Positions 1 to 64,000 of a stretch of DNA of 64,000 nucleotides are shown here, in pieces; the stretch's first letter is position 1, and every line of letters starts with the position of its first letter. The stretch is from positions 62,001 through 126,000 of the forward strand of contig JAFVSN010000052.1 of assembly GCA_017503735.1 (NCBI GenBank). The letters are read 5' to 3'. Under the pieces are notes generated by a model. It was not told where the DNA came from and ran no database searches. It worked only from the letters and a program-made list of their open reading frames with translations. The stretch is from Lachnospiraceae bacterium (lineage in GTDB: Bacteria > Bacillota > Clostridia > Lachnospirales > Lachnospiraceae). A program made the position numbers and the translations under genes.

Positions 1-27
1 CCGAGTGTGAGAATGAGGAGTAGTGCA

Positions 28-2682
28 ATGAAAGAAAAATTAGTGGTAATTGACGGAAACAGTATCGTAAACCGTGCCTTTTACGGGTTGCCGGATTTGA
101 CAACGACGGATGGCAGACATACAAACGGTGTGTTGGGCTTTTTGAATATTTTGATTAAGATAGCGGAAGAAGAGAAACCGGATTATCTTGCAGTGGCATT
201 TGATGTGAAACATCCCACGTTTCGTCACGAGATGTATGCGGAGTATAAGGGAACACGTAAGGGAATGCCGGAGGAACTTCGGGAACAGATGCCGCTTTTA
301 AAGCAGATGCTTTCCGCTATGGGGATTTTGATTATTGAGTGTCCCGGGTTTGAGGCTGACGATATTTTAGGAGCTCTTTCCGTAAAGGGTGCAAAAGACG
401 GAAAAAAGGTTTCTTTGGTATCCGGCGACAGGGATTTATTGCAATTAGCTACGGAAGATGTATTGGTGCGGATTCCGAAGACGAAGCGTACCGGGACAGA
501 GATAGAAGATTATACTCCGGCGCAGGTGGTGGAAAAGTATGGCGTGACTCCGGCGCAGATTGTAGATTTAAAGGGGCTTATGGGAGATACTTCCGATAAT
601 ATTCCGGGGGTACCCGGGGTTGGTGAAAAGACGGCGGTAAAGATTTTAACCATGTTTCCGACTGTTGAGGAGGCCATTGCCCATGTAGATGAGATTGAGC
701 CGAAGAAAGCCAGAGAGTCCCTTCGCGAACATGAGGATTTGGCACGACTCAGCAAGACTTTGGCCACCATTAAGACGGATTGGGAGCCGGAGTTTTCTTA
801 CGAGACGGCACGGTTCGGGAATATTTTTACGGATGAAGCCTATAAGCTCTGCAAGGAACTGGAGTTTAAGTCACTGTTATCACGACATTTTTCACCGGAA
901 CAGGGCTTAGTCAGTGATGACAAGTCTTTTGATGAAAAACCGCAGGTAATCGGAAATGCAAAAGAAGCAGATGCACTGATTGCGGGGATTAAAAAGGATG
1001 AGGTAATCGGCTTCTCCTATTGTGGAGAAGAACTTATTTTGGCAGTAAAAGGGAAGACATATGTAGTTCCGGTGGCTGTGACGAAGGAGTCCGGTATTGC
1101 GGTGATGCTTCATAAGGTATGTGAGAAACAGGCAGTGCTTGTTGCCATAGATTTAAAGGAACGTCTTTCCGTTGTGGAAGAGGCGGACCGGCCGTTTTTG
1201 GGGGATGCTGCCCTTTGTGCGTATTTACTGAATCCGTTAAAGAACAGCTATACTTATGAGGATATTGCAAGAGATTATCTGAAGTTGGCTCTGCCGGCTG
1301 CGGAAACATTGTTGTCTGCATCGGAACCGAAGCAGATGAGTTTGTTTGACGAACCGGAAGATACGGGAGCTGATACAGAAGCCCGCAGACAGGTAGCTGC
1401 TTATGAAGCAATGACCGCACAGGCGGCTTACCCGGTGCTGTTAGAAGAACTTCGCAAGGCGGGCATGGAAGAATTGTACCGTACCATAGAGCTTCCGCTT
1501 GTTTCTACGTTGTATGACATGGAGCAGGTAGGTATGGCAGTGAATCGTTCTTTCTTTGGTGAATATTCCAAGCAGTTAACCGAGGGAATTGTCCGTTTGG
1601 AGCAGGAGATATACCGGTTGGCGGGAGAAGAGTTTAACATTAACTCTCCGAAACAGCTGGGTGTGATTTTATTCGAGAAGTTAAAGCTTCCGGGGGGCAA
1701 GAAGACAAAAACAGGGTATTCCACTTCGGCAGATATTTTAGAGAAGCTCCGCAGTGAAGACCCGATTGTAGAAAATATATTGGAGTACCGGCAACTTACA
1801 AAATTGAAGTCAACCTATGCGGACGGATTGCCGGCTTATGTGGCGGAAGACGGACGGATTCATTCCAAGTTCCAGCAAATGATTACGGCAACGGGACGCC
1901 TTAGCAGTGCGGAACCGAATTTGCAGAACATTCCGGTGCGGGTGGAATTGGGACGGAAAATCCGTAAGGCATTTGTACCGGCAGAAGGTTGTGTGTTTGT
2001 GGATGCGGATTATTCGCAGATCGAACTTCGTATTCTGGCCCACTTATCCGGAGATGAACAGTTAATCAGAGCGTATCGGGAAGCAGAGGATATTCACCGT
2101 CTGACCGCATCCCAGGTATTTCATACGCCGTATGACGAGGTAACACCGCAACAGAGAAGCAATGCCAAGGCAGTGAACTTCGGTATTGTATACGGCATCA
2201 GTTCCTTCGGCCTGGGACAGGATTTAAATATTTCCCGAAAGGAAGCGGAGGAGTATATCAACCGCTACTTTGAGACCTATCCGAAGATTAAGCAGTATCT
2301 GGATTCGTTGGTGGATGAGGCAAAGACGAAAGGTTATGTGACGACGCTGTTCGGCAGACGGCGTCCGGTACCGGAGATTGCGTCTTCCAACTTTATGCAG
2401 CGTTCCTTCGGAGAGCGAATTGCTATGAATTCTCCGGTGCAAGGAACGGCGGCGGATATTATGAAGATTGCCATGATTCGTGTGGACGCACGGTTAAAGA
2501 AGGATAACAGTCAGGCAAAGATTGTGTTACAGGTGCATGACGAATTGTTAATCGAGACTCCGCTTGCGGAAATTGAGTATGTAAAAACAATTCTGCGGGA
2601 GGAAATGGAAGCTGCGGCAGACATTTCCGTACCCCTTGAGGTCAGTGTGAGTACCGGAAGCGACTGGTACGAGACAAAGTAA
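28..2682 (+). CDS. polA: DNA polymerase I
   Basis: Family A DNA polymerase (884 aa) for Okazaki-fragment maturation and repair. The N-terminal ~290 residues form the 5'-3' nuclease (FEN-like) domain, with the Asp-rich DDILG and GDTSDNIPGVPGVG segments. Polymerase motif A (DADYSQIELR), motif B (RSNAKAVNFGIVYG) and motif C (QVHDELLIE) are all present. The middle 3'-5' exonuclease domain is present in length but lacks the catalytic DxE (the equivalent strand reads VIGFSYCGEE), so proofreading is probably lost, as in Bacillus-type Pol I. The ATG at 28 was chosen because GAGGAG lies at 15-20; an in-frame GTG at 7 has no ribosome binding site. coaE follows after 53 bases, probably in the same transcript. 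Confidence 0.97.
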   Translation: MKEKLVVIDGNSIVNRAFYGLPDLTTTDGRHTNGVLGFLNILIKIAEEEKPDYLAVAFDVKHPTFRHEMYAEYKGTRKGMPEELREQMPLLKQMLSAMGILIIECPGFEADDILGALSVKGAKDGKKVSLVSGDRDLLQLATEDVLVRIPKTKRTGTEIEDYTPAQVVEKYGVTPAQIVDLKGLMGDTSDNIPGVPGVGEKTAVKILTMFPTVEEAIAHVDEIEPKKARESLREHEDLARLSKTLATIKTDWEPEFSYETARFGNIFTDEAYKLCKELEFKSLLSRHFSPEQGLVSDDKSFDEKPQVIGNAKEADALIAGIKKDEVIGFSYCGEELILAVKGKTYVVPVAVTKESGIAVMLHKVCEKQAVLVAIDLKERLSVVEEADRPFLGDAALCAYLLNPLKNSYTYEDIARDYLKLALPAAETLLSASEPKQMSLFDEPEDTGADTEARRQVAAYEAMTAQAAYPVLLEELRKAGMEELYRTIELPLVSTLYDMEQVGMAVNRSFFGEYSKQLTEGIVRLEQEIYRLAGEEFNINSPKQLGVILFEKLKLPGGKKTKTGYSTSADILEKLRSEDPIVENILEYRQLTKLKSTYADGLPAYVAEDGRIHSKFQQMITATGRLSSAEPNLQNIPVRVELGRKIRKAFVPAEGCVFVDADYSQIELRILAHLSGDEQLIRAYREAEDIHRLTASQVFHTPYDEVTPQQRSNAKAVNFGIVYGISSFGLGQDLNISRKEAEEYINRYFETYPKIKQYLDSLVDEAKTKGYVTTLFGRRRPVPEIASSNFMQRSFGERIAMNSPVQGTAADIMKIAMIRVDARLKKDNSQAKIVLQVHDELLIETPLAEIEYVKTILREEMEAAADISVPLEVSVSTGSDWYETK

Positions 2683-2735
2683 GTGATATTTAGAGGGCAG
2701 CAGAAAAGAATGTTGGAATCAGGTGAGGAAACAGT

Positions 2736-3350
2736 ATGAAAGTCATCGGAATCACTGGAGGTGTGGGTGCCGGAAAATCAACGGTTGTCGGCATTCTGCA
2801 AAAGCATTATACAACCGAATATTTGCACTGTGATGCCATTGCACATGAATTAATGGAGCGGGGAGGCAGTGCACATGAAGAACTGATTTCTTTATTCGGT
2901 GAGGATTTGGTAAACGGGGACGGCACATTAAACCGTAGTAAGCTGTATGAACGGGCTTTCCTGGGAGACCGGGTGGAGGAATTAAATGCCTGTGTTCACC
3001 CTAAGGTACGGATTTATGTGGAGGAACGTATTAAAAGTCTCAGAATGTCGGGATTTGCCGGGTTGGTGCTTATCGAAGCGGCACTGTTAATCGAAGCGGG
3101 ATATAAGGAAATCTGTGATGAACTTTGGTATATACACGCACCGGTAAATCTGCGCAGAGCAAGGTTAAAGGCAAACAGAGGATATTCCGATGAGAGGGTG
3201 GATTCTATTATGGCGGAGCAGGCGACGGAGGAAGTGTTTGTTTCCGCAAGTGATTTTGTATTGTATAATGATGCTTCGGAAGAAGAATGCGAAGCACATG
3301 TTTTGAAACAAATAGAGAAACACCTGAAGGAGGTGGCATATAATGAGTAA
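2736..3350 (+). CDS. coaE: Dephospho-CoA kinase
   Basis: Catalyses the last step of coenzyme A synthesis, ATP-dependent 3'-phosphorylation of dephospho-CoA, in the cytosol. The 204 aa length is normal. The Walker A P-loop GGVGAGKST is at residues 8-16, followed by the CDAIAHELM substrate-binding region, and the C-terminal half has the RRARLKANRGYSDERV lid-type segment typical of CoaE. The polA-coaE order is a common Firmicutes arrangement. Its 3' end overlaps the next gene by 8 bases, which suggests translational coupling. Confidence 0.95.
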   Translation: MKVIGITGGVGAGKSTVVGILQKHYTTEYLHCDAIAHELMERGGSAHEELISLFGEDLVNGDGTLNRSKLYERAFLGDRVEELNACVHPKVRIYVEERIKSLRMSGFAGLVLIEAALLIEAGYKEICDELWYIHAPVNLRRARLKANRGYSDERVDSIMAEQATEEVFVSASDFVLYNDASEEECEAHVLKQIEKHLKEVAYNE

Positions 3351-5481
3351 TGCATATCCGGATAAAATGGTTTTTGGTTTGGACATCGGAACAAGAAGTG
3401 TTGTGGGTACCGTTGGGTATAAAACATCGGAACGGGGCTTTACCGTTGTTGCCCAGTGTACGAAAATGCACGAAACCCGGGCAATGATGGATGGACAGAT
3501 TCATGACATCGGAAGTGTGGCAGCCACAATTTCCCAAGTGAGAAAAGAACTTGAGAACCAGACCGGTCGAAAATTAAATGATGTTTGTATTGCAGCGGCA
3601 GGTCGCGTGTTAAACACCGCAACCGCTTATGCCGAGGTAATCTTTGATGAGGAAACCGTGATTACCGAAGAAATGATCCATTCTCTTGAAATGCTTGGAG
3701 TGGAACATGCCCATAAGAAGATGAAGGAAGAGACAAAAGATAATGAGCATAATTTCTTCTGTGTGGCATATACGGTAGTTCACTATTACTTAAATGACTT
3801 TATGATTACCAATCTGGAAGAACATAAAGCGACGAAAATCGGTGCGGAGGTACTGGCAACGTTCCTTCCAGATGAAGTAATCGACGGATTATATTCCGCG
3901 GTACAGAAGGCCGGTCTCCAAGTAGAAAACCTTACGTTGGAGCCGATTGCAGCAATGCAGGTTGCGATTCCGGAGAATTTTCGCTTGTTAAATATAGCCT
4001 TGGTAGATGTGGGGGCAGGTACATCCGATATTTGTATCACAAAGGACGGAAGCGTTGTTGCTTACGGAATGATACCGATGGCCGGTGATATGTTGACGGA
4101 AGAAATTGCAAAAAAACGCTTGGTTGATTTTAAGTTGGCGGAAAAAATTAAATTAGAGACGTCCACCAAGAAAAAAACAATTACATATAAAGATATCATG
4201 GGACTGAAGCAAAAGGTAGAGCGGGAAGAAGTGTTGGCGGATGTAAAAGACCGTATTTCCCAGATTACCAAAGCGGTTGCTGAACAGATTATACAGTTAA
4301 ACGGCGGAAAACCGGTCAGTGCGGTGTTTGTGGTAGGCGGTGGCGGAAAGGTCACCGGATTTACCGAGAAGCTTTCGGAGTATTTGAAGCTTCCGAAGGA
4401 GCGCGTGGCACTTCGCGGAGAGGAAGTTCTATCCGCAGTCAGCTTCTTACAGGAAGGAATTAAGAAAGATCCGTTACTGGTTACACCGATCGGTATCTGC
4501 CTGAATTATTATGAACAGCGGAATAATTTCATTTTTGTCCGTGTAAATGACGAACGGATAAAGCTGTACGATAACGGTAAGCTGACCATTGTGGATGCGG
4601 CATTGCAGTACGGATATCCGAATGAAAAACTGTTCCCGGCAAGAGGTCAGGAACTGACCTTTACCGTAAACGGAGAAAAACGTATGATTCGCGGTGAATT
4701 GGGAGAGGCTGCCGTAATCCGCTTAAACGGAAAGCCTGCGGGAATTAATTCGCCGATTATACAGAATGATGAGATTGTAATCGAAGAGTCCACAAAGGGA
4801 ACTGCAGCATCTTGTACCATCGGGAAGTTGCCGGAATTTAAGCAGACGATTTCCTTTACGGTAAACGGAAATAAAGTAACTTGTCCGCGGTATATGCAGG
4901 CAAACGGCGAGATGGTTTCCGAATACTATGAAATCAAAGAAGGAGATGTGATTGTCTCTATGGATTACTATACACTGGAACAGGCAATGACATTTCTTGA
5001 TATCGTGCCGCAGGGCCGGATTTATGTAAATCATGTACCTGCCGGACCGGAGGAAAAGGTATATGAGAACTTTTCCATCAATATGGAGATTGAAGAACAG
5101 ACTTATAGTGTAGAGACAGTTGCGGAAGAACCGTATGTAACGGAAACCTATGCACAAGAGGTCAATACGGCAGAAACGAGCGCACCGAAACCGGAAGTAC
5201 CGGGGAAGGAAGAAGCCGCAATAACCAAAGAGCCGGAAAAGACGGAAGTGTCTTCGACTGCGGAGGTTTCCGCAAAAGATATTGTTGTATTGGTAAACAA
5301 TCAGCCGATTGTATTAAAGGGGAAAGCTTCCTATATGCTGGTGGATGTCTTGGATGTATATTCCTTTAATTTGTCGGATGCAAGAGGCCGGCGTGCGGTA
5401 GTAAAGGTGAATGATGTTTCAACAAATTTCATGCAGGTACTTGCGGACAGCGACCGGATTGAGTTATATTGGGAGGAGTAA
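3343..5481 (+). CDS. FtsA/PilM-like actin-fold ATPase with long C-terminal extension
   Basis: A 712 aa member of the FtsA/PilM actin superfamily. Phosphate-1 (GLDIGTRSVVGTVG) is near residue 7, phosphate-2 (ALVDVGAGTSDI) near 220, and the adenosine motif (VFVVGGGGKVTGF) near 330. This actin part ends around residue 400, where ordinary FtsA stops. The remaining ~300 residues form three modules of similar pattern (about 437-482, 503-585, 646-712), each starting with hydrophobic-VNG/VNN strands and ending in a DxI-type strand, which resembles the ThiS/MoaD beta-grasp fold. A Glu/Thr/Pro-rich linker (about 590-643) precedes the last. The start is set by AAGGAGG upstream of the ATG. It is often named cell division protein FtsA, but no C-terminal amphipathic membrane helix was recognised, so a role in division is uncertain. 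Confidence 0.8.
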   Translation: MSNAYPDKMVFGLDIGTRSVVGTVGYKTSERGFTVVAQCTKMHETRAMMDGQIHDIGSVAATISQVRKELENQTGRKLNDVCIAAAGRVLNTATAYAEVIFDEETVITEEMIHSLEMLGVEHAHKKMKEETKDNEHNFFCVAYTVVHYYLNDFMITNLEEHKATKIGAEVLATFLPDEVIDGLYSAVQKAGLQVENLTLEPIAAMQVAIPENFRLLNIALVDVGAGTSDICITKDGSVVAYGMIPMAGDMLTEEIAKKRLVDFKLAEKIKLETSTKKKTITYKDIMGLKQKVEREEVLADVKDRISQITKAVAEQIIQLNGGKPVSAVFVVGGGGKVTGFTEKLSEYLKLPKERVALRGEEVLSAVSFLQEGIKKDPLLVTPIGICLNYYEQRNNFIFVRVNDERIKLYDNGKLTIVDAALQYGYPNEKLFPARGQELTFTVNGEKRMIRGELGEAAVIRLNGKPAGINSPIIQNDEIVIEESTKGTAASCTIGKLPEFKQTISFTVNGNKVTCPRYMQANGEMVSEYYEIKEGDVIVSMDYYTLEQAMTFLDIVPQGRIYVNHVPAGPEEKVYENFSINMEIEEQTYSVETVAEEPYVTETYAQEVNTAETSAPKPEVPGKEEAAITKEPEKTEVSSTAEVSAKDIVVLVNNQPIVLKGKASYMLVDVLDVYSFNLSDARGRRAVVKVNDVSTNFMQVLADSDRIELYWEE

Positions 5482-5519
5482 TACGGAACAGATAAGGTGA
5501 AGGAAAGAAGGTTTTTTTT

Positions 5520-6353
5520 GTGAGAGTTTGTGCAATTGCCAGCGGAAGCAGCGGAAATTGCGTTTATGTAGGACATGAAGGGACACATCTTCTGGTGGAT
5601 GCCGGAATCAGTGGAAAACGGATTGAGACGGCGCTTGATTCCATCGGGATTCCCACAAAATCCGTAAAAGGTATTTTGATTACCCATGAACACTCGGATC
5701 ATATTCAGGGAATCGGTGTTTTGGCAAGGAGATACGGGATTCCTCTTTACGGTACGGCAGAGACTCTTTGCGGAATGTTAAAGGGGAAAACCAATATCGG
5801 ACGGATTCCGGAGGAACTGCTTCATGAGGTAAAGCCGGGAGAGACACTTTTGTTTGATGGGCTGACCGCAAAGGCACACTCCGTATCCCATGATGCGGCC
5901 AATCCGGTTTGTTATACTTTTGAAGCAGACGGGAAAAAGGCTGCTATGGTAACAGACCTCGGAACATACGACGAGAAGATTCTGGAGGCTGTTGCGGATT
6001 CGGAAATTTTGTATTTGGAGTCCAATCATGACGTCAATATGTTAATGGTAGGGTCTTACCCTTATTATTTAAAACAACGTATTTTGGGAGAGCGCGGACA
6101 TTTGAGCAATGACACAGCCGCGAAATTATTGTGTGAAGTATTGCATCCGGGGCTTCGACATGTTATACTTGCACATCTGAGCAAAGAAAACAATTTACCG
6201 GAGCTGGCCTATGAGACCGTCCGGATTGAATTGCAGGCCGCAGCCGAAAAACAGGGAATTCCAATGCCGGATTTATTTGTAGCGGAACGTGATATTCCGT
6301 CTCGTCCGGTAGGAACGGAGATTATGGCGGTACAATTAGAATTATTCGCATAG
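5520..6353 (+). CDS. MBL-fold metallohydrolase, YycJ/WalJ type
   Basis: A 277 aa metallo-beta-lactamase-fold protein. The metal-binding HxHxDH motif reads THEHSDHIQG at about residues 58-67, and further ligands fall in VSHDAANP, MVTDLG and HLSKEN. The SGSSGN start is typical of the WalJ/YycJ and RNase Z/ElaC branch. In Bacilli the homologue lies downstream of the WalKR operon and affects the coordination of division with replication; here it is not linked to walKR. The GTG start at 5520 follows GGAAAGAAGG and an eight-T spacer. Substrate unknown. Confidence 0.88.
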   Translation: MRVCAIASGSSGNCVYVGHEGTHLLVDAGISGKRIETALDSIGIPTKSVKGILITHEHSDHIQGIGVLARRYGIPLYGTAETLCGMLKGKTNIGRIPEELLHEVKPGETLLFDGLTAKAHSVSHDAANPVCYTFEADGKKAAMVTDLGTYDEKILEAVADSEILYLESNHDVNMLMVGSYPYYLKQRILGERGHLSNDTAAKLLCEVLHPGLRHVILAHLSKENNLPELAYETVRIELQAAAEKQGIPMPDLFVAERDIPSRPVGTEIMAVQLELFA

Positions 6354-6380
6354 GCGAAGAAATAGCAGGAGGAAAGTAAA

Positions 6381-6653
6381 ATGAAGAAGACAATTATTAC
6401 GGTAGTAGGAAAGGATTGTGTGGGTATTATTGCAAAGGTTTGTACCTATCTTGCGGAGAACAAGGTAAATATTCTTGACATTTCCCAGACCATTGTACAG
6501 GATTATTTCAATATGATGATGGTAGTGGATGCGAACAATTCCCCGAAGGAGAATCATGAAATTGCAGAGGATTTGGATGCCATCGGTAAGGAAATCGGTG
6601 TAATTATTAAGGCACAGCATGAAGATATCTTTGATATGATGCATAGAATCTAA
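6381..6653 (+). CDS. ACT domain protein, UPF0237 family
   Basis: A 90 aa stand-alone ACT domain. ACT folds bind amino acids or other small ligands as regulatory modules. The sequence begins with the typical ITVVGKDCVGIIAKV strand-loop-helix and continues with NVNILDISQTI-like and MMMVVDA strands. It lies 37 bases ahead of the UPF0210 protein. This ACT/UPF0210 pair is strongly conserved in Firmicutes and archaea, so the ACT protein probably serves as the regulatory partner, but no ligand or pathway can be read from the sequence. Confidence 0.9.
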   Translation: MKKTIITVVGKDCVGIIAKVCTYLAENKVNILDISQTIVQDYFNMMMVVDANNSPKENHEIAEDLDAIGKEIGVIIKAQHEDIFDMMHRI

Positions 6654-6690
6654 GCACACGATAAGAAACGGTAAAAGTGAGGAATAAGAT

Positions 6691-8055
6691 ATGATTAATA
6701 TACATGAAGTCATAGAGACCAACCAGATGATTGAAAAGGAGAATCTGGATGTACGTACCATTACGATGGGAATCAGTCTTTTGGATTGTGCCGATCATAA
6801 TCTGGATGAATTAAACCGTAAGGTTTATGAGAAAATAACTACCATGGCAAAGGATTTGGTAGAAACGGGAGAACGTCTGGGTAAGAAATTCGGGATTCCG
6901 ATTGTAAACAAGAGAATTTCGGTAACACCGATTGCGATGGTAGGTTCTTCTGCGTGCAAAAAGCCGGAGGATTTTGTAACCATAGCGAAGACGTTAGATC
7001 GTGCGGCAAAGACGGTAGGTGTTAACTTTATCGGCGGGTATTCTGCGCTTGTAAGTAAGGGTATGACTACGGCAGACCGTCTTTTGATTGAGTCCATTCC
7101 ACAGGCACTGGCAGAGACGGAACGGGTTTGTTCTTCCGTAAATGTGGGTTCTACCAGGACCGGTATCAATATGGATGCGGTGCGTTTGATGGGTGAAATT
7201 GTACTTAAGACTGCGGAGGCAACGAAGGAAAAGGATTCCCTTGGCTGTGCGAAACTCGTTATTTTTTGTAATGCACCGGATGATAATCCGTTTATGGCAG
7301 GTGCGTTCCATGGTGTGACCGAAGCAGATGCCATCATTAACGTTGGTGTCAGTGGTCCGGGTGTGGTAAAGACCGCATTGGAGTCCGTGCGAGGTGCGGA
7401 TTTCGGAACTCTTTGTGAAACCATTAAAAAGACTGCATTTAAGATTACCCGTGTGGGTCAGCTTGTTGCTACCGAAGCTTCCAAAGCATTAGGGGTACCG
7501 TTCGGTATTGTAGATTTGTCCCTGGCTCCGACTCCGGCAGTGGGAGATTCCGTAGCGGAGATTTTGCAGGAAATCGGTTTGGAATTTCCGGGTGCGCCGG
7601 GTACCACGGCAGCCCTTGCCCTGTTAAATGATCAGGTGAAGAAGGGTGGCGTTATGGCTTCTTCTTATGTGGGCGGTTTGAGCGGTGCATTTATTCCGGT
7701 CAGTGAAGATCAGGGAATGATTGATGCGGTACAGGCCGGTGCCCTTACCTTAGAAAAACTCGAGGCAATGACCTGTGTATGCTCCGTGGGGCTTGATATG
7801 ATTGCGATACCGGGCAGTACGAAGGCAACTACCATTTCCGGTATTATTGCCGATGAAATGGCAATCGGTATGATTAATGCAAAGACCACGGCAGTGCGTC
7901 TGATTCCGGTGATCGGAAAAGATGTGGGAGATATCGTAGAGTTTGGTGGACTTCTCGGGTATGCACCGATTATGCCGGTCAATAATTTCTCTTGTGACGC
8001 GTTTGTGGCAAGAGGCGGAAGAATTCCGGCACCGATTCATAGTTTTAAGAATTAA
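6691..8055 (+). CDS. PFL-like UPF0210 (DUF711) family protein
   Basis: A 454 aa UPF0210 protein of normal family length. The family shows distant structural similarity to pyruvate-formate-lyase-like barrels, but no reaction is established. Gly-rich conserved blocks are visible ([42 protein letters not shown]), as is a C-terminal [10 protein letters not shown]. It is cytosolic, with no signal peptide or transmembrane segment. It follows its usual ACT-domain partner and is probably co-transcribed with it and with pepD, which starts 11 bases later. Confidence 0.9.
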
Positions 8056-8066
8056 GGAGGTTTCCT

Positions 8067-9527
8067 ATGTTAACGGAGCTTGAAGCACTGGATTATAAAA
8101 AAATATTTTATTATTTTTCGGAGATTGCGGCAATTCCGCACGGTTCCGGAAATGTAGGAAAACTGGCGGATTATCTGGAGCGTTTTGCGATAGAGAGGAA
8201 TATCCGGTATGTGAGAGATACTGCGGATAATTTGATTTTTTATAAGAATGCAACCCCGGGATATGAAAATGAACCGACACTGATTTTGCAAGGACACATG
8301 GATATGGTTTGTGAAAAGGAAGCCGGTTCGGATATTGATTTTATAAAGGATGGATTGACCCTTAAGGTAGACGGAGAATGGCTGAAAGCGGACCGTACCA
8401 CCCTTGGCGGGGATGACGGAATTGCAGTGGCCTATTGTCTTGCGTTACTGGATGATGCGAATGCAAAACATCCGGCACTGGAACTTGTAATAACAACGGA
8501 AGAAGAGACCGGTATGGATGGTGCAAAGGCACTTGATGGAGCTCTTCTTTCCGGAAGAAATTTGATTAATATCGATTCCGAAGAAGAAAATGTAGTGCTT
8601 TGCGGCTGTGCAGGCGGTGCCAGAGTAACCGGATTGCTTCCGGTGGAGCGGGTGATTGCAGGCGGCCGTATCGTAAAAGTAACGGTTTCCGGACTTTTCG
8701 GCGGTCATTCCGGGGCGGAAATCGATAAGAATCGCACCAATGCTGTGCGTTTTCTGGCAAGATATTTGTTTATGCTGCGGGAGAAAGTACCGTTTCTGGT
8801 AGAAGAACTTTCCGGTGGACAAAAAGACAATGCGATTCCACGGGATGCAAAAGCAACCCTTTTGTTCCCTGAGGATATTTCTGCGGAAGATATTTTATCG
8901 GCACAAGCACTTGCCGAGGCGATGACAGAAGAAATACGTGCGGCGGAGCCGGATGCCACACTGATGTTTTTACCGGAAGATTATGTGGAGGAATTGCCGG
9001 TGATGCATCCTCGTTCTTTTGAGAAATTTTTGTTCTTACTGTTACAGGCGCCGAATGGTATTCAGGTAAACAGTGCGGAAATTCCGGGCTTGGTAGAAAG
9101 CTCCTTAAATCTCGGCATTTGTACTATGACCTCCGAAGGGATGGAACTTCATTGGTCTTTGCGGAGCAGTAAGGCAAGTTATTTGCAGTTTTTGAAAGAA
9201 AAACTGATTTATCTGATTGGGTTTCTCGGAGGAGATTATGAGGTGTCCGGAGAGTATCCGGCATGGGAATATAAAGAAGAATCAAAGCTTAGGGAAGTTT
9301 ATGTGACGGCTTACGGTGAGATGTTCGGGAAGAAACCGGAGGTGGCTACGATTCATGCCGGATTGGAATGCGGATTGTTGGGTGAAAAGATTCCGGGACT
9401 GGATATGATTTCCATCGGGCCGGAAATGAAGGATATTCATACTCCGGCAGAACGTCTTCATATTGCCTCCGCAATACGGATTTATCAGCTTTTGGAGAAA
9501 ATTCTGGCAGACAAAGGGAAGCTGTAA
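8067..9527 (+). CDS. pepD: Aminoacyl-histidine dipeptidase (M20C family)
   Basis: A 486 aa cytosolic metallopeptidase of the PepD/carnosinase (M20C) family, cleaving Xaa-His and other dipeptides. Putative zinc ligands and catalytic residues are in order: His in GHMDMV, Asp in GGDDGIAVAY, Glu-Glu in TTEEETGMDG, Asp in NIDSEEEN and His in HTPAERLH. The lid/dimerisation domain sits between them (about 210-390). The start is supported by AAGGAGG at 8055-8061. It probably salvages amino acids from peptides. Confidence 0.94.
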   Translation: MLTELEALDYKKIFYYFSEIAAIPHGSGNVGKLADYLERFAIERNIRYVRDTADNLIFYKNATPGYENEPTLILQGHMDMVCEKEAGSDIDFIKDGLTLKVDGEWLKADRTTLGGDDGIAVAYCLALLDDANAKHPALELVITTEEETGMDGAKALDGALLSGRNLINIDSEEENVVLCGCAGGARVTGLLPVERVIAGGRIVKVTVSGLFGGHSGAEIDKNRTNAVRFLARYLFMLREKVPFLVEELSGGQKDNAIPRDAKATLLFPEDISAEDILSAQALAEAMTEEIRAAEPDATLMFLPEDYVEELPVMHPRSFEKFLFLLLQAPNGIQVNSAEIPGLVESSLNLGICTMTSEGMELHWSLRSSKASYLQFLKEKLIYLIGFLGGDYEVSGEYPAWEYKEESKLREVYVTAYGEMFGKKPEVATIHAGLECGLLGEKIPGLDMISIGPEMKDIHTPAERLHIASAIRIYQLLEKILADKGKL

Positions 9528-9570
9528 ACGGCAGAAGAATTCATGATATTATGCGGTTTGGAGGGCGTTT

Positions 9571-10629
9571 ATGAAACAGAAAAGAAGAGGACGGCTGGAA
9601 TCCTTTGTGCTATTTCTTGCTACGATAGTGGCGGTAGGAGCGGCTTTGATTCTGTTTTTTGTTTACACGGGGACCGGGAAAAGGTTAACATCAAAAGTTG
9701 TTGCCGGATATTTACACGGAGCGGTAAAGTATGTAGGAGGAGAGAAAAAAACTCCGCCGGATGTGTACATGGGCACAGAGAATCCCAATTTGATTCCGGT
9801 AGAGGGGGAAGATGAGGATGAGGATGAAAAGGATACCGGGAAGGAAAAGGAATGTTATCATCTTTTATTGTTGGGAGAAGAAGCGTTAAAGGGAGTTCCG
9901 GGGAAAGGCAGAACGGATGCAATTCTATTGGCATCCATTCATGTAAGTCAGAAAAAAGTGGTGTTGACTTCGATTTTAAGAGATACTTATGTGGAACCGG
10001 AAGGCGTAGCACCTTGTAAAATTAATGCAGTATATGCAAAACAGGGAGTGCAGGGACTGTATCGTATTTTGTATGAGAAATTGGGGGTATGGCCGGACGG
10101 GTATTTGAAAGTAGGATTTGACAGTTTCGAAACGATTATTGATATGTTAGGCGGAGCAGAAGTGACGTTGACACAGGAAGAAGCAACGTATTTGAATACG
10201 CACGACTATATATCGAAAAAGGAATTCAGGAATGTGACGGCAGGGACACATGTGTTAAACGGGAATCAGGTATTGGGATATTGCCGGGTACGCTATGTTC
10301 CGAATTATAAGGGGACGAAACATGATTTCGGCCGGACAGAGCGTCAGCGCATGGTTATCAAAAATTTATTTGAACGGTATAAAGAAGCGGGACTTACAAA
10401 GTGGATAAAAATTGCAAAGGATGCATTGGGATATATTGAAACCGATATCAGTGAAGCAACATTGGAGGAATTGATTTATGTTGCGTATGATGGTAAGATA
10501 ATAACAGTAGAACAACGGCAACTTCCGGCAAAAGGCACCTATGAGTCGGCCGACAAAGGGAAAGTAACAAGTACGCTGGTAGTTGATTGGGAACAAAATA
10601 AAGCGCATTTTTGGGAAAATCTGAAATAA
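9571..10629 (+). CDS. LCP (LytR-CpsA-Psr) family cell-wall glycopolymer ligase
   Basis: LCP enzymes transfer undecaprenyl-linked glycopolymers (teichoic acids, capsule) onto peptidoglycan outside the membrane. This 352 aa protein has an N-terminal signal-anchor (about residues 9-31), an acidic linker rich in EDEDEDEK, then the LCP domain. The domain carries the Arg/Asp-containing motifs GRTDAILLASI and LTSILRDTYV, a DSFETIIDMLGG block and GYCRVRYVP with DFGRTERQR. The ATG at 9571 follows TTGGAGGGCG. A second LCP gene follows after 21 bases, so the two are a tandem duplication with different N-terminal regions. Confidence 0.93.
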   Translation: MKQKRRGRLESFVLFLATIVAVGAALILFFVYTGTGKRLTSKVVAGYLHGAVKYVGGEKKTPPDVYMGTENPNLIPVEGEDEDEDEKDTGKEKECYHLLLLGEEALKGVPGKGRTDAILLASIHVSQKKVVLTSILRDTYVEPEGVAPCKINAVYAKQGVQGLYRILYEKLGVWPDGYLKVGFDSFETIIDMLGGAEVTLTQEEATYLNTHDYISKKEFRNVTAGTHVLNGNQVLGYCRVRYVPNYKGTKHDFGRTERQRMVIKNLFERYKEAGLTKWIKIAKDALGYIETDISEATLEELIYVAYDGKIITVEQRQLPAKGTYESADKGKVTSTLVVDWEQNKAHFWENLK

Positions 10630-10650
10630 AAAGAGAAGGTGGAACGGAAC

Positions 10651-12096
10651 ATGGATGAAGAAAAGAAGTCTTTATTTGACGGATTTGAAACGGACGAGGA
10701 AACAGGAGAAGTCATTATTCCGAGAGCTTCTGTGGGCGTTGTACGGGATGAAGTCCATAAGGAAAACGATGCAGAAGGTGAAGCGTCTCAGGATGTGGCA
10801 TACATACCGGTGGAATTAGACGCAGAGGAACTTCCGGAACTTCAATTCGATTTTGAGTTCGGAGAAGAAGAATTTGCGGATCCGGCACAGGATGAAGCGG
10901 AAGAAGAAACGATTTTGCAAAGTATTGACGAGGCACTTGCGGCACAAATGACCGTCAGTCTCGGCCCGGTGGAAGAAACGGTTACAGAAAAAAAGCCAAG
11001 ACGGAAATCTGTTTGGAACCGGATTCCGTTGTGGCTTCGAATTGCCATGATTACCTTGGGAACGCTTTGTTTGTCTTTGGTACTATTGGTTGGAACAAAG
11101 CCGGGACGAAAAATTATCTACAGTATTGTGGCGGAGTACATTGCGGGAGAAGTAACCAGACCGGATGATGACACACCGGCACCGACAACGGAACCGAATA
11201 CGCAGAATCCGAATCAGCCGACGAAAGCACCGGTAAATCAGGGAGAGGATAAGGAGAATCCGGACAAAACAGATTTGCCGGTAAGAGAACCGCGCAAGGA
11301 AGATTATGTGTATAATATTTTACTGGTTGGTGAAGAATCGTTACCGCAATTTGCCGGTAGCCGTTCCGATACTATGATATTGATTTCGGTGAATTCCAGA
11401 GATAAAAAGATCGGAATGACCTCTTTGATGCGTGATATGTATGTGGAGATTCCGGGGTACTCCGATCACAAGCTGAATGCTGCATATTCCTACGGGGGAA
11501 TGCCTCTGTTGATTGATACCATTGAGTTAAATCTCCGGATAAAGATTGACGGATATGTCAAAGTAGGCTTTGACAGCTTTGAATGGATTGTGGATCGCCT
11601 CGGAGGGGTGGAGATTACCTTGACGGCGGAAGAGGCGGCATATTTACGGAAAACAGACTATATCAGTAACCCGGCATATCGGAATGTAGTTGCCGGAAAC
11701 CAGTTAATGAACGGAAATCAGGTATTGGGATATTGCCGTGTGCGTTATGTTCCGACGGCAAACGGTACGTATAGCGATTTCGGACGTACCGAGCGTCAGA
11801 GAACTGTCCTTACGAAGATTTTTAATTCTTACAAAAATGAGGGTGTTCTTAAATTGTTGTCTCTGATTAATGATTGTCTTCCGAGGGTAACGACGGATAT
11901 TTCGAAAGAAGATATGCAGAAGTTATTGGAGAATGTTGTGGAAGATCGCATCTTGACCCTGGAGACATTCCGTGTTCCGGTTAAGGGAATGTTTGAAAGT
12001 GCACGTCTGGGAGAAGGAATCGGAGAAGTTATTATAGTACATTGGGAGTCGAATATAAAAGAACTTTACTCTTTTGTGTTTGGCGATGAGGAATAA
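10651..12096 (+). CDS. LCP family cell-wall glycopolymer ligase with long cytoplasmic region
   Basis: Second LCP protein, 481 aa. Residues 1-~125 form an unusually long, very acidic cytoplasmic region. A transmembrane helix follows (about 131-150), then a Pro/Thr/Asn-rich extracellular spacer, then the LCP domain with SRSDTMILISVN, MTSLMRDMYVEI, DSFEWIVDRLGG, GYCRVRYVP and DFGRTERQR. The start is the ATG at 10651 behind GAAGGTGG (10635-10642) rather than the GTG at 10639. The two neighbouring LCP domains match closely, including identical GYCRVRYVP and FGRTERQR blocks, which indicates tandem duplication. Which polymer each attaches is not visible here. Confidence 0.93.
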   Translation: MDEEKKSLFDGFETDEETGEVIIPRASVGVVRDEVHKENDAEGEASQDVAYIPVELDAEELPELQFDFEFGEEEFADPAQDEAEEETILQSIDEALAAQMTVSLGPVEETVTEKKPRRKSVWNRIPLWLRIAMITLGTLCLSLVLLVGTKPGRKIIYSIVAEYIAGEVTRPDDDTPAPTTEPNTQNPNQPTKAPVNQGEDKENPDKTDLPVREPRKEDYVYNILLVGEESLPQFAGSRSDTMILISVNSRDKKIGMTSLMRDMYVEIPGYSDHKLNAAYSYGGMPLLIDTIELNLRIKIDGYVKVGFDSFEWIVDRLGGVEITLTAEEAAYLRKTDYISNPAYRNVVAGNQLMNGNQVLGYCRVRYVPTANGTYSDFGRTERQRTVLTKIFNSYKNEGVLKLLSLINDCLPRVTTDISKEDMQKLLENVVEDRILTLETFRVPVKGMFESARLGEGIGEVIIVHWESNIKELYSFVFGDEE

Positions 12097-12136
12097 GGAA
12101 CAGGGTTTTGTAATCGGGTTTACGAGGAGGTAGCGG

Positions 12137-12940
12137 ATGGAAATTCAGCTTTGGAGAGAATTGTTGGAGCCTTATGCATTGGCGGTAGATGAAATTGTAG
12201 TGAAGTTTGAACATCTGATTGATGCATATCGGAAAAGCGGAAATTACTCTCCGGTAGAACAGGTAAAAGGCAGATTAAAATCTATTTCCAGCATTTTGGA
12301 AAAATGCCAGAAAAAAGGAATTGCATTTGAAGAGTTTGAAACACATATTGAGGATATTGCGGGAATTCGTATTATTTGTCAGTTTACCGAGGATATCTAT
12401 AAAGTGGTAGATATCATTAAAAACCGTGCGGATATGCAGGTAAAAGAAGAGAAGGATTACATCGAACATGCAAAGAAGAGCGGTTATCGCAGTTACCATA
12501 TGATTGTACAATATACGGTAGAGACTTTGCGGGGACCGAAAGTATTACATGTAGAGATTCAGATTCGTACTTTGGCGATGAATTTCTGGGCAACCATTGA
12601 GCATTCTTTGCAGTATAAGTATAAGAAGAATATGCCGGAAAACTTAAGACAGCGTCTTCTTAATGCAGCGGAGGCAATCGGTGTATTGGATGAGGAAATG
12701 GCATCCGTCCGGGAAGAAATTATGGATGCACAGAATTCGTTTAATCACAATGCAAGATTAGTGGCGGATATTTTAACTAATATTCAGAATCTGTATAAAG
12801 TGGCAAACAAAAAAGAAGTAGTAAAAATTCAGGATGAATTTTTCCGTGTCTATCAAGAGGGAGACCTTGCGCAACTGGAACGTTTCAGTAAGGAACTGGA
12901 TGTGATTGCGGAAGGATATCGGGCCCAGAGTTTGCGCTAG
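12137..12940 (+). CDS. relQ: Small alarmone synthetase, RelQ/YjbM type (GTP pyrophosphokinase)
   Basis: A 267 aa RelA/SpoT synthetase-domain protein that makes (p)ppGpp from ATP and GTP/GDP. The family motifs are present: GRLKSISSILEK, EDIAGIRIICQF, KKSGYRSYHMIV and EIQIRTLAMNFWATIEHSLQYK. There is no HD hydrolase, TGS or ACT domain, so it is a synthetase-only (SAS) enzyme. It is about 50 residues longer than Bacillus RelQ (211 aa), because of a helical C-terminal tail. GAGGAGGTAG precedes the ATG at 12137. Confidence 0.92.
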   Translation: MEIQLWRELLEPYALAVDEIVVKFEHLIDAYRKSGNYSPVEQVKGRLKSISSILEKCQKKGIAFEEFETHIEDIAGIRIICQFTEDIYKVVDIIKNRADMQVKEEKDYIEHAKKSGYRSYHMIVQYTVETLRGPKVLHVEIQIRTLAMNFWATIEHSLQYKYKKNMPENLRQRLLNAAEAIGVLDEEMASVREEIMDAQNSFNHNARLVADILTNIQNLYKVANKKEVVKIQDEFFRVYQEGDLAQLERFSKELDVIAEGYRAQSLR

Positions 12941-12968
12941 AGAGAATGAAAGATTCGAGGAGGACGGT

Positions 12969-14345
12969 ATGGCGATTCAATTACCGGAGCGGTTTGAGAA
13001 AAGGATGAGGGAACTTCTCGGAGCCGAGTACGAGGCGTTTGAAAAAGGGTATGACGCCGAACATGCGGCAGGACTGCGCGTGAATACAATGAAATTATCC
13101 CCGGAAAAATTTGAAACAATTGCACCGGTGGCGGTGCGAAAAATTCCGTGGGTGAAAAACGGATTTTACTATAATGCGGATGTGGAGCAACCGGCAAAAC
13201 ATCCGTATTATTTTGCCGGGTTGTATTATATTCAGGAACCGAGTGCAATGACACCGGCTGCTGTGTTACCGGTGGCACCGGGAGAACGGGTACTGGATTT
13301 GTGTGCGGCACCGGGAGGAAAGAGTACGGAACTTGCGGCAAAACTATGCGGAGAAGGTGTATTGGTATCCAATGATATCAGTAATTCCAGAGCGAAAGCG
13401 CTCCTTAAAAACCTGGAGTTGTTCGGAACGAAAAATGCGGTGATTGTCAGCGAACCTCCGGCAAAATTGGCGGAACGGTTTACCGGATACTTTGATAAAA
13501 TACTGGTAGACGCGCCGTGTTCCGGAGAGGGGATGTTTCGCAAGAGTCCTGCAATTATGAAAAATTGGGAACAGTACGGCGTGGAGTATTATCAAAAACT
13601 GCAGAGGGAGATTTTACCTTCGGCGGTGAAAATGCTTCGTCCGGGAGGGATGCTTTTGTATTCTACCTGTACTTTTTCGCCGGAGGAAGATGAGGATACG
13701 CTGGCTTTTTTACTTCGGGAGTACCCGGAGCTTTCCGTGGTGGATTCACCGCTTTCTTACGAAGGTTTTGCACCGGGACGACCGGAATGGGTGAACGGAC
13801 CGGAAGAGATAAAAAAAGCAATTCGTATCTGGCCGCACCGGTTGGAAGGGGAAGGACATTTTGTGGCGTTGCTTCAGAAGTCGGAGACGGCGCAATGTAT
13901 CCCGTATACGACAGAACGGGTGCGCCCGGCAAAAATATCCGAGGAAGCGCAAGCCTTTTTGGAACGATTGAAACTAACGTTAGCTCCGGAGCGGATTGTT
14001 GCCAGGGAAGAACGTTTGTATTATTTGCCGGAAAATTTACCGGATTTATCCGGACTTCGGATTTTACGTTCCGGTCTTTTGTTGGGAGAGATGAAAAAGA
14101 ACCGGTTTGAACCGAGTCAGGCACTGGCCTGTGCCCTAAAGGCAGAAGAATACGATAATTGCTATAATCTGATCGCAGAGGACGAAGATGTAATTCGTTA
14201 TTTAAAGTGTGAAACGATTGATGCAAAAGCATCCGTGAAGAACGGGTTTGTACTGGTATGTGTGGATGGCTATCCTCTCGGTTGGGGAAAGGCCGCAAAC
14301 GGTGTCATTAAGAATAAATACCTTGCCGGATGGCGGATGATGTAG
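12969..14345 (+). CDS. RsmF/RsmB-type rRNA (cytosine-5) methyltransferase
   Basis: A 458 aa SAM-dependent RNA m5C methyltransferase of the NOL1/NOP2/Sun family. The SAM-binding motif is VLDLCAAPGGKSTELA. The two catalytic cysteines lie in LVDAPCSGEGMF and LYSTCTFSPEEDE. A C-terminal region (about 310-458) fits the extra PUA-like RNA-binding module of RsmF-like Firmicutes proteins. The start was moved to the ATG at 12969 because CGAGGAGG (12956-12963) precedes it; the longer frame reaching 12906 overlaps relQ. Confidence 0.92.
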   Translation: MAIQLPERFEKRMRELLGAEYEAFEKGYDAEHAAGLRVNTMKLSPEKFETIAPVAVRKIPWVKNGFYYNADVEQPAKHPYYFAGLYYIQEPSAMTPAAVLPVAPGERVLDLCAAPGGKSTELAAKLCGEGVLVSNDISNSRAKALLKNLELFGTKNAVIVSEPPAKLAERFTGYFDKILVDAPCSGEGMFRKSPAIMKNWEQYGVEYYQKLQREILPSAVKMLRPGGMLLYSTCTFSPEEDEDTLAFLLREYPELSVVDSPLSYEGFAPGRPEWVNGPEEIKKAIRIWPHRLEGEGHFVALLQKSETAQCIPYTTERVRPAKISEEAQAFLERLKLTLAPERIVAREERLYYLPENLPDLSGLRILRSGLLLGEMKKNRFEPSQALACALKAEEYDNCYNLIAEDEDVIRYLKCETIDAKASVKNGFVLVCVDGYPLGWGKAANGVIKNKYLAGWRMM

Positions 14346-14354
14346 GAGGATAAG

Positions 14355-15107
14355 ATGCGGTTAGATAAACTGGTGGCGGAACTGACCGGAATGACCCGGT
14401 CCCAGGCAAGGGATGTAATCGTAAAGGGCAGAGTCTGCGTAAACGGAGAAGTGAATAAGACGACCGCAGAACAGGTAAAGGAAGACAGTGATGTTTTGAC
14501 CTTAGACGGGAAGAGATTGACCTTTCAAAAGTTTGTGTATTATATGTTACATAAGCCGGCAGGAACGGTTTCGGCAACACAGGATAAGGATGCCAAGACC
14601 GTATTGTCTCTTTTAACGGAAGAGGATCGGAAGCGACGGAATTTGTTTCCGGTAGGACGTTTGGATAAGGATACGGAGGGACTTTTGTTTTTGACCGATG
14701 ACGGAATGTTGTCTCATAAATTGATTTCTCCGAAGAAGCACGCGGACAAGTTGTATTTTGCAAAGCTTGCGCGGGAGATTACCGAAGAGGATATTAAGTT
14801 GTTTGCTTCCGGTATGAAGGTTGATGAGGAATTAACGGCAATGCCGGCGGAATTACGAAGACTTAGTGAGACGGAATTTTCCGGATTTTTACCGTCGGGA
14901 GGGTTTGCTGCGGCGGTAACTTTGCAGGAAGGAAAGTTTCATCAGGTAAAGCGGATGTTTGCGGCCACCGGAAATGAGGTGTTATACTTAAAGCGTATGG
15001 CAATGGGCGGTGTACGTCTGGATGAGTCGTTGGCACCGGGAGCATACCGGTCGCTTACAGAAGAAGAATTGCGTACATTACAGGATAGCGTAAGGAGTGA
15101 GGGATAA
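14355..15107 (+). CDS. 16S rRNA pseudouridine synthase, RsuA/RluB family
   Basis: A 250 aa pseudouridine synthase. Residues 1-~60 are an S4 RNA-binding domain (MRLDKLVAELTGMTRSQARD). The catalytic domain follows, with the active Asp in GRLDKDTEGLLFLTDDG and the closing KFHQVKRMFAATGNEV motif. Length and the single S4 domain fit the RsuA/RluB/RluE branch; the exact rRNA position modified cannot be assigned. It lies 9 bases after the RsmF-like gene, suggesting a small rRNA-modification operon. Confidence 0.92.
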   Translation: MRLDKLVAELTGMTRSQARDVIVKGRVCVNGEVNKTTAEQVKEDSDVLTLDGKRLTFQKFVYYMLHKPAGTVSATQDKDAKTVLSLLTEEDRKRRNLFPVGRLDKDTEGLLFLTDDGMLSHKLISPKKHADKLYFAKLAREITEEDIKLFASGMKVDEELTAMPAELRRLSETEFSGFLPSGGFAAAVTLQEGKFHQVKRMFAATGNEVLYLKRMAMGGVRLDESLAPGAYRSLTEEELRTLQDSVRSEG

Positions 15108-15108
15108 C

Positions 15109-15756
15109 GTGTTAGAAGGAATTAATGCGGTTATTTTTGATTTGGACGGTACGGTGGTGGATTCTATGTGGATGTGGGAAGCCATTGATATTGAATATCT
15201 GGCCAGATTCGGGATTCCGCTTCCGCCGGATTTGCAGAAAAAGATTTCCGGCATGAGTTTTCGGGAAACTGCGGTATATTTTAAAGAAACCTTTGGTATT
15301 CCGGATAGTTTGGAAAAAATAAAATCCGACTGGAACGAGATGGCAATGGATAAATATTGTAATGAAGTCGGATTAAAACCGGGGGTACTGGAGTTTTTAA
15401 AACAACTAAAAGAACGGGGAATTAAGACCGGGATTGCCACCAGCAACTCAAAAGAATTGGCGATGGCTGTGCTTGCGGCGTTGGGGCTTTTGCCTTATTT
15501 TGATGAGGTGCATATGTCCTGTGAAGTAAAGACAGGAAAACCGGCACCGGATATTTATCTTTTGGTTGCGGAGTATCTGGGAGTTGCAGCAGAGCAGTGT
15601 CTGGTGTTTGAGGATATTCCGGAAGGGATTCAGGCCGGCAAGGCGGCCGGTATGAGGGTATGCGGTGTGGAGGATGATTTTTCCGCGGCATACAGGGATG
15701 AGAAGAAACAATTGGCGGATTATTATATAAGCCATTATAACGAAGTGGTTTGGTAA
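15109..15756 (+). CDS. HAD-superfamily hydrolase (phosphatase/beta-phosphoglucomutase-like)
   Basis: A 215 aa haloacid-dehalogenase enzyme of the subclass with a small helical cap. Motif I is FDLDGTVVDS, motif II IATSNS, motif III is in CEVKTGKPAPDIY, and motif IV is EDIPEGIQAG. These give a complete active site for phosphoester hydrolysis or a phosphomutase. The start is the GTG at 15109, one base after the rsuA-like stop and behind AAGGAGTGAGGG; the longer GTG at 15097 would overlap the previous gene. Substrate unknown. Confidence 0.88.
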   Translation: MLEGINAVIFDLDGTVVDSMWMWEAIDIEYLARFGIPLPPDLQKKISGMSFRETAVYFKETFGIPDSLEKIKSDWNEMAMDKYCNEVGLKPGVLEFLKQLKERGIKTGIATSNSKELAMAVLAALGLLPYFDEVHMSCEVKTGKPAPDIYLLVAEYLGVAAEQCLVFEDIPEGIQAGKAAGMRVCGVEDDFSAAYRDEKKQLADYYISHYNEVVW

Positions 15757-15767
15757 GGAGTGACAGA

Positions 15768-16334
15768 ATGAAGCAGGTAGAACGTTGTGAATACGGACGC
15801 ATCAACGCACAGAAGAGAAAGTATTTATTCAGTGTGCTTTTCATGATTGCAATCGGTGTGGCCATATTTGTTTTGGGGCTTTTCCTAAATAAATTTGATA
15901 AGAGAAATATTTTTACTGTGGTGGCCGTTTTATTTGTTTTGCCGATGGCACGGTATTTGTCTACTTTGATTGTGATTATGGCTTATAAAACACCGGACAA
16001 AGCATTGTATGAAAAGGTAAAGGGTGCGGTTCCGGAGGGAAGCATTCTGCTTTCCGATTATTTGTTTTCTTCTCCGGAGCGTGCCATGGGAATGTCTTTT
16101 TTTGTGCTTACGGGAAACGAGTTAATCGGTCTTGCTGCCGGTGAGAAAGAAAAGACAGAAAAAATAACAGGGTATCTGAGCGCGGAACTGAAACGAAGGG
16201 GGATTCCGGGAAAGGTTACGGTTCATAAAGAACAGGAAAAATTCTTTTCGGCATTGAAAAAGATTGAAACAGCAACAAGAACAGAAGAAGAAATGCAGGA
16301 GTTGGTAGACTTTTTACGTTCTTTGGCAGTATAA
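15768..16334 (+). CDS. Membrane protein of unknown function (two TM helices)
   Basis: A 188 aa protein not matched to a named family. Two hydrophobic helices (about residues 22-41 and 48-71) are followed by a ~115-residue soluble, charged C-terminal domain with a mixed alpha/beta pattern and a Glu-rich end. The ATG at 15768 follows AAGGAG at 15755-15760, and the gene begins 11 bases after the HAD gene, so it is probably co-transcribed with the surrounding RNA-modification genes. No catalytic motif is visible. Confidence 0.75.
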   Translation: MKQVERCEYGRINAQKRKYLFSVLFMIAIGVAIFVLGLFLNKFDKRNIFTVVAVLFVLPMARYLSTLIVIMAYKTPDKALYEKVKGAVPEGSILLSDYLFSSPERAMGMSFFVLTGNELIGLAAGEKEKTEKITGYLSAELKRRGIPGKVTVHKEQEKFFSALKKIETATRTEEEMQELVDFLRSLAV

Positions 16335-16362
16335 CGGGACGAGCATATAAGGCAGGAAAAAT

Positions 16363-17379
16363 ATGAAAAAGATAGTAGTTTCAAAAAACGAGGCCGGACA
16401 AAAACTGATAAAACTTCTTACGAAATATTTGAATGCGGCACCACAGAGTTTTTTACATAAGATGTTGCGGAAGAAAAATATTACATTAAACGGGAAGAAA
16501 GCAGACGGTTCGGAACTTTTATGTGAAACAGATGAGGTTTGCTTGTTTTTGTCAGAGGATACGATTTTATCGTTTCAAGGGAAAAAGACAGAAAATACAA
16601 CCGCTACAGAACAAAGGGGTATTGTAAAAAAACCGAGGGAAGCATCCGAAATCCGTGTCGTATACGAAGACGAGGATGTTTTGATTTTGAATAAACCGGC
16701 CGGGGTCCTTTCTCAAAAGGCATCATCGGAGGATTATTCTTTAAACGAGTGGGTGCTTGAATATTTACTGGAACAGGGAAGTTTGCGAGAGGAAGATTTG
16801 CAAACCTTTCGCCCGGGGGTATGCAATCGTCTGGACCGGAATACCAGTGGACTGATAACAGCAGGAAAAAGTCTGGCCGGCTTACAGACGCTATCCGCTT
16901 TATTTAAAGAACGGACGGTGCATAAGGATTACCTTTGTATTGTATGCGGTCAGGTAAAGGGCAGCAGCCGGTTGCGCGGGTATTTGGAGAAAGATGTTCG
17001 TACCAATAAAGTTACGGTAAAAATGGAACGGTGTTCCGAGGACGGCACTTATATTGAAACGGAATATACACCGGTAAAAACGAACGGAACGTATACCTTG
17101 TTGAAGGTTCGTTTGATTACCGGAAAAACCCATCAAATTCGTGCACATCTTGCATCGGTAGGGCATCCGCTTGTGGGAGATGTCAAGTACGGAAATCCGA
17201 CAACGAATACAGAATTCCGGGAAAGATTCGGTTTGAAAAATCAGTTACTGCATGCGGCTTATTTGGAGTTTCCGCATGAAATGTCCGGATGTAAGCAACT
17301 TTCCGGAAAAAAGATTCAGGCACCGGTACCGAAGGCGTTTGAACGGATTGCCAAGGAATTGGGCGTATACAGAGGTTGA
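16363..17379 (+). CDS. RluA-family pseudouridine synthase (RluC/RluD-like)
   Basis: A 338 aa 23S rRNA (or tRNA) pseudouridine synthase. An S4-like N-terminal domain (about 12-70; FLHKMLRKKNITLNGKK) is followed by the catalytic domain starting near DVLILNKPAGVLSQK. The catalytic Asp lies in CNRLDRNTSGLI, and the C-terminal KTHQIRAHLASVGHPLVGD motif is intact. This architecture and length match RluC/RluD. The target uridines cannot be read from the sequence. Confidence 0.92.
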   Translation: MKKIVVSKNEAGQKLIKLLTKYLNAAPQSFLHKMLRKKNITLNGKKADGSELLCETDEVCLFLSEDTILSFQGKKTENTTATEQRGIVKKPREASEIRVVYEDEDVLILNKPAGVLSQKASSEDYSLNEWVLEYLLEQGSLREEDLQTFRPGVCNRLDRNTSGLITAGKSLAGLQTLSALFKERTVHKDYLCIVCGQVKGSSRLRGYLEKDVRTNKVTVKMERCSEDGTYIETEYTPVKTNGTYTLLKVRLITGKTHQIRAHLASVGHPLVGDVKYGNPTTNTEFRERFGLKNQLLHAAYLEFPHEMSGCKQLSGKKIQAPVPKAFERIAKELGVYRG

Positions 17380-17400
17380 TGTCGACGGAAAGGAGCGTTT

Positions 17401-17946
17401 ATGGGAGAATGGAATTCCAGAGGCCTGCGGGGGTCTGCATTTGAAGAATTGATTAATTTGACCAATGAGCGATACCGGGAGCTGGGCCTTGCTCTCATAC
17501 AGAAGGTACCGACACCGATTACGCCGATTGAAATCGACCAGAAAACCAGACATATTACGTTAGCTTATTTCGAAAAGAAAAGTACAGTGGATTACATCGG
17601 TGCAATTCAAGGGATTCCGGTATGTTTTGATGCAAAGGAATGTGCGGAAGATACGTTTGCATTGCAGAATGTGCACGAGCATCAGTTTGAGTTTATGGAA
17701 GCCTTTGAAAAACAAGAAGGAATCGCATTTCTTTTAATTTATTATACAGCAAAGGAGCAGTGCTATTATTTGCGGTTTGAAAAATTAAAGGAATTTTATG
17801 AAAGAATGCGTCAGGGAGGAAGAAAAAGTTTCCGCTTGGAAGAAACAGAACATTCCTTTTTTCTTCCGAAAGGGAAAAGTGTTCCGGTTCCGTATTTGGA
17901 GGGAGTGCAGTTAGATTTGGCAATCAGAGATGAGAAAGACATTTGA
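17401..17946 (+). CDS. recU: Holliday junction resolvase RecU
   Basis: A 181 aa RecU-type nuclease that resolves Holliday junctions in Firmicutes. The restriction-endonuclease-like core is visible: an RG-x-FEELI helix near residues 8-18, then the Asp-x(n)-Asp/Glu-x-Lys metal site with VDYIGAIQGIPVCFDAKE, followed by HEHQFEFMEAFEKQEGIAFLLIYY. The usual neighbour ponA (PBP1) is not next to it here. AAAGGAGCG precedes the ATG. It is the last gene before a promoter and a change of theme. Confidence 0.93.
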   Translation: MGEWNSRGLRGSAFEELINLTNERYRELGLALIQKVPTPITPIEIDQKTRHITLAYFEKKSTVDYIGAIQGIPVCFDAKECAEDTFALQNVHEHQFEFMEAFEKQEGIAFLLIYYTAKEQCYYLRFEKLKEFYERMRQGGRKSFRLEETEHSFFLPKGKSVPVPYLEGVQLDLAIRDEKDI

Positions 17947-17953
17947 TAATTTC

Positions 17954-17982
17954 TTGACATGAATGGTAAATTAGAGTAAAAT
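17954..17982 (+). promoter_or_regulatory. Sigma-A promoter of the zinc-ribbon protein gene
   Basis: TTGACA (17954-17959), a 17-base spacer, then TAAAAT (17977-17982). This is close to the housekeeping consensus, and the ATG it serves is at 18050. Confidence 0.8.
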
Positions 17983-18049
17983 AAATAAGTGGTGTGAACC
18001 AAAGAACGTGTACACTTGTTATTTACAGATAACAAAGAAGGAGGAAGCT

Positions 18050-19900
18050 ATGATTTGCAGCAAGTGTGGTCAGGAATGTGCGGACGGATTAAAGTTTTGT
18101 ACCAATTGCGGTGCGGAGCTTGTAGAAATTGAGGTTGTGGAAACGACAGAGATGGTAACCGGAACCGTAATCGAAGGAAAGGCGGAGGTTGTAGCGGAAG
18201 AAAAAATAACAACGGAAGTTGCAATTATAGAAGAAGCAAAAGAAACGAAAGAAAACGAGAAGAAGAAAGCAAAGAAAGAAAAGGCGGTAAAGACAGATGC
18301 GGATGAGAAGAAGCCTTTCGGAAAAGGGAAGTTGGTACTTGCATGTGTTGCAATATTACTTCTTATCTTTATTCCGGCAGTACTTTTGTCCGGTGATGAT
18401 TCTTATATGAAGCGCTCCAAAGACGCAATCCAGAACATTACGGAAGACGACGGGACCTATTATGTGCGGTTTGCCGACGGTGAAAGCATGAAGTTAGATG
18501 ATTCCGACGTGACGTCCGAAGTATATAGTATGGACCGTTCTGCTGTTTGTTATTTCAATGAAGACGATGAACTGGTTATTATTAAAGACAGAGAAGTGAT
18601 TCGTACCGGTATTGATGAAGCCTACGGTGTCCGTGTTTCCAATGAAGGAAAAACGGTGGCATACTTTTCCGATTATGAATTGGCATCCTATGATAATACG
18701 CTGTATGGCGGATTGGGATCTATTGCTGTAGGAACCTTGAATCTTTATTATATAAAGAACGGTGAAACTCTTGAAATTGCCGAAGAGGCTGTAATAAACA
18801 GTGCGGTATTATCTCCGAACGGTGAGACCGTTGCTTATGTTGCGGAATATGATGCATCGGATGATTTTAAGGGATTCTATTCCGTAAAAGGAAAAGAGCC
18901 GGTAGAGGTCGGTAAGGAGAAGCGTGTATTTGCGATTGCCGATAAGGGAGCGTATGTATATTATTCTGACGACGACCGTATTTACGCACAGAAAAAGAGA
19001 AAAGAAGAGGAAAAGCTCGCAAGCGACTTATATAATGTAAATGTTTTTATGAATGCGGATCATACAGAGATGTTGTTCTGGAGCGATGAAAAGACCTATG
19101 CAACGGTAAAGGCAGGGGAAAAGAAAAAGGTTGCGGGAGAACAACTTAACTATGCGATTTTGGAAAATGATGCTGTAACCGATGCGATTTATTTATCTAC
19201 GGAGCAACGGGGAACGATTACCGTAAATTATACCGGTTTAGATACGTTTAAGGAGAAGCTTTACTACAGCAACTACAATTCCGAAATCTTCTATATGTTG
19301 AAAAAGTTTGAAGCCGAGAAGATTGCATCGAATGTAAGTGATTATGCGGTAGCTGATAATGGTGAAAGCATTGTATATATTTACGGTTCTGACATTATTA
19401 AAGCAACGAGATTTGCAAAAGGCGGAGAGAAAACAAAGCTTTTGAATAATGCAGATGCTTACAGAATTTATGCAGACGGAAAGTTGAAGCACATTTACTT
19501 CCTTAATTGGGAAGACGAACTTTGCTATGTGAAAGGCAAGAAAGGAAAGAGAATCGCAGATGATGTAACAACGGCAACGGTATCTGCGGACGGAAGTTAT
19601 TGCTACTATGTAGTAGAGGGAGAAGAGTTTTGCTTTTCTAAAAACGGCGGAAAAGAAAAGGAATTATTAACGGTTGACGAAGGATATGTAAAGTGTGAAT
19701 TTGATTTGGATGACCTGGGAGAAGAGGCAATTTCCCCTGAGAAGGTTCTGGTAAAGGTAAAAGAAGATGATACGATTACCTATTATCTTATGGATGGAAA
19801 GAAAATGAAGGAGTTTTATTCCTATGAAGTAAGCGTGATTGATGAGTTCTTCGACTATGATGATTACTCCGATTTTTATGATTCCATGTTTGATTATTAA
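18050..19900 (+). CDS. Zinc-ribbon, single-TM protein with a probable extracellular beta-propeller
   Basis: A 616 aa protein of unknown role. Residues 1-22 form a zinc ribbon (C3-x2-C6 and C17-x2-C20). A Glu/Lys-rich low-complexity stretch follows (about 25-92), then a transmembrane helix (about 96-116). The remaining ~500 residues lie beyond the membrane and show repeated short strands of the type G-E-T-V-A-Y, KGAYVYYSDDDRIYA and GSYCYYV, as in WD40/TolB-like propellers. The start at 18050 is set by AAGGAGGAAGC. The gene is flanked by its own promoter and terminator, so it is a one-gene unit. A sensor or scaffold is possible, but no function can be assigned. Confidence 0.8.
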   Translation: MICSKCGQECADGLKFCTNCGAELVEIEVVETTEMVTGTVIEGKAEVVAEEKITTEVAIIEEAKETKENEKKKAKKEKAVKTDADEKKPFGKGKLVLACVAILLLIFIPAVLLSGDDSYMKRSKDAIQNITEDDGTYYVRFADGESMKLDDSDVTSEVYSMDRSAVCYFNEDDELVIIKDREVIRTGIDEAYGVRVSNEGKTVAYFSDYELASYDNTLYGGLGSIAVGTLNLYYIKNGETLEIAEEAVINSAVLSPNGETVAYVAEYDASDDFKGFYSVKGKEPVEVGKEKRVFAIADKGAYVYYSDDDRIYAQKKRKEEEKLASDLYNVNVFMNADHTEMLFWSDEKTYATVKAGEKKKVAGEQLNYAILENDAVTDAIYLSTEQRGTITVNYTGLDTFKEKLYYSNYNSEIFYMLKKFEAEKIASNVSDYAVADNGESIVYIYGSDIIKATRFAKGGEKTKLLNNADAYRIYADGKLKHIYFLNWEDELCYVKGKKGKRIADDVTTATVSADGSYCYYVVEGEEFCFSKNGGKEKELLTVDEGYVKCEFDLDDLGEEAISPEKVLVKVKEDDTITYYLMDGKKMKEFYSYEVSVIDEFFDYDDYSDFYDSMFDY

Positions 19901-19911
19901 AAAGTAAGACG

Positions 19912-19943
19912 AAAGCCGTTGTCAAAAGGCAACGGCTTTTTTG
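19912..19943 (+). terminator. Rho-independent terminator after the zinc-ribbon gene
   Basis: A perfect 10-bp stem, AAAGCCGTTG (19912-19921) with CAACGGCTTT (19930-19939), an 8-base loop and a following T run. Confidence 0.93.
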
Positions 19944-19995
19944 TTCCGGTGAAAACAGTACATATTCGATAGAACAAAAATGCATTATTTTTATG

Positions 19996-20024
19996 TTGAC
20001 AACGGGAAAGAGATGTCGTACAAT
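19996..20024 (+). promoter_or_regulatory. Sigma-A promoter of the his operon
   Basis: TTGACA (19996-20001), a 17-base spacer, TACAAT (20019-20024). Transcription would start near 20031, leaving a leader of only about 65 nt before hisZ, too short for a T-box. Confidence 0.8.
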
Positions 20025-20049
20025 ATATACATTATTTTAGTAGCGAATT

Positions 20050-20073
20050 ATCACTTTACCATAAGAAAGTGAT
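20050..20073 (+). other. Hairpin in the his leader
   Basis: ATCACTTT (20050-20057) and AAAGTGAT (20066-20073) can pair as a perfect 8-bp stem with an 8-base loop. No T run follows, so it is not an attenuator terminator. It could be an operator or an mRNA-stabilising 5' hairpin. Confidence 0.4.
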
Positions 20074-20097
20074 GCAAAGGTTCAGAAAGGAGGACGT

Positions 20098-21297
20098 ATG
20101 GAGAAATTATTACATACGCCGGAAGGTGTCCGGGATTTGCACGACGCAGAGTGCGTGAAAAAACAGCAATTGGAGGGGAAATTACGACATTGCCTGCACC
20201 GGTTCGGTTTTCGGGATGTAGTAACTCCGACGTTTGAGTATTTTGATATTTTTCGTAAGGAGCGGGGAACCGTTCCGTCCAAGGATATGTACAAGTTCAT
20301 TGACAGAGAGGGAAATACTTTGGTGCTTCGTCCGGATATGACACCGCCGATTGCACGATGTGTGGCAAAGTATTATAAGGATGAAGTGAATCCCCTTCGT
20401 TTGTCCTATCGAGGAAATACATTTGTGGATAACAGCGGCTATCGCGGAAAGTTAAAGGAGACCACCCAAATCGGTGCGGAACTGATTAATGACGGCTCTG
20501 TTGTAGCTGATGCAGAAATGGTTGCCCTGATGGCGGAGTGCCTAAAGGCAAGCGGTCTTAAGGAGTTCCAGATTGAAATCGGTCATGTGGGCTTTTTTAC
20601 GGCACTTGCAAAGGAAGCGGGTTTTTCTGCGGAAGAAGCGGCAGAGGTAAGAGAACTCATAGAAAGTAAGAATCTTTTTTCGGTAGAACAGGTACTTTCC
20701 GGGAAACAATTAAAACCGGAACTTAAGGAATTGTTATTAAAGCTTCCGGAATTTTTCGGTAGTGTAGAAAAACTTTCCGAGATTCGTACTATGACAGAGA
20801 ATGCAGAAGCATGTGCGGCATTGGATCATTTGATGATGTTACATAAATATCTGGAAAGTTACGGCGTGGCAGAGTATATCTCTTATGATTTAGGAATGTT
20901 AGGTAAGTACGGTTACTATACCGGTATCAATTTCCGTGCACTTACCTATAAGACCGGGGAATCCGTGGCGGCAGGCGGTCGTTACGACCATTTGATGGGA
21001 CAGTTCGGAAAGAATGCTCCGGCTATCGGTATTGCATTATATGTAGATACATTGCTCCTCGGTCTTTCCAGACAGGGACTGATTACGGCAGAAGAGAAGG
21101 AACGTACTCTTGTAGTATATGAAAAGACAGCGGAGTGTGCTGCAATTAAGTGTGTATGCGACCTTCGAGCAGGAGATGTGTACGCAATGTTAGAGGAAAA
21201 GAGTATGGATTGGTCCGAGTATAAGAAGCGTATCGGTACAAACGGCATTGTGCAAATGTATCAGGTAACCGTAGACGGCGTACAGACATTGAACTAA
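20098..21297 (+). CDS. hisZ: ATP phosphoribosyltransferase regulatory subunit HisZ
   Basis: A 399 aa class II histidyl-tRNA synthetase-like protein without tRNA-charging function, required as the partner of short-form HisG. The aaRS-like motif 2 region (VLRPDMTPPIARCVAKYY) and the C-terminal AAGGRYDHLMGQFG are visible. It is first in the his operon behind AGAAAGGAGG. HisZ together with a 211 aa HisG forms the hetero-octameric enzyme for the first step of histidine synthesis. Confidence 0.95.
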   Translation: MEKLLHTPEGVRDLHDAECVKKQQLEGKLRHCLHRFGFRDVVTPTFEYFDIFRKERGTVPSKDMYKFIDREGNTLVLRPDMTPPIARCVAKYYKDEVNPLRLSYRGNTFVDNSGYRGKLKETTQIGAELINDGSVVADAEMVALMAECLKASGLKEFQIEIGHVGFFTALAKEAGFSAEEAAEVRELIESKNLFSVEQVLSGKQLKPELKELLLKLPEFFGSVEKLSEIRTMTENAEACAALDHLMMLHKYLESYGVAEYISYDLGMLGKYGYYTGINFRALTYKTGESVAAGGRYDHLMGQFGKNAPAIGIALYVDTLLLGLSRQGLITAEEKERTLVVYEKTAECAAIKCVCDLRAGDVYAMLEEKSMDWSEYKKRIGTNGIVQMYQVTVDGVQTLN

Positions 21298-21318
21298 CCG
21301 TTCGGATTGGAGAACAGT

Positions 21319-21954
21319 ATGGAATATATTACAATCGCCCTGGCAAAGGGCAGACTTGCCAAGAAAGCACTGGAATTGTTGGAGCAGGTAGGGGTTACCT
21401 GTGAGGAAATCAAGGATAAGGATTCCAGAAAGCTGATTTTTACCAACGAAGAACTAAAGATGAAGTTTTTCCTTGCAAAGGCTAACGACGTGCCGACTTA
21501 TGTAGAATACGGTGCGGCGGATATCGGTGTGGTAGGAAAGGATACGATTTTAGAGGAAGGCAGAGAGCTTTATGAGGTACTGGACCTCGGTATGGGAAAG
21601 TGCCGCATGTGTGTTGCCGGCCCGGAGTCCGCAAGAGAACTTCTCGGGAATGGTGAAATTATCCGTGTAGCCACCAAGTATCCGCATATTGCAAAGGATT
21701 ACTTTGTAAACCAGAAGCATCAAACGGTAGAGCTTATTAAATTAAACGGTTCCATCGAACTTGCACCGATTGTAGGGCTTTCCGATGTCATTGTGGATAT
21801 TGTAGAGACCGGATCTACTTTAAAGGAAAACGGTCTGGTGGTGCTTGAAGATGTCTGTCCTTTGTCTGCAAGAGTGGTGGTAAACCGTGTCAGCATGAAG
21901 ATGGAGCAGGAGCGTATCACGGATTTGATTACGAAGCTTCGTGCAATTGTTTAG
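21319..21954 (+). CDS. hisG: ATP phosphoribosyltransferase, short form
   Basis: Condenses ATP and PRPP to phosphoribosyl-ATP, the committed step of histidine synthesis. At 211 aa it is the short HisG that lacks the C-terminal regulatory ACT-like domain, which explains the adjacent hisZ. Motifs include [28 protein letters not shown] and the PRPP-binding-like [16 protein letters not shown]. The ATG at 21319 was chosen; the in-frame TTG at 21307 is itself part of the probable TTGGAG ribosome binding site. Confidence 0.95.
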
Positions 21955-21964
21955 GAGGTTAGAA

Positions 21965-23266
21965 ATGAGAACAGTTCGTTTAACGGAAGAAACCAAGAAA
22001 AATATTTTAGAGGATTTGTTAAAGCGTAGCCCGAACCAGTACAAGGAGTACACAGAAAAGGTAGAGGCGATTTTAAAGGATGTACAGGAAGACGGAGATA
22101 AAGCAGTATTTGCTTACACCGAGAAGTTTGATAAGGCAGTTCTGACTGCAGAGACTGTACGTGTGACCGAGGAGGAGATTGCAGAGGCGTATGAAAAGCT
22201 TCCGGCAAGAACCGTAGAGGTTATCCGTAAGGCCATTGTAAACATTCGCGCTTATCACGAGAAGCAGAGAAGAAACAGTTGGTTTGATGCACAGCCGGAC
22301 GGCACCATTTTAGGTCAGAAGATTACTCCGATTGCATCCGTCGGTGTGTATGTACCGGGTGGAAAGGCAGCTTATCCGTCTTCCGTTTTGATGAATGTGC
22401 TTCCGGCAAAGGTGGCAGGGGTAGAACGTATTGCTATGGTAACTCCGCCGGGGGCAGACGGTAAAGTATATGAAGGTACTTTAGTTGCCGCAAAGGAAGC
22501 CGGCGTTACCGAGATTTATAAGGTAGGCGGAGCTCAGGCCATCGGAGCCCTGGCATACGGTACCGAGAGCATCCCGAAGGTAGATAAAATCGTAGGACCG
22601 GGTAACATCTACGTTGCCCTTGCAAAGAAGTCCGTATACGGACATGTAAGCATCGACTCCATTGCCGGACCGAGTGAAATCCTTGTTCTCGCGGACGAAA
22701 CCGCAAATCCGACCTATGTGGCGGCGGATTTATTGTCCCAGGCAGAGCATGACGAGCTTGCTTCCGCAATCCTGATTACCACCAGTGAAGAGGTGGCTGG
22801 TAAGGTGAGTGCAGAGGTAGACCGTTTTGTGGCACAGCTTTCCAGAAAGGCTATTTTAGAGAAGTCATTAGATAATTACGGCTACATTTTACTTGCCGAC
22901 AATATGGATGATGCTATTGATGCGGTAAACGAAATCGCTTCCGAGCACTTAGAGCTTGTAACGAAGGATGCATTTACCGTTATGACAAAGATTAAGAATG
23001 CCGGAGCCATCTTTATCGGAGAATACTCCAGTGAGCCGCTTGGTGACTACTTCGCAGGACCGAACCACGTGCTTCCGACCAACGGAACCGCAAAGTTCTT
23101 CTCTCCGCTTGAAGTAGACGATTTCATCAAGAAGTCCAGCATTATTTCCTACTCCAGAGAAGCACTGGCACCGATTCACGAGGATATTATCGACTTTGCA
23201 AAGGCCGAGGGCCTGACCGCACACGCAAATTCTATTGCGGTGAGATTCGGCAAGGAAGTGAAATAG
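21965..23266 (+). CDS. hisD: Histidinol dehydrogenase
   Basis: A 433 aa NAD- and zinc-dependent enzyme performing the last two oxidations, histidinol to histidine. Recognisable blocks are VYVPGGKAAYPSSVLMN, VGPGNIYVALAK, IAGPSEILVLAD, the zinc/catalytic QAEHDE and the EHLELVTK segment with GPNHVLPTNGTAK. TTTAGGAGG overlaps the hisG stop and lies 6 bases before the ATG at 21965. Confidence 0.96.
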   Translation: MRTVRLTEETKKNILEDLLKRSPNQYKEYTEKVEAILKDVQEDGDKAVFAYTEKFDKAVLTAETVRVTEEEIAEAYEKLPARTVEVIRKAIVNIRAYHEKQRRNSWFDAQPDGTILGQKITPIASVGVYVPGGKAAYPSSVLMNVLPAKVAGVERIAMVTPPGADGKVYEGTLVAAKEAGVTEIYKVGGAQAIGALAYGTESIPKVDKIVGPGNIYVALAKKSVYGHVSIDSIAGPSEILVLADETANPTYVAADLLSQAEHDELASAILITTSEEVAGKVSAEVDRFVAQLSRKAILEKSLDNYGYILLADNMDDAIDAVNEIASEHLELVTKDAFTVMTKIKNAGAIFIGEYSSEPLGDYFAGPNHVLPTNGTAKFFSPLEVDDFIKKSSIISYSREALAPIHEDIIDFAKAEGLTAHANSIAVRFGKEVK

Positions 23267-23275
23267 GGGAGATAT

Positions 23276-23476
23276 ATGAAGAATGGTAAAGTGAAAAGAA
23301 TTCTCTATTATTTATCCGCAGTATTATATTGGCTTTTGGCGATTTTTACATTTACGGGAGATAAAAATGTACCATTAGGAGTCGGTTTTCTTTGCCTCGG
23401 TGTTATGATGCTGTTATTTGGAATAACGGAGTCAAATGATAGTAAGAAAGAGAAGGCTGAGAATAAGGACGAGTAA
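23276..23476 (+). CDS. Small two-helix membrane protein inside the his operon
   Basis: A 66 aa ORF, 9 bases after hisD, behind GGGGAGA. Two hydrophobic helices (about residues 8-27 and 32-50) are joined by a short GDKNVPLG turn and followed by a highly charged Lys/Glu/Asp tail. It does not resemble a histidine enzyme. Good spacing, a ribosome binding site and no overlapping gene make it likely to be real. It might be unrelated to histidine and simply carried in the operon. Confidence 0.65.
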   Translation: MKNGKVKRILYYLSAVLYWLLAIFTFTGDKNVPLGVGFLCLGVMMLLFGITESNDSKKEKAENKDE

Positions 23477-23540
23477 AATTTTAAAGAGCTAGGTTTCCGC
23501 GCACGGTTTGGGCGTGCGTGTACAATGAAAGGAGAAGGTT

Positions 23541-24125
23541 ATGAGAACTGCAAAGGTAGAGCGTAACACAAAGGAAACGCAGATTGTCTGTGAGTTAAAC
23601 TTGGACGGTTCCGGTACCGCGAAAGTGGACACCGGGGTCGGTTTTTTGGACCATATGCTAAACAGCTTTGCGCGACACGGGTTCTTTGATTTGACCTTGT
23701 CCGTAAAGGGTGATTTGTATGTGGACTGTCACCACACCATTGAGGATACCGGTATTGTGCTTGGTCAGGCAATAAAAGAAGCGGTCGGAAATAAGGAAGG
23801 CATCAAGCGTTACGGTTCCTCTTTGCTTCCTATGGATGAGACACTGGTGCTTTGCGCCATTGATTTGTCCGGTCGCCCGTATTTGAATTTTGATATGACT
23901 TTTACCGCAGAGAGGGTAGGATATTACGATACCGAGATGGTAAAAGAGTTTTTCTATGCGGTGTCCTATGCCGCAGGCATGAATCTGCACTTAAAGCAGA
24001 TGGACGGCAGCAATAATCATCACTTGATTGAGGCGGCGTACAAGGCATTTGCAAAGGCCCTTGACGAGGCGACCATGGCGGAGCCGAGATTAACGGGGAC
24101 GCTGTCTACCAAAGGTACGCTGTAA
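23541..24125 (+). CDS. hisB: Imidazoleglycerol-phosphate dehydratase
   Basis: A 194 aa monofunctional HisB dehydrating imidazole-glycerol phosphate to imidazole-acetol phosphate. The metal-binding His motifs are present: FLDHMLNSFARHGFF, DCHHTIEDTGI and GSNNHHLIEA. There is no N-terminal histidinol-phosphatase domain, so that step needs another enzyme not found in this operon. AAAGGAGAAGG precedes the ATG. Confidence 0.96.
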   Translation: MRTAKVERNTKETQIVCELNLDGSGTAKVDTGVGFLDHMLNSFARHGFFDLTLSVKGDLYVDCHHTIEDTGIVLGQAIKEAVGNKEGIKRYGSSLLPMDETLVLCAIDLSGRPYLNFDMTFTAERVGYYDTEMVKEFFYAVSYAAGMNLHLKQMDGSNNHHLIEAAYKAFAKALDEATMAEPRLTGTLSTKGTL

Positions 24126-24191
24126 GAAAAAATGAGACAGAAATAACCGGTTGTTTATGTAATGCAGACAATCGTTAAAAGGAGAACAGCA

Positions 24192-24911
24192 ATGAAATTA
24201 TATCCGGCAATTGATATTAAAAATGGACAGTGTGTACGTCTTTGTCAGGGCGTATTTTCCGACGTAAATGTGTATGCGGAGAAACCGTATACCGTGGCAA
24301 AGGAGTTTGAGGCAGCAGGAGCATCCTTTATTCATATCGTGGATTTAGACGGAGCATTAGCGGGTCATACCGCAAATGCGGAAGCTATCGCAGAGATTGT
24401 AAAGAATGTATCCATTGGTACAGAAATCGGTGGAGGCATCCGTACCATGGAAGATATCAAGACGAAGTTGAATTTAGGACTGAATCGTGTTATTATAGGT
24501 ACGAAGGCAGTAAAAGAACCGCAGTTTATTAAGGAAGCCATCGAAGCGTTCGGTGCGGACCGTGTTGTCATCGGAATCGATGCCAAGGACGGTATGGTAG
24601 CCATCGAAGGTTGGGAAACGGTCAGTGACCGTTCTGCGGTAGCGTTTGCGTTAGAAATGAAAAAGCTTGGTGCTACTACGGTGATTTATACCGATATCGC
24701 ACGAGACGGTATGTTGACCGGACCGAATTTTGAGCGTACGGAAGAGATGATACGGGAGACCGGTATGGAGATTATTGCTTCCGGCGGTGTTTCTTGTATG
24801 GAGGATTTGGTGCGTCTTAACGAAATCGGATGTGCCGGAGCCATTATCGGCAAGGCGATTTACGAAAAGAGAATCAATCTTGCAGAAGCGGTAAAGCGTT
24901 TCGAACGTTAA
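24192..24911 (+). CDS. hisA: ProFAR isomerase HisA
   Basis: A 239 aa (beta/alpha)8-barrel isomerase converting ProFAR to PRFAR. The catalytic Asp is in LYPAIDIKNGQCVRL, phosphate-binding glycines in EIGGGIRTMEDI, and the second Asp in VIYTDIARDGMLTGPN. The ATG at 24192 follows AAAGGAG (24178-24184); the longer frame from 24162 lacks a site. hisH and hisF, which normally use its product, are not in this operon. Confidence 0.95.
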   Translation: MKLYPAIDIKNGQCVRLCQGVFSDVNVYAEKPYTVAKEFEAAGASFIHIVDLDGALAGHTANAEAIAEIVKNVSIGTEIGGGIRTMEDIKTKLNLGLNRVIIGTKAVKEPQFIKEAIEAFGADRVVIGIDAKDGMVAIEGWETVSDRSAVAFALEMKKLGATTVIYTDIARDGMLTGPNFERTEEMIRETGMEIIASGGVSCMEDLVRLNEIGCAGAIIGKAIYEKRINLAEAVKRFER

Positions 24912-24989
24912 GCTGTCAGAAAATGAAAACGGAAAAGTGCCTGCCCGACGTGTGAAAGTTCATGGGGAGGAGAACCGAAAGGAGAAAGC

Positions 24990-26267
24990 ATGCGAAAGAG
25001 ATTATTTGCTTATATCAATACGGAGAGTGAATTTGAAGAGAATGTGGCAGAAGCCGTGAATCGTTATTTCTTAAACGGCGCTGACGGCCTGTTTCTTTAC
25101 AGCTATATTGCGGAGGATGCTTACAAGGAAGAATTTTTCCATATGATTAAACGGGTGACGGAGGATTTGGCGTTGGATTATTACGTTGGATGTCATGTGG
25201 CTCGTTTTGAGGATGTTAAAAAGGCGTTTTATACCGGTGCGTCCGCCGTGGTAATTCCGGCAGACGGTCTCGGTGATTGGGATGTTATTAAGGAGTCTGT
25301 GGACCGTTTCGGTAGTGAGAAGATTTGGGTTGAGCTAAATGCATCGAAAGCAGACAGCGAAGAAGGTGTTGCGGCACTTTCTGCAAAGGTAGCAAAGGCA
25401 TGCGGTCTGGGAGCAGGCGGTATTATGTTTAAGCATGTGACTTTGGGACCGTGTCTGACGGCATACTTAAAAACAGTTTCTGTTCCGGTAATGATTCGTG
25501 ACAGTCTGGTACGTAATTCTGTAGAGGATATGCTCGGTACAGAGGGTGTATCCATTCTTGCTACCAATTATTATAAAAACAAGGATATCCGTAGAGTAAA
25601 AGAGAATCTTACGGTGAGCGGTATCGATATGTATCATTTAGAAAGCTCCATGCCGTTTTCCGAGTTTAAGAAGGATGCAAACGGCCTTGTGCCGGTGGTA
25701 GTACAGGATTATCGTACCAACGAGGTTTTGATGCTTGCATATATGAATGAAGAGTCTTATAATAAAACCATTGAGGACGGTCGTATGACCTATTATTCCC
25801 GTAGTCGTCAGGAACTTTGGTTAAAGGGAGATACCTCCGGTAACTATCAGTATGTGAAGTCTCTTTCCATTGATTGTGATAAAGACACGATTTTGGCAAA
25901 GGTATATCCGATCGGACCGGCATGTCATACCGGTCATACCAGTTGTTTCTATACCGATTTGGTAGAGGGTAGTAAGGAGGCACTGGCTCCGCAGGAAGTG
26001 TTGGAAGATTTGTATTCTACGATTGTAGACAGAAAGAATCATCCGAAGGAAGGTTCCTATACAAACTACCTGTTTGAAAAGGGAATCGATAAAATATTAA
26101 AGAAGTGCGGCGAGGAAGCAACGGAGATTGTAATTGCGGCAAAGAATCCGGAAGCAGAGGAGTTAAAGTATGAAATTGCGGATTTTCTGTATCATTTGTC
26201 CGTACTTATGGTAGAATGCGATTTGAACTGGGATGATGTGATGACGGAGCTTGCTCATCGCAGATAG
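24990..26267 (+). CDS. hisIE: Bifunctional HisIE with an extra N-terminal HisA/HisF-like domain
   Basis: A 425 aa protein in three parts. Residues ~229-335 are the phosphoribosyl-AMP cyclohydrolase HisI, with [26 protein letters not shown] and zinc cysteines in [10 protein letters not shown]. Residues ~340-425 are the phosphoribosyl-ATP pyrophosphatase HisE ([26 protein letters not shown]). The first ~215 residues look like a (beta/alpha)8 barrel related to HisA/HisF, but the two barrel Asp positions appear to be Asn ([15 protein letters not shown]), so it is probably not catalytic in the HisF sense. Plain HisIE is ~200 aa. An AGGAG-type site precedes the ATG. Confidence 0.9.
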
Positions 26268-26347
26268 GTTGAGAAACGCACATCAGACAAGTAGGAATTA
26301 AGAGAAGAATTGTTACAGGGATAAAATGGCGAAAGGCGGTATGTAGT

Positions 26348-26482
26348 ATGGAATTTTTAGGTGCATTGGTAACTTACGGTTTAAAATTCATTTTGTTGGG
26401 TGCGGTAGCCTTTGGTGCGATTTTACTCGGAATCTGGTTGCGGAAGAGAAAAAATACTGCAACTGTGGAAGAGAACGAGTAA
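26348..26482 (+). CDS. Tiny single-TM membrane protein
   Basis: A 44-residue ORF with an N-terminal hydrophobic helix (MEFLGALVTYGLKFILLGAV onwards, about residues 4-30), then LRKRKN and an acidic tail. The ATG at 26348 follows AAAGGCGG, and a hairpin terminator lies 21 bases after the stop. Small proteins of this shape are recurrent in Lachnospiraceae and are sometimes mislabelled; no function is visible. Confidence 0.55.
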   Translation: MEFLGALVTYGLKFILLGAVAFGAILLGIWLRKRKNTATVEENE

Positions 26483-26503
26483 AAAGAAAAGTTAAGATTA
26501 CAG

Positions 26504-26531
26504 GCTGTCATACATGAGTATGGCAGCTTTT
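26504..26531 (+). terminator. Probable terminator downstream of the his region
   Basis: GCTGTCATAC (26504-26513) pairs with GTATGGCAGC (26518-26527) with one G-T pair and a 4-base loop, followed by TTTTG. The T run is short. Confidence 0.6.
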
Positions 26532-26594
26532 GTACTGTAAGTGATACTTTTGGAAGGGAAAGAAATAGCAGATTAGAGCAATAAAGGAGTAAAT

Positions 26595-27989
26595 ATGTTA
26601 CAGAGATTAAAGAAACGATATGTGGGAGATCGGGCGTTTTATCGAATGACATTGGGAATTGCAGTGCCGATTATGATTCAAAACGGTATTTCCAATTTTG
26701 TCAGTATGTTAGATAATATTATGGTGGGGAATGTCAGTGCGGAGCAGATGAGTGGCGTTTCCATCGTAAATCAGTTGATTTTTGTGTTTAATTTGATGAT
26801 TTTCGGTGCGGTATCCGGAGCAGGCATTTTCGGTGCACAGTTTTACGGAAGCGGAGATCACAAGGGAGTTCGTGATACATTCCGTTTTAAAATTTTAAGT
26901 TGCGGAATATTAACGGCACTGGGAATTGCAATTTTTCTCGGCTTTGGAGACGAGCTGATTCGTCAGTATTTGCAGGGAGAGGGTCAGGTAGAACAGATTG
27001 AAGCATGTTTCGGTTATGCAAAACAGTATCTCCTGATTATGATGGTGGGCTTTATTCCCTTTTATATTTCTCAATGTTATGCATCTACGCTTCGTGAAAC
27101 AGGAGAAACGATTCTGCCGATGGTTGCAGGTATTGTAGCGGTCGCTGTCAATTTTTGTTTTAACTTAGTATTAATTTTCGGCCTATTGGGATTCCCGGCA
27201 ATGGGTGCGGCAGGAGCAGCCGTTGCGACGGTGATTTCCCGTTTTGCGGAGGCGGCGATTGTTATTATAGCTACCCATCGAAATAAGAAAAAGTATTTGT
27301 TTATTGAAGGTGCCTATAAGAGTTTTAAGGTTCCTGGAAGCTTAGTAAAGGGGATTTTACAGAAGGGAGTTCCACTTCTGTTAAATGAGACATTATGGGC
27401 AGGAGGAATGGCAGTGCTGAACCAGTGTTACTCCGTGCGTGGGTTTGATGTGGTATCGGCGGTGAATATTTCCTCTACCATTTCCAATGTATTTAATGTA
27501 TCTTTTATTGCCATGGGCAGTGCCATCGGGATTATTATCGGGCAAATGTTAGGCGCGGGAAAAACGGAAGAAGCGGTAGAAGCGGACCGGAAACTGATTG
27601 CCTTTTCGATTGTGAGTTGTCTGTTATTTGCAGTGGTGTTGTTTGCGCTGGCTCCGTTCTTTCCTTTGATTTATAAAGAGGTAGGAGCAAACAGCCATGC
27701 CATGGCAAGCAGTTTTATGCGAATTGCGGCATGTTGTATGCCAATCGGAGCCTATGCCAATGCGGCATATTTTACCCTTCGCTCCGGCGGAAAGACATTT
27801 ATTACTATTTTATTTGACAGTTGTTATGTGTGGCTTTTGGTGGTGCCGCTTGCCTTTGTGTTAAGCAGGTTTACCTCGCTTTCGATTGTGCCGTTGTTCT
27901 TCTGTTGTCAGTTTATTGAAATTGGGAAATGCATAATCGGTGCGATTATGATTAAGAGCGGAATCTGGATCAATAAGATTGTAACTTAA
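26595..27989 (+). CDS. MATE family multidrug/cation efflux transporter
   Basis: A 464 aa polytopic membrane protein with about 12 hydrophobic helices in two homologous halves. It has the MATE N-terminal pattern IAVPIMIQNGISNFVSMLDNIMVGN and Gly/Ala-rich GFPAMGAAGAAVATVISR in the middle. MATE proteins export drugs or metabolites using Na+ or H+ gradients. The ATG is preceded by AAAGGAG. It starts ~60 bases after a terminator and so opens a new unit; no regulator is adjacent. Confidence 0.9.
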   Translation: MLQRLKKRYVGDRAFYRMTLGIAVPIMIQNGISNFVSMLDNIMVGNVSAEQMSGVSIVNQLIFVFNLMIFGAVSGAGIFGAQFYGSGDHKGVRDTFRFKILSCGILTALGIAIFLGFGDELIRQYLQGEGQVEQIEACFGYAKQYLLIMMVGFIPFYISQCYASTLRETGETILPMVAGIVAVAVNFCFNLVLIFGLLGFPAMGAAGAAVATVISRFAEAAIVIIATHRNKKKYLFIEGAYKSFKVPGSLVKGILQKGVPLLLNETLWAGGMAVLNQCYSVRGFDVVSAVNISSTISNVFNVSFIAMGSAIGIIIGQMLGAGKTEEAVEADRKLIAFSIVSCLLFAVVLFALAPFFPLIYKEVGANSHAMASSFMRIAACCMPIGAYANAAYFTLRSGGKTFITILFDSCYVWLLVVPLAFVLSRFTSLSIVPLFFCCQFIEIGKCIIGAIMIKSGIWINKIVT

Positions 27990-28032
27990 CGGAGTGAACG
28001 AAGTGCGATAGAGAACAGAAAGGATACAAAGG

Positions 28033-28740
28033 ATGTCGGAACAATATATTAAATTTCAAAATGTTACGAAAAGCTATGGAAGCGGAAATGCGCAGATTAA
28101 TGCATTGTCGAATGCATCTTTCGAGATTGAAAAAGGTGAGTTTTGTATTTTGCTTGGTTCTTCCGGTGCCGGAAAGACCACACTTCTTAACATGCTCGGA
28201 GGAATGGATACGATTACAAGCGGAACCATTTTATTTGACGGAAAAGACATTTCAAAGTTTAATAAGAGGGAGTTGACCGCTTACCGTCGTCATGACGTGG
28301 GGTTTGTATTCCAGTTTTATAATTTGATTCCGAATCTGACAGCATTGGAAAACGTAGAGATTGCGGCACAGTTGTGTAAGAATCCGATTCCTGCACAGGA
28401 AGCACTTACTATGGTGGGACTTGCGGAACGTGCCGGAAATTTTCCTGCTCAGTTATCCGGTGGAGAACAGCAACGTGTAGCAATTGCCAGAGCACTGGCG
28501 AAGAACCCGAGTCTGCTTCTGTGTGACGAACCGACGGGAGCTTTGGACTATGTAACCGGTAAGGCGGTCTTAAAGCTTCTTTATGATTTGTGCCATGAAC
28601 GGAAAACAACGGTAATTATTATTACCCATAATCAGGCAATTGCGCCAATGGCAGATCGGATTATCCGGATTAAGAGCGGTAAGATTATTTCCAATGAGTT
28701 AAATCAGAACGTCACTCCGATTGACGAGATTGAGTGGTGA
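28033..28740 (+). CDS. ABC transporter ATP-binding protein, LolD/MacB type
   Basis: A 235 aa ATPase with Walker [11 protein letters not shown]-loop [12 protein letters not shown], signature [15 protein letters not shown], Walker [13 protein letters not shown] and the H-loop IIITHN. This LolD/MacB/YknY subgroup pairs with FtsX-domain permeases. The partner is the next gene, starting 4 bases after the stop. Such pairs in Firmicutes act in export, peptide-antibiotic resistance or mechanotransmission; no bceRS-type two-component system lies nearby. Confidence 0.93.
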
Positions 28741-28744
28741 GCCT

Positions 28745-31201
28745 ATGAAGAAACGTTCCACTCTAAAAATGACATATCGCAGTATTTGTGCCTTTTTCGG
28801 ACGGTACTTGGCATTGCTTTTTATTGTAGCGTTAAGTGCCGGTTTCTTTGCGGGACTTAAGGTGACGCGGGATGCCATGAATCATACCGGGGATTTGTTT
28901 TTGACAGAGCAGAATTTCTATGATTTCAGGTTGTTTTCCACGCTGGGATTTACCGAAGATGACATGGAAACATTTGCTAAGATCTCCTGTGTGGAAACGG
29001 CGGAAGCAACAAAAACAGTAGATGCTATGTTGTATTACGATGGAAATACGCATCCGTTTACCTTGTATGCAATGCCGGAGCACATTAATCTTCCGGCATT
29101 AACGGAGGGGAGAATGCCGGAAGCGGAAAACGAATGTCTTGCGGATGACGAGCGTTTTTCTGCGAAGGATATCGGAAAGAAGATCTCTCTTTCGGAGGAA
29201 AATACAGAGTCGGTGAGAGAAGGGCTTACGAACAAGGAATATACCATTGTAGGTCTTGTGGATTCTCCCATGTATATCGGTATCGACAGAGGGAGTACCG
29301 GTATCGGAAACGGCGTAGTATACAGTTATCTTTATCTTCCGGAGGAAAATTTTACGGGAGAGATTTATACGGAAATTGATGTAGTGCTGAAAGAGAAAGC
29401 GCCTTTATACAGTGACGCCTATGATGTTTTGATTGAAGAAAACAAACAGCAGATGATGGATGCGTGTGAGGACGTTGCAACAAACCGGTATGAAGCACTT
29501 CTTTCCGAATACGGTCTGACACCGGAGATGGGAGCCGGTCTCGGAATAAATGAACCGGATACCTATGTGTTGACCCGTTCGGAAAATGTGGGATATGTGA
29601 ATTTTGAAAACGATACCGCCATTGTCAGCGGAATTGCAAATATATTTCCGATTTTCTTCATTATGATTGCTATGGTAGTATGTATGACGACCATGACCCG
29701 AATGGTAGATGAAGAGCGTACGCAAATCGGGGTATTAAAGTCTCTCGGTTACAGTAACCGGGCGATTATGGCAAAGTATCTCCTGTATGCGGGCAGTGCC
29801 ACCGTTCTTGGCTGGGGAATCGGATTCTTCATTTGTACTTGGGGAATTCCGAAGGTTTTCTGGTTTGCGTATAATGCTTTATATGATTTTTCACCGCTTA
29901 AGTATTTGTTTCGTCCGCAACTTGCGGTAATTACACTTTTGGTTTCTCTTGTCGGGATTTTGGGAAGTACATGGCTCTCCTGTAAGCGAGAGCTTTACAG
30001 CGTACCGGCAAAGCTGATTCGACCTCGTGCGGCAAAGAACGGAAAGAGAGTTTTGCTGGAGCGGATTACGCCTTTATGGAAGCATTTGACCTTTTTACAA
30101 AAAATAACGATACGAAACATGTTCCGCTATAAAAAGCGTCTGATCATGATGATTTTCGGTGTCAGCTGTTGTGCCGGGCTTGTGGTAACTGCCTTTGGTG
30201 CGGGAAATTCTATGACGGGAATCGGCGCCTTGCAGTATGAGGAAGTACAGAGCTATCAGATGGAAGCGGCATTTACTCCGGGTGCGGAAGCGTCCGTAGC
30301 GAAAGTACTGGCAGAGACGGAGGAAGTAAAGAGCAGCATTCCGGCTTCTTATCAGCGGGTAGAAGTTTTCGGGAAGGAAATGGTAAGCGGTGTTACCATG
30401 ATGAGTTATGAAGATACCACAAATCTTTCCGCATTCTGGAATCTGCGTAGCAAAGAAGCACCGGTGGCTTACCCGAAAAAGGGAGAAGCGGTACTGAACA
30501 CGAAGCTTGCAAAGTTACTGGATGTAACGGTTGGAGATACCGTGGAAATCCGGACGGCGGATATGGAAAACGGCACGGTTACTGTCAGCGGAATTTTTGA
30601 TAATTATATTTATAACTTTGTTATGCTAACGCCGGAAACTTATGAGATGTATTTTGGTGAATGGAATTCCAATACATTTTTACTGAATGTTGACGGTGAA
30701 CTTGATGAGGTTGCGGAGAAACTGACCGGAGCCGACGAGATTACCAGCGTAGCGCAGCTTCGTACCACTCGAAATATGGTGGATAGTGCTTTGGCTTGTT
30801 TGGATTATATTATTCTGATGGTAGTGCTTTTTTCGGGAGCCTTGGCTTTTGTAGTAATTTATAATTTAACCAATATTAATCTGGCGGAGCGTAGTCGCGA
30901 AATTGCGACCGTAGAAGTACTGGGATTTTATCCGAAAGAGACAGAGAGTTATGTGTTACGGGAAAATTTGGTGCTCTCTGTCATTGCAAGCTTTATCGGA
31001 CTGCCGTTGGGTGTGTTGTTTCACCGGGCGGTAATGAACCTGATATTAATTGATTTGCTGGATTTCCCGTATGTAATCAAACCGGAAAGCTATGTTTATT
31101 CCGTACTTTGTACCATATTGTTTGCCTGTGTGGTAAATCTGTTCATGAAACGACAGATTGCTAAGATTCCGATGGCGGAATCTTTAAAAGCAGTGGAGTA
31201 A
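28745..31201 (+). CDS. FtsX-domain ABC transporter permease
   Basis: An 818 aa permease with an N-terminal TM (about residues 14-33), a large extracytoplasmic domain (about 35-280), an FtsX-type three-helix block (~285-415), a second extracytoplasmic region (~460-680) and a second FtsX block near the C-terminus ending in RQIAKIPMAESLKAVE. The repeated FtsX cores contain conserved stretches such as MVDEERTQIGVLKSLGYS and LAERSREIATVEVLGFYP. It partners the ATPase directly upstream. The ATG at 28745 was chosen since the longer frame overlaps that gene. Confidence 0.9.
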   Translation: MKKRSTLKMTYRSICAFFGRYLALLFIVALSAGFFAGLKVTRDAMNHTGDLFLTEQNFYDFRLFSTLGFTEDDMETFAKISCVETAEATKTVDAMLYYDGNTHPFTLYAMPEHINLPALTEGRMPEAENECLADDERFSAKDIGKKISLSEENTESVREGLTNKEYTIVGLVDSPMYIGIDRGSTGIGNGVVYSYLYLPEENFTGEIYTEIDVVLKEKAPLYSDAYDVLIEENKQQMMDACEDVATNRYEALLSEYGLTPEMGAGLGINEPDTYVLTRSENVGYVNFENDTAIVSGIANIFPIFFIMIAMVVCMTTMTRMVDEERTQIGVLKSLGYSNRAIMAKYLLYAGSATVLGWGIGFFICTWGIPKVFWFAYNALYDFSPLKYLFRPQLAVITLLVSLVGILGSTWLSCKRELYSVPAKLIRPRAAKNGKRVLLERITPLWKHLTFLQKITIRNMFRYKKRLIMMIFGVSCCAGLVVTAFGAGNSMTGIGALQYEEVQSYQMEAAFTPGAEASVAKVLAETEEVKSSIPASYQRVEVFGKEMVSGVTMMSYEDTTNLSAFWNLRSKEAPVAYPKKGEAVLNTKLAKLLDVTVGDTVEIRTADMENGTVTVSGIFDNYIYNFVMLTPETYEMYFGEWNSNTFLLNVDGELDEVAEKLTGADEITSVAQLRTTRNMVDSALACLDYIILMVVLFSGALAFVVIYNLTNINLAERSREIATVEVLGFYPKETESYVLRENLVLSVIASFIGLPLGVLFHRAVMNLILIDLLDFPYVIKPESYVYSVLCTILFACVVNLFMKRQIAKIPMAESLKAVE

Positions 31202-31213
31202 AGGAGAGGGGAA

Positions 31214-31903
31214 ATGGATTGGAGAACGGAACTGGAACCGCGTCTGCGGACGTTGGCAAACGATAAGCTGGCAGATTTCAGCAGCGGACTTAACCCGGGG
31301 TGTAAGCCGATGTTGGGGGTACGACTTCCGGAACTTCGGAAAATCGCAAAAGAAATCGCAAAGTCGGATTATAAGGATTTTCTTATGCATGGTCCGGATA
31401 CGTATTTTGAATATGAGACGCTAAAGGCATATGTATTAGGTTATGCAAAGGATGACATCGAGACAATTCTTTCTTATGCAGACTGTTTTGTACCGACGAT
31501 AAAGGATTGGTCCGTAAATGACAGCTTTTGCCAGAACTTTACCATAGCAAGAAAGTATCCGGAACGTGTTTATGAGTGGCTCATGGACTATGCTAAGAAG
31601 GAAGAGGAGTTTTCCCAACGTGTAGCGGCAGTGCTTTTGATGAGTCATTTTCTTGTGCCGGAGTATATCGGAAAAGTACTTTCCGTCATGGATATGCTGC
31701 AGTACGACGGATATTATACGAAAATGGGTGTGGCATGGTGTGTAGCCACTGCCTATGCCAAGTTCCCGAAGGAGACGGCGACTTATCTGGAAGATAATAA
31801 ACTACAGGATTGGACCTACAATAAGGCGATACAAAAGATGTGTGAGTCTTACCGGGTGGCGGAAGAGGATAAGACATATTGGAAAGCAAGAAAAAGAAAG
31901 TAA
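31214..31903 (+). CDS. AlkD-like DNA alkylation repair protein
   Basis: A 229 aa HEAT-repeat-like helical protein of the DNA alkylation repair (AlkD/AlkC) family, whose studied members are DNA glycosylases for alkylated bases. The typical GVRLPELRKIAKEIAKSD near residue 36 and the Trp/Asp-rich TIKDWSVNDSFCQNF near 95 are visible. It lies 12 bases after the FtsX permease behind AAAGGAGAGGGGA, so it may share that transcript, without a functional link that the sequence shows. Confidence 0.87.
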   Translation: MDWRTELEPRLRTLANDKLADFSSGLNPGCKPMLGVRLPELRKIAKEIAKSDYKDFLMHGPDTYFEYETLKAYVLGYAKDDIETILSYADCFVPTIKDWSVNDSFCQNFTIARKYPERVYEWLMDYAKKEEEFSQRVAAVLLMSHFLVPEYIGKVLSVMDMLQYDGYYTKMGVAWCVATAYAKFPKETATYLEDNKLQDWTYNKAIQKMCESYRVAEEDKTYWKARKRK

Positions 31904-31962
31904 TGTTCCGGGGTTTGAAGAAGGAGCGCACAGTATAAAAATTATATTAGGGGGATGATGTT

Positions 31963-32436
31963 ATGAAATTGTACATTAAGCAGAAGATTTTTTCCTGGAA
32001 TGATAAGTTCAGTGTCTACGATGTAAACGGAGAAGAACGATACTTTGTGGAGGGAGAGTTCTTTTCCTGGGGGAAGAAACTCCATGTGTATGATACGTTG
32101 CAAAGAGAAGCGGCATTTATTCGTCAGGAATTACTTACTTTTTTGCCGAAGTTTATTGTGTCTATCGATGGACAGGACATTGCGGAAATCGTAAAGGAGT
32201 TTACCTTCTTCAAGCCGAGATACCGGATTGACGGTTTGGGATGGGAGATTGACGGAGACTTTTGGGACCATGACTATGAGATAACAAAGAACGGGATTCC
32301 TATCGTAAGAATCAGCAAAGAATGGTTTACCTGGGGAGATTGCTATGAACTGGACATTGAATCTTCGGAGGATGAAATCGTAGCGTTAGCGGTGGTGTTG
32401 GCAATTGACTGTGTGTTAGAGGCACAAAGAAACTAG
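31963..32436 (+). CDS. LURP-one-related / YxjI family protein
   Basis: A 157 aa protein of the LOR (tubby-like barrel) family. The repeated pattern of aromatic strands is clear: LYIKQKIFSWNDKFSVYD, YFVEGEFFSWGKKLHVYD and a C-terminal hydrophobic helix (EIVALAVVLAIDCVLEA) that fits the tubby-fold core. The cellular role of bacterial members is not established. The ATG follows AGGGGGATGATGTT. It is a short unit between AlkD and a ~360-base region without a firm gene. Confidence 0.82.
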   Translation: MKLYIKQKIFSWNDKFSVYDVNGEERYFVEGEFFSWGKKLHVYDTLQREAAFIRQELLTFLPKFIVSIDGQDIAEIVKEFTFFKPRYRIDGLGWEIDGDFWDHDYEITKNGIPIVRISKEWFTWGDCYELDIESSEDEIVALAVVLAIDCVLEAQRN

Positions 32437-32448
32437 AAAAGGACAAAG

Positions 32449-32682
32449 TTAAGTTACCTGTATCGTTATATCAACGGATCGTCTTGGCTTGCCGGAGTAG
32501 GTATCTGTTGGTTCAAACGGTTTCCGTGTCATAAACTCCAACGGAGCGTTTAAATGTTCTGCATTCCGTGGATTTAAGGAGGTCATAAGTGCATAAGCAT
32601 CCAGACGATCCTGCGTCAGCTTCGCGGGAGTGCGTGCCACACGCTCGGTATCCTCGTTGGAAAAGACCTCAGGATTTAGCAT
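32449..32682 (-). CDS. Orphan minus-strand ORF, possibly a gene remnant
   Basis: A 77 aa ORF in an otherwise empty 364-base interval (32437-32800). Codon use looks protein-like, with HLNAPLEFMTRKPFEPTDTY and a basic KPRRSVDITIQVT end, but no family was recognised. The start codon has only AT-rich sequence before it (no ribosome binding site), and an in-frame stop lies a few codons upstream. It may be a short real gene, a decayed fragment of a longer gene or chance. Opposite orientation to its neighbours is in favour of an independent or residual unit. Confidence 0.25.
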   Translation of the reverse strand: MLNPEVFSNEDTERVARTPAKLTQDRLDAYALMTSLNPRNAEHLNAPLEFMTRKPFEPTDTYSGKPRRSVDITIQVT

Positions 32683-32800
32683 AAAATTTTAAAATAATCA
32701 ATTCGTGCAAGGATAAAACAGAGGAAAGAAGAATGGTCTTATTTGACATAGTGTGTTATAGTTAGGATAGCGGAATTCGGATGATGCTGGGGGATGTTTT

Positions 32801-33070
32801 ATGGAAAAATGGTTTTTACCGGGGTATTTGGTTGTAAATATAATCGTTTTTATACTATACGGCGTTGATAAGTACAAGGCAAGGCATAAAAGATGGAGAA
32901 TACCGGAGTCTACTTTGCTTGTAGGAGCGGTACTAGGTGTCTTCGGTGCTTTGGCGGGAATGCATTTTTTTCGACATAAGACGAAGAAAATGAAGTTTTC
33001 CGTTACGGTCTTGGCGATTTTGGGGCTTGAGCTCATGTTGGCGGTGGGGGTCTGCCTGTATCTTCTGTAG
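32801..33070 (+). CDS. DUF1294 family small membrane protein
   Basis: An 89 aa protein of the DUF1294 family with three hydrophobic helices (about residues 6-20, 38-56 and 67-86). The conserved motif YGVDKYKARHKRWRIPE lies between the first and second helix, followed by GAVLGVFGALAGMHFFRHKT. Function unknown. A TTGACA at 32743 may belong to its promoter, but no good -10 lies at the right distance. It converges on the araC-type gene 22 bases away. Confidence 0.85.
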   Translation: MEKWFLPGYLVVNIIVFILYGVDKYKARHKRWRIPESTLLVGAVLGVFGALAGMHFFRHKTKKMKFSVTVLAILGLELMLAVGVCLYLL

Positions 33071-33083
33071 GCGGGGATACTCC

Positions 33084-33136
33084 GGCTCACGCCTACATTC
33101 GCTCTTGCTTCGGCGTGAGGCCTTTCCATTTTTTGT
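33084..33136 (+). terminator. Candidate terminator of the DUF1294 gene overlapping the araC 3' end
   Basis: CTCACGCC (33086-33093) pairs with GGCGTGAG (33112-33119), extendable past a one-base bulge to GGC/GCC. The loop is 18 bases and a TTTCCATTTTTT tract follows. Its arms lie at and inside the end of the opposing AraC gene. Confidence 0.35.
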
Positions 33137-33932
33137 AGGTGCGGATAAAATGGCTACAGTCAAAAAAGCCGGTCTCCAGTGCGATATAGTTGATATCATA
33201 ATCTGTGTGTAACAAAAGGTCTTGGGCCTTTACCAGACGGATATAGGTAATATACTCTTTGCAGGAACGGCCGTAGTGTTCCCGAAAGAGTTTGGCAAAA
33301 TGGGAATAACTCATATGACACATGGCGGCCAAAGCCTGAATCTCAAGCGGTTCGCCGGAATGGGTATCGATATATTCCAAAATATGATGAAATGTAAAGT
33401 CGGTATCGTTACGGTGTCTCGTGACGGAACCGATTTCTTTTTTAGATTTTTTTGCGATTTCAATAAGGATGCTGTATAAATCCGCCTGCATCTGAAGCGA
33501 GTAAAATTCGTCTCTGTTCTGATAGGTATGCAGAATATGTTTCATATAGGTGGTCATCGGTTCCTGAGATAATTCATCTTTCGGAATGATAATACAAAAG
33601 TCATCGGTAGAAAGCCGGTGGATGAAATAATCATACAATTTTGCCTGATGGGCAGGCGGAAGTGTCAACGTATGAAAATCGAATTTAACAATCGTGTATT
33701 CTACGACTTTATCTTCGGTAGGAGAGATTTCATGAAGCTGAAGCGGGTAAAAGTAACATAAATCTCCTTCTTGCAGGATATGGCTTTTTTCGTTACACGT
33801 AATACGGATAGAACCTTTTTTTATGTATAATATTTCACTGTAATAGTGCCAGTGCAGAGGAAATTCTTTCGTTTCGGAAAGATAAATCTCGTACGGCTGG
33901 TTCAGAATATCGGAAACTTCAAATAATTGCAT
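33093..33932 (-). CDS. AraC family transcriptional regulator with N-terminal cupin
   Basis: A 279 aa regulator. The N-terminal ~130 residues form a cupin ligand-binding domain (FPLHWHYYSEILYIKKGSIR, ITCNEKSHILQEGDLCYFYP). The C-terminal ~100 residues hold two helix-turn-helix motifs (IQALAAMCHMSYSHFAKLF; INYIALETGFFDCSHFIRTY with the GLTPKQ-type end). It is divergent from the cellobiose phosphorylase gene, so it is probably its local sugar-responsive activator; that link is inferred from position only. AAGGGGGATGACC precedes its ATG. Confidence 0.92.
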   Translation of the reverse strand: MQLFEVSDILNQPYEIYLSETKEFPLHWHYYSEILYIKKGSIRITCNEKSHILQEGDLCYFYPLQLHEISPTEDKVVEYTIVKFDFHTLTLPPAHQAKLYDYFIHRLSTDDFCIIIPKDELSQEPMTTYMKHILHTYQNRDEFYSLQMQADLYSILIEIAKKSKKEIGSVTRHRNDTDFTFHHILEYIDTHSGEPLEIQALAAMCHMSYSHFAKLFREHYGRSCKEYITYIRLVKAQDLLLHTDYDINYIALETGFFDCSHFIRTYKKWKGLTPKQERM

Positions 33933-33972
33933 GTGGTCATCCCCCTTTCGGAACGGTTTCGGAGCTACTTTA

Positions 33973-34002
33973 AGTGTACCACCGAATCTTTGGGGATGTC
34001 AA
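33973..34002 (-). promoter_or_regulatory. Promoter of the araC-type regulator
   Basis: On the minus strand TTGACA (33997-34002), 18-base spacer, TACACT (33973-33978) with an extended -10 TGG just upstream. Confidence 0.65.
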
Positions 34003-34003
34003 T

Positions 34004-34019
34004 GTGAAAATATTATCAC
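34004..34019. promoter_or_regulatory. Candidate operator between araC and the phosphorylase gene
   Basis: GTGAAAATATTATCAC is a 16-base palindrome with one mismatched pair. It abuts the araC -35 and lies about 50 bases upstream of the phosphorylase -35, a plausible position for a regulator serving both directions. Confidence 0.4.
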
Positions 34020-34068
34020 AATAATAGATTTGTACAATTTTTTGCTTTCTTTATCATAGAAAAAAAGT

Positions 34069-34097
34069 TAGACAATCTGTTGGGTTTGTGGTAAAAT
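34069..34097 (+). promoter_or_regulatory. Promoter of the cellobiose phosphorylase gene
   Basis: TAGACA (34069-34074), 17-base spacer, TAAAAT (34092-34097). The suboptimal -35 suits an activated promoter. The ATG is 73 bases downstream. Confidence 0.65.
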
Positions 34098-34170
34098 TTA
34101 GATAAGGTCTAGAAAACGAAAGAAAAATGTTTTATACAAGATTTATAAAGAGCCTGAAAGGAGCAGTTTT

Positions 34171-36567
34171 ATGCAGTACGGTTATTTTGATTTAGAGAAC
34201 AAAGAATACGTAATTACCAGACCGGATACCCCGGCACCGTGGGCAAACTATTTGGGAGACCCGGAGTACGGTGCAATTATTTCCAATAATGCGGCAGGGT
34301 ACAGCTTCATTAAATCCGGCGCAAACGGACGTATTACCCGTTATCGTTTTAACTCCGAGATGGCACTTCCGGGAAGATATATTTACATCAGAGATAATGA
34401 TGCGAAGGATTACTGGTCTGCTTCCTGGCAGCCGGTAGGTAAGCCGCTTGATACATACAAGAGTGAGTGTCGTCACGGTACCGCTTATACGGTAATGACC
34501 GCGGAGTACTTAGATATTAAGTCCGAAACGACTTACTATGTGCCGCAGGGGAAGACCTATGAAGTATGGAGAACAAAGATTACCAACAACTCCGGGAAGG
34601 ATAGAAATCTTTCTACTTTCGGTTTTGTTGAATTTACGAATGACAACAATTACGAGCAGGATCAGGTCAATTTACAGTATACGTTGTTTATTACCCGTAC
34701 CAGCTTCTCCGAGAATAAGATTTTGCAGCACATCAACGAGCATTTGGGTGCGGATGAGACCGGTTCCAATCACAGAGAGCGTTTCTTCGGTATGGTTGGT
34801 GCGGAGGTATCCGCATACAACGGAAGTCTCAATAACTTCGTGGGACCGTATAGAAGCTATTCCAATCCGATTGCGGTAGAGCGCGGTCAGTGTGATAATG
34901 TGATGAACTATTGTGGAAATTGCTGTGGTGCATTACAGTCCGATTTCGTGTTAAAGGCAGGAGAGACGAAAGAACTGGTTTACATCCTCGGGCAGAGAGA
35001 TGATGCAGCAGCAACCGCAATTTTGAACGAGTATAAGGCAACCGGCAAGGTAGATGCGGAAATCGCGGAGTTAAAGAGCTACTGGCACGGTCAGCTGGAT
35101 AATTTCAAGGTAACGACTCCGTCTGACGAGTTCAACAATATGCTTAATGTATGGAATGCTTACCAGTGTTTTATCACCTTTATCTGGTCCAGAGCAGCAT
35201 CCTTGATTTACTGCGGACTCAGAAACGGTTACGGTTATCGTGATACCGTACAGGATATTCAGGGTATTACCCATTTGAATCCGGAGATGGCGGGAGACAA
35301 GATTCGCTTCATGCTTTCCGCGCAGGTAGATAACGGTGGCGGACTTCCGCTTGTTAAGTTTAATCATAAGGCAGGGTTTGAGAATACACCGGACGATCCG
35401 GAATATGTTAGAGAGACCGGTCATCCGTCCTATCGTGCGGATGATGCCCTCTGGTTGTTCCCGACGGTGGTAAAGTACATCGGTGAAAGCGGCAATAAAG
35501 CATTTTTGGATGAGGTTATTGTCTATGCAAACGGTGGAGAGGATACGGTTTACGAGCATTTGAAGAGAGCGATTCAGTTCTCCATGGAGCGACTCGGGGA
35601 TCATGATATGCCGGCCGGTCTGCATGCAGACTGGAACGATTGCTTGCGCCTCGGTGCAAAGGGGGAATCCACGTTTGTTGCATTCCAGCTTTATTACGCC
35701 ATGTCTGAGCTTCGTAAGATGGCAGAGTACAAGAACGACACCGCTTATATCGCATATTTGGATGAAGTACAGGCAAAGCTTGGTGCGTCCTTAGAGAAGT
35801 GTTGGGATGAAGACAGATTTATCCGCGGAATTCGTGAGGACGGCGTAGTGGTTGGTGCAAAGAAGGACCCGGAGGCCAATATGTGGCTGAATCCGCAGAG
35901 CTGGAGTGTTATTTCCAAGTTTGCGGAAGGGGAACGTGCGGAGACCGCAATGAACAGCGTTTACGAGTTGTTAAATACACCGTACGGTGCAAAGTTGTTT
36001 GACCCGCCGTACAAAAAGCATTACTTTGAGGATGCACTCATGAAGGTTTATAACCTTGACGTTAAGGAGAACGGTGGTATTTTCTCCCAGACACAGGGTT
36101 GGTTAATTCTTGCGGAGTCCTTACTTGGTCATGGTAATCGTGCATTTGAGTACTTTATGGAGTGTGCACCGATTGCTATGAACGACAAGGCAGAGGTACG
36201 CGTTTGTGAACCGTATGTACATAGTCAGTTCACCGAGAGCAGATTGTCTCCGTACGAAGGCCGTGCACACGTACATTGGCTTACCGGTACCGCATCTACC
36301 GTTATGGTTGGTTGTGTAGAGGGTATCTGTGGTATGCGTCCGGACCTTGGCGGTCTTGTGATTGCTCCGTCCATTCCGTCTGCTTGGGATGGTTTCAAGA
36401 TTGAGAAAATGTTCCGTGGCAAGAAGTTAAACATCACCATTGATAACTCCGCACATGTAGAAAGCGGTGTAGTGAAGCTTATCGTAAACGGCGAAGAACT
36501 TGCCGGCGATTATCTTCCGGAAGAAAAGCTTGCCGATGTAAATAACATTGTGGCAGTGATGGGCTAA
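34171..36567 (+). CDS. Cellobiose phosphorylase, GH94
   Basis: A 798 aa glycoside phosphorylase that splits cellobiose with inorganic phosphate into glucose-1-phosphate and glucose in the cytosol, conserving energy. The N-terminal beta-sandwich (MQYGYFDLENKEYVITRPDT to ~290) is followed by the (alpha/alpha)6 barrel. The general acid Asp is in the HADWND motif (Asp490), and RNGYGYRDTVQDI and HVHWLTGTAS are visible further along. No signal peptide. The length fits cellobiose phosphorylase rather than the ~980 aa cellodextrin enzymes. No sugar transporter is adjacent, so cellobiose uptake must be encoded elsewhere. AAAGGAG precedes the start. Confidence 0.94.
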   Translation: MQYGYFDLENKEYVITRPDTPAPWANYLGDPEYGAIISNNAAGYSFIKSGANGRITRYRFNSEMALPGRYIYIRDNDAKDYWSASWQPVGKPLDTYKSECRHGTAYTVMTAEYLDIKSETTYYVPQGKTYEVWRTKITNNSGKDRNLSTFGFVEFTNDNNYEQDQVNLQYTLFITRTSFSENKILQHINEHLGADETGSNHRERFFGMVGAEVSAYNGSLNNFVGPYRSYSNPIAVERGQCDNVMNYCGNCCGALQSDFVLKAGETKELVYILGQRDDAAATAILNEYKATGKVDAEIAELKSYWHGQLDNFKVTTPSDEFNNMLNVWNAYQCFITFIWSRAASLIYCGLRNGYGYRDTVQDIQGITHLNPEMAGDKIRFMLSAQVDNGGGLPLVKFNHKAGFENTPDDPEYVRETGHPSYRADDALWLFPTVVKYIGESGNKAFLDEVIVYANGGEDTVYEHLKRAIQFSMERLGDHDMPAGLHADWNDCLRLGAKGESTFVAFQLYYAMSELRKMAEYKNDTAYIAYLDEVQAKLGASLEKCWDEDRFIRGIREDGVVVGAKKDPEANMWLNPQSWSVISKFAEGERAETAMNSVYELLNTPYGAKLFDPPYKKHYFEDALMKVYNLDVKENGGIFSQTQGWLILAESLLGHGNRAFEYFMECAPIAMNDKAEVRVCEPYVHSQFTESRLSPYEGRAHVHWLTGTASTVMVGCVEGICGMRPDLGGLVIAPSIPSAWDGFKIEKMFRGKKLNITIDNSAHVESGVVKLIVNGEELAGDYLPEEKLADVNNIVAVMG

Positions 36568-36602
36568 GTGTGGTATAGAAGAAATAAGAGTCATTTTTAC
36601 TG

Positions 36603-36632
36603 AAAGGGATCTCTGAAAAGAGGTCCCTTTTG
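36603..36632 (+). terminator. Terminator of the phosphorylase gene
   Basis: AAAGGGATCTCT (36603-36614) pairs with AGAGGTCCCTTT (36619-36630) around a GAAA tetraloop, with one G-T pair, ending in a short T run. Confidence 0.88.
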
Positions 36633-36651
36633 GATTGTCTTAAATTCATGC

Positions 36652-36680
36652 TTGACAGTCAACTGTATTACTGCTATAAT
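36652..36680 (+). promoter_or_regulatory. Consensus sigma-A promoter of the GntR-ABC operon
   Basis: Perfect TTGACA (36652-36657), 17-base spacer, perfect TATAAT (36675-36680). Such a strong promoter, overlapped by operators, is expected to be held down by repression. Confidence 0.92.
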
Positions 36681-36686
36681 ACGGTT
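36661..36686. promoter_or_regulatory. Palindromic operator 1 of the GntR regulator
   Basis: AACTGTATTA (36661-36670), 6-base spacer, TAATACGGTT (36677-36686). It fills the promoter spacer and covers the -10 box. The same pattern recurs 29 bases downstream with identical arms. Confidence 0.8.
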
Positions 36687-36689
36687 AGA

Positions 36690-36715
36690 AACTGTATTAT
36701 ATGAGTAATACGGTT
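36690..36715. promoter_or_regulatory. Palindromic operator 2 of the GntR regulator
   Basis: AACTGTATTA (36690-36699), 6-base spacer, TAATACGGTT (36706-36715). The arms are identical to operator 1 while the spacer differs, so selection acts on the arms. It covers the transcription start and early leader. Confidence 0.8.
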
Positions 36716-36766
36716 TGGAACACAGGAAATAGAAAGCAGAAATATAAGGAAAGGCAGGTGAGTCCC

Positions 36767-37138
36767 GTGGTTGTTGATTTTTCAGAATTAAAGCTGAATG
36801 AAGAAAGTCCTATTTATATGCAGATTGTCCGGTTTGTAAAGATTAAAATGATAAATCGACAGGTGCGGAACGGAGACGAGCTACCTTCCAGACGTGTATT
36901 GTCTGCTGTTCTGGAGGTAAATCCCAACACCATTCAAAAGGCATACCGTATGATGGAAGAGGAAGGGATTCTGGTGTCCTTTGCGGGGGCTAAAAGTTTA
37001 TTACAGTTTGATGAATGCTTGAGTGATAAATATCGGAAGGAGCTATTAGCGGTGGAAGCGGAAAAGTATATTGAAGAAGTCAAAAAAATGGGACTTACGG
37101 AGGAAGAGGCCGTGGAGTTAATAAAGGAAAACTGGTAG
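36767..37138 (+). CDS. GntR family (YtrA-like) transcriptional repressor
   Basis: A ~123 aa regulator made of a winged-helix domain (SPIYMQIVRFVKIKMINRQV, GDELPSRRVLSAVLEVNPNT, IQKAYRMMEEEGILV) and a short helical tail, the size of the YtrA subfamily that controls ABC transporter operons. The start is uncertain. GTG at 36767 has AAAGGCAGG and AGGTGA upstream; GTG at 36758 is an alternative; the ATG at 36701 lies inside operator 2 and lacks a ribosome binding site. It most likely represses its own operon through the two upstream palindromes. Confidence 0.9.
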   Translation: MVVDFSELKLNEESPIYMQIVRFVKIKMINRQVRNGDELPSRRVLSAVLEVNPNTIQKAYRMMEEEGILVSFAGAKSLLQFDECLSDKYRKELLAVEAEKYIEEVKKMGLTEEEAVELIKENW

Positions 37139-37156
37139 GAGGGAGTGAAAGAAGTT

Positions 37157-37942
37157 ATGAAAAAACATACGGAGGCGGAATTGAATAGCCGGAGGGCTTT
37201 CCTCGGAGTGCAGTTACGATATACTTTTTTGCCGGTTTTATGGCTGGTGGGAAGTATGGTTGTGATACTTACGGGACTGTTTTTATTTAACCTGTTTACA
37301 AAGGTTGTGAATCTACCCTATGAAGTGTCCTTTTTAGAACAGTTATATGCGTTGCCTTTGGCAGTAACTTTTTTTGTGTTGATTGTCGGAGTACAGATTA
37401 TTCTGACCGTCGGTTTTTCGAAAATGGAGAGGAATGTACTTGCTATGAAGCTTATTCCGCTTTCTAGGGAATTAAAAGACTTATTACAGTGGCAATATTC
37501 CTTTTGGGTGACTGCCGGTACCTTTTTGGTATATTTTCTTATGTTGTTTCTATGGCTTTTTTTGGAAAACATACTAATGCCCGGAACGGCGTACGGGGTA
37601 TCCGAATTGTATCCTGTGTTTTATCGGTTTACTCATTTGAACCGTGTATACCCAATCGGGTCGATATGGGGAATTCCGGTATTGCTTGGATGTGTGGGGG
37701 CAGTGTCCGTGATAGCACCTATATTTACGGGACGTTTATCGGAAGCGATAAGGACGGAAGTAGTATGGGGGATTTTGATTATTTCATCAAGTCTTTTCTA
37801 TTTTTTTGATCAGAGTAAACGCCCTGTTGGAGATTATGTTTTAATGGTGTTTGTGGGAAGTATTCATATCGGAAGAATTGTGATAGCGTATCGAAGGAGA
37901 CAAAAAAATGATAGAGCGGAAGTTGTGGAACGGATGGAATAA
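37157..37942 (+). CDS. ABC transporter membrane subunit (first of two), unrecognised family
   Basis: A ~261 aa integral membrane protein with about six hydrophobic helices and a charged C-terminus (YRRRQKNDRAEVVERME). It sits between the GntR repressor and the second membrane subunit, the layout of Ytr-type ABC operons, so it is most likely a permease subunit; no specific family signature is seen. The start may be the ATG at 37157 or the GTG at 37145, whose AGGAGG is very close. The 3' end overlaps the next gene by 35 bases. Confidence 0.7.
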   Translation: MKKHTEAELNSRRAFLGVQLRYTFLPVLWLVGSMVVILTGLFLFNLFTKVVNLPYEVSFLEQLYALPLAVTFFVLIVGVQIILTVGFSKMERNVLAMKLIPLSRELKDLLQWQYSFWVTAGTFLVYFLMLFLWLFLENILMPGTAYGVSELYPVFYRFTHLNRVYPIGSIWGIPVLLGCVGAVSVIAPIFTGRLSEAIRTEVVWGILIISSSLFYFFDQSKRPVGDYVLMVFVGSIHIGRIVIAYRRRQKNDRAEVVERME

Positions 37943-38711
37943 GCCGAAGGCGGTAAAATGGTTTTTTATAGGGTATCTTGTGCTACATATTGTTTTATGG
38001 TTAAAAGAAGCAGAGGCTTTTGAATATTATTCTGATTTCAGATATGTAAAATCGGAATCCGGACTTTGGGAAGACGAAGAAGGTTTTGTTGCTGTGCGGT
38101 GGGAAAATTTGACGGAGCTTTTACAGGAAACAAATTCCGTGATAGGGATTGTGTTTGCACTTATCTTTACGACCGGTGTCGCGATGGCAGTGGTACACAG
38201 GGAAAGCTTTTGGGATAATTGGGACTTTACTCTTCGAAGAATTCCACGTTATCGGGGAAAATATTTACTCAGTAAGGTGATAGCGGTATTGATTCCGGCA
38301 ATCGGTTTTTCGGTGTACTACGGAACCCAGTGGTTCTATCGGTTCCGGATGTATCAAGCAGACCTACAGAAGCAGTTTGATTATTTTGAGGAGAATCCTA
38401 AGCCCTACAAAATAAAGTATATCCCGATGGAAGCACAGGAGTTTTTTCGTACTGTTCCTATAAAACCTGTTTTAGAAATGACCATGTATTCGGTATTGAC
38501 GGCAATGGTACTGCTATTACTGAATCTTGCGGTCAGGAGAATGAAAAAAGATATTGTCGGATTTTGTGTGGCAATTGCCGGTTTGGTGGCGGTTGTACTT
38601 TTGTTTTCCGAAGTGTTTCCGATAGGAAGAATGGCAGAAATCGGGATTCTTTTCGGATGCATCGGTATTATAACGTTTTTTACCGTAAGGCATGTATATG
38701 TGAAGTTGTAA
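37908..38711 (+). CDS. ABC transporter membrane subunit (second of two), unrecognised family
   Basis: A 267 aa membrane protein. The first helix is near residues 17-35, followed by an extracytoplasmic region of about 40 residues, then helices near 78-100 and 120-140, a second soluble segment rich in Tyr and charged residues (~145-185), and three C-terminal helices. The topology resembles ABC-2-type permeases. CGAAGGAGAC lies before the ATG. The overlap with the previous gene suggests coupled translation and a heteromeric channel. Confidence 0.72.
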   Translation: MIERKLWNGWNKPKAVKWFFIGYLVLHIVLWLKEAEAFEYYSDFRYVKSESGLWEDEEGFVAVRWENLTELLQETNSVIGIVFALIFTTGVAMAVVHRESFWDNWDFTLRRIPRYRGKYLLSKVIAVLIPAIGFSVYYGTQWFYRFRMYQADLQKQFDYFEENPKPYKIKYIPMEAQEFFRTVPIKPVLEMTMYSVLTAMVLLLLNLAVRRMKKDIVGFCVAIAGLVAVVLLFSEVFPIGRMAEIGILFGCIGIITFFTVRHVYVKL

Positions 38712-38738
38712 TAGGGAAAAGAAGAAGGAGGACATAAA

Positions 38739-39476
38739 ATGTTAGAGATAAAAAGTGATAAACGGAGTTTTCCGGTACAGAATGATTTGTTTTTGGAACG
38801 GGTAACGTTACAGCCGGGAGAAATTGTGGCGCTTTTAGGGAGAAACGGATCGGGAAAAACGACACTGATCAGTGAAATTCTGGATATGAAGGGAAAACCG
38901 TTACATACGATTACGCTGGACGGAAAGCCGATATCTTATAAAAATCTTCACAGACTGGCACTGGGAAGCTGTGAACATACCTTTTTCAGGGAGTTTACGG
39001 TAGGAGAACAGAGAGAATTTTATGAGATGAATTTTCCGAATTTCCGAAAAGACCGATTCGAACTTTTAACGGAGTATTTTGAGATTTCCATGCACTGGAA
39101 GATAAAGGAACTTTCCGTGGGAGAAAAGAGTCAGGTAGAAACGGTGTTTGCATTATGTCAAGGAGCTGACTATATTTTCCTGGATGAGCCTTTTGCCAAT
39201 AACGATTTGTTTCACCGGAAGGATTTTTATAAGCTGCTGTTGGGTATTTTGGAAGAGACGGAATGCCTGATTATTGCGACTCATCTGGTGGAGGAAGTGG
39301 AATCAGTCATCGGAAGAGTGCTGTTGGTGGATCGGTTTGATGTAATCGCGGATGTCAGCATGGATGAAATGGAAGAGGACAACACGGATATGGTTGCATG
39401 GCTGAAAAAGAAGTTACATTATAACGAGGGAAAAGCTGCGGAGTTTATTCGGAGAATGGAGGAAGGAAATGTTTAA
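38739..39476 (+). CDS. ABC transporter ATP-binding protein of the GntR operon
   Basis: A 245 aa ATPase with Walker A GRNGSGKTT, a shortened signature LSVGEKSQV (the usual LSGGQ is changed to LSVGE), Walker B YIFLDEPFANND and switch IIATH. It is of the drug/ABC-2 export type and works with the two preceding membrane proteins. It overlaps the next gene by 8 bases. The position and repressor type suggest response to envelope stress or cell-wall-active compounds, by analogy with Bacillus ytr genes; this is inference. Confidence 0.9.
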   Translation: MLEIKSDKRSFPVQNDLFLERVTLQPGEIVALLGRNGSGKTTLISEILDMKGKPLHTITLDGKPISYKNLHRLALGSCEHTFFREFTVGEQREFYEMNFPNFRKDRFELLTEYFEISMHWKIKELSVGEKSQVETVFALCQGADYIFLDEPFANNDLFHRKDFYKLLLGILEETECLIIATHLVEEVESVIGRVLLVDRFDVIADVSMDEMEEDNTDMVAWLKKKLHYNEGKAAEFIRRMEEGNV

Positions 39477-40719
39477 AAAACGGATAAAGGCAGCGAGGTG
39501 TGTTTTTTTCACGATTGCTGCATTGACGGTTCTCGTTGCTGTTTTTTGGAAGATTTCCGAAAGGTACAGCAAAGGGACAGGGGAACTGAAGGTGTTTTTC
39601 GGAACCCCGGATACGGTAGACGGAGTGACGGTAAGCAGGAGGGTGTCGGAGCGTATCCGGCAGAGTGAAGGGGGAGATTATGAAACCGCAATCCGGCAAG
39701 CGGACCATTTTTATAAAACACGGACGGCACGGATTGCGGGAAATCAAACGGTTACTGATTTGGGGGTTCGGAAACAAAGGGAGTATGAACCGGAATATAG
39801 GCTTTTGTATGTATCTCTTCAGTCGGAAGCGGTGGAAAATCTGCTGACAACGTATTATGAACCGGATTTGTTGACAGTCCTGATAAAAGACAATCATCCG
39901 TTAAAGAGCCTTTCCTACGATTTGGTATGGTTATTGAATGAAGGGTATACCCCTCACATTGATAAGGAATATCGGATTGAGGATTATGTGACGTTTGATG
40001 AGGAGGATTGCTTTTGGTATTGTTCTGACCATGAGGGTGGCGGACGATTGGAATACCGTGACGGGACGGAAGGGGAAGGTCATGAAAGCGGCTGGATTGA
40101 AGCAGAGTTCATGCGTTTAAGTTATACCGGTATTGAGTTACAGGAACAAGAGGGAGCGTTCTATGCTTTTTTAGATATGGAACCGAAGTGTGAAGGAACA
40201 CCGGAATTTCATATGACGGTGAACAAAGGACTTTACCGGTTTGATACGGAAGGAACGGCAACCTGTGTACTTCCTATGGGAGAAAGAGCAGAAGGCTTTG
40301 CGTTTCTTTGGCTGATAAAAGAAGAAGAGGAGAACACCTTAGCAATTGTCGGGAAAAAAGAGAATTGTCTGGTGGCCTATTGTTACAACTTGGAGAGCGG
40401 TACAGTGGAGGAACGGGTGCTCTGGGATGGGAAAGAGAATCCGGAGGAGCTTGAAAAATGGTGGGAGACGGCAGAGTTTCACAGAACGGCGGATATGGAA
40501 ATAGAGGGAGAACGGAGTTATATTTGTTATACCGATGGCACATCCGAGTCCGGTGAAGTAAATGTAATTGTATTTGATTCCGGTGAAAGAATATTTTTTG
40601 GAGAGGTATTACCGGAGGAGCGGGAGTGTGAAACCCTTTCGGACTTTTCCATGAATACAAACGAGTTTTCGTGGATTTATACAGCAGTAGATAAGGTGGA
40701 GATAAGATTACCGGAATAA
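39469..40719 (+). CDS. Membrane-anchored extracytoplasmic protein of the GntR-ABC operon
   Basis: A 416 aa protein of no recognised family. An N-terminal signal-anchor helix (about residues 12-30, after KKRIKAAR) is followed by ~385 residues of extracytoplasmic sequence, rich in Glu and aromatic residues and apparently mostly beta, with segments like LYRFDTEGTATCVLP and EVNVIVFDSGERIFFGE that suggest repeated strands. There is no lipobox. It overlaps the ATPase gene, so it is translationally coupled to the transporter and is probably an accessory or sensing subunit. Confidence 0.7.
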   Translation: MFKKRIKAARCVFFTIAALTVLVAVFWKISERYSKGTGELKVFFGTPDTVDGVTVSRRVSERIRQSEGGDYETAIRQADHFYKTRTARIAGNQTVTDLGVRKQREYEPEYRLLYVSLQSEAVENLLTTYYEPDLLTVLIKDNHPLKSLSYDLVWLLNEGYTPHIDKEYRIEDYVTFDEEDCFWYCSDHEGGGRLEYRDGTEGEGHESGWIEAEFMRLSYTGIELQEQEGAFYAFLDMEPKCEGTPEFHMTVNKGLYRFDTEGTATCVLPMGERAEGFAFLWLIKEEEENTLAIVGKKENCLVAYCYNLESGTVEERVLWDGKENPEELEKWWETAEFHRTADMEIEGERSYICYTDGTSESGEVNVIVFDSGERIFFGEVLPEERECETLSDFSMNTNEFSWIYTAVDKVEIRLPE

Positions 40720-40744
40720 AACGGTTTGGAAATATGAAATAGAA

Positions 40745-40790
40745 AAAAGTCGGTGTTCCAACGAAAAGGTATCGTGGAATACCGACTTTT
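40745..40790. terminator. Bidirectional terminator between the ABC operon and aroE
   Basis: AAAAGTCGGTGTTCCA (40745-40760) pairs with TGGAATACCGACTTTT (40775-40790) with one mismatch/G-T pair. A-rich and T-rich flanks on either side allow use by both convergent genes. Confidence 0.85.
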
Positions 40791-40792
40791 GA

Positions 40793-41563
40793 TTAGTACA
40801 AGGTGTCCCGTATCATCTGTGTCACTTCTTCAATCTTATCTTCGTTAAGTTTTGTATCCAGAAAATACTGCACCGCATAAAAGGCTTGGGAAACCAGCAT
40901 CTCCAGACCGTTCACGGCAATAAGACCGCGGTCTTTTGCTTCCGCTAGAAGCCGGGTAACTTCCGGGTTGTAGATCAGGTCTACCACGGCGGTCAGATTC
41001 GGAAACGGGGTAAGCGGGGTCGGTGTTTCGCCCGTATGCGGATACATGCCCACCGGGCTGGTATTGATTAATACGGTGGCATCGGAGTGAAGGACATAGG
41101 CTTCTTCGTAGGAGCAGATGCCTTCACCGGAGGTACGTTTTACGATGACAATTTCCTTTGCGGAAAGGTCGGAAAGGACTGCAAGAACCGCCTTCGCCGC
41201 ACCGCCGTTGCCGAGAACCAGTACCTTTTCGCCGGTGATTTTAATGTTGTTTTTCTGTAGGGTATATAAAAATCCATAGTAGTCGGTGTTGTAGCCGTAA
41301 AGTGTTCCTTGTTTGTTCACGATGGTATTCACGGCACCGATTTTTTTTGCGCGGTCGTCCATTTCGTCTAAGAACGGAATGACGTCTTTTTTATACGGAA
41401 TGGTAACATTTACGGCAGCAAAGTCCTTTGCCGTCATAAACTCTTTTAATTCTTTTTTGGAAAGCTCGATTAAATCGTAGGTATAATCTGCCAATGCTTC
41501 ATGAATTTGCTTGGAATAGCTGTGGGATAAGTGTTCTCCCAAAAGACCGTAAATTTCTGCCAT
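40793..41563 (-). CDS. aroE: Shikimate dehydrogenase
   Basis: A 256 aa NADPH-dependent enzyme reducing 3-dehydroshikimate to shikimate for aromatic amino acid synthesis. The substrate-binding LLGEHLSHSYSKQIHEAL, catalytic Lys/Asp in NVTIPYKKDVI, nucleotide-binding VLVLGNGGAAKAVLAVL and INTSPVGMYPH are visible. The start at 41563 is supported by AAAGGAGA; a much longer in-frame extension upstream runs through the promoter and was rejected. No other shikimate gene is near, so it is a single-gene unit. Confidence 0.94.
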   Translation of the reverse strand: MAEIYGLLGEHLSHSYSKQIHEALADYTYDLIELSKKELKEFMTAKDFAAVNVTIPYKKDVIPFLDEMDDRAKKIGAVNTIVNKQGTLYGYNTDYYGFLYTLQKNNIKITGEKVLVLGNGGAAKAVLAVLSDLSAKEIVIVKRTSGEGICSYEEAYVLHSDATVLINTSPVGMYPHTGETPTPLTPFPNLTAVVDLIYNPEVTRLLAEAKDRGLIAVNGLEMLVSQAFYAVQYFLDTKLNEDKIEEVTQMIRDTLY

Positions 41564-41599
41564 ATTTTTGTCTCCTTTAGTGAGCATCCCTGCGGAGCA

Positions 41600-41633
41600 T
41601 GTACCGGACATGAGACATCTCGTGTTCGGTACA
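41600..41633. promoter_or_regulatory. Palindrome at the aroE transcription start
   Basis: TGTACCGGACATGAG (41600-41614) and CTCGTGTTCGGTACA (41619-41633) form a 15-bp inverted repeat with two imperfect pairs and a 4-base centre. It begins one base from the aroE -10 box, where a repressor would block aroE; a leader hairpin is the alternative. Confidence 0.6.
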
Positions 41634-41634
41634 T

Positions 41635-41663
41635 AGTATAACATAGCAAAAAATAGTTTGCAA
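41635..41663 (-). promoter_or_regulatory. Sigma-A promoter of aroE
   Basis: On the minus strand TTGCAA (41658-41663), 17-base spacer, TATACT (41635-41640). Confidence 0.75.
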
Positions 41664-41692
41664 GACAGGCTGTCATATTTTACAGCCTGTCT
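41663..41692. repeat. Perfect 11-bp inverted repeat in the aroE-spoIIIA intergenic region
   Basis: AGACAGGCTGT (41663-41673) and ACAGCCTGTCT (41682-41692) with an 8-base centre. No T run on either strand, so not a terminator. It abuts the aroE -35, and its centre contains the spoIIIA -35-like element. Confidence 0.7.
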
Positions 41693-41700
41693 CATATATT
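41673..41700 (+). promoter_or_regulatory. Sigma-E-type sporulation promoter of spoIIIA
   Basis: TCATATT (41673-41679), 13-base spacer, CATATATT (41693-41700). This fits the Bacillus sigma-E pattern (-35 near KMATATT, -10 near CATACANT) closely, and the operon it precedes is a classical sigma-E target. The start codon is 50 bases downstream. Confidence 0.65.
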
Positions 41701-41750
41701 GAGGTAAGGCGGTAAACAAGCTGTACTCAGACAAAAAGGGAGATGGTGTA

Positions 41751-42680
41751 GTGGGAATTCTTGAAATGTTACCGGAGCCGGTGCGGTATCGGATTGCATC
41801 GGGAAAGTTGGATGTAAAAACTTTGCGGGAAATACGGTTGCGGATCGGAAGAGGGCTTATGATAGAAACCGCGGATGGGGAATGTTGGTTGGGAAAAGAG
41901 GGCGGTTTTGTAAGAAAAGAGCGGGATGCCTACCGGGTGACCAAGGAAGATGTGAAGGTCGCATTGGAACTTTTGACGGGGTATTCGGTGTATGCGTTCG
42001 AAGAGGAATTACGGCAGGGGTATTTTACTGTGGAAGGCGGTCACCGGATCGGTGTGGCCGGACAGACGGTAACGGAAGACGGCAGGGTGCTTCGGTTACG
42101 TCATATTTCTTTTTTGAATCTTCGAATTGCCCATGAATGTATCGGATGCAGTAAAGAGTTGTTCCGTAGGTTATTCGGGGACGGTACGTTTTATCATACG
42201 TTGCTGTTTGCACCGACCGGTTGCGGAAAGACCACCTTTTTGCGGGATTTGATACGGCTGATTTCAGAAGCGGGCAAGCGAGTGGGGGTAGCGGATGAGC
42301 GTTCCGAACTTGCGGCATGCTATCAGGGAGCTCCGCAACACGATATGGGTCCGAGAACGGATGTGATGGATGGGTGTTCAAAAGCGGAAGCAATGCGGAT
42401 GTTATTGCGTTCCATGACACCGGAGATCCTTGTGGCGGATGAAATCGGATTGCGGGAAGATGCGGAGGCGATTCGTGTTGCGGCAGGAAGCGGATGCAAA
42501 GTGGTAGCCAGTGCCCATGGAGGTACTTTGGAGGAATTACAAAAAAATCCGATGCTTGCGGAGTTATGGGAGGAACGACGATTCGAACGATATGTGCGAT
42601 TGGAAAAAAGAGGAACCGAATTTTTGATCGGAGCAATTTATGACGGGAACGGAAAGGAAATGAAGGAATGGAGTACATAA
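41751..42680 (+). CDS. spoIIIAA: Stage III sporulation protein AA (ATPase)
   Basis: A 309 aa secretion-ATPase-like protein of the mother cell that powers the SpoIIIA-SpoIIQ channel between mother cell and forespore. Walker A is FAPTGCGKTTFLRDL, Walker B ILVADEIG, and the VADERSELAACYQG block is typical. The GTG start is behind AAAGGGAGATGG. It is the first of eight genes in the usual AA-AH order and overlaps spoIIIAB by 13 bases. Confidence 0.95.
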   Translation: MGILEMLPEPVRYRIASGKLDVKTLREIRLRIGRGLMIETADGECWLGKEGGFVRKERDAYRVTKEDVKVALELLTGYSVYAFEEELRQGYFTVEGGHRIGVAGQTVTEDGRVLRLRHISFLNLRIAHECIGCSKELFRRLFGDGTFYHTLLFAPTGCGKTTFLRDLIRLISEAGKRVGVADERSELAACYQGAPQHDMGPRTDVMDGCSKAEAMRMLLRSMTPEILVADEIGLREDAEAIRVAAGSGCKVVASAHGGTLEELQKNPMLAELWEERRFERYVRLEKRGTEFLIGAIYDGNGKEMKEWST

Positions 42681-43189
42681 AGTTAATCGGAGCCTTATTG
42701 GTTGTGTTTGCGGGGGCGGGGTTCGGAGCCTGTCCCGTACATAAAATGAAAGAGCGGACCATGGAAATGGAACGTTTGTACTTTTGTTTGCTTCGGTTAA
42801 AAAGTGAAATCAACCATGCGGTAAAACCGCTTCCGGAGGCAATAAGGAGTGCAACAAAGAACGGAACAGGAACGTATATCAAAGTGCTTACCCAAATTGC
42901 GTCGGACATGGAACGAGGCGGAAAAAGCTATGAGTGCCTGCTTTCGGATTGTACGAAACTGTATTTTTCAGGAAGTTTGGTTACAAAGGAGGAGCAAGAG
43001 GCTTTTCGGGAAGCTTTTCTGTTGATGGGTGGGGGAGACAGGGAACGACAGATACAGGCACTGGAATATTATGCGGAGATGATTCGGAATGCAATGGCAC
43101 AAGAGAAACAAAAAAAGAAAGAACGCTCGTATTTATACCGTAGTCTCGGTGTGTTGGGAGGAATTTTTCTTTCGGTAATTATGTACTGA
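42668..43189 (+). CDS. spoIIIAB: Stage III sporulation protein AB
   Basis: A 173 aa membrane protein related to GspF-type platform proteins, with an N-terminal hydrophobic helix (about residues 3-20) and a C-terminal one (about 155-172), and a helical cytoplasmic middle (RLKSEINHAVKPLPEAI). It belongs to the mother-cell part of the SpoIIIA channel. The order and overlap with spoIIIAA confirm the assignment. Confidence 0.92.
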   Translation: MEYIKLIGALLVVFAGAGFGACPVHKMKERTMEMERLYFCLLRLKSEINHAVKPLPEAIRSATKNGTGTYIKVLTQIASDMERGGKSYECLLSDCTKLYFSGSLVTKEEQEAFREAFLLMGGGDRERQIQALEYYAEMIRNAMAQEKQKKKERSYLYRSLGVLGGIFLSVIMY

Positions 43190-43212
43190 GAATCGGAAAA
43201 GGGAGGAAAATT

Positions 43213-43407
43213 ATGACAATACAATTGATTTTTAAAATCGCAGCGGTGGGGATTTTGGTATCGGTAATTAATCAGGTATTAAAGCATTCGGGAAGAGAAG
43301 AACAGGCTTTTTTGGTCAGTCTTGCGGGACTGTTGCTGGTACTTTTATGGATCGTTCCTTATATTGCGGAACTGTTTTCTACTATAATGAATCTATTTGA
43401 ATTGTAG
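43213..43407 (+). CDS. spoIIIAC: Stage III sporulation protein AC
   Basis: A 64 aa, two-helix membrane protein of usual SpoIIIAC size. The helices span about residues 4-20 and 34-55, with the conserved short ILKHSGREEQAFLVSLAG link between them. It is a small subunit of the mother-cell membrane complex. GGGAGGAAAATT precedes the ATG. Confidence 0.93.
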   Translation: MTIQLIFKIAAVGILVSVINQVLKHSGREEQAFLVSLAGLLLVLLWIVPYIAELFSTIMNLFEL

Positions 43408-43416
43408 GAGTGCCTT

Positions 43417-43797
43417 ATGATAAAAGTAGTGTTAATCGGTTTGGTGGCTGTTTTTGCCGTCTTGTTGTTACGGGTAGGAAAGCCGGAATTTGCCATGGCG
43501 GTAAGTCTGGCGGCGTGTGTATTGATTTTACTTTTTGCGGGAGGAACCCTGACTACGGTTATCGGAGATTTACGGAAGTTGTTTCGGTATGTGAAGCTTC
43601 CGGAAGGGTATCTGAAAATTCTGTTTAAAATTTTAGGGGTGGCGTATCTGGCGGAGTTTGGTTCCGCACTTTGTAAGGATGCGGGACAAAGCGCCATCAG
43701 CGGACAAATTGAACTGGTAGGAAAGTTGGCAATTCTGGCAATCAGCATGCCGGTGGTTACGGCATTGTTTGAGACCATCGGCAGGATGTCGTTTTAG
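43417..43797 (+). CDS. spoIIIAD: Stage III sporulation protein AD
   Basis: A 126 aa membrane protein with four hydrophobic stretches, homologous in pattern to SpoIIIAC at its N-terminus (LLLRVGKPEFAMAVSLAACVL) and followed by the conserved YLKILFKILGVAYLAEFGSALC segment. Part of the channel in the outer forespore membrane. It begins 9 bases after spoIIIAC. Confidence 0.93.
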   Translation: MIKVVLIGLVAVFAVLLLRVGKPEFAMAVSLAACVLILLFAGGTLTTVIGDLRKLFRYVKLPEGYLKILFKILGVAYLAEFGSALCKDAGQSAISGQIELVGKLAILAISMPVVTALFETIGRMSF

Positions 43798-43811
43798 AAA
43801 GAGGGAAACGT

Positions 43812-44870
43812 ATGGAGACGGACATGTTCTCTTTGGATTATACGGAACTGAATAAGACGGTGGAGGAACTGTTTCCGCAAGGCAAGGTTCCCGGCTTTTC
43901 CGAGATTGTGTGCGGACTTATGGATGGGGAAATTCCTTTTCGGGATTTGTTTTCCCTAATAAAAGAATCGGGGTATCACGGTTTGTTTTACGGAATCGTT
44001 GGCGTGAAGGAACTTGTGTTTATAGCAATTGTTGCGGCTGTTTTTTACATTCTTTCCAAAACGGGAAGGCTGGGACAGGCTGCCCAGACCGGTTTTTTTG
44101 TGGCGTACCTTCTCATTGTGGCAGGGGCGTTTCGAATTTTTGATACGTCCAGAGAAATTGTGGGGGAAGCCTTGGATGCTCTTTTGGATTTTATGAAGGC
44201 ATTACTTCCCGCCTATTGTGCCGGAATTTCCGTTGCATCGGGAAGTCTGAGTGCATCGGTATTTTATTCCGTGGCCATGCTCGGTATCGCTGTGGTGGGA
44301 ACGGTACTTTTAAATGTAGTGTTGCCGGTCATCGGACTCTATTTTATGCTATCTGTTTTGAACCGGATTTTGGAAGAAGATTTTTTGTCAAAGCTGGCAG
44401 GGCTTTTTTATTCCATTGCGGATAGTGTAATGAAGGTATCCGTTGCGGCGGTATTGGGAATCGGAACGATTCAGGGGATGATAGCCCCGGCCGCGGATGC
44501 GGTAAAACGTTCCGCATTGATAAAGACGGCCGGAGCCCTGCCGGTGGTGGGAGATTTGTTGGACGGAACTTCCCAGACGGTGTTGGCGGCGGGAGTGTTG
44601 TTAAAAAATTCAATCGGTGCGGCCGGTGCGGTGACGGTGTTTCTGTTATGTCTGATTCCGTTGCTTCGTGTGGGAATTGCCAATGTGGCACTTCGTTTCG
44701 GTTCTGCGGTGCTTCAGCCCGTTTCGGACAAACGGATTACGGATTGTCTCGGTTACGCGGCAAAGACTCATAAATTGTTGGTGCGTCTTATTTTATATAC
44801 GATGCTGTTGTTTTTGCTGACGATCGTATTTATTTTGATATTGACCGGCGGGAAAGGAGGAAGTGTATAG
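43812..44870 (+). CDS. spoIIIAE: Stage III sporulation protein AE
   Basis: A 352 aa polytopic membrane protein, the transporter-like core of the SpoIIIA complex. A soluble N-terminal region (~60 residues) is followed by about seven helices, with conserved LLPAYCAGISVASG and the SALIKTAGALPVVGDLLDG stretch. It is somewhat shorter than the Bacillus protein. No cleavable signal peptide is obvious in this start; the ATG at 43812 follows AAAGAGGGAAACGT. Confidence 0.92.
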   Translation: METDMFSLDYTELNKTVEELFPQGKVPGFSEIVCGLMDGEIPFRDLFSLIKESGYHGLFYGIVGVKELVFIAIVAAVFYILSKTGRLGQAAQTGFFVAYLLIVAGAFRIFDTSREIVGEALDALLDFMKALLPAYCAGISVASGSLSASVFYSVAMLGIAVVGTVLLNVVLPVIGLYFMLSVLNRILEEDFLSKLAGLFYSIADSVMKVSVAAVLGIGTIQGMIAPAADAVKRSALIKTAGALPVVGDLLDGTSQTVLAAGVLLKNSIGAAGAVTVFLLCLIPLLRVGIANVALRFGSAVLQPVSDKRITDCLGYAAKTHKLLVRLILYTMLLFLLTIVFILILTGGKGGSV

Positions 44871-45464
44871 TTGGATGCTGTTATTTCCTATGCAAAAACG
44901 GTTCTGTTTTTTTTGTTGTTTGTGAATTTGTTGATGCAACTTTTAAAGGGAAGTACCTATGAGCGGTTTATACATCCGATTTGCGGAATGGTGCTGGTTA
45001 TTTTAATTGTACGGCCGGTGCTTGTATTGTTTGACGGGGATGAAAAGCTGTTGTATGCAGCGGAACAAAAAATTTCTCTGCTCTTTGCACAAAGTGAAGC
45101 GGAATTTGAACTTCCGGAAACGGTGGGATATGAGTTTGTTGTTTTGGAAAATTATGAAAAAAAGCTGACGGAGCAGCTTTCCGGTGTGTTGGCGGAAGAC
45201 GGTTATTGTATTGTGACAGCGGATTTTTCCATATGTGCAGAGGAAAAAGAGTTCGGAAAAATACGGGGATTATCCGTGGTAATGGAGAAAACGGAAAATG
45301 AGGGAGGAAAGAAAATCGGAATCGCACCGATTGTGTTTGAACGGGAATACCAAAGCAAAACGCCCAGTGCGGAAGAAATTCGAATAAAGGACAAACTGGC
45401 GGACTTCTATAATCTGGAAGAGGGTAATATATATGTTAGTATCAAGGAGGGGCAAGATGGATAA
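44871..45464 (+). CDS. spoIIIAF: Stage III sporulation protein AF
   Basis: A 197 aa protein with two N-terminal helices (about residues 7-25 and 35-55) and a soluble C-terminal domain related to ring-forming EscJ/PrgK-like modules. The TTG start at 44871 directly follows the spoIIIAE stop, with AAAGGAGGAAG upstream. The end overlaps spoIIIAG by a few bases. It belongs to the mother-cell side of the channel. Confidence 0.9.
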   Translation: MDAVISYAKTVLFFLLFVNLLMQLLKGSTYERFIHPICGMVLVILIVRPVLVLFDGDEKLLYAAEQKISLLFAQSEAEFELPETVGYEFVVLENYEKKLTEQLSGVLAEDGYCIVTADFSICAEEKEFGKIRGLSVVMEKTENEGGKKIGIAPIVFEREYQSKTPSAEEIRIKDKLADFYNLEEGNIYVSIKEGQDG

Positions 45465-46002
45465 AAAGCAAAAAAAAGAACCCGGAATGAAGGAATGGGC
45501 GATTATTCTTGCGGCGGGAGTGCTGCTTTTGCTTTTATCCGTGCCTGATTTATTTCATAAGGAAAAGGAAGATGAAAAGGCGGTAGATGCCGGCTCGGCC
45601 GCGGTACGAATCGAAACACCTACGGAAGAATATGCGGAACGCATGGAAACAAAACTGGAAGAGATGTTGCTGAAGATAAAAGGAGTTACCGGTGCAAACG
45701 TTGTGATTACCGTAAAGTCAACCGCAGAAAAAGTAGTGTTACAGGATGTGACGACAAATTCGGAACGGTTAGAAGAGCAGGACGGTAACGGTGGAGTACG
45801 GAACTCGCAGAAAAACACAGAAGAAAAAAGCACGGTACTGACAAGTGAGGTACCTTATTTAACAAAAGAACTGACACCGGAAGTTGAGGGTGTGGTAGTA
45901 GTGTTATCCGGAGCGGAAGGGAACGCAGTACTTGCTATAACGGAGGCGGTACAGGCATTATTTGATGTTCCGGCACATAAGGTGAAGATAATAAAGGATT
46001 AG
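45457..46002 (+). CDS. spoIIIAG: Stage III sporulation protein AG
   Basis: A 181 aa single-pass protein (helix about residues 12-28) with an extracytoplasmic ring-building motif that forms a large ring in the intermembrane space. Typical segments are MLLKIKGVTGANVVITVKST and LTPEVEGVVVVLSGAEG. The ATG at 45457 follows AAGGAGG by 6 bases and overlaps the spoIIIAF end. Confidence 0.92.
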   Translation: MDKKQKKEPGMKEWAIILAAGVLLLLLSVPDLFHKEKEDEKAVDAGSAAVRIETPTEEYAERMETKLEEMLLKIKGVTGANVVITVKSTAEKVVLQDVTTNSERLEEQDGNGGVRNSQKNTEEKSTVLTSEVPYLTKELTPEVEGVVVVLSGAEGNAVLAITEAVQALFDVPAHKVKIIKD

Positions 46003-46014
46003 TCGGAGGTAAGT

Positions 46015-46719
46015 ATGAAAAATATTTTTAAGAAAAATCAGGTAATTATTACCGCATTGGCATTGATGCTTGCTGTTGCAGGTTATTTACAGATGTCAGG
46101 GGAAACCGCAAACGGAGTGGACTCTGCAGACGCTACACAAGCAAACAGTACAGGGGGCCATTACGAGATTACGGCAGGAGACTTTGCAGATTACTCGACG
46201 GATATTTCGGACGAAGACATGGCAGGACAGTCTCTTGCAGCGGCAGAAAACAGTCAGGCTCAGACCGTATCTGCGGAAGGTGTAGAAAGTACGGATGTTG
46301 CGAAATTAAGTGATGCAGAAAGTGATCCGGGAGAAGCTGTTTTGGTAAGTACCACGATTCGTGGGGATTATGCGGTAAATGCGAAGTTGAATCGTGAGCA
46401 GACAAGAGCAAAGAATAAAGAGATCTTAATGGATATGTTGGGAGATGACAGCTTATCCGAGGAACAGAAACAGGAAGCAATTGATGTGTTGCTTGAAATG
46501 ACGGAAATTTCCGAAAAAGAGCAGGCTGCGGAATTATTGCTGGAAGCAAAGGGATTTATGGATTCTGTCGTTAATATTGTGGGGGAAGAAGTAGATGTTG
46601 TGATAAATGCTACGGAAGTAACAGATCGTCAGATTGCTCAGATTGAAGATATTGTGATGAGAAAAACCGGTGCCATGGCAGAAAATATAGTAATTACAGC
46701 GGCGGTACAGGAAGATTAG
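46015..46719 (+). CDS. spoIIIAH: Stage III sporulation protein AH
   Basis: A 234 aa protein with an N-terminal transmembrane helix (about residues 8-25), an acidic, Ser/Ala-rich spacer (~30-110), and a C-terminal ring-building domain (SEEQKQEAIDVLLEMTEISEKE; MRKTGAMAENIVITAAV). In Bacillus this subunit contacts SpoIIQ (or SpoIIQ's counterpart in Clostridia) across the intermembrane space. It is the last gene of the operon. Confidence 0.93.
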   Translation: MKNIFKKNQVIITALALMLAVAGYLQMSGETANGVDSADATQANSTGGHYEITAGDFADYSTDISDEDMAGQSLAAAENSQAQTVSAEGVESTDVAKLSDAESDPGEAVLVSTTIRGDYAVNAKLNREQTRAKNKEILMDMLGDDSLSEEQKQEAIDVLLEMTEISEKEQAAELLLEAKGFMDSVVNIVGEEVDVVINATEVTDRQIAQIEDIVMRKTGAMAENIVITAAVQED

Positions 46720-46743
46720 TTTTGGAATTCCTAAGAAAAAGGC

Positions 46744-46772
46744 TTTTCAATTTATAAAATAAATGGTATACT
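46744..46772 (+). promoter_or_regulatory. Promoter upstream of the Asp23/nusB operon
   Basis: TTTTCA (46744-46749), 17-base spacer, TATACT (46767-46772) with an extended -10 TGG. Confidence 0.65.
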
Positions 46773-46840
46773 ATATATAATTGAGATAAATTGCAGCATC
46801 TGTAGTTTGTTTGATGTAGGTAAGGAACGGAGGCAGTACT

Positions 46841-47233
46841 ATGGCGAGAGAAAATGAAAACAAAAATTTGAACTGGTCTTCAAAGGAAGTTTCCTCCATT
46901 GGAGAAGTGATGATAGCAGACGATGTGATTGCAACGATTGCCGGACTTGCGGCAACGGAAGTAGAAGGCGTTTTTGCAATGCAGGGAAATGTAACCAATG
47001 AGTTGGTCGGAAGATTAGGTATGAAGAATCTGACAAAGGGAGTCCGCATTAAATTGGAGGAAAGCGGCGTGGCAGTAGAATTGTCTGTTCAAATGCGCTA
47101 CGGATACAGCATTCCGAAGACTTGTAAAGCGATTCAGGAGAAGGTAAAGAGCGCCATTGAAAATATGGTTGGTCTCTCCGTTGGAGTTGTTAATGTTCAT
47201 ATTGTCGGAGTAGATACCAATACCACAAGATAA
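46841..47233 (+). CDS. Asp23/Gls24 family envelope stress response protein
   Basis: A 130 aa Asp23/YqhY-family protein. The EVMIADDVIATIAGLAATEVEGV start, VELSVQMRYGYSIPKTCKAIQEK and VGVVNVHIVGV are diagnostic. YqhY-type members lie next to fatty acid or nusB genes in Firmicutes and influence acetyl-CoA carboxylase or envelope homeostasis. Here it heads the nusB-xseA cluster, which matches the common order. Confidence 0.93.
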   Translation: MARENENKNLNWSSKEVSSIGEVMIADDVIATIAGLAATEVEGVFAMQGNVTNELVGRLGMKNLTKGVRIKLEESGVAVELSVQMRYGYSIPKTCKAIQEKVKSAIENMVGLSVGVVNVHIVGVDTNTTR

Positions 47234-47244
47234 GGGAGAGTTTT

Positions 47245-47694
47245 ATGACAAGGCGTGAATTAAGAGAACATACTTTTTTACTGTTATTCCGTAAGGATTT
47301 TCATGAGGCGGAGGAAATGGAGGAGCAGTTAACTCTTTATTTTGAAGGGATTGAACTGACGGATGATGAGCAGGGAGAACCGGCCCGTTATCGCTTCCTG
47401 ACCTTGCCGGAGGGAACCGATGCGGATGAAGTAAAGGCGCGTTTTTACGATATTTGCAGTCATCGCGACGAGATTGATGCGGTACTTGCTAAAGCAGCCA
47501 GCGGTTGGAAATTAAACCGTATCGGAAAGGTGGAACTGACGCTTCTTCGTATGGCATTGTACGAAATGCGTTACGATGAACAGACACCGGAGAAAGTTGC
47601 GATAAACGAGGCGGTAGAATTGGCAAAGAAGTACGGTGCAGATGCGTCCGCCGGTTTTATTAACGGTGTATTGGCAAAGTTAGTGGAAGCGTAA
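47245..47694 (+). CDS. nusB: Transcription antitermination factor NusB
   Basis: A 149 aa all-helical RNA-binding protein needed for rRNA antitermination with NusE. The typical start RRELREHTFLLLFRKDFH, the LNRIGKVELTLLRMALYEM helix and the C-terminal EAVELAKKYGADASAGFINGVL are clear. It begins 11 bases after the Asp23 gene. Confidence 0.95.
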   Translation: MTRRELREHTFLLLFRKDFHEAEEMEEQLTLYFEGIELTDDEQGEPARYRFLTLPEGTDADEVKARFYDICSHRDEIDAVLAKAASGWKLNRIGKVELTLLRMALYEMRYDEQTPEKVAINEAVELAKKYGADASAGFINGVLAKLVEA

Positions 47695-47713
47695 GTTTAC
47701 GAGGAGGCGCGGA

Positions 47714-48913
47714 ATGAACCAACCGGTTTTTTCGGTCAGTCAGGTGAATGCGTATATTAAACAGATGTTTTTGAGGGATGACAGGTTGCGATACCTTGCG
47801 GTGAAAGGCGAGGTATCCAACTGTAAATATCATTCTTCGGGACATCTGTATTTTACGGTTAAGGATAAAATGGGACAGCTTGCCTGTGTCATGTTTGCGA
47901 GTGCCTGTAGGAATATGTCCTTTCGTTTGCAAGAAGGACAAGGTGTCATTGTATATGGCAGTATGCAGGTGTATGAACGGGACGGAAAATATCAGCTTTA
48001 TGCGGAAGCAATCGAAAAGGACGGCGCCGGTCAGATGTTTGAACAGATCGAGGAGTTAAAACGTCGTCTGGCGGCAGAAGGGTTGTTTGATGCGGAGCGG
48101 AAAAAGCCGATTCCGGCGTATGCATGGCGCGTGGGTATCGTGACGGCACAGACCGGAGCTGCAATCCGGGATATTGTGCAGATTGCAAACCGGAGAAATC
48201 CCTATGTACAGCTTATGTTACAGCCTGCCCAGGTGCAGGGAGAGTCGGCACCGGAGAGTCTCAAAAGAGCCCTTCGGAAGCTGGATGCGATGCACCCGGA
48301 TGTGATTATTATCGGACGGGGTGGCGGCAGTGCCGAGGACTTAATGGCATTCAATACAGAAGTTGTGGTAAGGGCCGTGGCGGAGTGTGAAACTCCGGTG
48401 ATCAGTGCGGTGGGACATGAGGTAGACGTTACACTGACGGATTTTGCGGCAGATTTACGGGCACCTACTCCAAGCGCCGCAGCAGAATTGGCAGTGTTCG
48501 AATACAGAGTGTTGGAGGAAGGGCTGGCGGCCTTTCATACCGATTTGACTTATTCCATGTGTCGCAGAATCGAAGCGGCACGGACAAAGATAGAGAATTA
48601 TAACGAGAAGTTGTTACGGGTAGGTCCGGCGGGAGCGTTAAAGGCGAAGAAGCTACAGCTTGTTTATGCGGGAGAACGTATGGATACCGCGATGAACCGG
48701 CATCTGGTACGGAACAAACATCGTTTGGAGTTGTTGGCCGGCAGACTGCATGCGGTATCACCGGCGGCAAGATTATCCGGCGGATATGCCTTTGTTACAG
48801 CAAAAGACAATAAGCCGCTGACTTCGGTGAATCAGGTGAAACCGCAGGATACGGTACGGGTAACATTAACAGACGGAGCTTTTACCGCACGGGTGGAACA
48901 AACGGAAAAATAG
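47714..48913 (+). CDS. xseA: Exodeoxyribonuclease VII large subunit
   Basis: A 399 aa catalytic subunit of exonuclease VII. An N-terminal OB-fold (VKGEVSNCKYHSSGHLYFTVKD) is followed by the catalytic domain with VIIIGRGGGSAEDL, ISAVGHEVDVTLTDF and the DLRAPTPSAAAELA motif, and a helical C-terminal part with LSGGYAFVT. It degrades single-stranded DNA to oligonucleotides. GAGGAGGCGC lies before the start. Confidence 0.96.
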   Translation: MNQPVFSVSQVNAYIKQMFLRDDRLRYLAVKGEVSNCKYHSSGHLYFTVKDKMGQLACVMFASACRNMSFRLQEGQGVIVYGSMQVYERDGKYQLYAEAIEKDGAGQMFEQIEELKRRLAAEGLFDAERKKPIPAYAWRVGIVTAQTGAAIRDIVQIANRRNPYVQLMLQPAQVQGESAPESLKRALRKLDAMHPDVIIIGRGGGSAEDLMAFNTEVVVRAVAECETPVISAVGHEVDVTLTDFAADLRAPTPSAAAELAVFEYRVLEEGLAAFHTDLTYSMCRRIEAARTKIENYNEKLLRVGPAGALKAKKLQLVYAGERMDTAMNRHLVRNKHRLELLAGRLHAVSPAARLSGGYAFVTAKDNKPLTSVNQVKPQDTVRVTLTDGAFTARVEQTEK

Positions 48914-48934
48914 AGGGCAGAAAGGGGTGACGGT

Positions 48935-49186
48935 ATGACAAAAGCAGAAGAGACAACGGCTGCAGAAAAGAAGACAGTAAAAAAGTCCGCAGGGAAAGCG
49001 GAACCGAAGCGTACCTTAGAGGAGCTTTTTGCGGAGTTAGAGGCTGTTACCGCAGAATTGGAAGTGCAGGAGTTGCCGTTAGAAGAGGCATTTTCAAAAT
49101 ACCGCAGAGGGATGGAGTTGTTAAAGGAATGTAATGCTGCGGTGGATACCGTAGAGAAAGAGTTGCAGATTTTGGAGGAAGCCTGA
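48935..49186 (+). CDS. xseB: Exodeoxyribonuclease VII small subunit
   Basis: An 83 aa helical hairpin protein. The core TLEELFAELEAVTAELE, LPLEEAFSKYRRGMELLKEC is typical XseB. It carries an additional ~25-residue N-terminal Lys/Glu/Ala-rich tail. The stop overlaps the next start by one base, and it pairs with XseA in a multi-subunit nuclease. Confidence 0.94.
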   Translation: MTKAEETTAAEKKTVKKSAGKAEPKRTLEELFAELEAVTAELEVQELPLEEAFSKYRRGMELLKECNAAVDTVEKELQILEEA

Positions 49187-50067
49187 TGGACTTTGAACAA
49201 ATCAAACAGCAAAAAACAGAAGAAATCAATTTGTTTCTGAAGGAGTTTCTTCCGGAAGAATCCGGCAAGGAGAAGGTCCTTTACGAAGCAATGAATTATA
49301 GTGTGGAAGTAGGAGGAAAGCGTCTCCGCCCTATGATTTTATTGGAAGCCTACAGAATGTTCGGAGGCAAGGATAACGCAGCACGTCCTTTTGCGGCGGC
49401 ACTGGAGATGATTCATACCTATTCTTTGGTGCATGATGATTTGCCTGCCATGGATAACGATATGTACCGCAGAGGAAAGTTGACCACCCATGCAAAGTAC
49501 GGCGAGGCCATGGGGATACTGGCGGGAGACGGGCTTTTAAATTATGCTTTTGAGGTTATGAGTGATGCGGTATGTGAACAAGGAATAAATGCTGCGAAAG
49601 CCATGGGAATACTGGCAAAGAAAGCCGGTGTCAGAGGGATGATTGCGGGACAGACCGTAGATCTTCTTTGGACCGGAAAACCGCAGACCAAGGAGCTTCT
49701 GGATTACATTAATGAACGGAAGACCTCCGCACTATTATGCGGTGCATTGATGGCGGGAGCAGCGTTAGCGGGTGCAACGGATGCGGAACTTTCGGTTTTG
49801 GAACAGGTAGGTGTTTTCGTGGGCCTTGCCTTTCAGATTAAAGATGATATTTTAGATGTCATCGGGGATGAGAGTAAGCTGGGAAAACCTCTTCACAGTG
49901 ATGAAAAGAATGAAAAGAATACGTATGTTTCTCTTATGGGAATCGAAAAAGCGGAAGAATCCGTACGGGATTTTTCAAAGCATGCGGTGGAGCTATTGGA
50001 AACCCTTCCGTATGAGAATGTGTTTTTAAAAGAATTGTTATGGTCACTTTGTGCAAGAGAATACTAA
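49186..50067 (+). CDS. ispA: Farnesyl/geranylgeranyl diphosphate synthase
   Basis: A 293 aa short-chain polyprenyl synthase building C15/C20 isoprenoid precursors for undecaprenyl carriers and quinones. The first Asp-rich motif is SLVHDDLPAMDNDMYRRG, the second AFQIKDDILDVIGDE, with GGKRLRPMILLEAY at the diphosphate-binding site. It is coupled to xseB and located upstream of dxs, the usual Firmicutes isoprenoid pair. Confidence 0.94.
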   Translation: MDFEQIKQQKTEEINLFLKEFLPEESGKEKVLYEAMNYSVEVGGKRLRPMILLEAYRMFGGKDNAARPFAAALEMIHTYSLVHDDLPAMDNDMYRRGKLTTHAKYGEAMGILAGDGLLNYAFEVMSDAVCEQGINAAKAMGILAKKAGVRGMIAGQTVDLLWTGKPQTKELLDYINERKTSALLCGALMAGAALAGATDAELSVLEQVGVFVGLAFQIKDDILDVIGDESKLGKPLHSDEKNEKNTYVSLMGIEKAEESVRDFSKHAVELLETLPYENVFLKELLWSLCAREY

Positions 50068-50109
50068 AGAAAGAGATAAGAGGACGACGGAATATCGGAG
50101 GATGTCGAA

Positions 50110-51978
50110 ATGAGCGGATTACTGGAACGAATCAACGAACCGAATGATATTAAAAAAGTGAATAAAAAAGAGTATGCAAAGCTCGCAAAAGAAATCCGGG
50201 GGTTTTTGGTTCGCAGTGTCAGTAAGACCGGAGGACATCTGGCATCGAATCTGGGTGCGGTGGAGCTGACGATGGCACTGCACCTTGCCATGGATTTTCC
50301 GAAGGACAAGTTGATTTTTGATGTGGGACATCAGGCGTATACTCACAAAATATTAACCGGACGGAAGAATCATTTTGAGACTTTGCGTGCCTATGAAGGG
50401 TTAAGCGGGTTTCCGAAGCGGAAAGAAAGTGAATGCGATGCCTTTGATACCGGTCATAGTTCCACCTCTATTTCCGCAGCGGCGGGTCTGGCTGCGGCAA
50501 GGGATTTGGCGGGAGAAAAGTATCGTGTGGCGGCGGTCATCGGAGACGGTGCCCTGTCCGGCGGAATGGCATATGAGGCATTAAACAATATCGGCGGAAG
50601 CCGTTCCAATATGTTGATTGTCTTAAATGACAATCAGATGTCCATTTCGGAAAATATCGGAGGAATGGCGGCGTATTTGGGAAAAGTGCGTACCAATGTA
50701 AAATACGTGGAGTTTAAGGATGATTTGGAGCAGACACTGCGGAAAACCAAATTCGGCACCAAGGTGGTGTACGGATTGAAACGCTCCAAGGATTCCATTA
50801 AGCATTTTATTGTTCCAAGTATGTTTTTTGAAGATATGGGGATTACCTATGTGGGTCCCATTGACGGGCATAATATCGAATTGATGGTACGGGCGTTTAA
50901 AACAGCCTTTGCGGCAAATAAGCCGGTGCTTGTCCATGTGGTGACGGAAAAGGGAAAGGGGTATGAGTATGCAAAGGAGAATCCCAGTGCGTTTCATGGG
51001 GTAGATCCTTTTGATATAAAGACGGGAAAGGGCTTAAAAACCTTAAAAGAGAAAAGTTACACCTCTGTTTTTTCGGATGCAATCTGTGAATTGGCGGAAG
51101 AACATGAGAAGATAACGGCCATTACGGCAGCAATGCCGCAAGGAACAGGGCTGGATGCCTTTGCGAAGCGGTATCCGGAACGATTTTTTGATGTGGGAAT
51201 AGCGGAAGAACATGCGGTAACCTTTGCGGCAGGTTTGGCGGCAGGCGGGTTTTCTCCGGTGGTAGCCGTATATTCTACATTTTTGCAACGGGCTTATGAT
51301 CAGATTGTACATGATGTGTGTGTAGGAGAGTTACCGGTAGTGTTTGCGGTTGACCGGGCAGGCATTGTAGGAAATGACGGGGAGACCCATCAGGGGATTT
51401 TAGATCTTTCCTATCTTTCCCATGTCCCGGGATTGACGGTAATGGCACCGCGGGATGCTACGGAATTAAAAGAAATGCTTTCCTTTGCGATACGGTTAAA
51501 GAAACCGGTAGCGTTGCGTTATCCGCGGGGGGAAGCCTGTGAGATTACGGAACCGAAGCGTTTGCCGCTTGTGTACGGGCAAGCTGAGATATTATATGAG
51601 GAAAACGAAATTGCACTGTTAGCGGTAGGAAGTATGGTTGAAGTTGCATGTAAAGTCAGAACCCTGTTAAGAGAAGGTGCGTATCGTGTATCTGTAATCA
51701 ATATGCGTTTTGTTTCTCCGATCGATACCGATCTTTTGGATGATGTGGCAGAAAAGCACAGAGTAATTGTAACGCTGGAGGAGAACATTCACGATGGAGG
51801 TTTCGGAGAAAAGGTGGCGGCATATTATGCGGAATGCGGAAAAAAAGTACAGCTAAAGAATATTGCGCTTCCGAATCACTATATAGAGCATGGAGACCCG
51901 GAGGTATTGCGGGAAAAGTACGGGTTGACAGCAGAAAAAGTTGCGGAGTATGTCAGAGCCTTTTATCGGGGGAATTGA
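50110..51978 (+). CDS. dxs: 1-deoxy-D-xylulose-5-phosphate synthase
   Basis: A 622 aa thiamine-diphosphate enzyme, the first step of the MEP isoprenoid pathway (pyruvate plus glyceraldehyde-3-phosphate). The TPP motif GDGALSGGMAYEALNN, the DVGHQAYTHKILTGR substrate segment, the catalytic Glu in DVGIAEEHAVTFAAG and DRAGIVGNDGETHQG are all visible. Length is typical. Its presence shows that this organism uses the MEP route. Confidence 0.96.
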   Translation: MSGLLERINEPNDIKKVNKKEYAKLAKEIRGFLVRSVSKTGGHLASNLGAVELTMALHLAMDFPKDKLIFDVGHQAYTHKILTGRKNHFETLRAYEGLSGFPKRKESECDAFDTGHSSTSISAAAGLAAARDLAGEKYRVAAVIGDGALSGGMAYEALNNIGGSRSNMLIVLNDNQMSISENIGGMAAYLGKVRTNVKYVEFKDDLEQTLRKTKFGTKVVYGLKRSKDSIKHFIVPSMFFEDMGITYVGPIDGHNIELMVRAFKTAFAANKPVLVHVVTEKGKGYEYAKENPSAFHGVDPFDIKTGKGLKTLKEKSYTSVFSDAICELAEEHEKITAITAAMPQGTGLDAFAKRYPERFFDVGIAEEHAVTFAAGLAAGGFSPVVAVYSTFLQRAYDQIVHDVCVGELPVVFAVDRAGIVGNDGETHQGILDLSYLSHVPGLTVMAPRDATELKEMLSFAIRLKKPVALRYPRGEACEITEPKRLPLVYGQAEILYEENEIALLAVGSMVEVACKVRTLLREGAYRVSVINMRFVSPIDTDLLDDVAEKHRVIVTLEENIHDGGFGEKVAAYYAECGKKVQLKNIALPNHYIEHGDPEVLREKYGLTAEKVAEYVRAFYRGN

Positions 51979-51991
51979 CGGAGGAGTAAGA

Positions 51992-52903
51992 ATGGCAGAA
52001 AAGAAAAAGGAACGATTGGACGTGCTTTTGGTAAAGCGGAATCTGGCGGAATCCAGAGAAAAGGCAAAGGCCTATATTATGGCGGGCAACGTGTTTGTGG
52101 ACGGCGTAAGAGAAGATAAGGCCGGGACGAATGTTTCCGAAAGTGCAGAGATAGAACTCCGTGGCATGGCAATGAAATATGTAAGCCGGGGCGGATTTAA
52201 GTTGGAAAAGGCAGTGGATGAGTTCGGAGTGACTCTTTCCGGTGCAGTATGTATGGACGTAGGGTCTTCCACGGGCGGCTTTACGGATTGTATGTTACAA
52301 AACGGTGCCGTAAAAGTGTTTGCGGTGGATGTGGGAACCAATCAGTTAGCGTGGAAATTGCGTACCGATGAACGGGTGGTATCCATGGAGCAGACCAATA
52401 TCCGCTATGTGACTCCGGAAGATATCGGGGAACAGGTGGATTTCGTATCCATCGATGTGGCGTTTATTTCTCTTACCAAGGTGCTGGCACCGGTATATGA
52501 CTTGATGAAGGTAGGAGCGCGGATTGTGTGTCTGATTAAGCCGCAGTTTGAAGCCGGTCGTGAGAAAGTGGGCAAAAAAGGAGTGGTACGTGAGCGGGAG
52601 ACCCATTTAGAGGTTATCGAGCAAGTCATCCGTTATGCGGATTCTTTGGGATTTTTGATGTTGGGACTTTCCTTTTCACCGATCCGGGGACCGGAAGGGA
52701 ATATCGAATATCTTTTGTATATGGAAAAGACGAAGGAACAGTGCACCGGTGTATCGGCGGAGGTGTCGGAGGCAGAGTGTGACGAGGAGACGGAAGAAAT
52801 CGATGCAGCGTTTTCCGTAATGCCGTTGTCCCCGGAAGCGGACGCGCTTATACAGCAGGCGGACCGCATTACAAAGGAGGCTCACGCAGTGCTTGAGAAG
52901 TAG
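51992..52903 (+). CDS. tlyA: TlyA family rRNA 2'-O-methyltransferase / hemolysin-like protein
   Basis: A 303 aa protein with an N-terminal S4 RNA-binding domain (RLDVLLVKRNLAESREKAKA) and an FtsJ-like SAM methyltransferase domain (MDVGSSTGGFTDCMLQNGA, SIDVAFISLTKVLAPV, CLIKPQFEAGREKVGKKGVV). The family modifies 16S/23S rRNA. A C-terminal ~40 residues, rich in Glu and Ala, extend beyond the usual ~270 aa. ATG at 51992 follows GACGGAGGAG. Confidence 0.93.
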   Translation: MAEKKKERLDVLLVKRNLAESREKAKAYIMAGNVFVDGVREDKAGTNVSESAEIELRGMAMKYVSRGGFKLEKAVDEFGVTLSGAVCMDVGSSTGGFTDCMLQNGAVKVFAVDVGTNQLAWKLRTDERVVSMEQTNIRYVTPEDIGEQVDFVSIDVAFISLTKVLAPVYDLMKVGARIVCLIKPQFEAGREKVGKKGVVRERETHLEVIEQVIRYADSLGFLMLGLSFSPIRGPEGNIEYLLYMEKTKEQCTGVSAEVSEAECDEETEEIDAAFSVMPLSPEADALIQQADRITKEAHAVLEK

Positions 52904-52957
52904 CGAGGTATTCTTGCAGGTGTAGAGCTGTGATGACAGGGAAATCGGGGATTATGA

Positions 52958-52986
52958 TTGACTTTCCCCTCGTTTTGATGTAGACT
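52958..52986 (+). promoter_or_regulatory. Probable promoter of nadK-argR
   Basis: TTGACT (52958-52963), 17-base spacer, TAGACT (52981-52986). Confidence 0.5.
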
Positions 52987-53024
52987 ATAACTACTTATTT
53001 TGTCGGACAGGAGGGGTTCTGCAG

Positions 53025-53870
53025 ATGAAAAAGGTATGTGTGATTGCCAATGCGGTAAAAGAAACAGCTGCGGAACGGGCAGAACGGGTACGTAGTTTCT
53101 TTTGTGGCAGAGGAATAGACTGCGTTGTACTTTTGGACGATTTTTCGGAAAAAACATCTTATGAACCGGTCTTGCAGGACGACATGGAATGTGCTGTAGT
53201 GCTGGGAGGAGACGGAACACTGATCCACGTGGCACGGAAGCTGGCGGAAAAAAAGATTCCGGTATTCGGCATTAATACGGGAAACCTTGGATTTTTAACC
53301 CATGCGGATTCCGGAAAAGCAAGAACCGCATTGGATTCCCTGATTGCGGGCGAGTATTGCATTGAAGAACGTATGATGTTAGAGGCGTCTGTAGACGGAA
53401 CCGTATTCGGTACGGCGTTAAATGACGTGGTACTGACCCGGAACGGTTTTTCGCGAATTATCAGTGTTGGAATATCCGTAAACGGAAAACCGGTTTGCAA
53501 TTACCGGGGAGACGGTGTCATTGTTGCTACACCGACAGGGTCTACCGGTTACAATTTGTCTGCGGGGGGACCGGTGGTGGCTCCGAAGACGGAACTTTTT
53601 CTTATTACGCCGATTTGTCCGCACTCTTTAAGTGCCAGAAGTATTTTACTTTCGGCAGAGGACGAGCTTCATATTGTAATCCGGGAGGAGAAAAAGACCC
53701 AGGACGAAGAAGCTATTTTAACTTTAGACGGTCAACGTGCCAAGGATCTTTCGGCAGAAGATAAGATTGTAATTCGTAAGTCCGGAAAGAAGGCATATTT
53801 TATTCAGTTAAACGAAAACAGTTTTTTTGATGCGTTACATAGGAAGCTGGGAAATCAAGAGATTTTGTAG
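53025..53870 (+). CDS. nadK: NAD kinase
   Basis: A 281 aa ATP/polyphosphate-dependent kinase making NADP from NAD. The GGDGT catalytic motif is in VVLGGDGTLIHVARKL (about residues 60-72), and the conserved ATPTGSTGYNLSAGGP block and the GVIVATP strand lie in the C-terminal domain. GNLGFLTHAD fits the substrate-binding region. GACAGGAGGGG precedes the ATG. It lies between tlyA and argR, the normal Firmicutes order. Confidence 0.95.
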   Translation: MKKVCVIANAVKETAAERAERVRSFFCGRGIDCVVLLDDFSEKTSYEPVLQDDMECAVVLGGDGTLIHVARKLAEKKIPVFGINTGNLGFLTHADSGKARTALDSLIAGEYCIEERMMLEASVDGTVFGTALNDVVLTRNGFSRIISVGISVNGKPVCNYRGDGVIVATPTGSTGYNLSAGGPVVAPKTELFLITPICPHSLSARSILLSAEDELHIVIREEKKTQDEEAILTLDGQRAKDLSAEDKIVIRKSGKKAYFIQLNENSFFDALHRKLGNQEIL

Positions 53871-53884
53871 ACGGAGAAAAAAGA

Positions 53885-54352
53885 ATGAAAACAGCGAGAC
53901 AGAATAAGATTATTGAGTTAGTAGAAAAAAATGAAATCGAAACCCAGGAGGAATTAGGGGAGCTTTTAAAAGATGCGGGCTTTGCGGTGACTCAGGCGAC
54001 GATTTCCAGAGATATCAGAGAACTGAAACTTACAAAAGTTGCGATAGATTTGGACCGCCAGAAGTACATTGTACTTCGTTCCCATAATTCCGAAATGAAT
54101 GAAAAGTATGCACGTATTTTACGGGATTCTTTTGTTTCCATGGCAAAGGCCCAGAATATTCTGGTGGTAAAGACGGTTCCGGGCATGGCAATGGCGGCGG
54201 CTGCGGCGTTGGATGCGCTTCAGGTAGACGGTATTGTAGGCTGTATTGCGGGAGACGATACGATTATGTGTGCCATCCGTACCGAAAAGGAAACGGATGC
54301 GGTAATGGAGAAATTACATCGCTTAACCGGCGATAAAAGAATAAGTGATTAA
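53885..54352 (+). CDS. argR: Arginine repressor ArgR/AhrC
   Basis: A 155 aa transcription factor. The winged-helix DNA-binding domain (about residues 5-70) carries [19 protein letters not shown], and the C-terminal hexamerisation/arginine-binding domain carries [19 protein letters not shown]. It represses arginine biosynthesis when arginine binds. No arg genes lie in this window, so its targets are elsewhere. recN, the usual next gene, is replaced by yebC here. Confidence 0.94.
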
Positions 54353-54369
54353 AAAAGGAGATAAAAGTT

Positions 54370-55107
54370 ATGTCAGGTCATTCCAAATTTGCAAACATTA
54401 AGCACAAGAAAGAAAAGAACGATGCAGCAAAGGGTAAAATCTTTACCCGTATCGGCCGTGAAATTGCCGTAGCCGTAAAGGAAGGCGGTCCGGACCCGAA
54501 TAATAACAGTAAGTTAAAGGATGTTATTGCAAAGGCAAAGGCAAACAACATGCCGAACGACACCATCGACCGCAGCATTAAGAAGGCTGCCGGCGACGGA
54601 GACGGTGTCAATTACGAAAAGGTTACCTACGAAGGCTACGGTCCGAGCGGTATCGCAATCATCGTAGATGCCCTTACGGATAACAAGAACCGTACCGCAG
54701 CAAATGTGCGTAACGCATTCACCAAGGGGAACGGTAACATGGGAACCACCGGTTGCGTATCCTTTATGTTCGACCAGAAGGGTCAGATTATCGTGGCAAA
54801 GGAAGATTACTCCGGGGATGCGGACGAGCTTATGATGACCGCTCTTGACGCAGGCGCGGATGATTTTGTGGAAGAGGAAGACAGTTACGAGATTCTTACC
54901 GATCCGGATGCTTTCAGCGAAGTTCGTGAAGCAATGGAAGCAGCAGGTATTGCAATGGTTTCCGCAGAAGTAACCATGATTCCGCAGACTTGGGGTGAAC
55001 TTTCCAGTGAGGCGGATATTAAGAGCATGAACAAGCTTCTCGATTTACTTGACGAGGACGATGACGTTCAGGAAGTTTACCATAACTGGGATATGCCGGA
55101 GGAGTAA
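54370..55107 (+). CDS. YebC/PmpR family protein
   Basis: A 245 aa protein of the YebC/TACO1 family, described as transcription regulators and, for some members, as translation factors that relieve ribosome stalling. The start [27 protein letters not shown] and the acidic [19 protein letters not shown] end are diagnostic. AAAAGGAGATAAAAGTT precedes the start. gltX begins 4 bases after its stop. Confidence 0.94.
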
Positions 55108-55111
55108 TGTT

Positions 55112-56578
55112 ATGAAAATCAGAACCAGATTTGCACCGAGCCCGACAGGCAGAATGCATGTGGGGAATTTAAGAACCGCATTGTATGAGTACCTGGTGGC
55201 AAAGCATGCGGGCGGTGACTTTATTTTAAGAATTGAGGATACGGACCAGGGCCGTTTGGTAGAGGGTGCCGTAGATATTATTTATCGTACCATGGAGAAG
55301 ACCGGTCTTTTGCATGATGAAGGTCCGGATAAGGACAAGGGCTGCGGTCCGTATGTACAGAGTGAGCGTGTAAAGAGCGGTCTGTACATGGAGTATGCAA
55401 AGCAGTTGGTAGAAAAGGGCGAAGCGTATTACTGTTTCTGTACCAAGGAGCGTCTGGAGTCTTTGAAGGCTTCCGTAGAGGGTTCCGAGGATAAGGAGAT
55501 TACCAAGTACGACAAGCATTGTCTACACTTGTCGAAAGAGGAAATCGAGAAGAACTTAGCGGACGGTTTGCCGTTCGTGATCCGTCAGAATACCCCGACG
55601 GAGGGCACTACGTCCTTTACCGATGCCAATTACGGCACCATTACCGTAGAGAATGCGGAGTTAGACGATATGATTCTCATTAAGTCCGACGGTTTTCCGA
55701 CCTATAACTTTGCAAATGTAATTGATGACCATTTGATGGGTATTACCCATGTTGTTCGCGGTAACGAGTACCTTTCCTCTACGCCGAAGTATACGAGACT
55801 TTACCAGGCTTTCGGTTGGGAAGAGCCGACCTATGTTCACGTTCCGCTGATTACCAACGAGGAGCATCAGAAGCTTTCCAAGAGAAGCGGACATTCTTCC
55901 TTTGAGGATTTATTGGAGCAAGGCTTTGTAACGGAGGCTATCGTAAACTTTACCGCACTTCTTGGTTGGAGCCCGACGAACAACGAAGAGATTATGACCA
56001 TGGAGGAGTTGATCGAGCAGTTCGATTACACTCACATCAGCAAGTCTCCGGCTGTATTCGATATGCAGAAGCTTCGTTGGATGAACGGCGAGTATTTAAA
56101 GCGCATGGACAGCGAAAAGTATTATGAGCTGGCAATGCCGTATATTGACGAGGTAGTGACGAAGCCGTACGACAAGAAGGCAATTGCAGATCTTGTTAAG
56201 ACCAGAATCGAGACCTTACTGGATATCGCAGGTCACATTGATTTCTTTGAGGAGCTTCCGGAGTACGATACCGAGATGTACGTTCACAAGAAGATGAAGA
56301 CCACCAAGGAGTCTTCCCTTGGCGTATTAAAGGATTTGTTGCCGCGTCTTGCGGAGCTTAATGATTACAGCGTTCCGGCAATCGAAGCACTTTTAATGGG
56401 CTATGTGCAGGAGAAGGAAATCAAGAACGGTCAGGGCTTGTGGCCGGTTCGTACCGCAGTTTCCGGTAAGCAGATGACTCCGGGCGGTGCTTACGAGATT
56501 ATGGCTATCCTCGGTAAGGACGAGAGCTTAAGACGTATTGAGAAGGCAATTGAGTTGCTTTCCAAGGAAGTACAGTAA
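55112..56578 (+). CDS. gltX: Glutamate-tRNA ligase
   Basis: A 488 aa class I aminoacyl-tRNA synthetase charging tRNA-Glu (and in many Firmicutes also tRNA-Gln for later amidation). The HIGH-type motif is in [17 protein letters not shown] and the KMSKS-type motif is KLSKRSG, with the insertion domain and helical anticodon-binding domain at normal length. The start at 55112 follows GGAGGAG; the longer frame overlaps yebC. It is terminated by the hairpin at 56595. Confidence 0.95.
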
Positions 56579-56594
56579 AAAAGTTTGAAGAGAT

Positions 56595-56631
56595 ACACCC
56601 TCATAGGCATGGCTTATGAGGGTGTTATTTT
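56595..56631 (+). terminator. Terminator after gltX
   Basis: ACACCCTCATA (56595-56605) with TATGAGGGTGT (56615-56625), perfect 11-bp stem, 9-base loop, then TATTTTA. Confidence 0.88.
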
Positions 56632-56674
56632 ATGAAAAAATGTAGAAAAAGTAGTAGGAGCAAAAGGGAGAATG

Positions 56675-56683
56675 TGGTATAAT
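56675..56683 (+). promoter_or_regulatory. Extended -10 promoter of the accessory cluster
   Basis: TGG followed by a perfect TATAAT (56678-56683). No good -35 lies 17 bases upstream, as is usual for extended -10 promoters. The first ATG is at 56720. Confidence 0.6.
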
Positions 56684-56719
56684 GGGTTCTAAGATTTTAA
56701 TGTTAAACGGAGGTGGCGT

Positions 56720-57328
56720 ATGAAAACAATTATCACAATTCAACACACTCAGTCAGTTCACCATACTAACGGTATGGTGGGGTCTTGGACGAATTGGGAA
56801 CTGTCTGAGCTTGGTGTGACACAGGCAGAGAAGATCGGAGAGAAGTTAAAAACGGAGCTTGCGGGGAGAAATTTTGTCATGTATTCCTCGGATTTATTGC
56901 GGGCAAAGCAGACGGCGGAATATGTGGGAAGACATCTTGGACTTGAGCCGGTGTTAAAGACGGAACTGAGAGAACGGAATTTGGGTAAGTGTTGCGGAAA
57001 GTCGGTGCAGTGGCTTCGTGAAAACTTGGAATGTCAGGAGAAAACCGTGGATGACCGTTTGTTTTCGGATGCGGAGAGTAGAAGGGACGAGTGGAACAGG
57101 TTAAAGCCTTTTTTTGATGAGATTATGGCAAACGATGAGGAGAATATTATTCTTGTGTCTCACGGAGATTTGCTCAGTGTATTTAATGCTATGTTTTTAG
57201 GAATGGACGTGGAAGCAATTAATACCTGTGAACTGTTTGGTTTGGCAGGCGGCGTATCCTATATGTTTGTGAATAATGAAGGAAAACGGTTTGTGAAGAG
57301 GATGAGTGATATGTCGTATTTGGGATAA
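56720..57328 (+). CDS. Histidine phosphatase family protein (first of three)
   Basis: A 202 aa phosphoglycerate-mutase-like phosphatase. Unlike the canonical RHG motif, the start reads TIQHTQSVHHTNGMVGSW, so the Arg of R-H-G is replaced by Gln while the catalytic His remains. The SSDLLRAKQTAEYVG, LRERNLGKC and ILVSHGDLLSVFNAM motifs are normal. It opens the accessory cluster behind an extended -10 promoter. ACGGAGGTGG precedes the ATG. Substrate unknown; the altered motif may reduce or change activity. Confidence 0.83.
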   Translation: MKTIITIQHTQSVHHTNGMVGSWTNWELSELGVTQAEKIGEKLKTELAGRNFVMYSSDLLRAKQTAEYVGRHLGLEPVLKTELRERNLGKCCGKSVQWLRENLECQEKTVDDRLFSDAESRRDEWNRLKPFFDEIMANDEENIILVSHGDLLSVFNAMFLGMDVEAINTCELFGLAGGVSYMFVNNEGKRFVKRMSDMSYLG

Positions 57329-57351
57329 GATGGTATTGGGGAGGAAGTGGT

Positions 57352-57689
57352 ATGAAACATTTAGGTACACGCACTTTGGAAGCAGAGCGCATTGTTTTAC
57401 GAATCTTCATAACGTGGACGAGCAAGCCGGGTCCGCGGAAACCTCGTACCTATTGGCTCCGCACCATTGGGGCAAAGGCCTTATGACAGAGACGGTAAGG
57501 AGTGTTCTTCGATATGCCTTTGAAGAACTGGAATTGAACCGGGTGTGTGCAGATGTATTCGTGGGAAATACTGCATCAGAGAAGGTATTGAAAAAGTGCG
57601 GTTTTCAATGTGAAGGAGTCATAAAGGAAAAATACGAGAAAGAAGGGATATGTATAGATGCGATTTCGTATGGAATACATAAATCGTAA
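57352..57689 (+). pseudogene. GNAT acetyltransferase with internal deletion and frame change
   Basis: The N-terminus (57352 to about 57405, MKHLGTRTLEAERIVLR) is the classic start of RimJ-like GNAT proteins, behind GGGAGGAAGTGGT. In another frame, from about 57406 to 57689, the second half of the same fold follows: NVDEQAGSAETSYLLAPHHW, GKGLMTETVRSVLRYAFEEL and EKVLKKCGFQCEGV. The roughly 60-70 residues normally between them are missing and the frame has shifted, so a functional protein is not made. The acetyl-CoA-binding part itself is well preserved, so the deletion looks recent. Confidence 0.8.
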
Positions 57690-57731
57690 AATAACAAGGG
57701 GATGTATGAAATACTGAGGAGGGAGAAGCGA

Positions 57732-58298
57732 ATGCAGTATAATGAATTTTTATCGATTTTATCGGTGGCAGAGAAATTGAAATGTAATACAAGACATTCC
57801 GACACGTCAAGCGGCAGAAGGGAAAGTGTGGCAGAACACAGTTGGCGTTTGGCTTTGATGGCAATGTTACTTGCGGATGAGTTTCCGAATACAGACATCA
57901 ATAAAGTAATACAGATGTGCTTAATTCATGATTTGGGTGAGGCGTTTACCGGAGATATTGCTACCTTTGATAAAACGGATGCGGATTCTGTAAAAGAGGA
58001 TATGGTCTATGCAGACTGGGTGGAGACATTTCCTGAGGTACAGAAAAAGCAGTTTCAGAATTTATTGGCGGAAATGAGCGCGTTACAGACAAAGGAAGCA
58101 AAGCTTTACAAGGCTCTGGATAAGATGGAAGCGGTCATTCAGCATAACGAGGCAGATATTTCTTCCTGGCTTCCGTTGGAATATGAGTTACAATTGAACT
58201 ATGGTGCGGATGAGGTACAGTTTTCGGAGTATATGAAGGGGCTGAAAGCCCATATTGATGCGTGGACAAAAGAAAAAATAGAGAGGGAGAAAAAATGA
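57732..58298 (+). CDS. HD domain hydrolase (YfbR-like)
   Basis: A 188 aa HD-superfamily phosphohydrolase. The metal-binding His is in SVAEHSWRLALMA, the HD pair in CLIHDLGEAFTGD, and the C-terminal Asp in LYKALDKMEAV. The size fits YfbR-type 5'-deoxynucleotidases, but substrate specificity is not certain. The ATG at 57732 follows GAGGAGGGAGA. Its stop overlaps the next start (ATGA), so the two are translationally coupled. Confidence 0.85.
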   Translation: MQYNEFLSILSVAEKLKCNTRHSDTSSGRRESVAEHSWRLALMAMLLADEFPNTDINKVIQMCLIHDLGEAFTGDIATFDKTDADSVKEDMVYADWVETFPEVQKKQFQNLLAEMSALQTKEAKLYKALDKMEAVIQHNEADISSWLPLEYELQLNYGADEVQFSEYMKGLKAHIDAWTKEKIEREKK

Positions 58299-59368
58299 GT
58301 ATCACATTACCAAATTACATTACCGGCACCTATGCGGTAGGTACGGAGCGTTTTACCGTAACCGACGATTCCAGAGAAGAAGTATTGGGACCGAAGAAGG
58401 GTCCGCGCAGACTGGAGGTACGTCTGTTTTATCCGGTGGATAAGGAAGCAACAGAAGGGAAAGCGCGGATGGAACTGTCCACAGAACGTGTGCAAGCTTT
58501 GAAAAAGGCATGTTTTGTGAAGGAGATACCGGAGCGTTTGGTGCGCCCGGAGTGTTATATAGAAGTACTGCAGGCGGAAGGAAAGTTTCCGCTTGTACTG
58601 TATAGTCACGGGTACGGAAGCGGCTGCGTGGAAGGGAACGCCTTGCTTTGCTGTGAATTGGCCTCGAATGGGTATATTGTGGCGGCCATCGGACATGCTT
58701 ATGAGGCGGCGATTTGTGAATTTGACGACGGAACGGTTGTCTTGTATGATAAAGAAATCAAAATCCAGACCGGCGGGATAAAATCTTTTTTTGCCCAGAT
58801 GAAGCTGGTGCGGATGGATGCGGAACAATCGGAGGTTTATGCCTATTTTGATGAGTTGCAAAAGAAGTATATGGGATTTATGCTGGGCCGCTTGCCGGAG
58901 TGGGGAAAGGACAGCCTTTGTGTCATTGAGATGTTGAAAAAGTCTTATGGGGAGCGAATCGATTTCTCAAAAGGAATCGGAGCCACCGGACATTCCTTCG
59001 GTGGAAATGTGGCGTATTGGCTTTGTCAGTATTCCGACGAGGTTACCTGTGGAGCGAATATCGACGGCGGTGTATTCGGGGATTATACGGGGATGGTAAT
59101 GAAAAAGCCTTTCTTACAAATCGGAAGCAAAATGAACCGGAATTTTGAATTAAAGCCACTTCTGGATACTGTTGCACCGGTGCGGTTTGAAACCTTTGAA
59201 GGAATGTCACATGCGGGATTTACGGACTTAAAGTTTATGTATGAACCGGATTCCGTAAAAGCAAGGACGGTGGTGGGAAAGATGGACGGATGCGAGATGC
59301 ATCGGAGACTGGCGGAGTTACATTTGGAGTTTTTCGGAGAATATTTACAGGGAGAGAACAGAGTTTAG
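58295..59368 (+). CDS. Alpha/beta hydrolase, platelet-activating-factor acetylhydrolase-like
   Basis: A 357 aa alpha/beta-hydrolase related to the PAF-acetylhydrolase (isoform II) family of lipases/esterases. The oxyanion-type VLYSHGYGSG, the nucleophile elbow GHSFGGNVAYWL, a likely acid in NIDGGVFG and a likely catalytic His in GMSHAGFTDL are visible. No signal peptide, so it is probably cytosolic. It overlaps the HD gene by 4 bases. Substrate unknown. Confidence 0.85.
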   Translation: MSITLPNYITGTYAVGTERFTVTDDSREEVLGPKKGPRRLEVRLFYPVDKEATEGKARMELSTERVQALKKACFVKEIPERLVRPECYIEVLQAEGKFPLVLYSHGYGSGCVEGNALLCCELASNGYIVAAIGHAYEAAICEFDDGTVVLYDKEIKIQTGGIKSFFAQMKLVRMDAEQSEVYAYFDELQKKYMGFMLGRLPEWGKDSLCVIEMLKKSYGERIDFSKGIGATGHSFGGNVAYWLCQYSDEVTCGANIDGGVFGDYTGMVMKKPFLQIGSKMNRNFELKPLLDTVAPVRFETFEGMSHAGFTDLKFMYEPDSVKARTVVGKMDGCEMHRRLAELHLEFFGEYLQGENRV

Positions 59369-59405
59369 ACGGAATGTTATGCGGAACTTTTGAGGAGGAA
59401 TACAT

Positions 59406-59942
59406 ATGATTCTATTGATCGCCGGCGCTTCCCATACGGGAAAGACCGCTTTGGCACAGAAACTGTTGGAAAACTATCATTACCCGTATGTTTCCATTGA
59501 CCATATCAAAATGGGACTGATTCGCAGCGGACAGACCACACTGACACCGTGCAGTGATGATGGTGCGTTGACTGGTTACCTTTGGCCGATTGTGCGGGAA
59601 ATGATTAAGACTGCCATTGAAAATAATCAGAATATGATTGTAGAGGGGTGTTACATTCCTTTTGATTGGGAGAAGAGCTTTGAACCGGAGTATTTAAAGG
59701 ATATTCGGTATCTGTGTCTTGTGATGAGCGAGAAGTACATTCGGGCGCATTTTGCGGAGATTAAGAAGTTCGCAAGTGTGATAGAGGAACGATTGGATGA
59801 TTCGGATTGTACGATGGAAACGGTGTTGCGAGACAATGCGGAAGTATTAGCGGAGTGCGAGAGGCATGGGGTGAAGTATGTGCTGATTGATGGGGAGTAT
59901 CAAGAGGATATGGAACATAAATTATTGTTTGAAGAGGAATAA
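59406..59942 (+). CDS. P-loop small-molecule kinase-like protein
   Basis: A 178 aa P-loop NTPase. The Walker A motif is GASHTGKTAL at residues 7-16, followed by an Asp-containing VSIDHIKMGLI and IVEGCYIPFDW, as in shikimate/adenylate-kinase-like and antibiotic-kinase-like folds. No classical AMP-binding lid is visible. It precedes the TIM-barrel gene by 12 bases. The phosphate acceptor cannot be predicted. Confidence 0.8.
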   Translation: MILLIAGASHTGKTALAQKLLENYHYPYVSIDHIKMGLIRSGQTTLTPCSDDGALTGYLWPIVREMIKTAIENNQNMIVEGCYIPFDWEKSFEPEYLKDIRYLCLVMSEKYIRAHFAEIKKFASVIEERLDDSDCTMETVLRDNAEVLAECERHGVKYVLIDGEYQEDMEHKLLFEEE

Positions 59943-59954
59943 AGGAGAAACCAT

Positions 59955-60776
59955 ATGAAGAAAATTTTATGTTCCACGGGAGCACTTATCGGGATACCGA
60001 ACGGAAGGGATTACAAATTATTAGAGTTTTTATCAAAGCAACTGACCTGTGACGGGTTTGAGTTTATGATGTATTCGAGTTGGTATGAGCAGATAGAAGA
60101 GATAAAGGTGTTTTTACAAAGACTGAAGCTGTATATTCCGGTATTTCACTGTGAAAAGAGTATCGGAGAGTACCTGAGTAAGGGAAACGAAGAGGAGCTT
60201 TCCGAGGCATTCCGTCGTTTTGAGATGAACTGTGATTTAGCGAAGAGTATAGGAGCCGAAAAGTTGGTACTACATTTGTGGAGCGGACGCATCTCGGATT
60301 CTAATTTTCAGAGTAATCTCGCGGCATATCCGCGTCTTCGTGAGATTGCGGATTCCTATGGCCTTGTACTTGGTATTGAAAATGTGGTATGTAATGTGGA
60401 GAATCCGATGAAGCATTTATGCGAGCTTCGGGAGACGTATCCGGATATTCGCTTTGTATTTGATACGAAAATGGCGGCGTTCCACGAACAGCTTGATTTG
60501 TTGTATGAGAAGGAGTATGAGTGGCTTTGGAAGGAAGGTCATATCTGCCATTACCATGTGAACGATTATAACGGCGGATATATGGACTGGGGAAATTTAA
60601 GAACCCTGCCAATCGGAGCAGGTAAGTTGGATTTTGAACGCTTCTTTGCTTTTATCCGGGAAATCGGTTATGAAGGGAATTATACTCTGGAAGCAACGGC
60701 TTTTAACAGCGAAGGTATTGTGGATGTGGAGATGGTGAACCGGCAGGTTACATATGTCAGAGAGAAGATAGGTTAA
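59955..60776 (+). CDS. Xylose-isomerase-like TIM-barrel protein (sugar phosphate isomerase/epimerase family)
   Basis: A 273 aa TIM barrel of the AP-endonuclease-2/sugar-epimerase family. Potential metal ligands fall at the usual strand ends: Glu in GIENVVCN, Asp in FVFDTKMA, His in HYHVNDYN and Glu in YTLEATAF. The C-terminus (EGIVDVEMVNRQVTYVREKI) recurs as a degraded copy 650 bases downstream. GGAGAAACC precedes the ATG. The reaction is unknown. Confidence 0.87.
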   Translation: MKKILCSTGALIGIPNGRDYKLLEFLSKQLTCDGFEFMMYSSWYEQIEEIKVFLQRLKLYIPVFHCEKSIGEYLSKGNEEELSEAFRRFEMNCDLAKSIGAEKLVLHLWSGRISDSNFQSNLAAYPRLREIADSYGLVLGIENVVCNVENPMKHLCELRETYPDIRFVFDTKMAAFHEQLDLLYEKEYEWLWKEGHICHYHVNDYNGGYMDWGNLRTLPIGAGKLDFERFFAFIREIGYEGNYTLEATAFNSEGIVDVEMVNRQVTYVREKIG

Positions 60777-60786
60777 GGCGGTAAAT

Positions 60787-61407
60787 ATGAAAAATCCTTG
60801 GGAGAATATTAATCTTAACGATTACGAAAACCACATGAGTCTGGACAGTGTGTATCAGCTCCAGGTATTGAATGAAATGATGCGGGAGCAGTTTGCAACC
60901 TACGATATGGAGAGCATTATGCTTCTCGGTGTTGCAGGTGGAAACGGACTGGAACACATTGATACAAACAGGATTAAAAAGGTATACGGAGTAGATGTAA
61001 ATCAAAACTTTCTTGCAGAATGTGTTAATCGATACAGTAGTTTAGGCGAAGTGTTTGAACCTATTTGCGTAGATTTGTTGACGGATGATTTGCGATTGCC
61101 ACAGTCGGATTTGCTTGTGGCAAATTTATTGGTGGAATACATTGGTTATGACTGTTTTCAAAAGGTGGTAAAACTTGTTGCACCGGAGTATGTTTCCTGT
61201 ATCATTCAAATCAACACCGGTAGTTCTTTTGTGTCGGATTCTCCGTATTTGCATGCTTTTGATTGCTTGGAAACGGTACATCATCAGATGGAAGAGGATG
61301 CATTGGTAAATGGTATGACTGAGATTGGGTATCGAAAGGTAGAAAGACTGGAACAAGAATTACCGAACGGAAAGAAGTTTGAGAGGCTTGATTTTCGGAG
61401 AATGTAA
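60787..61407 (+). CDS. SAM-dependent methyltransferase-like protein
   Basis: A 206 aa class I methyltransferase fold. Motif I is IMLLGVAGGNGLEHID with the acidic end of strand 2 in YGVDVNQNFLAECVNRY, and the LLVANLLVEYIGYDCFQKV segment is motif IV-like. It is inserted between the intact TIM-barrel gene and the remnant of its paralogue. The substrate is unknown. Confidence 0.83.
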   Translation: MKNPWENINLNDYENHMSLDSVYQLQVLNEMMREQFATYDMESIMLLGVAGGNGLEHIDTNRIKKVYGVDVNQNFLAECVNRYSSLGEVFEPICVDLLTDDLRLPQSDLLVANLLVEYIGYDCFQKVVKLVAPEYVSCIIQINTGSSFVSDSPYLHAFDCLETVHHQMEEDALVNGMTEIGYRKVERLEQELPNGKKFERLDFRRM

Positions 61408-61420
61408 AGACAAAAGAAGT

Positions 61421-61540
61421 ACCGGATATGACGGAGACGTTACGACAGAGGGTGTGGCCTTTGATGATGAGGAAAATGTAGATGTGGAACTGCTGAACCG
61501 ACAGTTCACGTATATCAGGGAAAGGATGAACGTAGAATGA
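61421..61540 (+). pseudogene. C-terminal remnant of a second TIM-barrel paralogue
   Basis: Forty codons in one frame ending at TGA (61538-61540) read GYDGDVTTEGVAF, then DVELLNRQFTYIRERM. They align with the end of the intact TIM barrel (GNYTLEATAF and DVEMVNRQVTYVREKI) without gaps apart from a small insert. No start codon or upstream part survives. The stop overlaps the next ATG (ATGA), so the lost gene was translationally coupled to the following phosphatase. The sequences differ widely at the DNA level, so it was an old paralogue. Confidence 0.78.
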
Positions 61541-62106
61541 CAAACGTTTACTTTATTCGTCACGCAGAACCGAACTATGACAATCATGATGATATGACCA
61601 GAGAACTTTCGGAAAAGGGTCTGAAGGACAGGTCTTTGGTGACGGCATTTTTACAGGACAAACAGATTGATGCGGTTTTGTCCAGTCCGTTTAAGCGGGC
61701 GGTGGATACGGTACGTGAGTTTGCGAAACGGAAGGGGTTGGAGATTGAAATTGTAGAGGATTTCAAGGAACGCCGGATTGACAATTGTTGGATTGAGGAT
61801 TTTAAAGGATTTTGCAAAAAACAGTGGGAGGATTTTTCCTTTAAGCTTTCGGACGGAGAGTGTTTACTGGAAGTTCAGGAAAGAAACATCAGAGCATTGA
61901 AGGATGTATTCAAAAAATATGCCGGAAAGAATGTTGTTGTGGGGAGCCATGGAACGGCATTAAGCACGATGATAAATTATTATGATAAAACTTTCGGACA
62001 TGCGCAGTTTGAGGAAATCAGAGGATTGATGCCTTGGGTGGTGCAGTTTTGTTTTGATGGTGAAGACTGTGTAGAGATTCGGAAGTATAACTTGTTTGAA
62101 GATTAG
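61537..62106 (+). CDS. Histidine phosphatase family protein (second of three)
   Basis: A 189 aa phosphatase with the RHG-type motif YFIRHAEPNYDN (RHA), SSPFKRAVDTVREFA, an acceptor-type FKERRIDNC, and VVGSHGTALSTMINYY holding the second catalytic His. It starts inside the remnant paralogue's stop codon. It differs from the other two histidine phosphatases in the cluster at the RHG motif and is not their close copy. Confidence 0.88.
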   Translation: MTNVYFIRHAEPNYDNHDDMTRELSEKGLKDRSLVTAFLQDKQIDAVLSSPFKRAVDTVREFAKRKGLEIEIVEDFKERRIDNCWIEDFKGFCKKQWEDFSFKLSDGECLLEVQERNIRALKDVFKKYAGKNVVVGSHGTALSTMINYYDKTFGHAQFEEIRGLMPWVVQFCFDGEDCVEIRKYNLFED

Positions 62107-62116
62107 GGGATAGATT

Positions 62117-62713
62117 ATGAAGATATTCTTTGTCAGACACGGGAAAGATGATGAAAATTATCGGGGCGGTTGGAGTAGCCTTGGATTGGTGTCGGAAGGT
62201 GTGGAAGAGGCAAAACAGCTTGGAATTTATTTAAAGGAAAAGAATGCGAAATTCGACATAAGAAAGATAGTATCCAGTGATTTACACCGTGCAAAAGAGA
62301 CTGCGGATATTCTTGCGAAAGAACTGAAACTGATGGTGACAACCGATGCAAGACTTCGGGAAGCGGATAACGGAGAACTGGCAGGAATGCGGAATGAGGA
62401 GGCACTTAAGAAATATCCGGGCTTGTTTTGGAGTACGCTTAAAGAGGACGAGTGCTATCCGAAAGGTGAAAGTCCCAATCAATTTTTTGTAAGGATAAAG
62501 ACGTGGTTTGAGACATTCTTAATCGAATGTAAAGACTCAGAGGAGAATGTGTTGGTGGTAACCCACGGAGGTGTTATCAACGTGGTGTATCACTTGGTAA
62601 AGAATATGGAGTGGAGTAATATGAAAAAGCCGGTTCCGGTGTCAAATTGCAGTGTGCATGTACTGGACACGGTGAGAATGGAGATTTATGAGGAAAAGGC
62701 AGAGCTTCAATAA
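62117..62713 (+). CDS. Histidine phosphatase family protein (third of three)
   Basis: A 198 aa phosphatase with a canonical FFVRHGKDDEN motif, SSDLHRAKETADILAKEL, LREADNGELAG and LVVTHGGVINVVYHL. It is 10 bases after the second histidine phosphatase, so the two are probably co-transcribed. It is more canonical than the other two. Substrate unknown. Confidence 0.88.
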   Translation: MKIFFVRHGKDDENYRGGWSSLGLVSEGVEEAKQLGIYLKEKNAKFDIRKIVSSDLHRAKETADILAKELKLMVTTDARLREADNGELAGMRNEEALKKYPGLFWSTLKEDECYPKGESPNQFFVRIKTWFETFLIECKDSEENVLVVTHGGVINVVYHLVKNMEWSNMKKPVPVSNCSVHVLDTVRMEIYEEKAELQ

Positions 62714-62739
62714 TAGCGTGAAAGGAAGTTTTGAGGGAC

Positions 62740-63207
62740 ATGGTAATTGATAAAGCATCTGAAAAAGAAATAAGTGGGTTAGTAGAACTTCGAATTGCCT
62801 ATTTGAAAGAGGATTTAGGGACAATATCGGAAGCTGATTTGCAGAGACTGAAAGAAGTTTTGCCACAGTATTTTAGAAAGCATCTGAATCGGGATTTATT
62901 TGTCTATGTCGCAAAAGAGGCGGAAGAGATTCTTGCATGTGCGTTTTTGCTGGTAGTCGAGAAGCCTATGAGTCCGGCATTTATGACAGGAAAAACCGGA
63001 ACGGTACTGAATGTTTATACGAAGCCGGAGTATAGGAAAAAAGGCTATGCAAAACAGTTGATGAATGTGTTATTGGAAGATGCAAAGAAAAATGAACTCA
63101 GTGTGGTGGAACTGAAAGCAACGGAGGACGGATATCATTTGTACAAAGCGGTAGGGTTTCAGGATGTTGTATCGAAGTATCATAATATGAGGGTTCTTTT
63201 GAAATAA
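62740..63207 (+). CDS. GNAT family N-acetyltransferase
   Basis: A 155 aa acetyltransferase with the acetyl-CoA motif A in VYTKPEYRKKGYAKQLMNVLL (R-K-K-G-Y-A), and a C-terminal YHLYKAVGFQDV. The ATG at 62740 was preferred over the TTG at 62731, which sits only 2-3 bases from AAAGGAAG. Substrate unknown. Confidence 0.87.
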   Translation: MVIDKASEKEISGLVELRIAYLKEDLGTISEADLQRLKEVLPQYFRKHLNRDLFVYVAKEAEEILACAFLLVVEKPMSPAFMTGKTGTVLNVYTKPEYRKKGYAKQLMNVLLEDAKKNELSVVELKATEDGYHLYKAVGFQDVVSKYHNMRVLLK

Positions 63208-63217
63208 GGAGGGTAAC

Positions 63218-64000
63218 ATGATAAGTCCATACACAAACAATATAGAGAAATACCTGGAATCAAGTGACATCCTTGACTATACCTCAAAAGAGATATCCAA
63301 TCTGGCAGAGGAGTTGTTTGCCGGGGCAAAGGATTCACTGGACTACATAAAGAATGCCTACGAGTATGTTCGAGATAAAATTTCGCATTCCGCAGATGCG
63401 GGTGAAGATGTGATTACTTGCAGTGCGTCGGAAGTATTGGCAGCGGGGCACGGGATTTGTTTTGCAAAGTCTCATCTTTTGGCGGCACTGCTTCGAAGGA
63501 AAGGGATTCCGTGTGGGTTCTGCTACCAAAAGCTGATTTTGGACGATGAAACGGCACCGGTTTTGATTTATCATGGCCTGAACGGTGTTTACCTTGCAGA
63601 ATACGATAAGTGGATTCGTTTGGATGCCAGAGGAAATAAAGAAGGAGTAAATGCGCAGTTTTCCATAGAAACGGAGCAACTTGCATTTCCGATACGTCCC
63701 GAGTGGGGAGAAGAGGATTCCTATGTGGTATATCCGGAGCCGGATGTAGAGATTTTAAGAACAATGCGAGAGAGCAAGACGAGAAGGGCGCTTTGGGAGA
63801 ATTTGCCGACAAAATTGGCGTATTGTGTGTCTGTGGAGTTGCATTACGAAGAAATGACAGAAACTCATTTGGATGAGCTGGCGCAGCTCTATGTGGAAAC
63901 CTTCAATGCAGATCCGTGGAATGATGAATGGACCTTTGAAACGGCACGAAAAAGATTATATATGATGCTTCACACCGATATTTCTTTTGGATTATGCGTA
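63218..64000 (+). CDS. Transglutaminase-like domain fused to a GNAT domain (3' end beyond window)
   Basis: The open frame runs from the ATG at 63218 (behind AAGGAGGG) through the last base, at least 261 residues. Residues ~40-150 form a transglutaminase-like fold: Cys in GHGICFAKSHLLAALLR, His in LIYHGLNGVYL and Asp in WIRLDARGN make a complete triad. After a linker, residues ~218-261 start a second domain (EEMTETHLDELAQLYVETFN) of the kind that opens GNAT acetyltransferases. The fusion and its full length cannot be checked because it runs off the window. Confidence 0.8.
   Translation, partial: MISPYTNNIEKYLESSDILDYTSKEISNLAEELFAGAKDSLDYIKNAYEYVRDKISHSADAGEDVITCSASEVLAAGHGICFAKSHLLAALLRRKGIPCGFCYQKLILDDETAPVLIYHGLNGVYLAEYDKWIRLDARGNKEGVNAQFSIETEQLAFPIRPEWGEEDSYVVYPEPDVEILRTMRESKTRRALWENLPTKLAYCVSVELHYEEMTETHLDELAQLYVETFNADPWNDEWTFETARKRLYMMLHTDISFGLCV

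Follow-up and report, generated by a model that had tools for sequence, protein, structure and literature searches.

We asked how a YtrA-like GntR regulator of a Lachnospiraceae bacterium might control the ABC transporter operon that it heads, where two long palindromes sit at the promoter, and how far this arrangement extends among related regulators. YtrA-type repressors are frequent in Firmicutes. Taken alone, the case studied here would be an ordinary autorepressed YtrA operon; what is new is that operator and -10 box are fused throughout a clade, together with the tandem site and an arginine signature in the regulator.

Two palindromes at the promoter

In the window, the whole 64,000-nucleotide stretch of DNA that was analysed, two copies of AACTGTATTA-N6-TAATACGGTT are present on the forward strand with zero mismatches: operator 1 at 36661-36686, with CTGCTA between its arms, and operator 2 at 36690-36715, with TATGAG. 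Their start-to-start distance is 29 bp, as a sequence-only reading of this DNA had noticed. The same reading called them identical palindromic operators. The arms of the two window copies are indeed the same, but each copy falls short of a perfect palindrome at one position (AACTGTATTA against AACCGTATTA), and identical arms are not the rule: only two of seven same-genus orthologs have them, and TGATACGGTT stands in the second copy of five of the seven.

The promoter consists of a -35 box, TTGACA (36652-36657, forward strand), and a -10 box, TATAAT (36675-36680, forward strand), separated by 17 bp. It is the perfect 12/12 consensus that had been claimed, and the best among 14 promoter-like sites in 34000-41800. 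Operator 1 covers the spacer and the -10 box, which lies within it and is overlapped by its right arm. Assuming the usual discriminator of 6-7 nt, we infer a transcription start at about 36687. Operator 2 lies just 3' of this point, beginning about 3 bp downstream; it is not centred there, and the earlier placement of the second site on the transcription start needs correcting. An intrinsic-terminator-like hairpin at 36600-36633 (forward strand; 15 pairs, T-rich tail) follows the upstream GH94 gene and separates it from the five-gene operon.

The regulator gene, gntR (36767-37138, forward strand; 123 aa), probably starts at the GTG at 36767 behind AAGGAAAGGCAGGTGAG, judging by alignment with orthologs, and not at the ATG at 36701, which falls inside operator 2; an ATG or GTG with a similar ribosome site is found at the position aligned to 36767 in seven of seven orthologs. 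Its N-terminal winged helix-turn-helix (HTH) matches PF00392 over residues 17-73 (E 1.7e-08; 34.5 bits against a cut-off of 27). The match ends at residue 73 of 123, consistent with the short C-terminal domain of about 50 aa that is given for the subfamily in PMC4494728. The operator is a long palindrome with distant GT and AC (TGTATTA-N6-TAATACG), and its core is common to relatives. Two further features recur below: an Arg-Arg pair at the start of the HTH (Arg42-Arg43, in the motif PSRR) and an operator right arm that overlaps the -10 box.

Allowing up to three mismatches, the palindrome occurs in the window at these two places only, each on both strands, and 100 shuffles of the window gave a mean of 0.01 matches. 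At the same tolerance, no further palindrome was found in the window's genome assembly (3.08 Mb, 58 contigs, 94.6% complete), where a control pattern read backwards matched one place. The looser pattern TGTATTA-N6-TAATACA, with up to two mismatches, matched 23 places in this genome against 12 for its backwards control; besides the places of the window and of a paralog, two of the 23 were inspected, one lying before an ABC ATPase, where it looks like the paralog's target, and one at an unrelated gene start.

Both palindromes, 29 bp apart, and the promoter are kept in all seven same-genus orthologs (at least 85% identity; the window included, six from other genomes), and the remaining upstream region differs among the seven. 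Such an ortholog is present in six of nine other same-genus genomes; G001 and G002 have distant matches only, and G008 has a 35% relative. The six named near relatives are MAGs of Lachnospiraceae, and the titles of four point to ruminants. The sequence-only reading had made its case depend on conservation of the palindrome beside orthologous GntR genes, and this was found in seven of seven same-genus loci and, among the best-scoring matches, in 24 of the 29 regulators of the nearest subclade. The sites are real and well conserved.

A two-palindrome pattern with its spacing left free between 22 and 52 bp matched eight of 392 genomes of the order, against one for the backwards control. The spacing is 29 bp in five of the eight, 28 in one and 27 in two, and in the seven genomes besides the window's the pair precedes a YtrA-like GntR, its promoter having the geometry seen here. 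Across 391 genomes of the class, the strict tandem pattern had two matches, both in the order (the window's genome and one from the order scan); this count understates the spread, as the Bacilli lie outside the class and one genome within it, G454, carries a more degenerate pair that was missed and later found in another set.

Operator register and an arginine signature among YtrA-like regulators

We compared the operators of YtrA-like GntRs more widely using a first set of 176 distinct regulators with upstream DNA, drawn from searches and 60 fetched stretches, with five loci that repeat the window left out and 30 hits merged because another hit had the same first 110 residues (206 to 176). 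An operator was counted if its N6 core had at least 11 of 14 matches; other centres, such as that of the paralog L167, count as none. All sets consist of the best-scoring matches listed, and the proportions found in them do not represent the subfamily as a whole. "Tandem" denotes a spacing of 26-29 bp by definition, so that spacing was left free to vary only in the scan of 392 genomes and in the count for the nearest subclade.

Among these matches, the 29 nearest GntRs comprise 24 with two operators, all 26-29 bp apart, and five with one; shuffled upstream regions gave two operators in 0 of 580. The other 147 comprise 77 with one operator, 48 with none and 22 with two or three, two operators being found in about 0.1% of shuffled regions. 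Eighteen spacings among these 147 are of 27-29 bp, and 17 of them are in Bacilli, including Peribacillus, Heyndrickxia, Bacillus, Priestia, Virgibacillus, Cohnella and Paenibacillus. Four Bacilli loci (L057, L061, L065 and L077) have a third palindrome, 35-39 bp beyond the second.

The position of the first operator is fixed. In 42 of 42 tandem loci its centre lies 7 bp upstream of where the -10 box ends (register -7), with its right arm overlapping the box, and in seven of seven new tandem loci the register is the same, which makes 49 of 49 measured. The second operator of the 42 loci has its centre 19-22 bp downstream of this box. All 42 have TTGAC at 17-18 bp, and this box is the independent part of the promoter call, as a TATAAT within an operator arm can be picked up by the caller. 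In other clades, single operators are mostly found at +2, with the left arm over the -10 box, or at -1, +7, +10 and +15.

Lying within the first transcribed bases, operator 2 could in principle act mainly as a 5'-terminal mRNA hairpin that stabilises or regulates the transcript, and not as a DNA site. A transcript from about 36687 would open with a 12-pair hairpin, and the operator 2 mismatches of the 42 loci include 52 that keep RNA pairing (G-U on the sense strand) against 26 A-C. The leader fold is, however, ordinary given its base composition (z -1.32, with 19 of 200 shuffles folding equally well), the untranscribed operator 1 is built alike and its mismatches lean the same way (23 against 17), and in operator 2, besides the 26 A-C, 53 of 420 arm pairs would pair in neither strand's RNA. 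The mismatch counts of both operators come from related loci and do not decide the RNA question; overall, we regard such a role as very unlikely.

Regulators of the -7 group share PSRR at the start of the HTH, where others most often have PSVR, or else other letters, and the outer arm reads AA[G/C]TGTA in the PSRR group against TA[G/T]TGTA elsewhere. In the account of Suvorova et al. 2015 (PMC4494728), Val and Arg are the usual residues at positions 27-28; matching the numbering by its wording, the Arg-Arg site would correspond to these positions. In all, 264 distinct YtrA-like GntRs were compared, 65 with PSRR and 199 without. Among these best-scoring matches, the 65 PSRR loci comprise 50 tandem at 26-29 bp, 12 with a single operator at -7 and three with neither (L011, L012 and L176), and the 199 others include no tandem at 26-29 bp and no operator at -7; 107 of them have one in some other place and 92 lack one. 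Five of the 199 and two PSRR loci carry two sites spaced differently. Of the 52 PSRR loci in these sets with at least two palindromes, 50 have a pair at 26-29 bp. One locus, L067, proved tandem once 220 bp upstream were read, and L175 represents only part of a tandem locus.

We arrived at a rule, by which regulators with PSRR have the -7 register and others lack it, before the later loci were inspected. These came from a search of 398 genomes of the phylum with a profile built from clade members, and numbered 89 (29 from the search, 60 fetched), or 88 after one duplicate was dropped. Among these best-scoring matches, a tandem at 26-29 bp is present in seven of seven loci with PSRR and in 0 of 81 without, 47 of which have no such operator and 34 one at another register. 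The seven positives are not independent cases, since they are best-scoring hits and four come from one family.

We built two trees, both resting on 125 alignment columns. The first contained 131 proteins from rows of at least 80 bits and at least 100 aa, which excluded 45 of the 176; it placed all 41 tandem rows and the 12 with a single operator at -7 in one group of 57 (SH-aLRT 98), whose other four rows have different labels, and the remaining 74 rows have neither feature. For the second, of 88 rows, five near-identical same-genus rows were dropped, 36 rows of other registers served as outgroup and no rows without an operator were taken in; it split 52 against 36 (bootstrap 100, SH-aLRT 96). 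In these sequence trees, the PSRR proteins form a supported clade.

A single origin of the tandem state was rejected by the AU test (p 8e-35); only the wider -7/PSRR group holds together. Because the tandem rows alone are not one clade, the second operator was gained or lost more than once within the group. In the six of the 12 single-site loci with room before the gene for offsets up to 29 bp and more, no remnant of a second site was seen, the best scores of 6-8 of 14 being the commonest background values; the other six have a gene start within about 46 bp, which makes this comparison partial or impossible there.

The sites might instead belong to another regulator, for example a GntR paralog of the same genome, which contains eight further GntR matches at E 0.001. 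Upstream of one such paralog, L167 (G000:C28), stands a palindrome with the arms AACTGTACT and AGTACAGTT; it shares the outer AACTGTA letters of the window's operators, and its centre is longer by one base, for which reason the N6 rule overlooked it; some cross-binding may therefore occur. At another paralog, a site differs from the core by a single mismatch (C10:70342). Against this, the operator described here, in its register, lies upstream of none of the six paralogs examined out of the eight, and the tandem layout tracks the PSRR signature of the neighbouring GntR itself. Ownership by another regulator thus seems scarcely probable, and from the sequence comparisons the two palindromes very probably belong to the adjacent GntR.

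A second operator style of the subfamily is seen upstream of YtrA-like GntRs of other clades (L018, L030, L031 and similar loci), where nested half-sites 8 bp apart surround one N6 palindrome, as in TGTATTATTGTATTA-N6-TAATACAgTAATACA of L018. They are comparable to the additional half-sites described in Suvorova et al. 2015 (PMC4494728). A similar nested operator occurs in the window's genome at G000:C2:32707-32726 (L172) and G000:C10:70342-70361 (L125), one before an ABC ATPase and the other before a paralogous GntR; these are probably two targets of one regulator.

The transporter operon and its relatives

The genes that follow gntR on the forward strand encode two permease-like membrane proteins without a Pfam family (37157-37942, with homologs of 38-57% in same-genus loci, and 37908-38711, with homologs of 29-40%), an ABC transporter ATPase (38739-39476; PF00005, E 3e-17) and a 416-aa protein (39469-40719) with one N-terminal helix, a beta-rich remainder and no Pfam or NCBIfam family. 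The ATPase is the fourth gene of the operon, which we delimit by spacing and overlaps. The PF00392 and PF00005 matches bear out the original description of a YtrA-type GntR with an ABC operon.

Across the same genomes, the membrane proteins of 37157-38711 diverge far faster (29-57% identity) than the GntR (85-92%) or the ATPase (74-90%), as if an outer partner or substrate changes. In two same-genus genomes the operon is enlarged: in L042 and L043, gntR is separated from the first of the membrane protein genes by additional genes, one for a membrane protein and one for a protein with a single helix, and the one-helix protein of L042 matches part of the 416-aa protein (E 6e-07).

In seven of seven Bacilli loci examined, the genes after gntR include a permease-like one, whose product has six to eight hydrophobic stretches, and one for a protein of about 400 aa with a single such stretch; an ABC ATPase comes directly after GntR in six of the seven, and none was found in L065. 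The predicted structure of the Bacilli protein of about 400 aa has a mean pLDDT of 78.7, and its best Foldseek match has an E of 5.7e-08, with low TM-scores that allow a fold class only. The matches are proteins that we take to be beta-propellers. The window's 416-aa protein resembles this one in its position at the end of the operon, its single N-terminal helix and its beta strands; profile comparison did not show homology between the two, and the model of the 416-aa protein (mean pLDDT 50.5) is too poor for a fold comparison. A search for the Walker A motif detected a downstream gene with such a motif in 34 of the 65 PSRR loci, a few of them perhaps spurious frames; among the other 31, 26 have less than 3.5 kb of sequence and five have enough sequence and no Walker A match.

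How the two sites may act, and known systems

The best explanation of these observations, and in our view a highly probable one, is that the GntR represses its own five-gene ABC operon through the two palindromes, in a layout inherited within the PSRR clade. The palindromes would be operators of the GntR encoded just downstream. A first dimer on operator 1, over the spacer and the -10 box, would block entry of RNA polymerase; a second on operator 2, within the first 25 or so transcribed bases, would hinder open-complex formation or promoter escape; and an inducer would release both. Binding and the direction of control are modelled on PmtR, YtrA and YtrASa, which are repressors of their own operons, and simultaneous occupancy by two dimers and induction are likewise expected rather than observed. 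YtrASa, which acts on its own operon, binds with Hill coefficients of 2.3 and 2.6 (PMC6746942), which makes cooperativity in the subfamily plausible. YtrA and PmtR are reported to respond to cell-wall antibiotics or membrane-active peptides (PMC8060467, PMC5080381), and by analogy cell-wall-active compounds are a reasonable guess for the inducer.

Given that the first site keeps one register and that 12 loci have this site alone, it probably does the basic work, which the second would refine. The mechanism does not require a second site, since 12 of the 65 PSRR loci manage with operator 1 alone.

The spacing of 29 bp had been taken as nearly three helical turns, placing both sites on the same face of the DNA. 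At 10.5 bp per turn it is 2.76 turns, and relatives have 26, 27 and 28 bp, which deviate more; over 26-29 bp (2.5-2.8 turns), the same-face geometry is neither attained nor conserved, and we rejected it. The lower spacing limit equals the 26-bp length of the operator, which points to side-by-side packing, and adjacency of two 26-bp sites fits better than a same-face arrangement.

A tetramer or dimer of dimers with a fixed ruler could also bind both sites at once, as does BusR, a GntR-family protein that reads two sites at a fixed distance of 22 bp in same-face geometry (PMC8517857). The narrowness of the spacing would suit such a ruler, with 26-29 bp in 50 of the 52 PSRR loci with several palindromes and 27-29 bp in all eight genomes of the free-spacing scan. 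It varies nonetheless by 3 bp, or about 100 degrees of rotation, and twelve PSRR regulators have a single site. BusR, moreover, is a tetramer with RCK_C (PMC8517857), whereas a family search of the 123-aa GntR gives the HTH domain only, with no second domain and neither the coiled coil nor the RCK_C of BusR. We therefore consider a BusR-like ruler unlikely and retain autorepression by adjacent dimers.

Bacillus subtilis YtrA (ytrGABCDEF, ywoBCD) is likewise a YtrA-subfamily GntR in a repressed ABC operon with a GTA...TAC palindrome; its operator is given as AGTGTA-13bp-TACACT, and YtrBCDEF has two ATPases (PMC8060467, citing Salzberg 2011). At the window locus, in contrast, 12 bp separate TGTA from TACG and the operator is present in two promoter-fused copies, and we found one ATPase, a 416-aa membrane-anchored protein and one target operon; the comparison with YtrA, as that source presents it, is one of operator and gene set. 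PmtR of Staphylococcus aureus is a YtrA-type autorepressor of an ABC exporter whose footprint overlaps the start site (PMC5080381). The window GntR is not its ortholog by NCBIfam NF047563 (41.1 bits against a cut-off of 200), and PmtR is described as protecting one 36-bp stretch (PMC5080381), unlike the two 26-bp palindromes here.

The YtrA regulons of Suvorova et al. 2015 belong to the same subfamily and have long palindromes with distant GT and AC, mostly at single ABC operons. That article counts 294 sites for 283 operons, with very few double or triple sites, and notes extra half-sites near operators; the passages considered here describe no tandem class, no register fused to the -10 box and no Arg-Arg clade (PMC4494728). 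We found no tandem YtrA operator class in the literature searched, which is weak evidence of absence with most subscription journals and supplements outside its reach.

Putting these observations together, we tentatively propose, with somewhat less than even confidence in the whole, that the PSRR regulators of Clostridia and Bacilli make up a regulatory lineage of their own in the YtrA subfamily, in which recognition sequence and -10 box have fused. A second dimer, 26-29 bp downstream on a rotated face and in side-by-side contact with the first, would be an add-on that tightens repression; the extra arginine would read the changed outer arm (AA[G/C]TGTA, not TA[G/T]TGTA); and the Bacilli operons would combine the ABC transporter and a beta-propeller anchored in the membrane, which may report substrate. 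A residue signature of this kind would make the operator register, and usually a second operator, predictable from the protein sequence. Promoter architecture would thereby become predictable in uncultured gut bacteria, and the group would offer a simple system for asking why selection adds a second operator.
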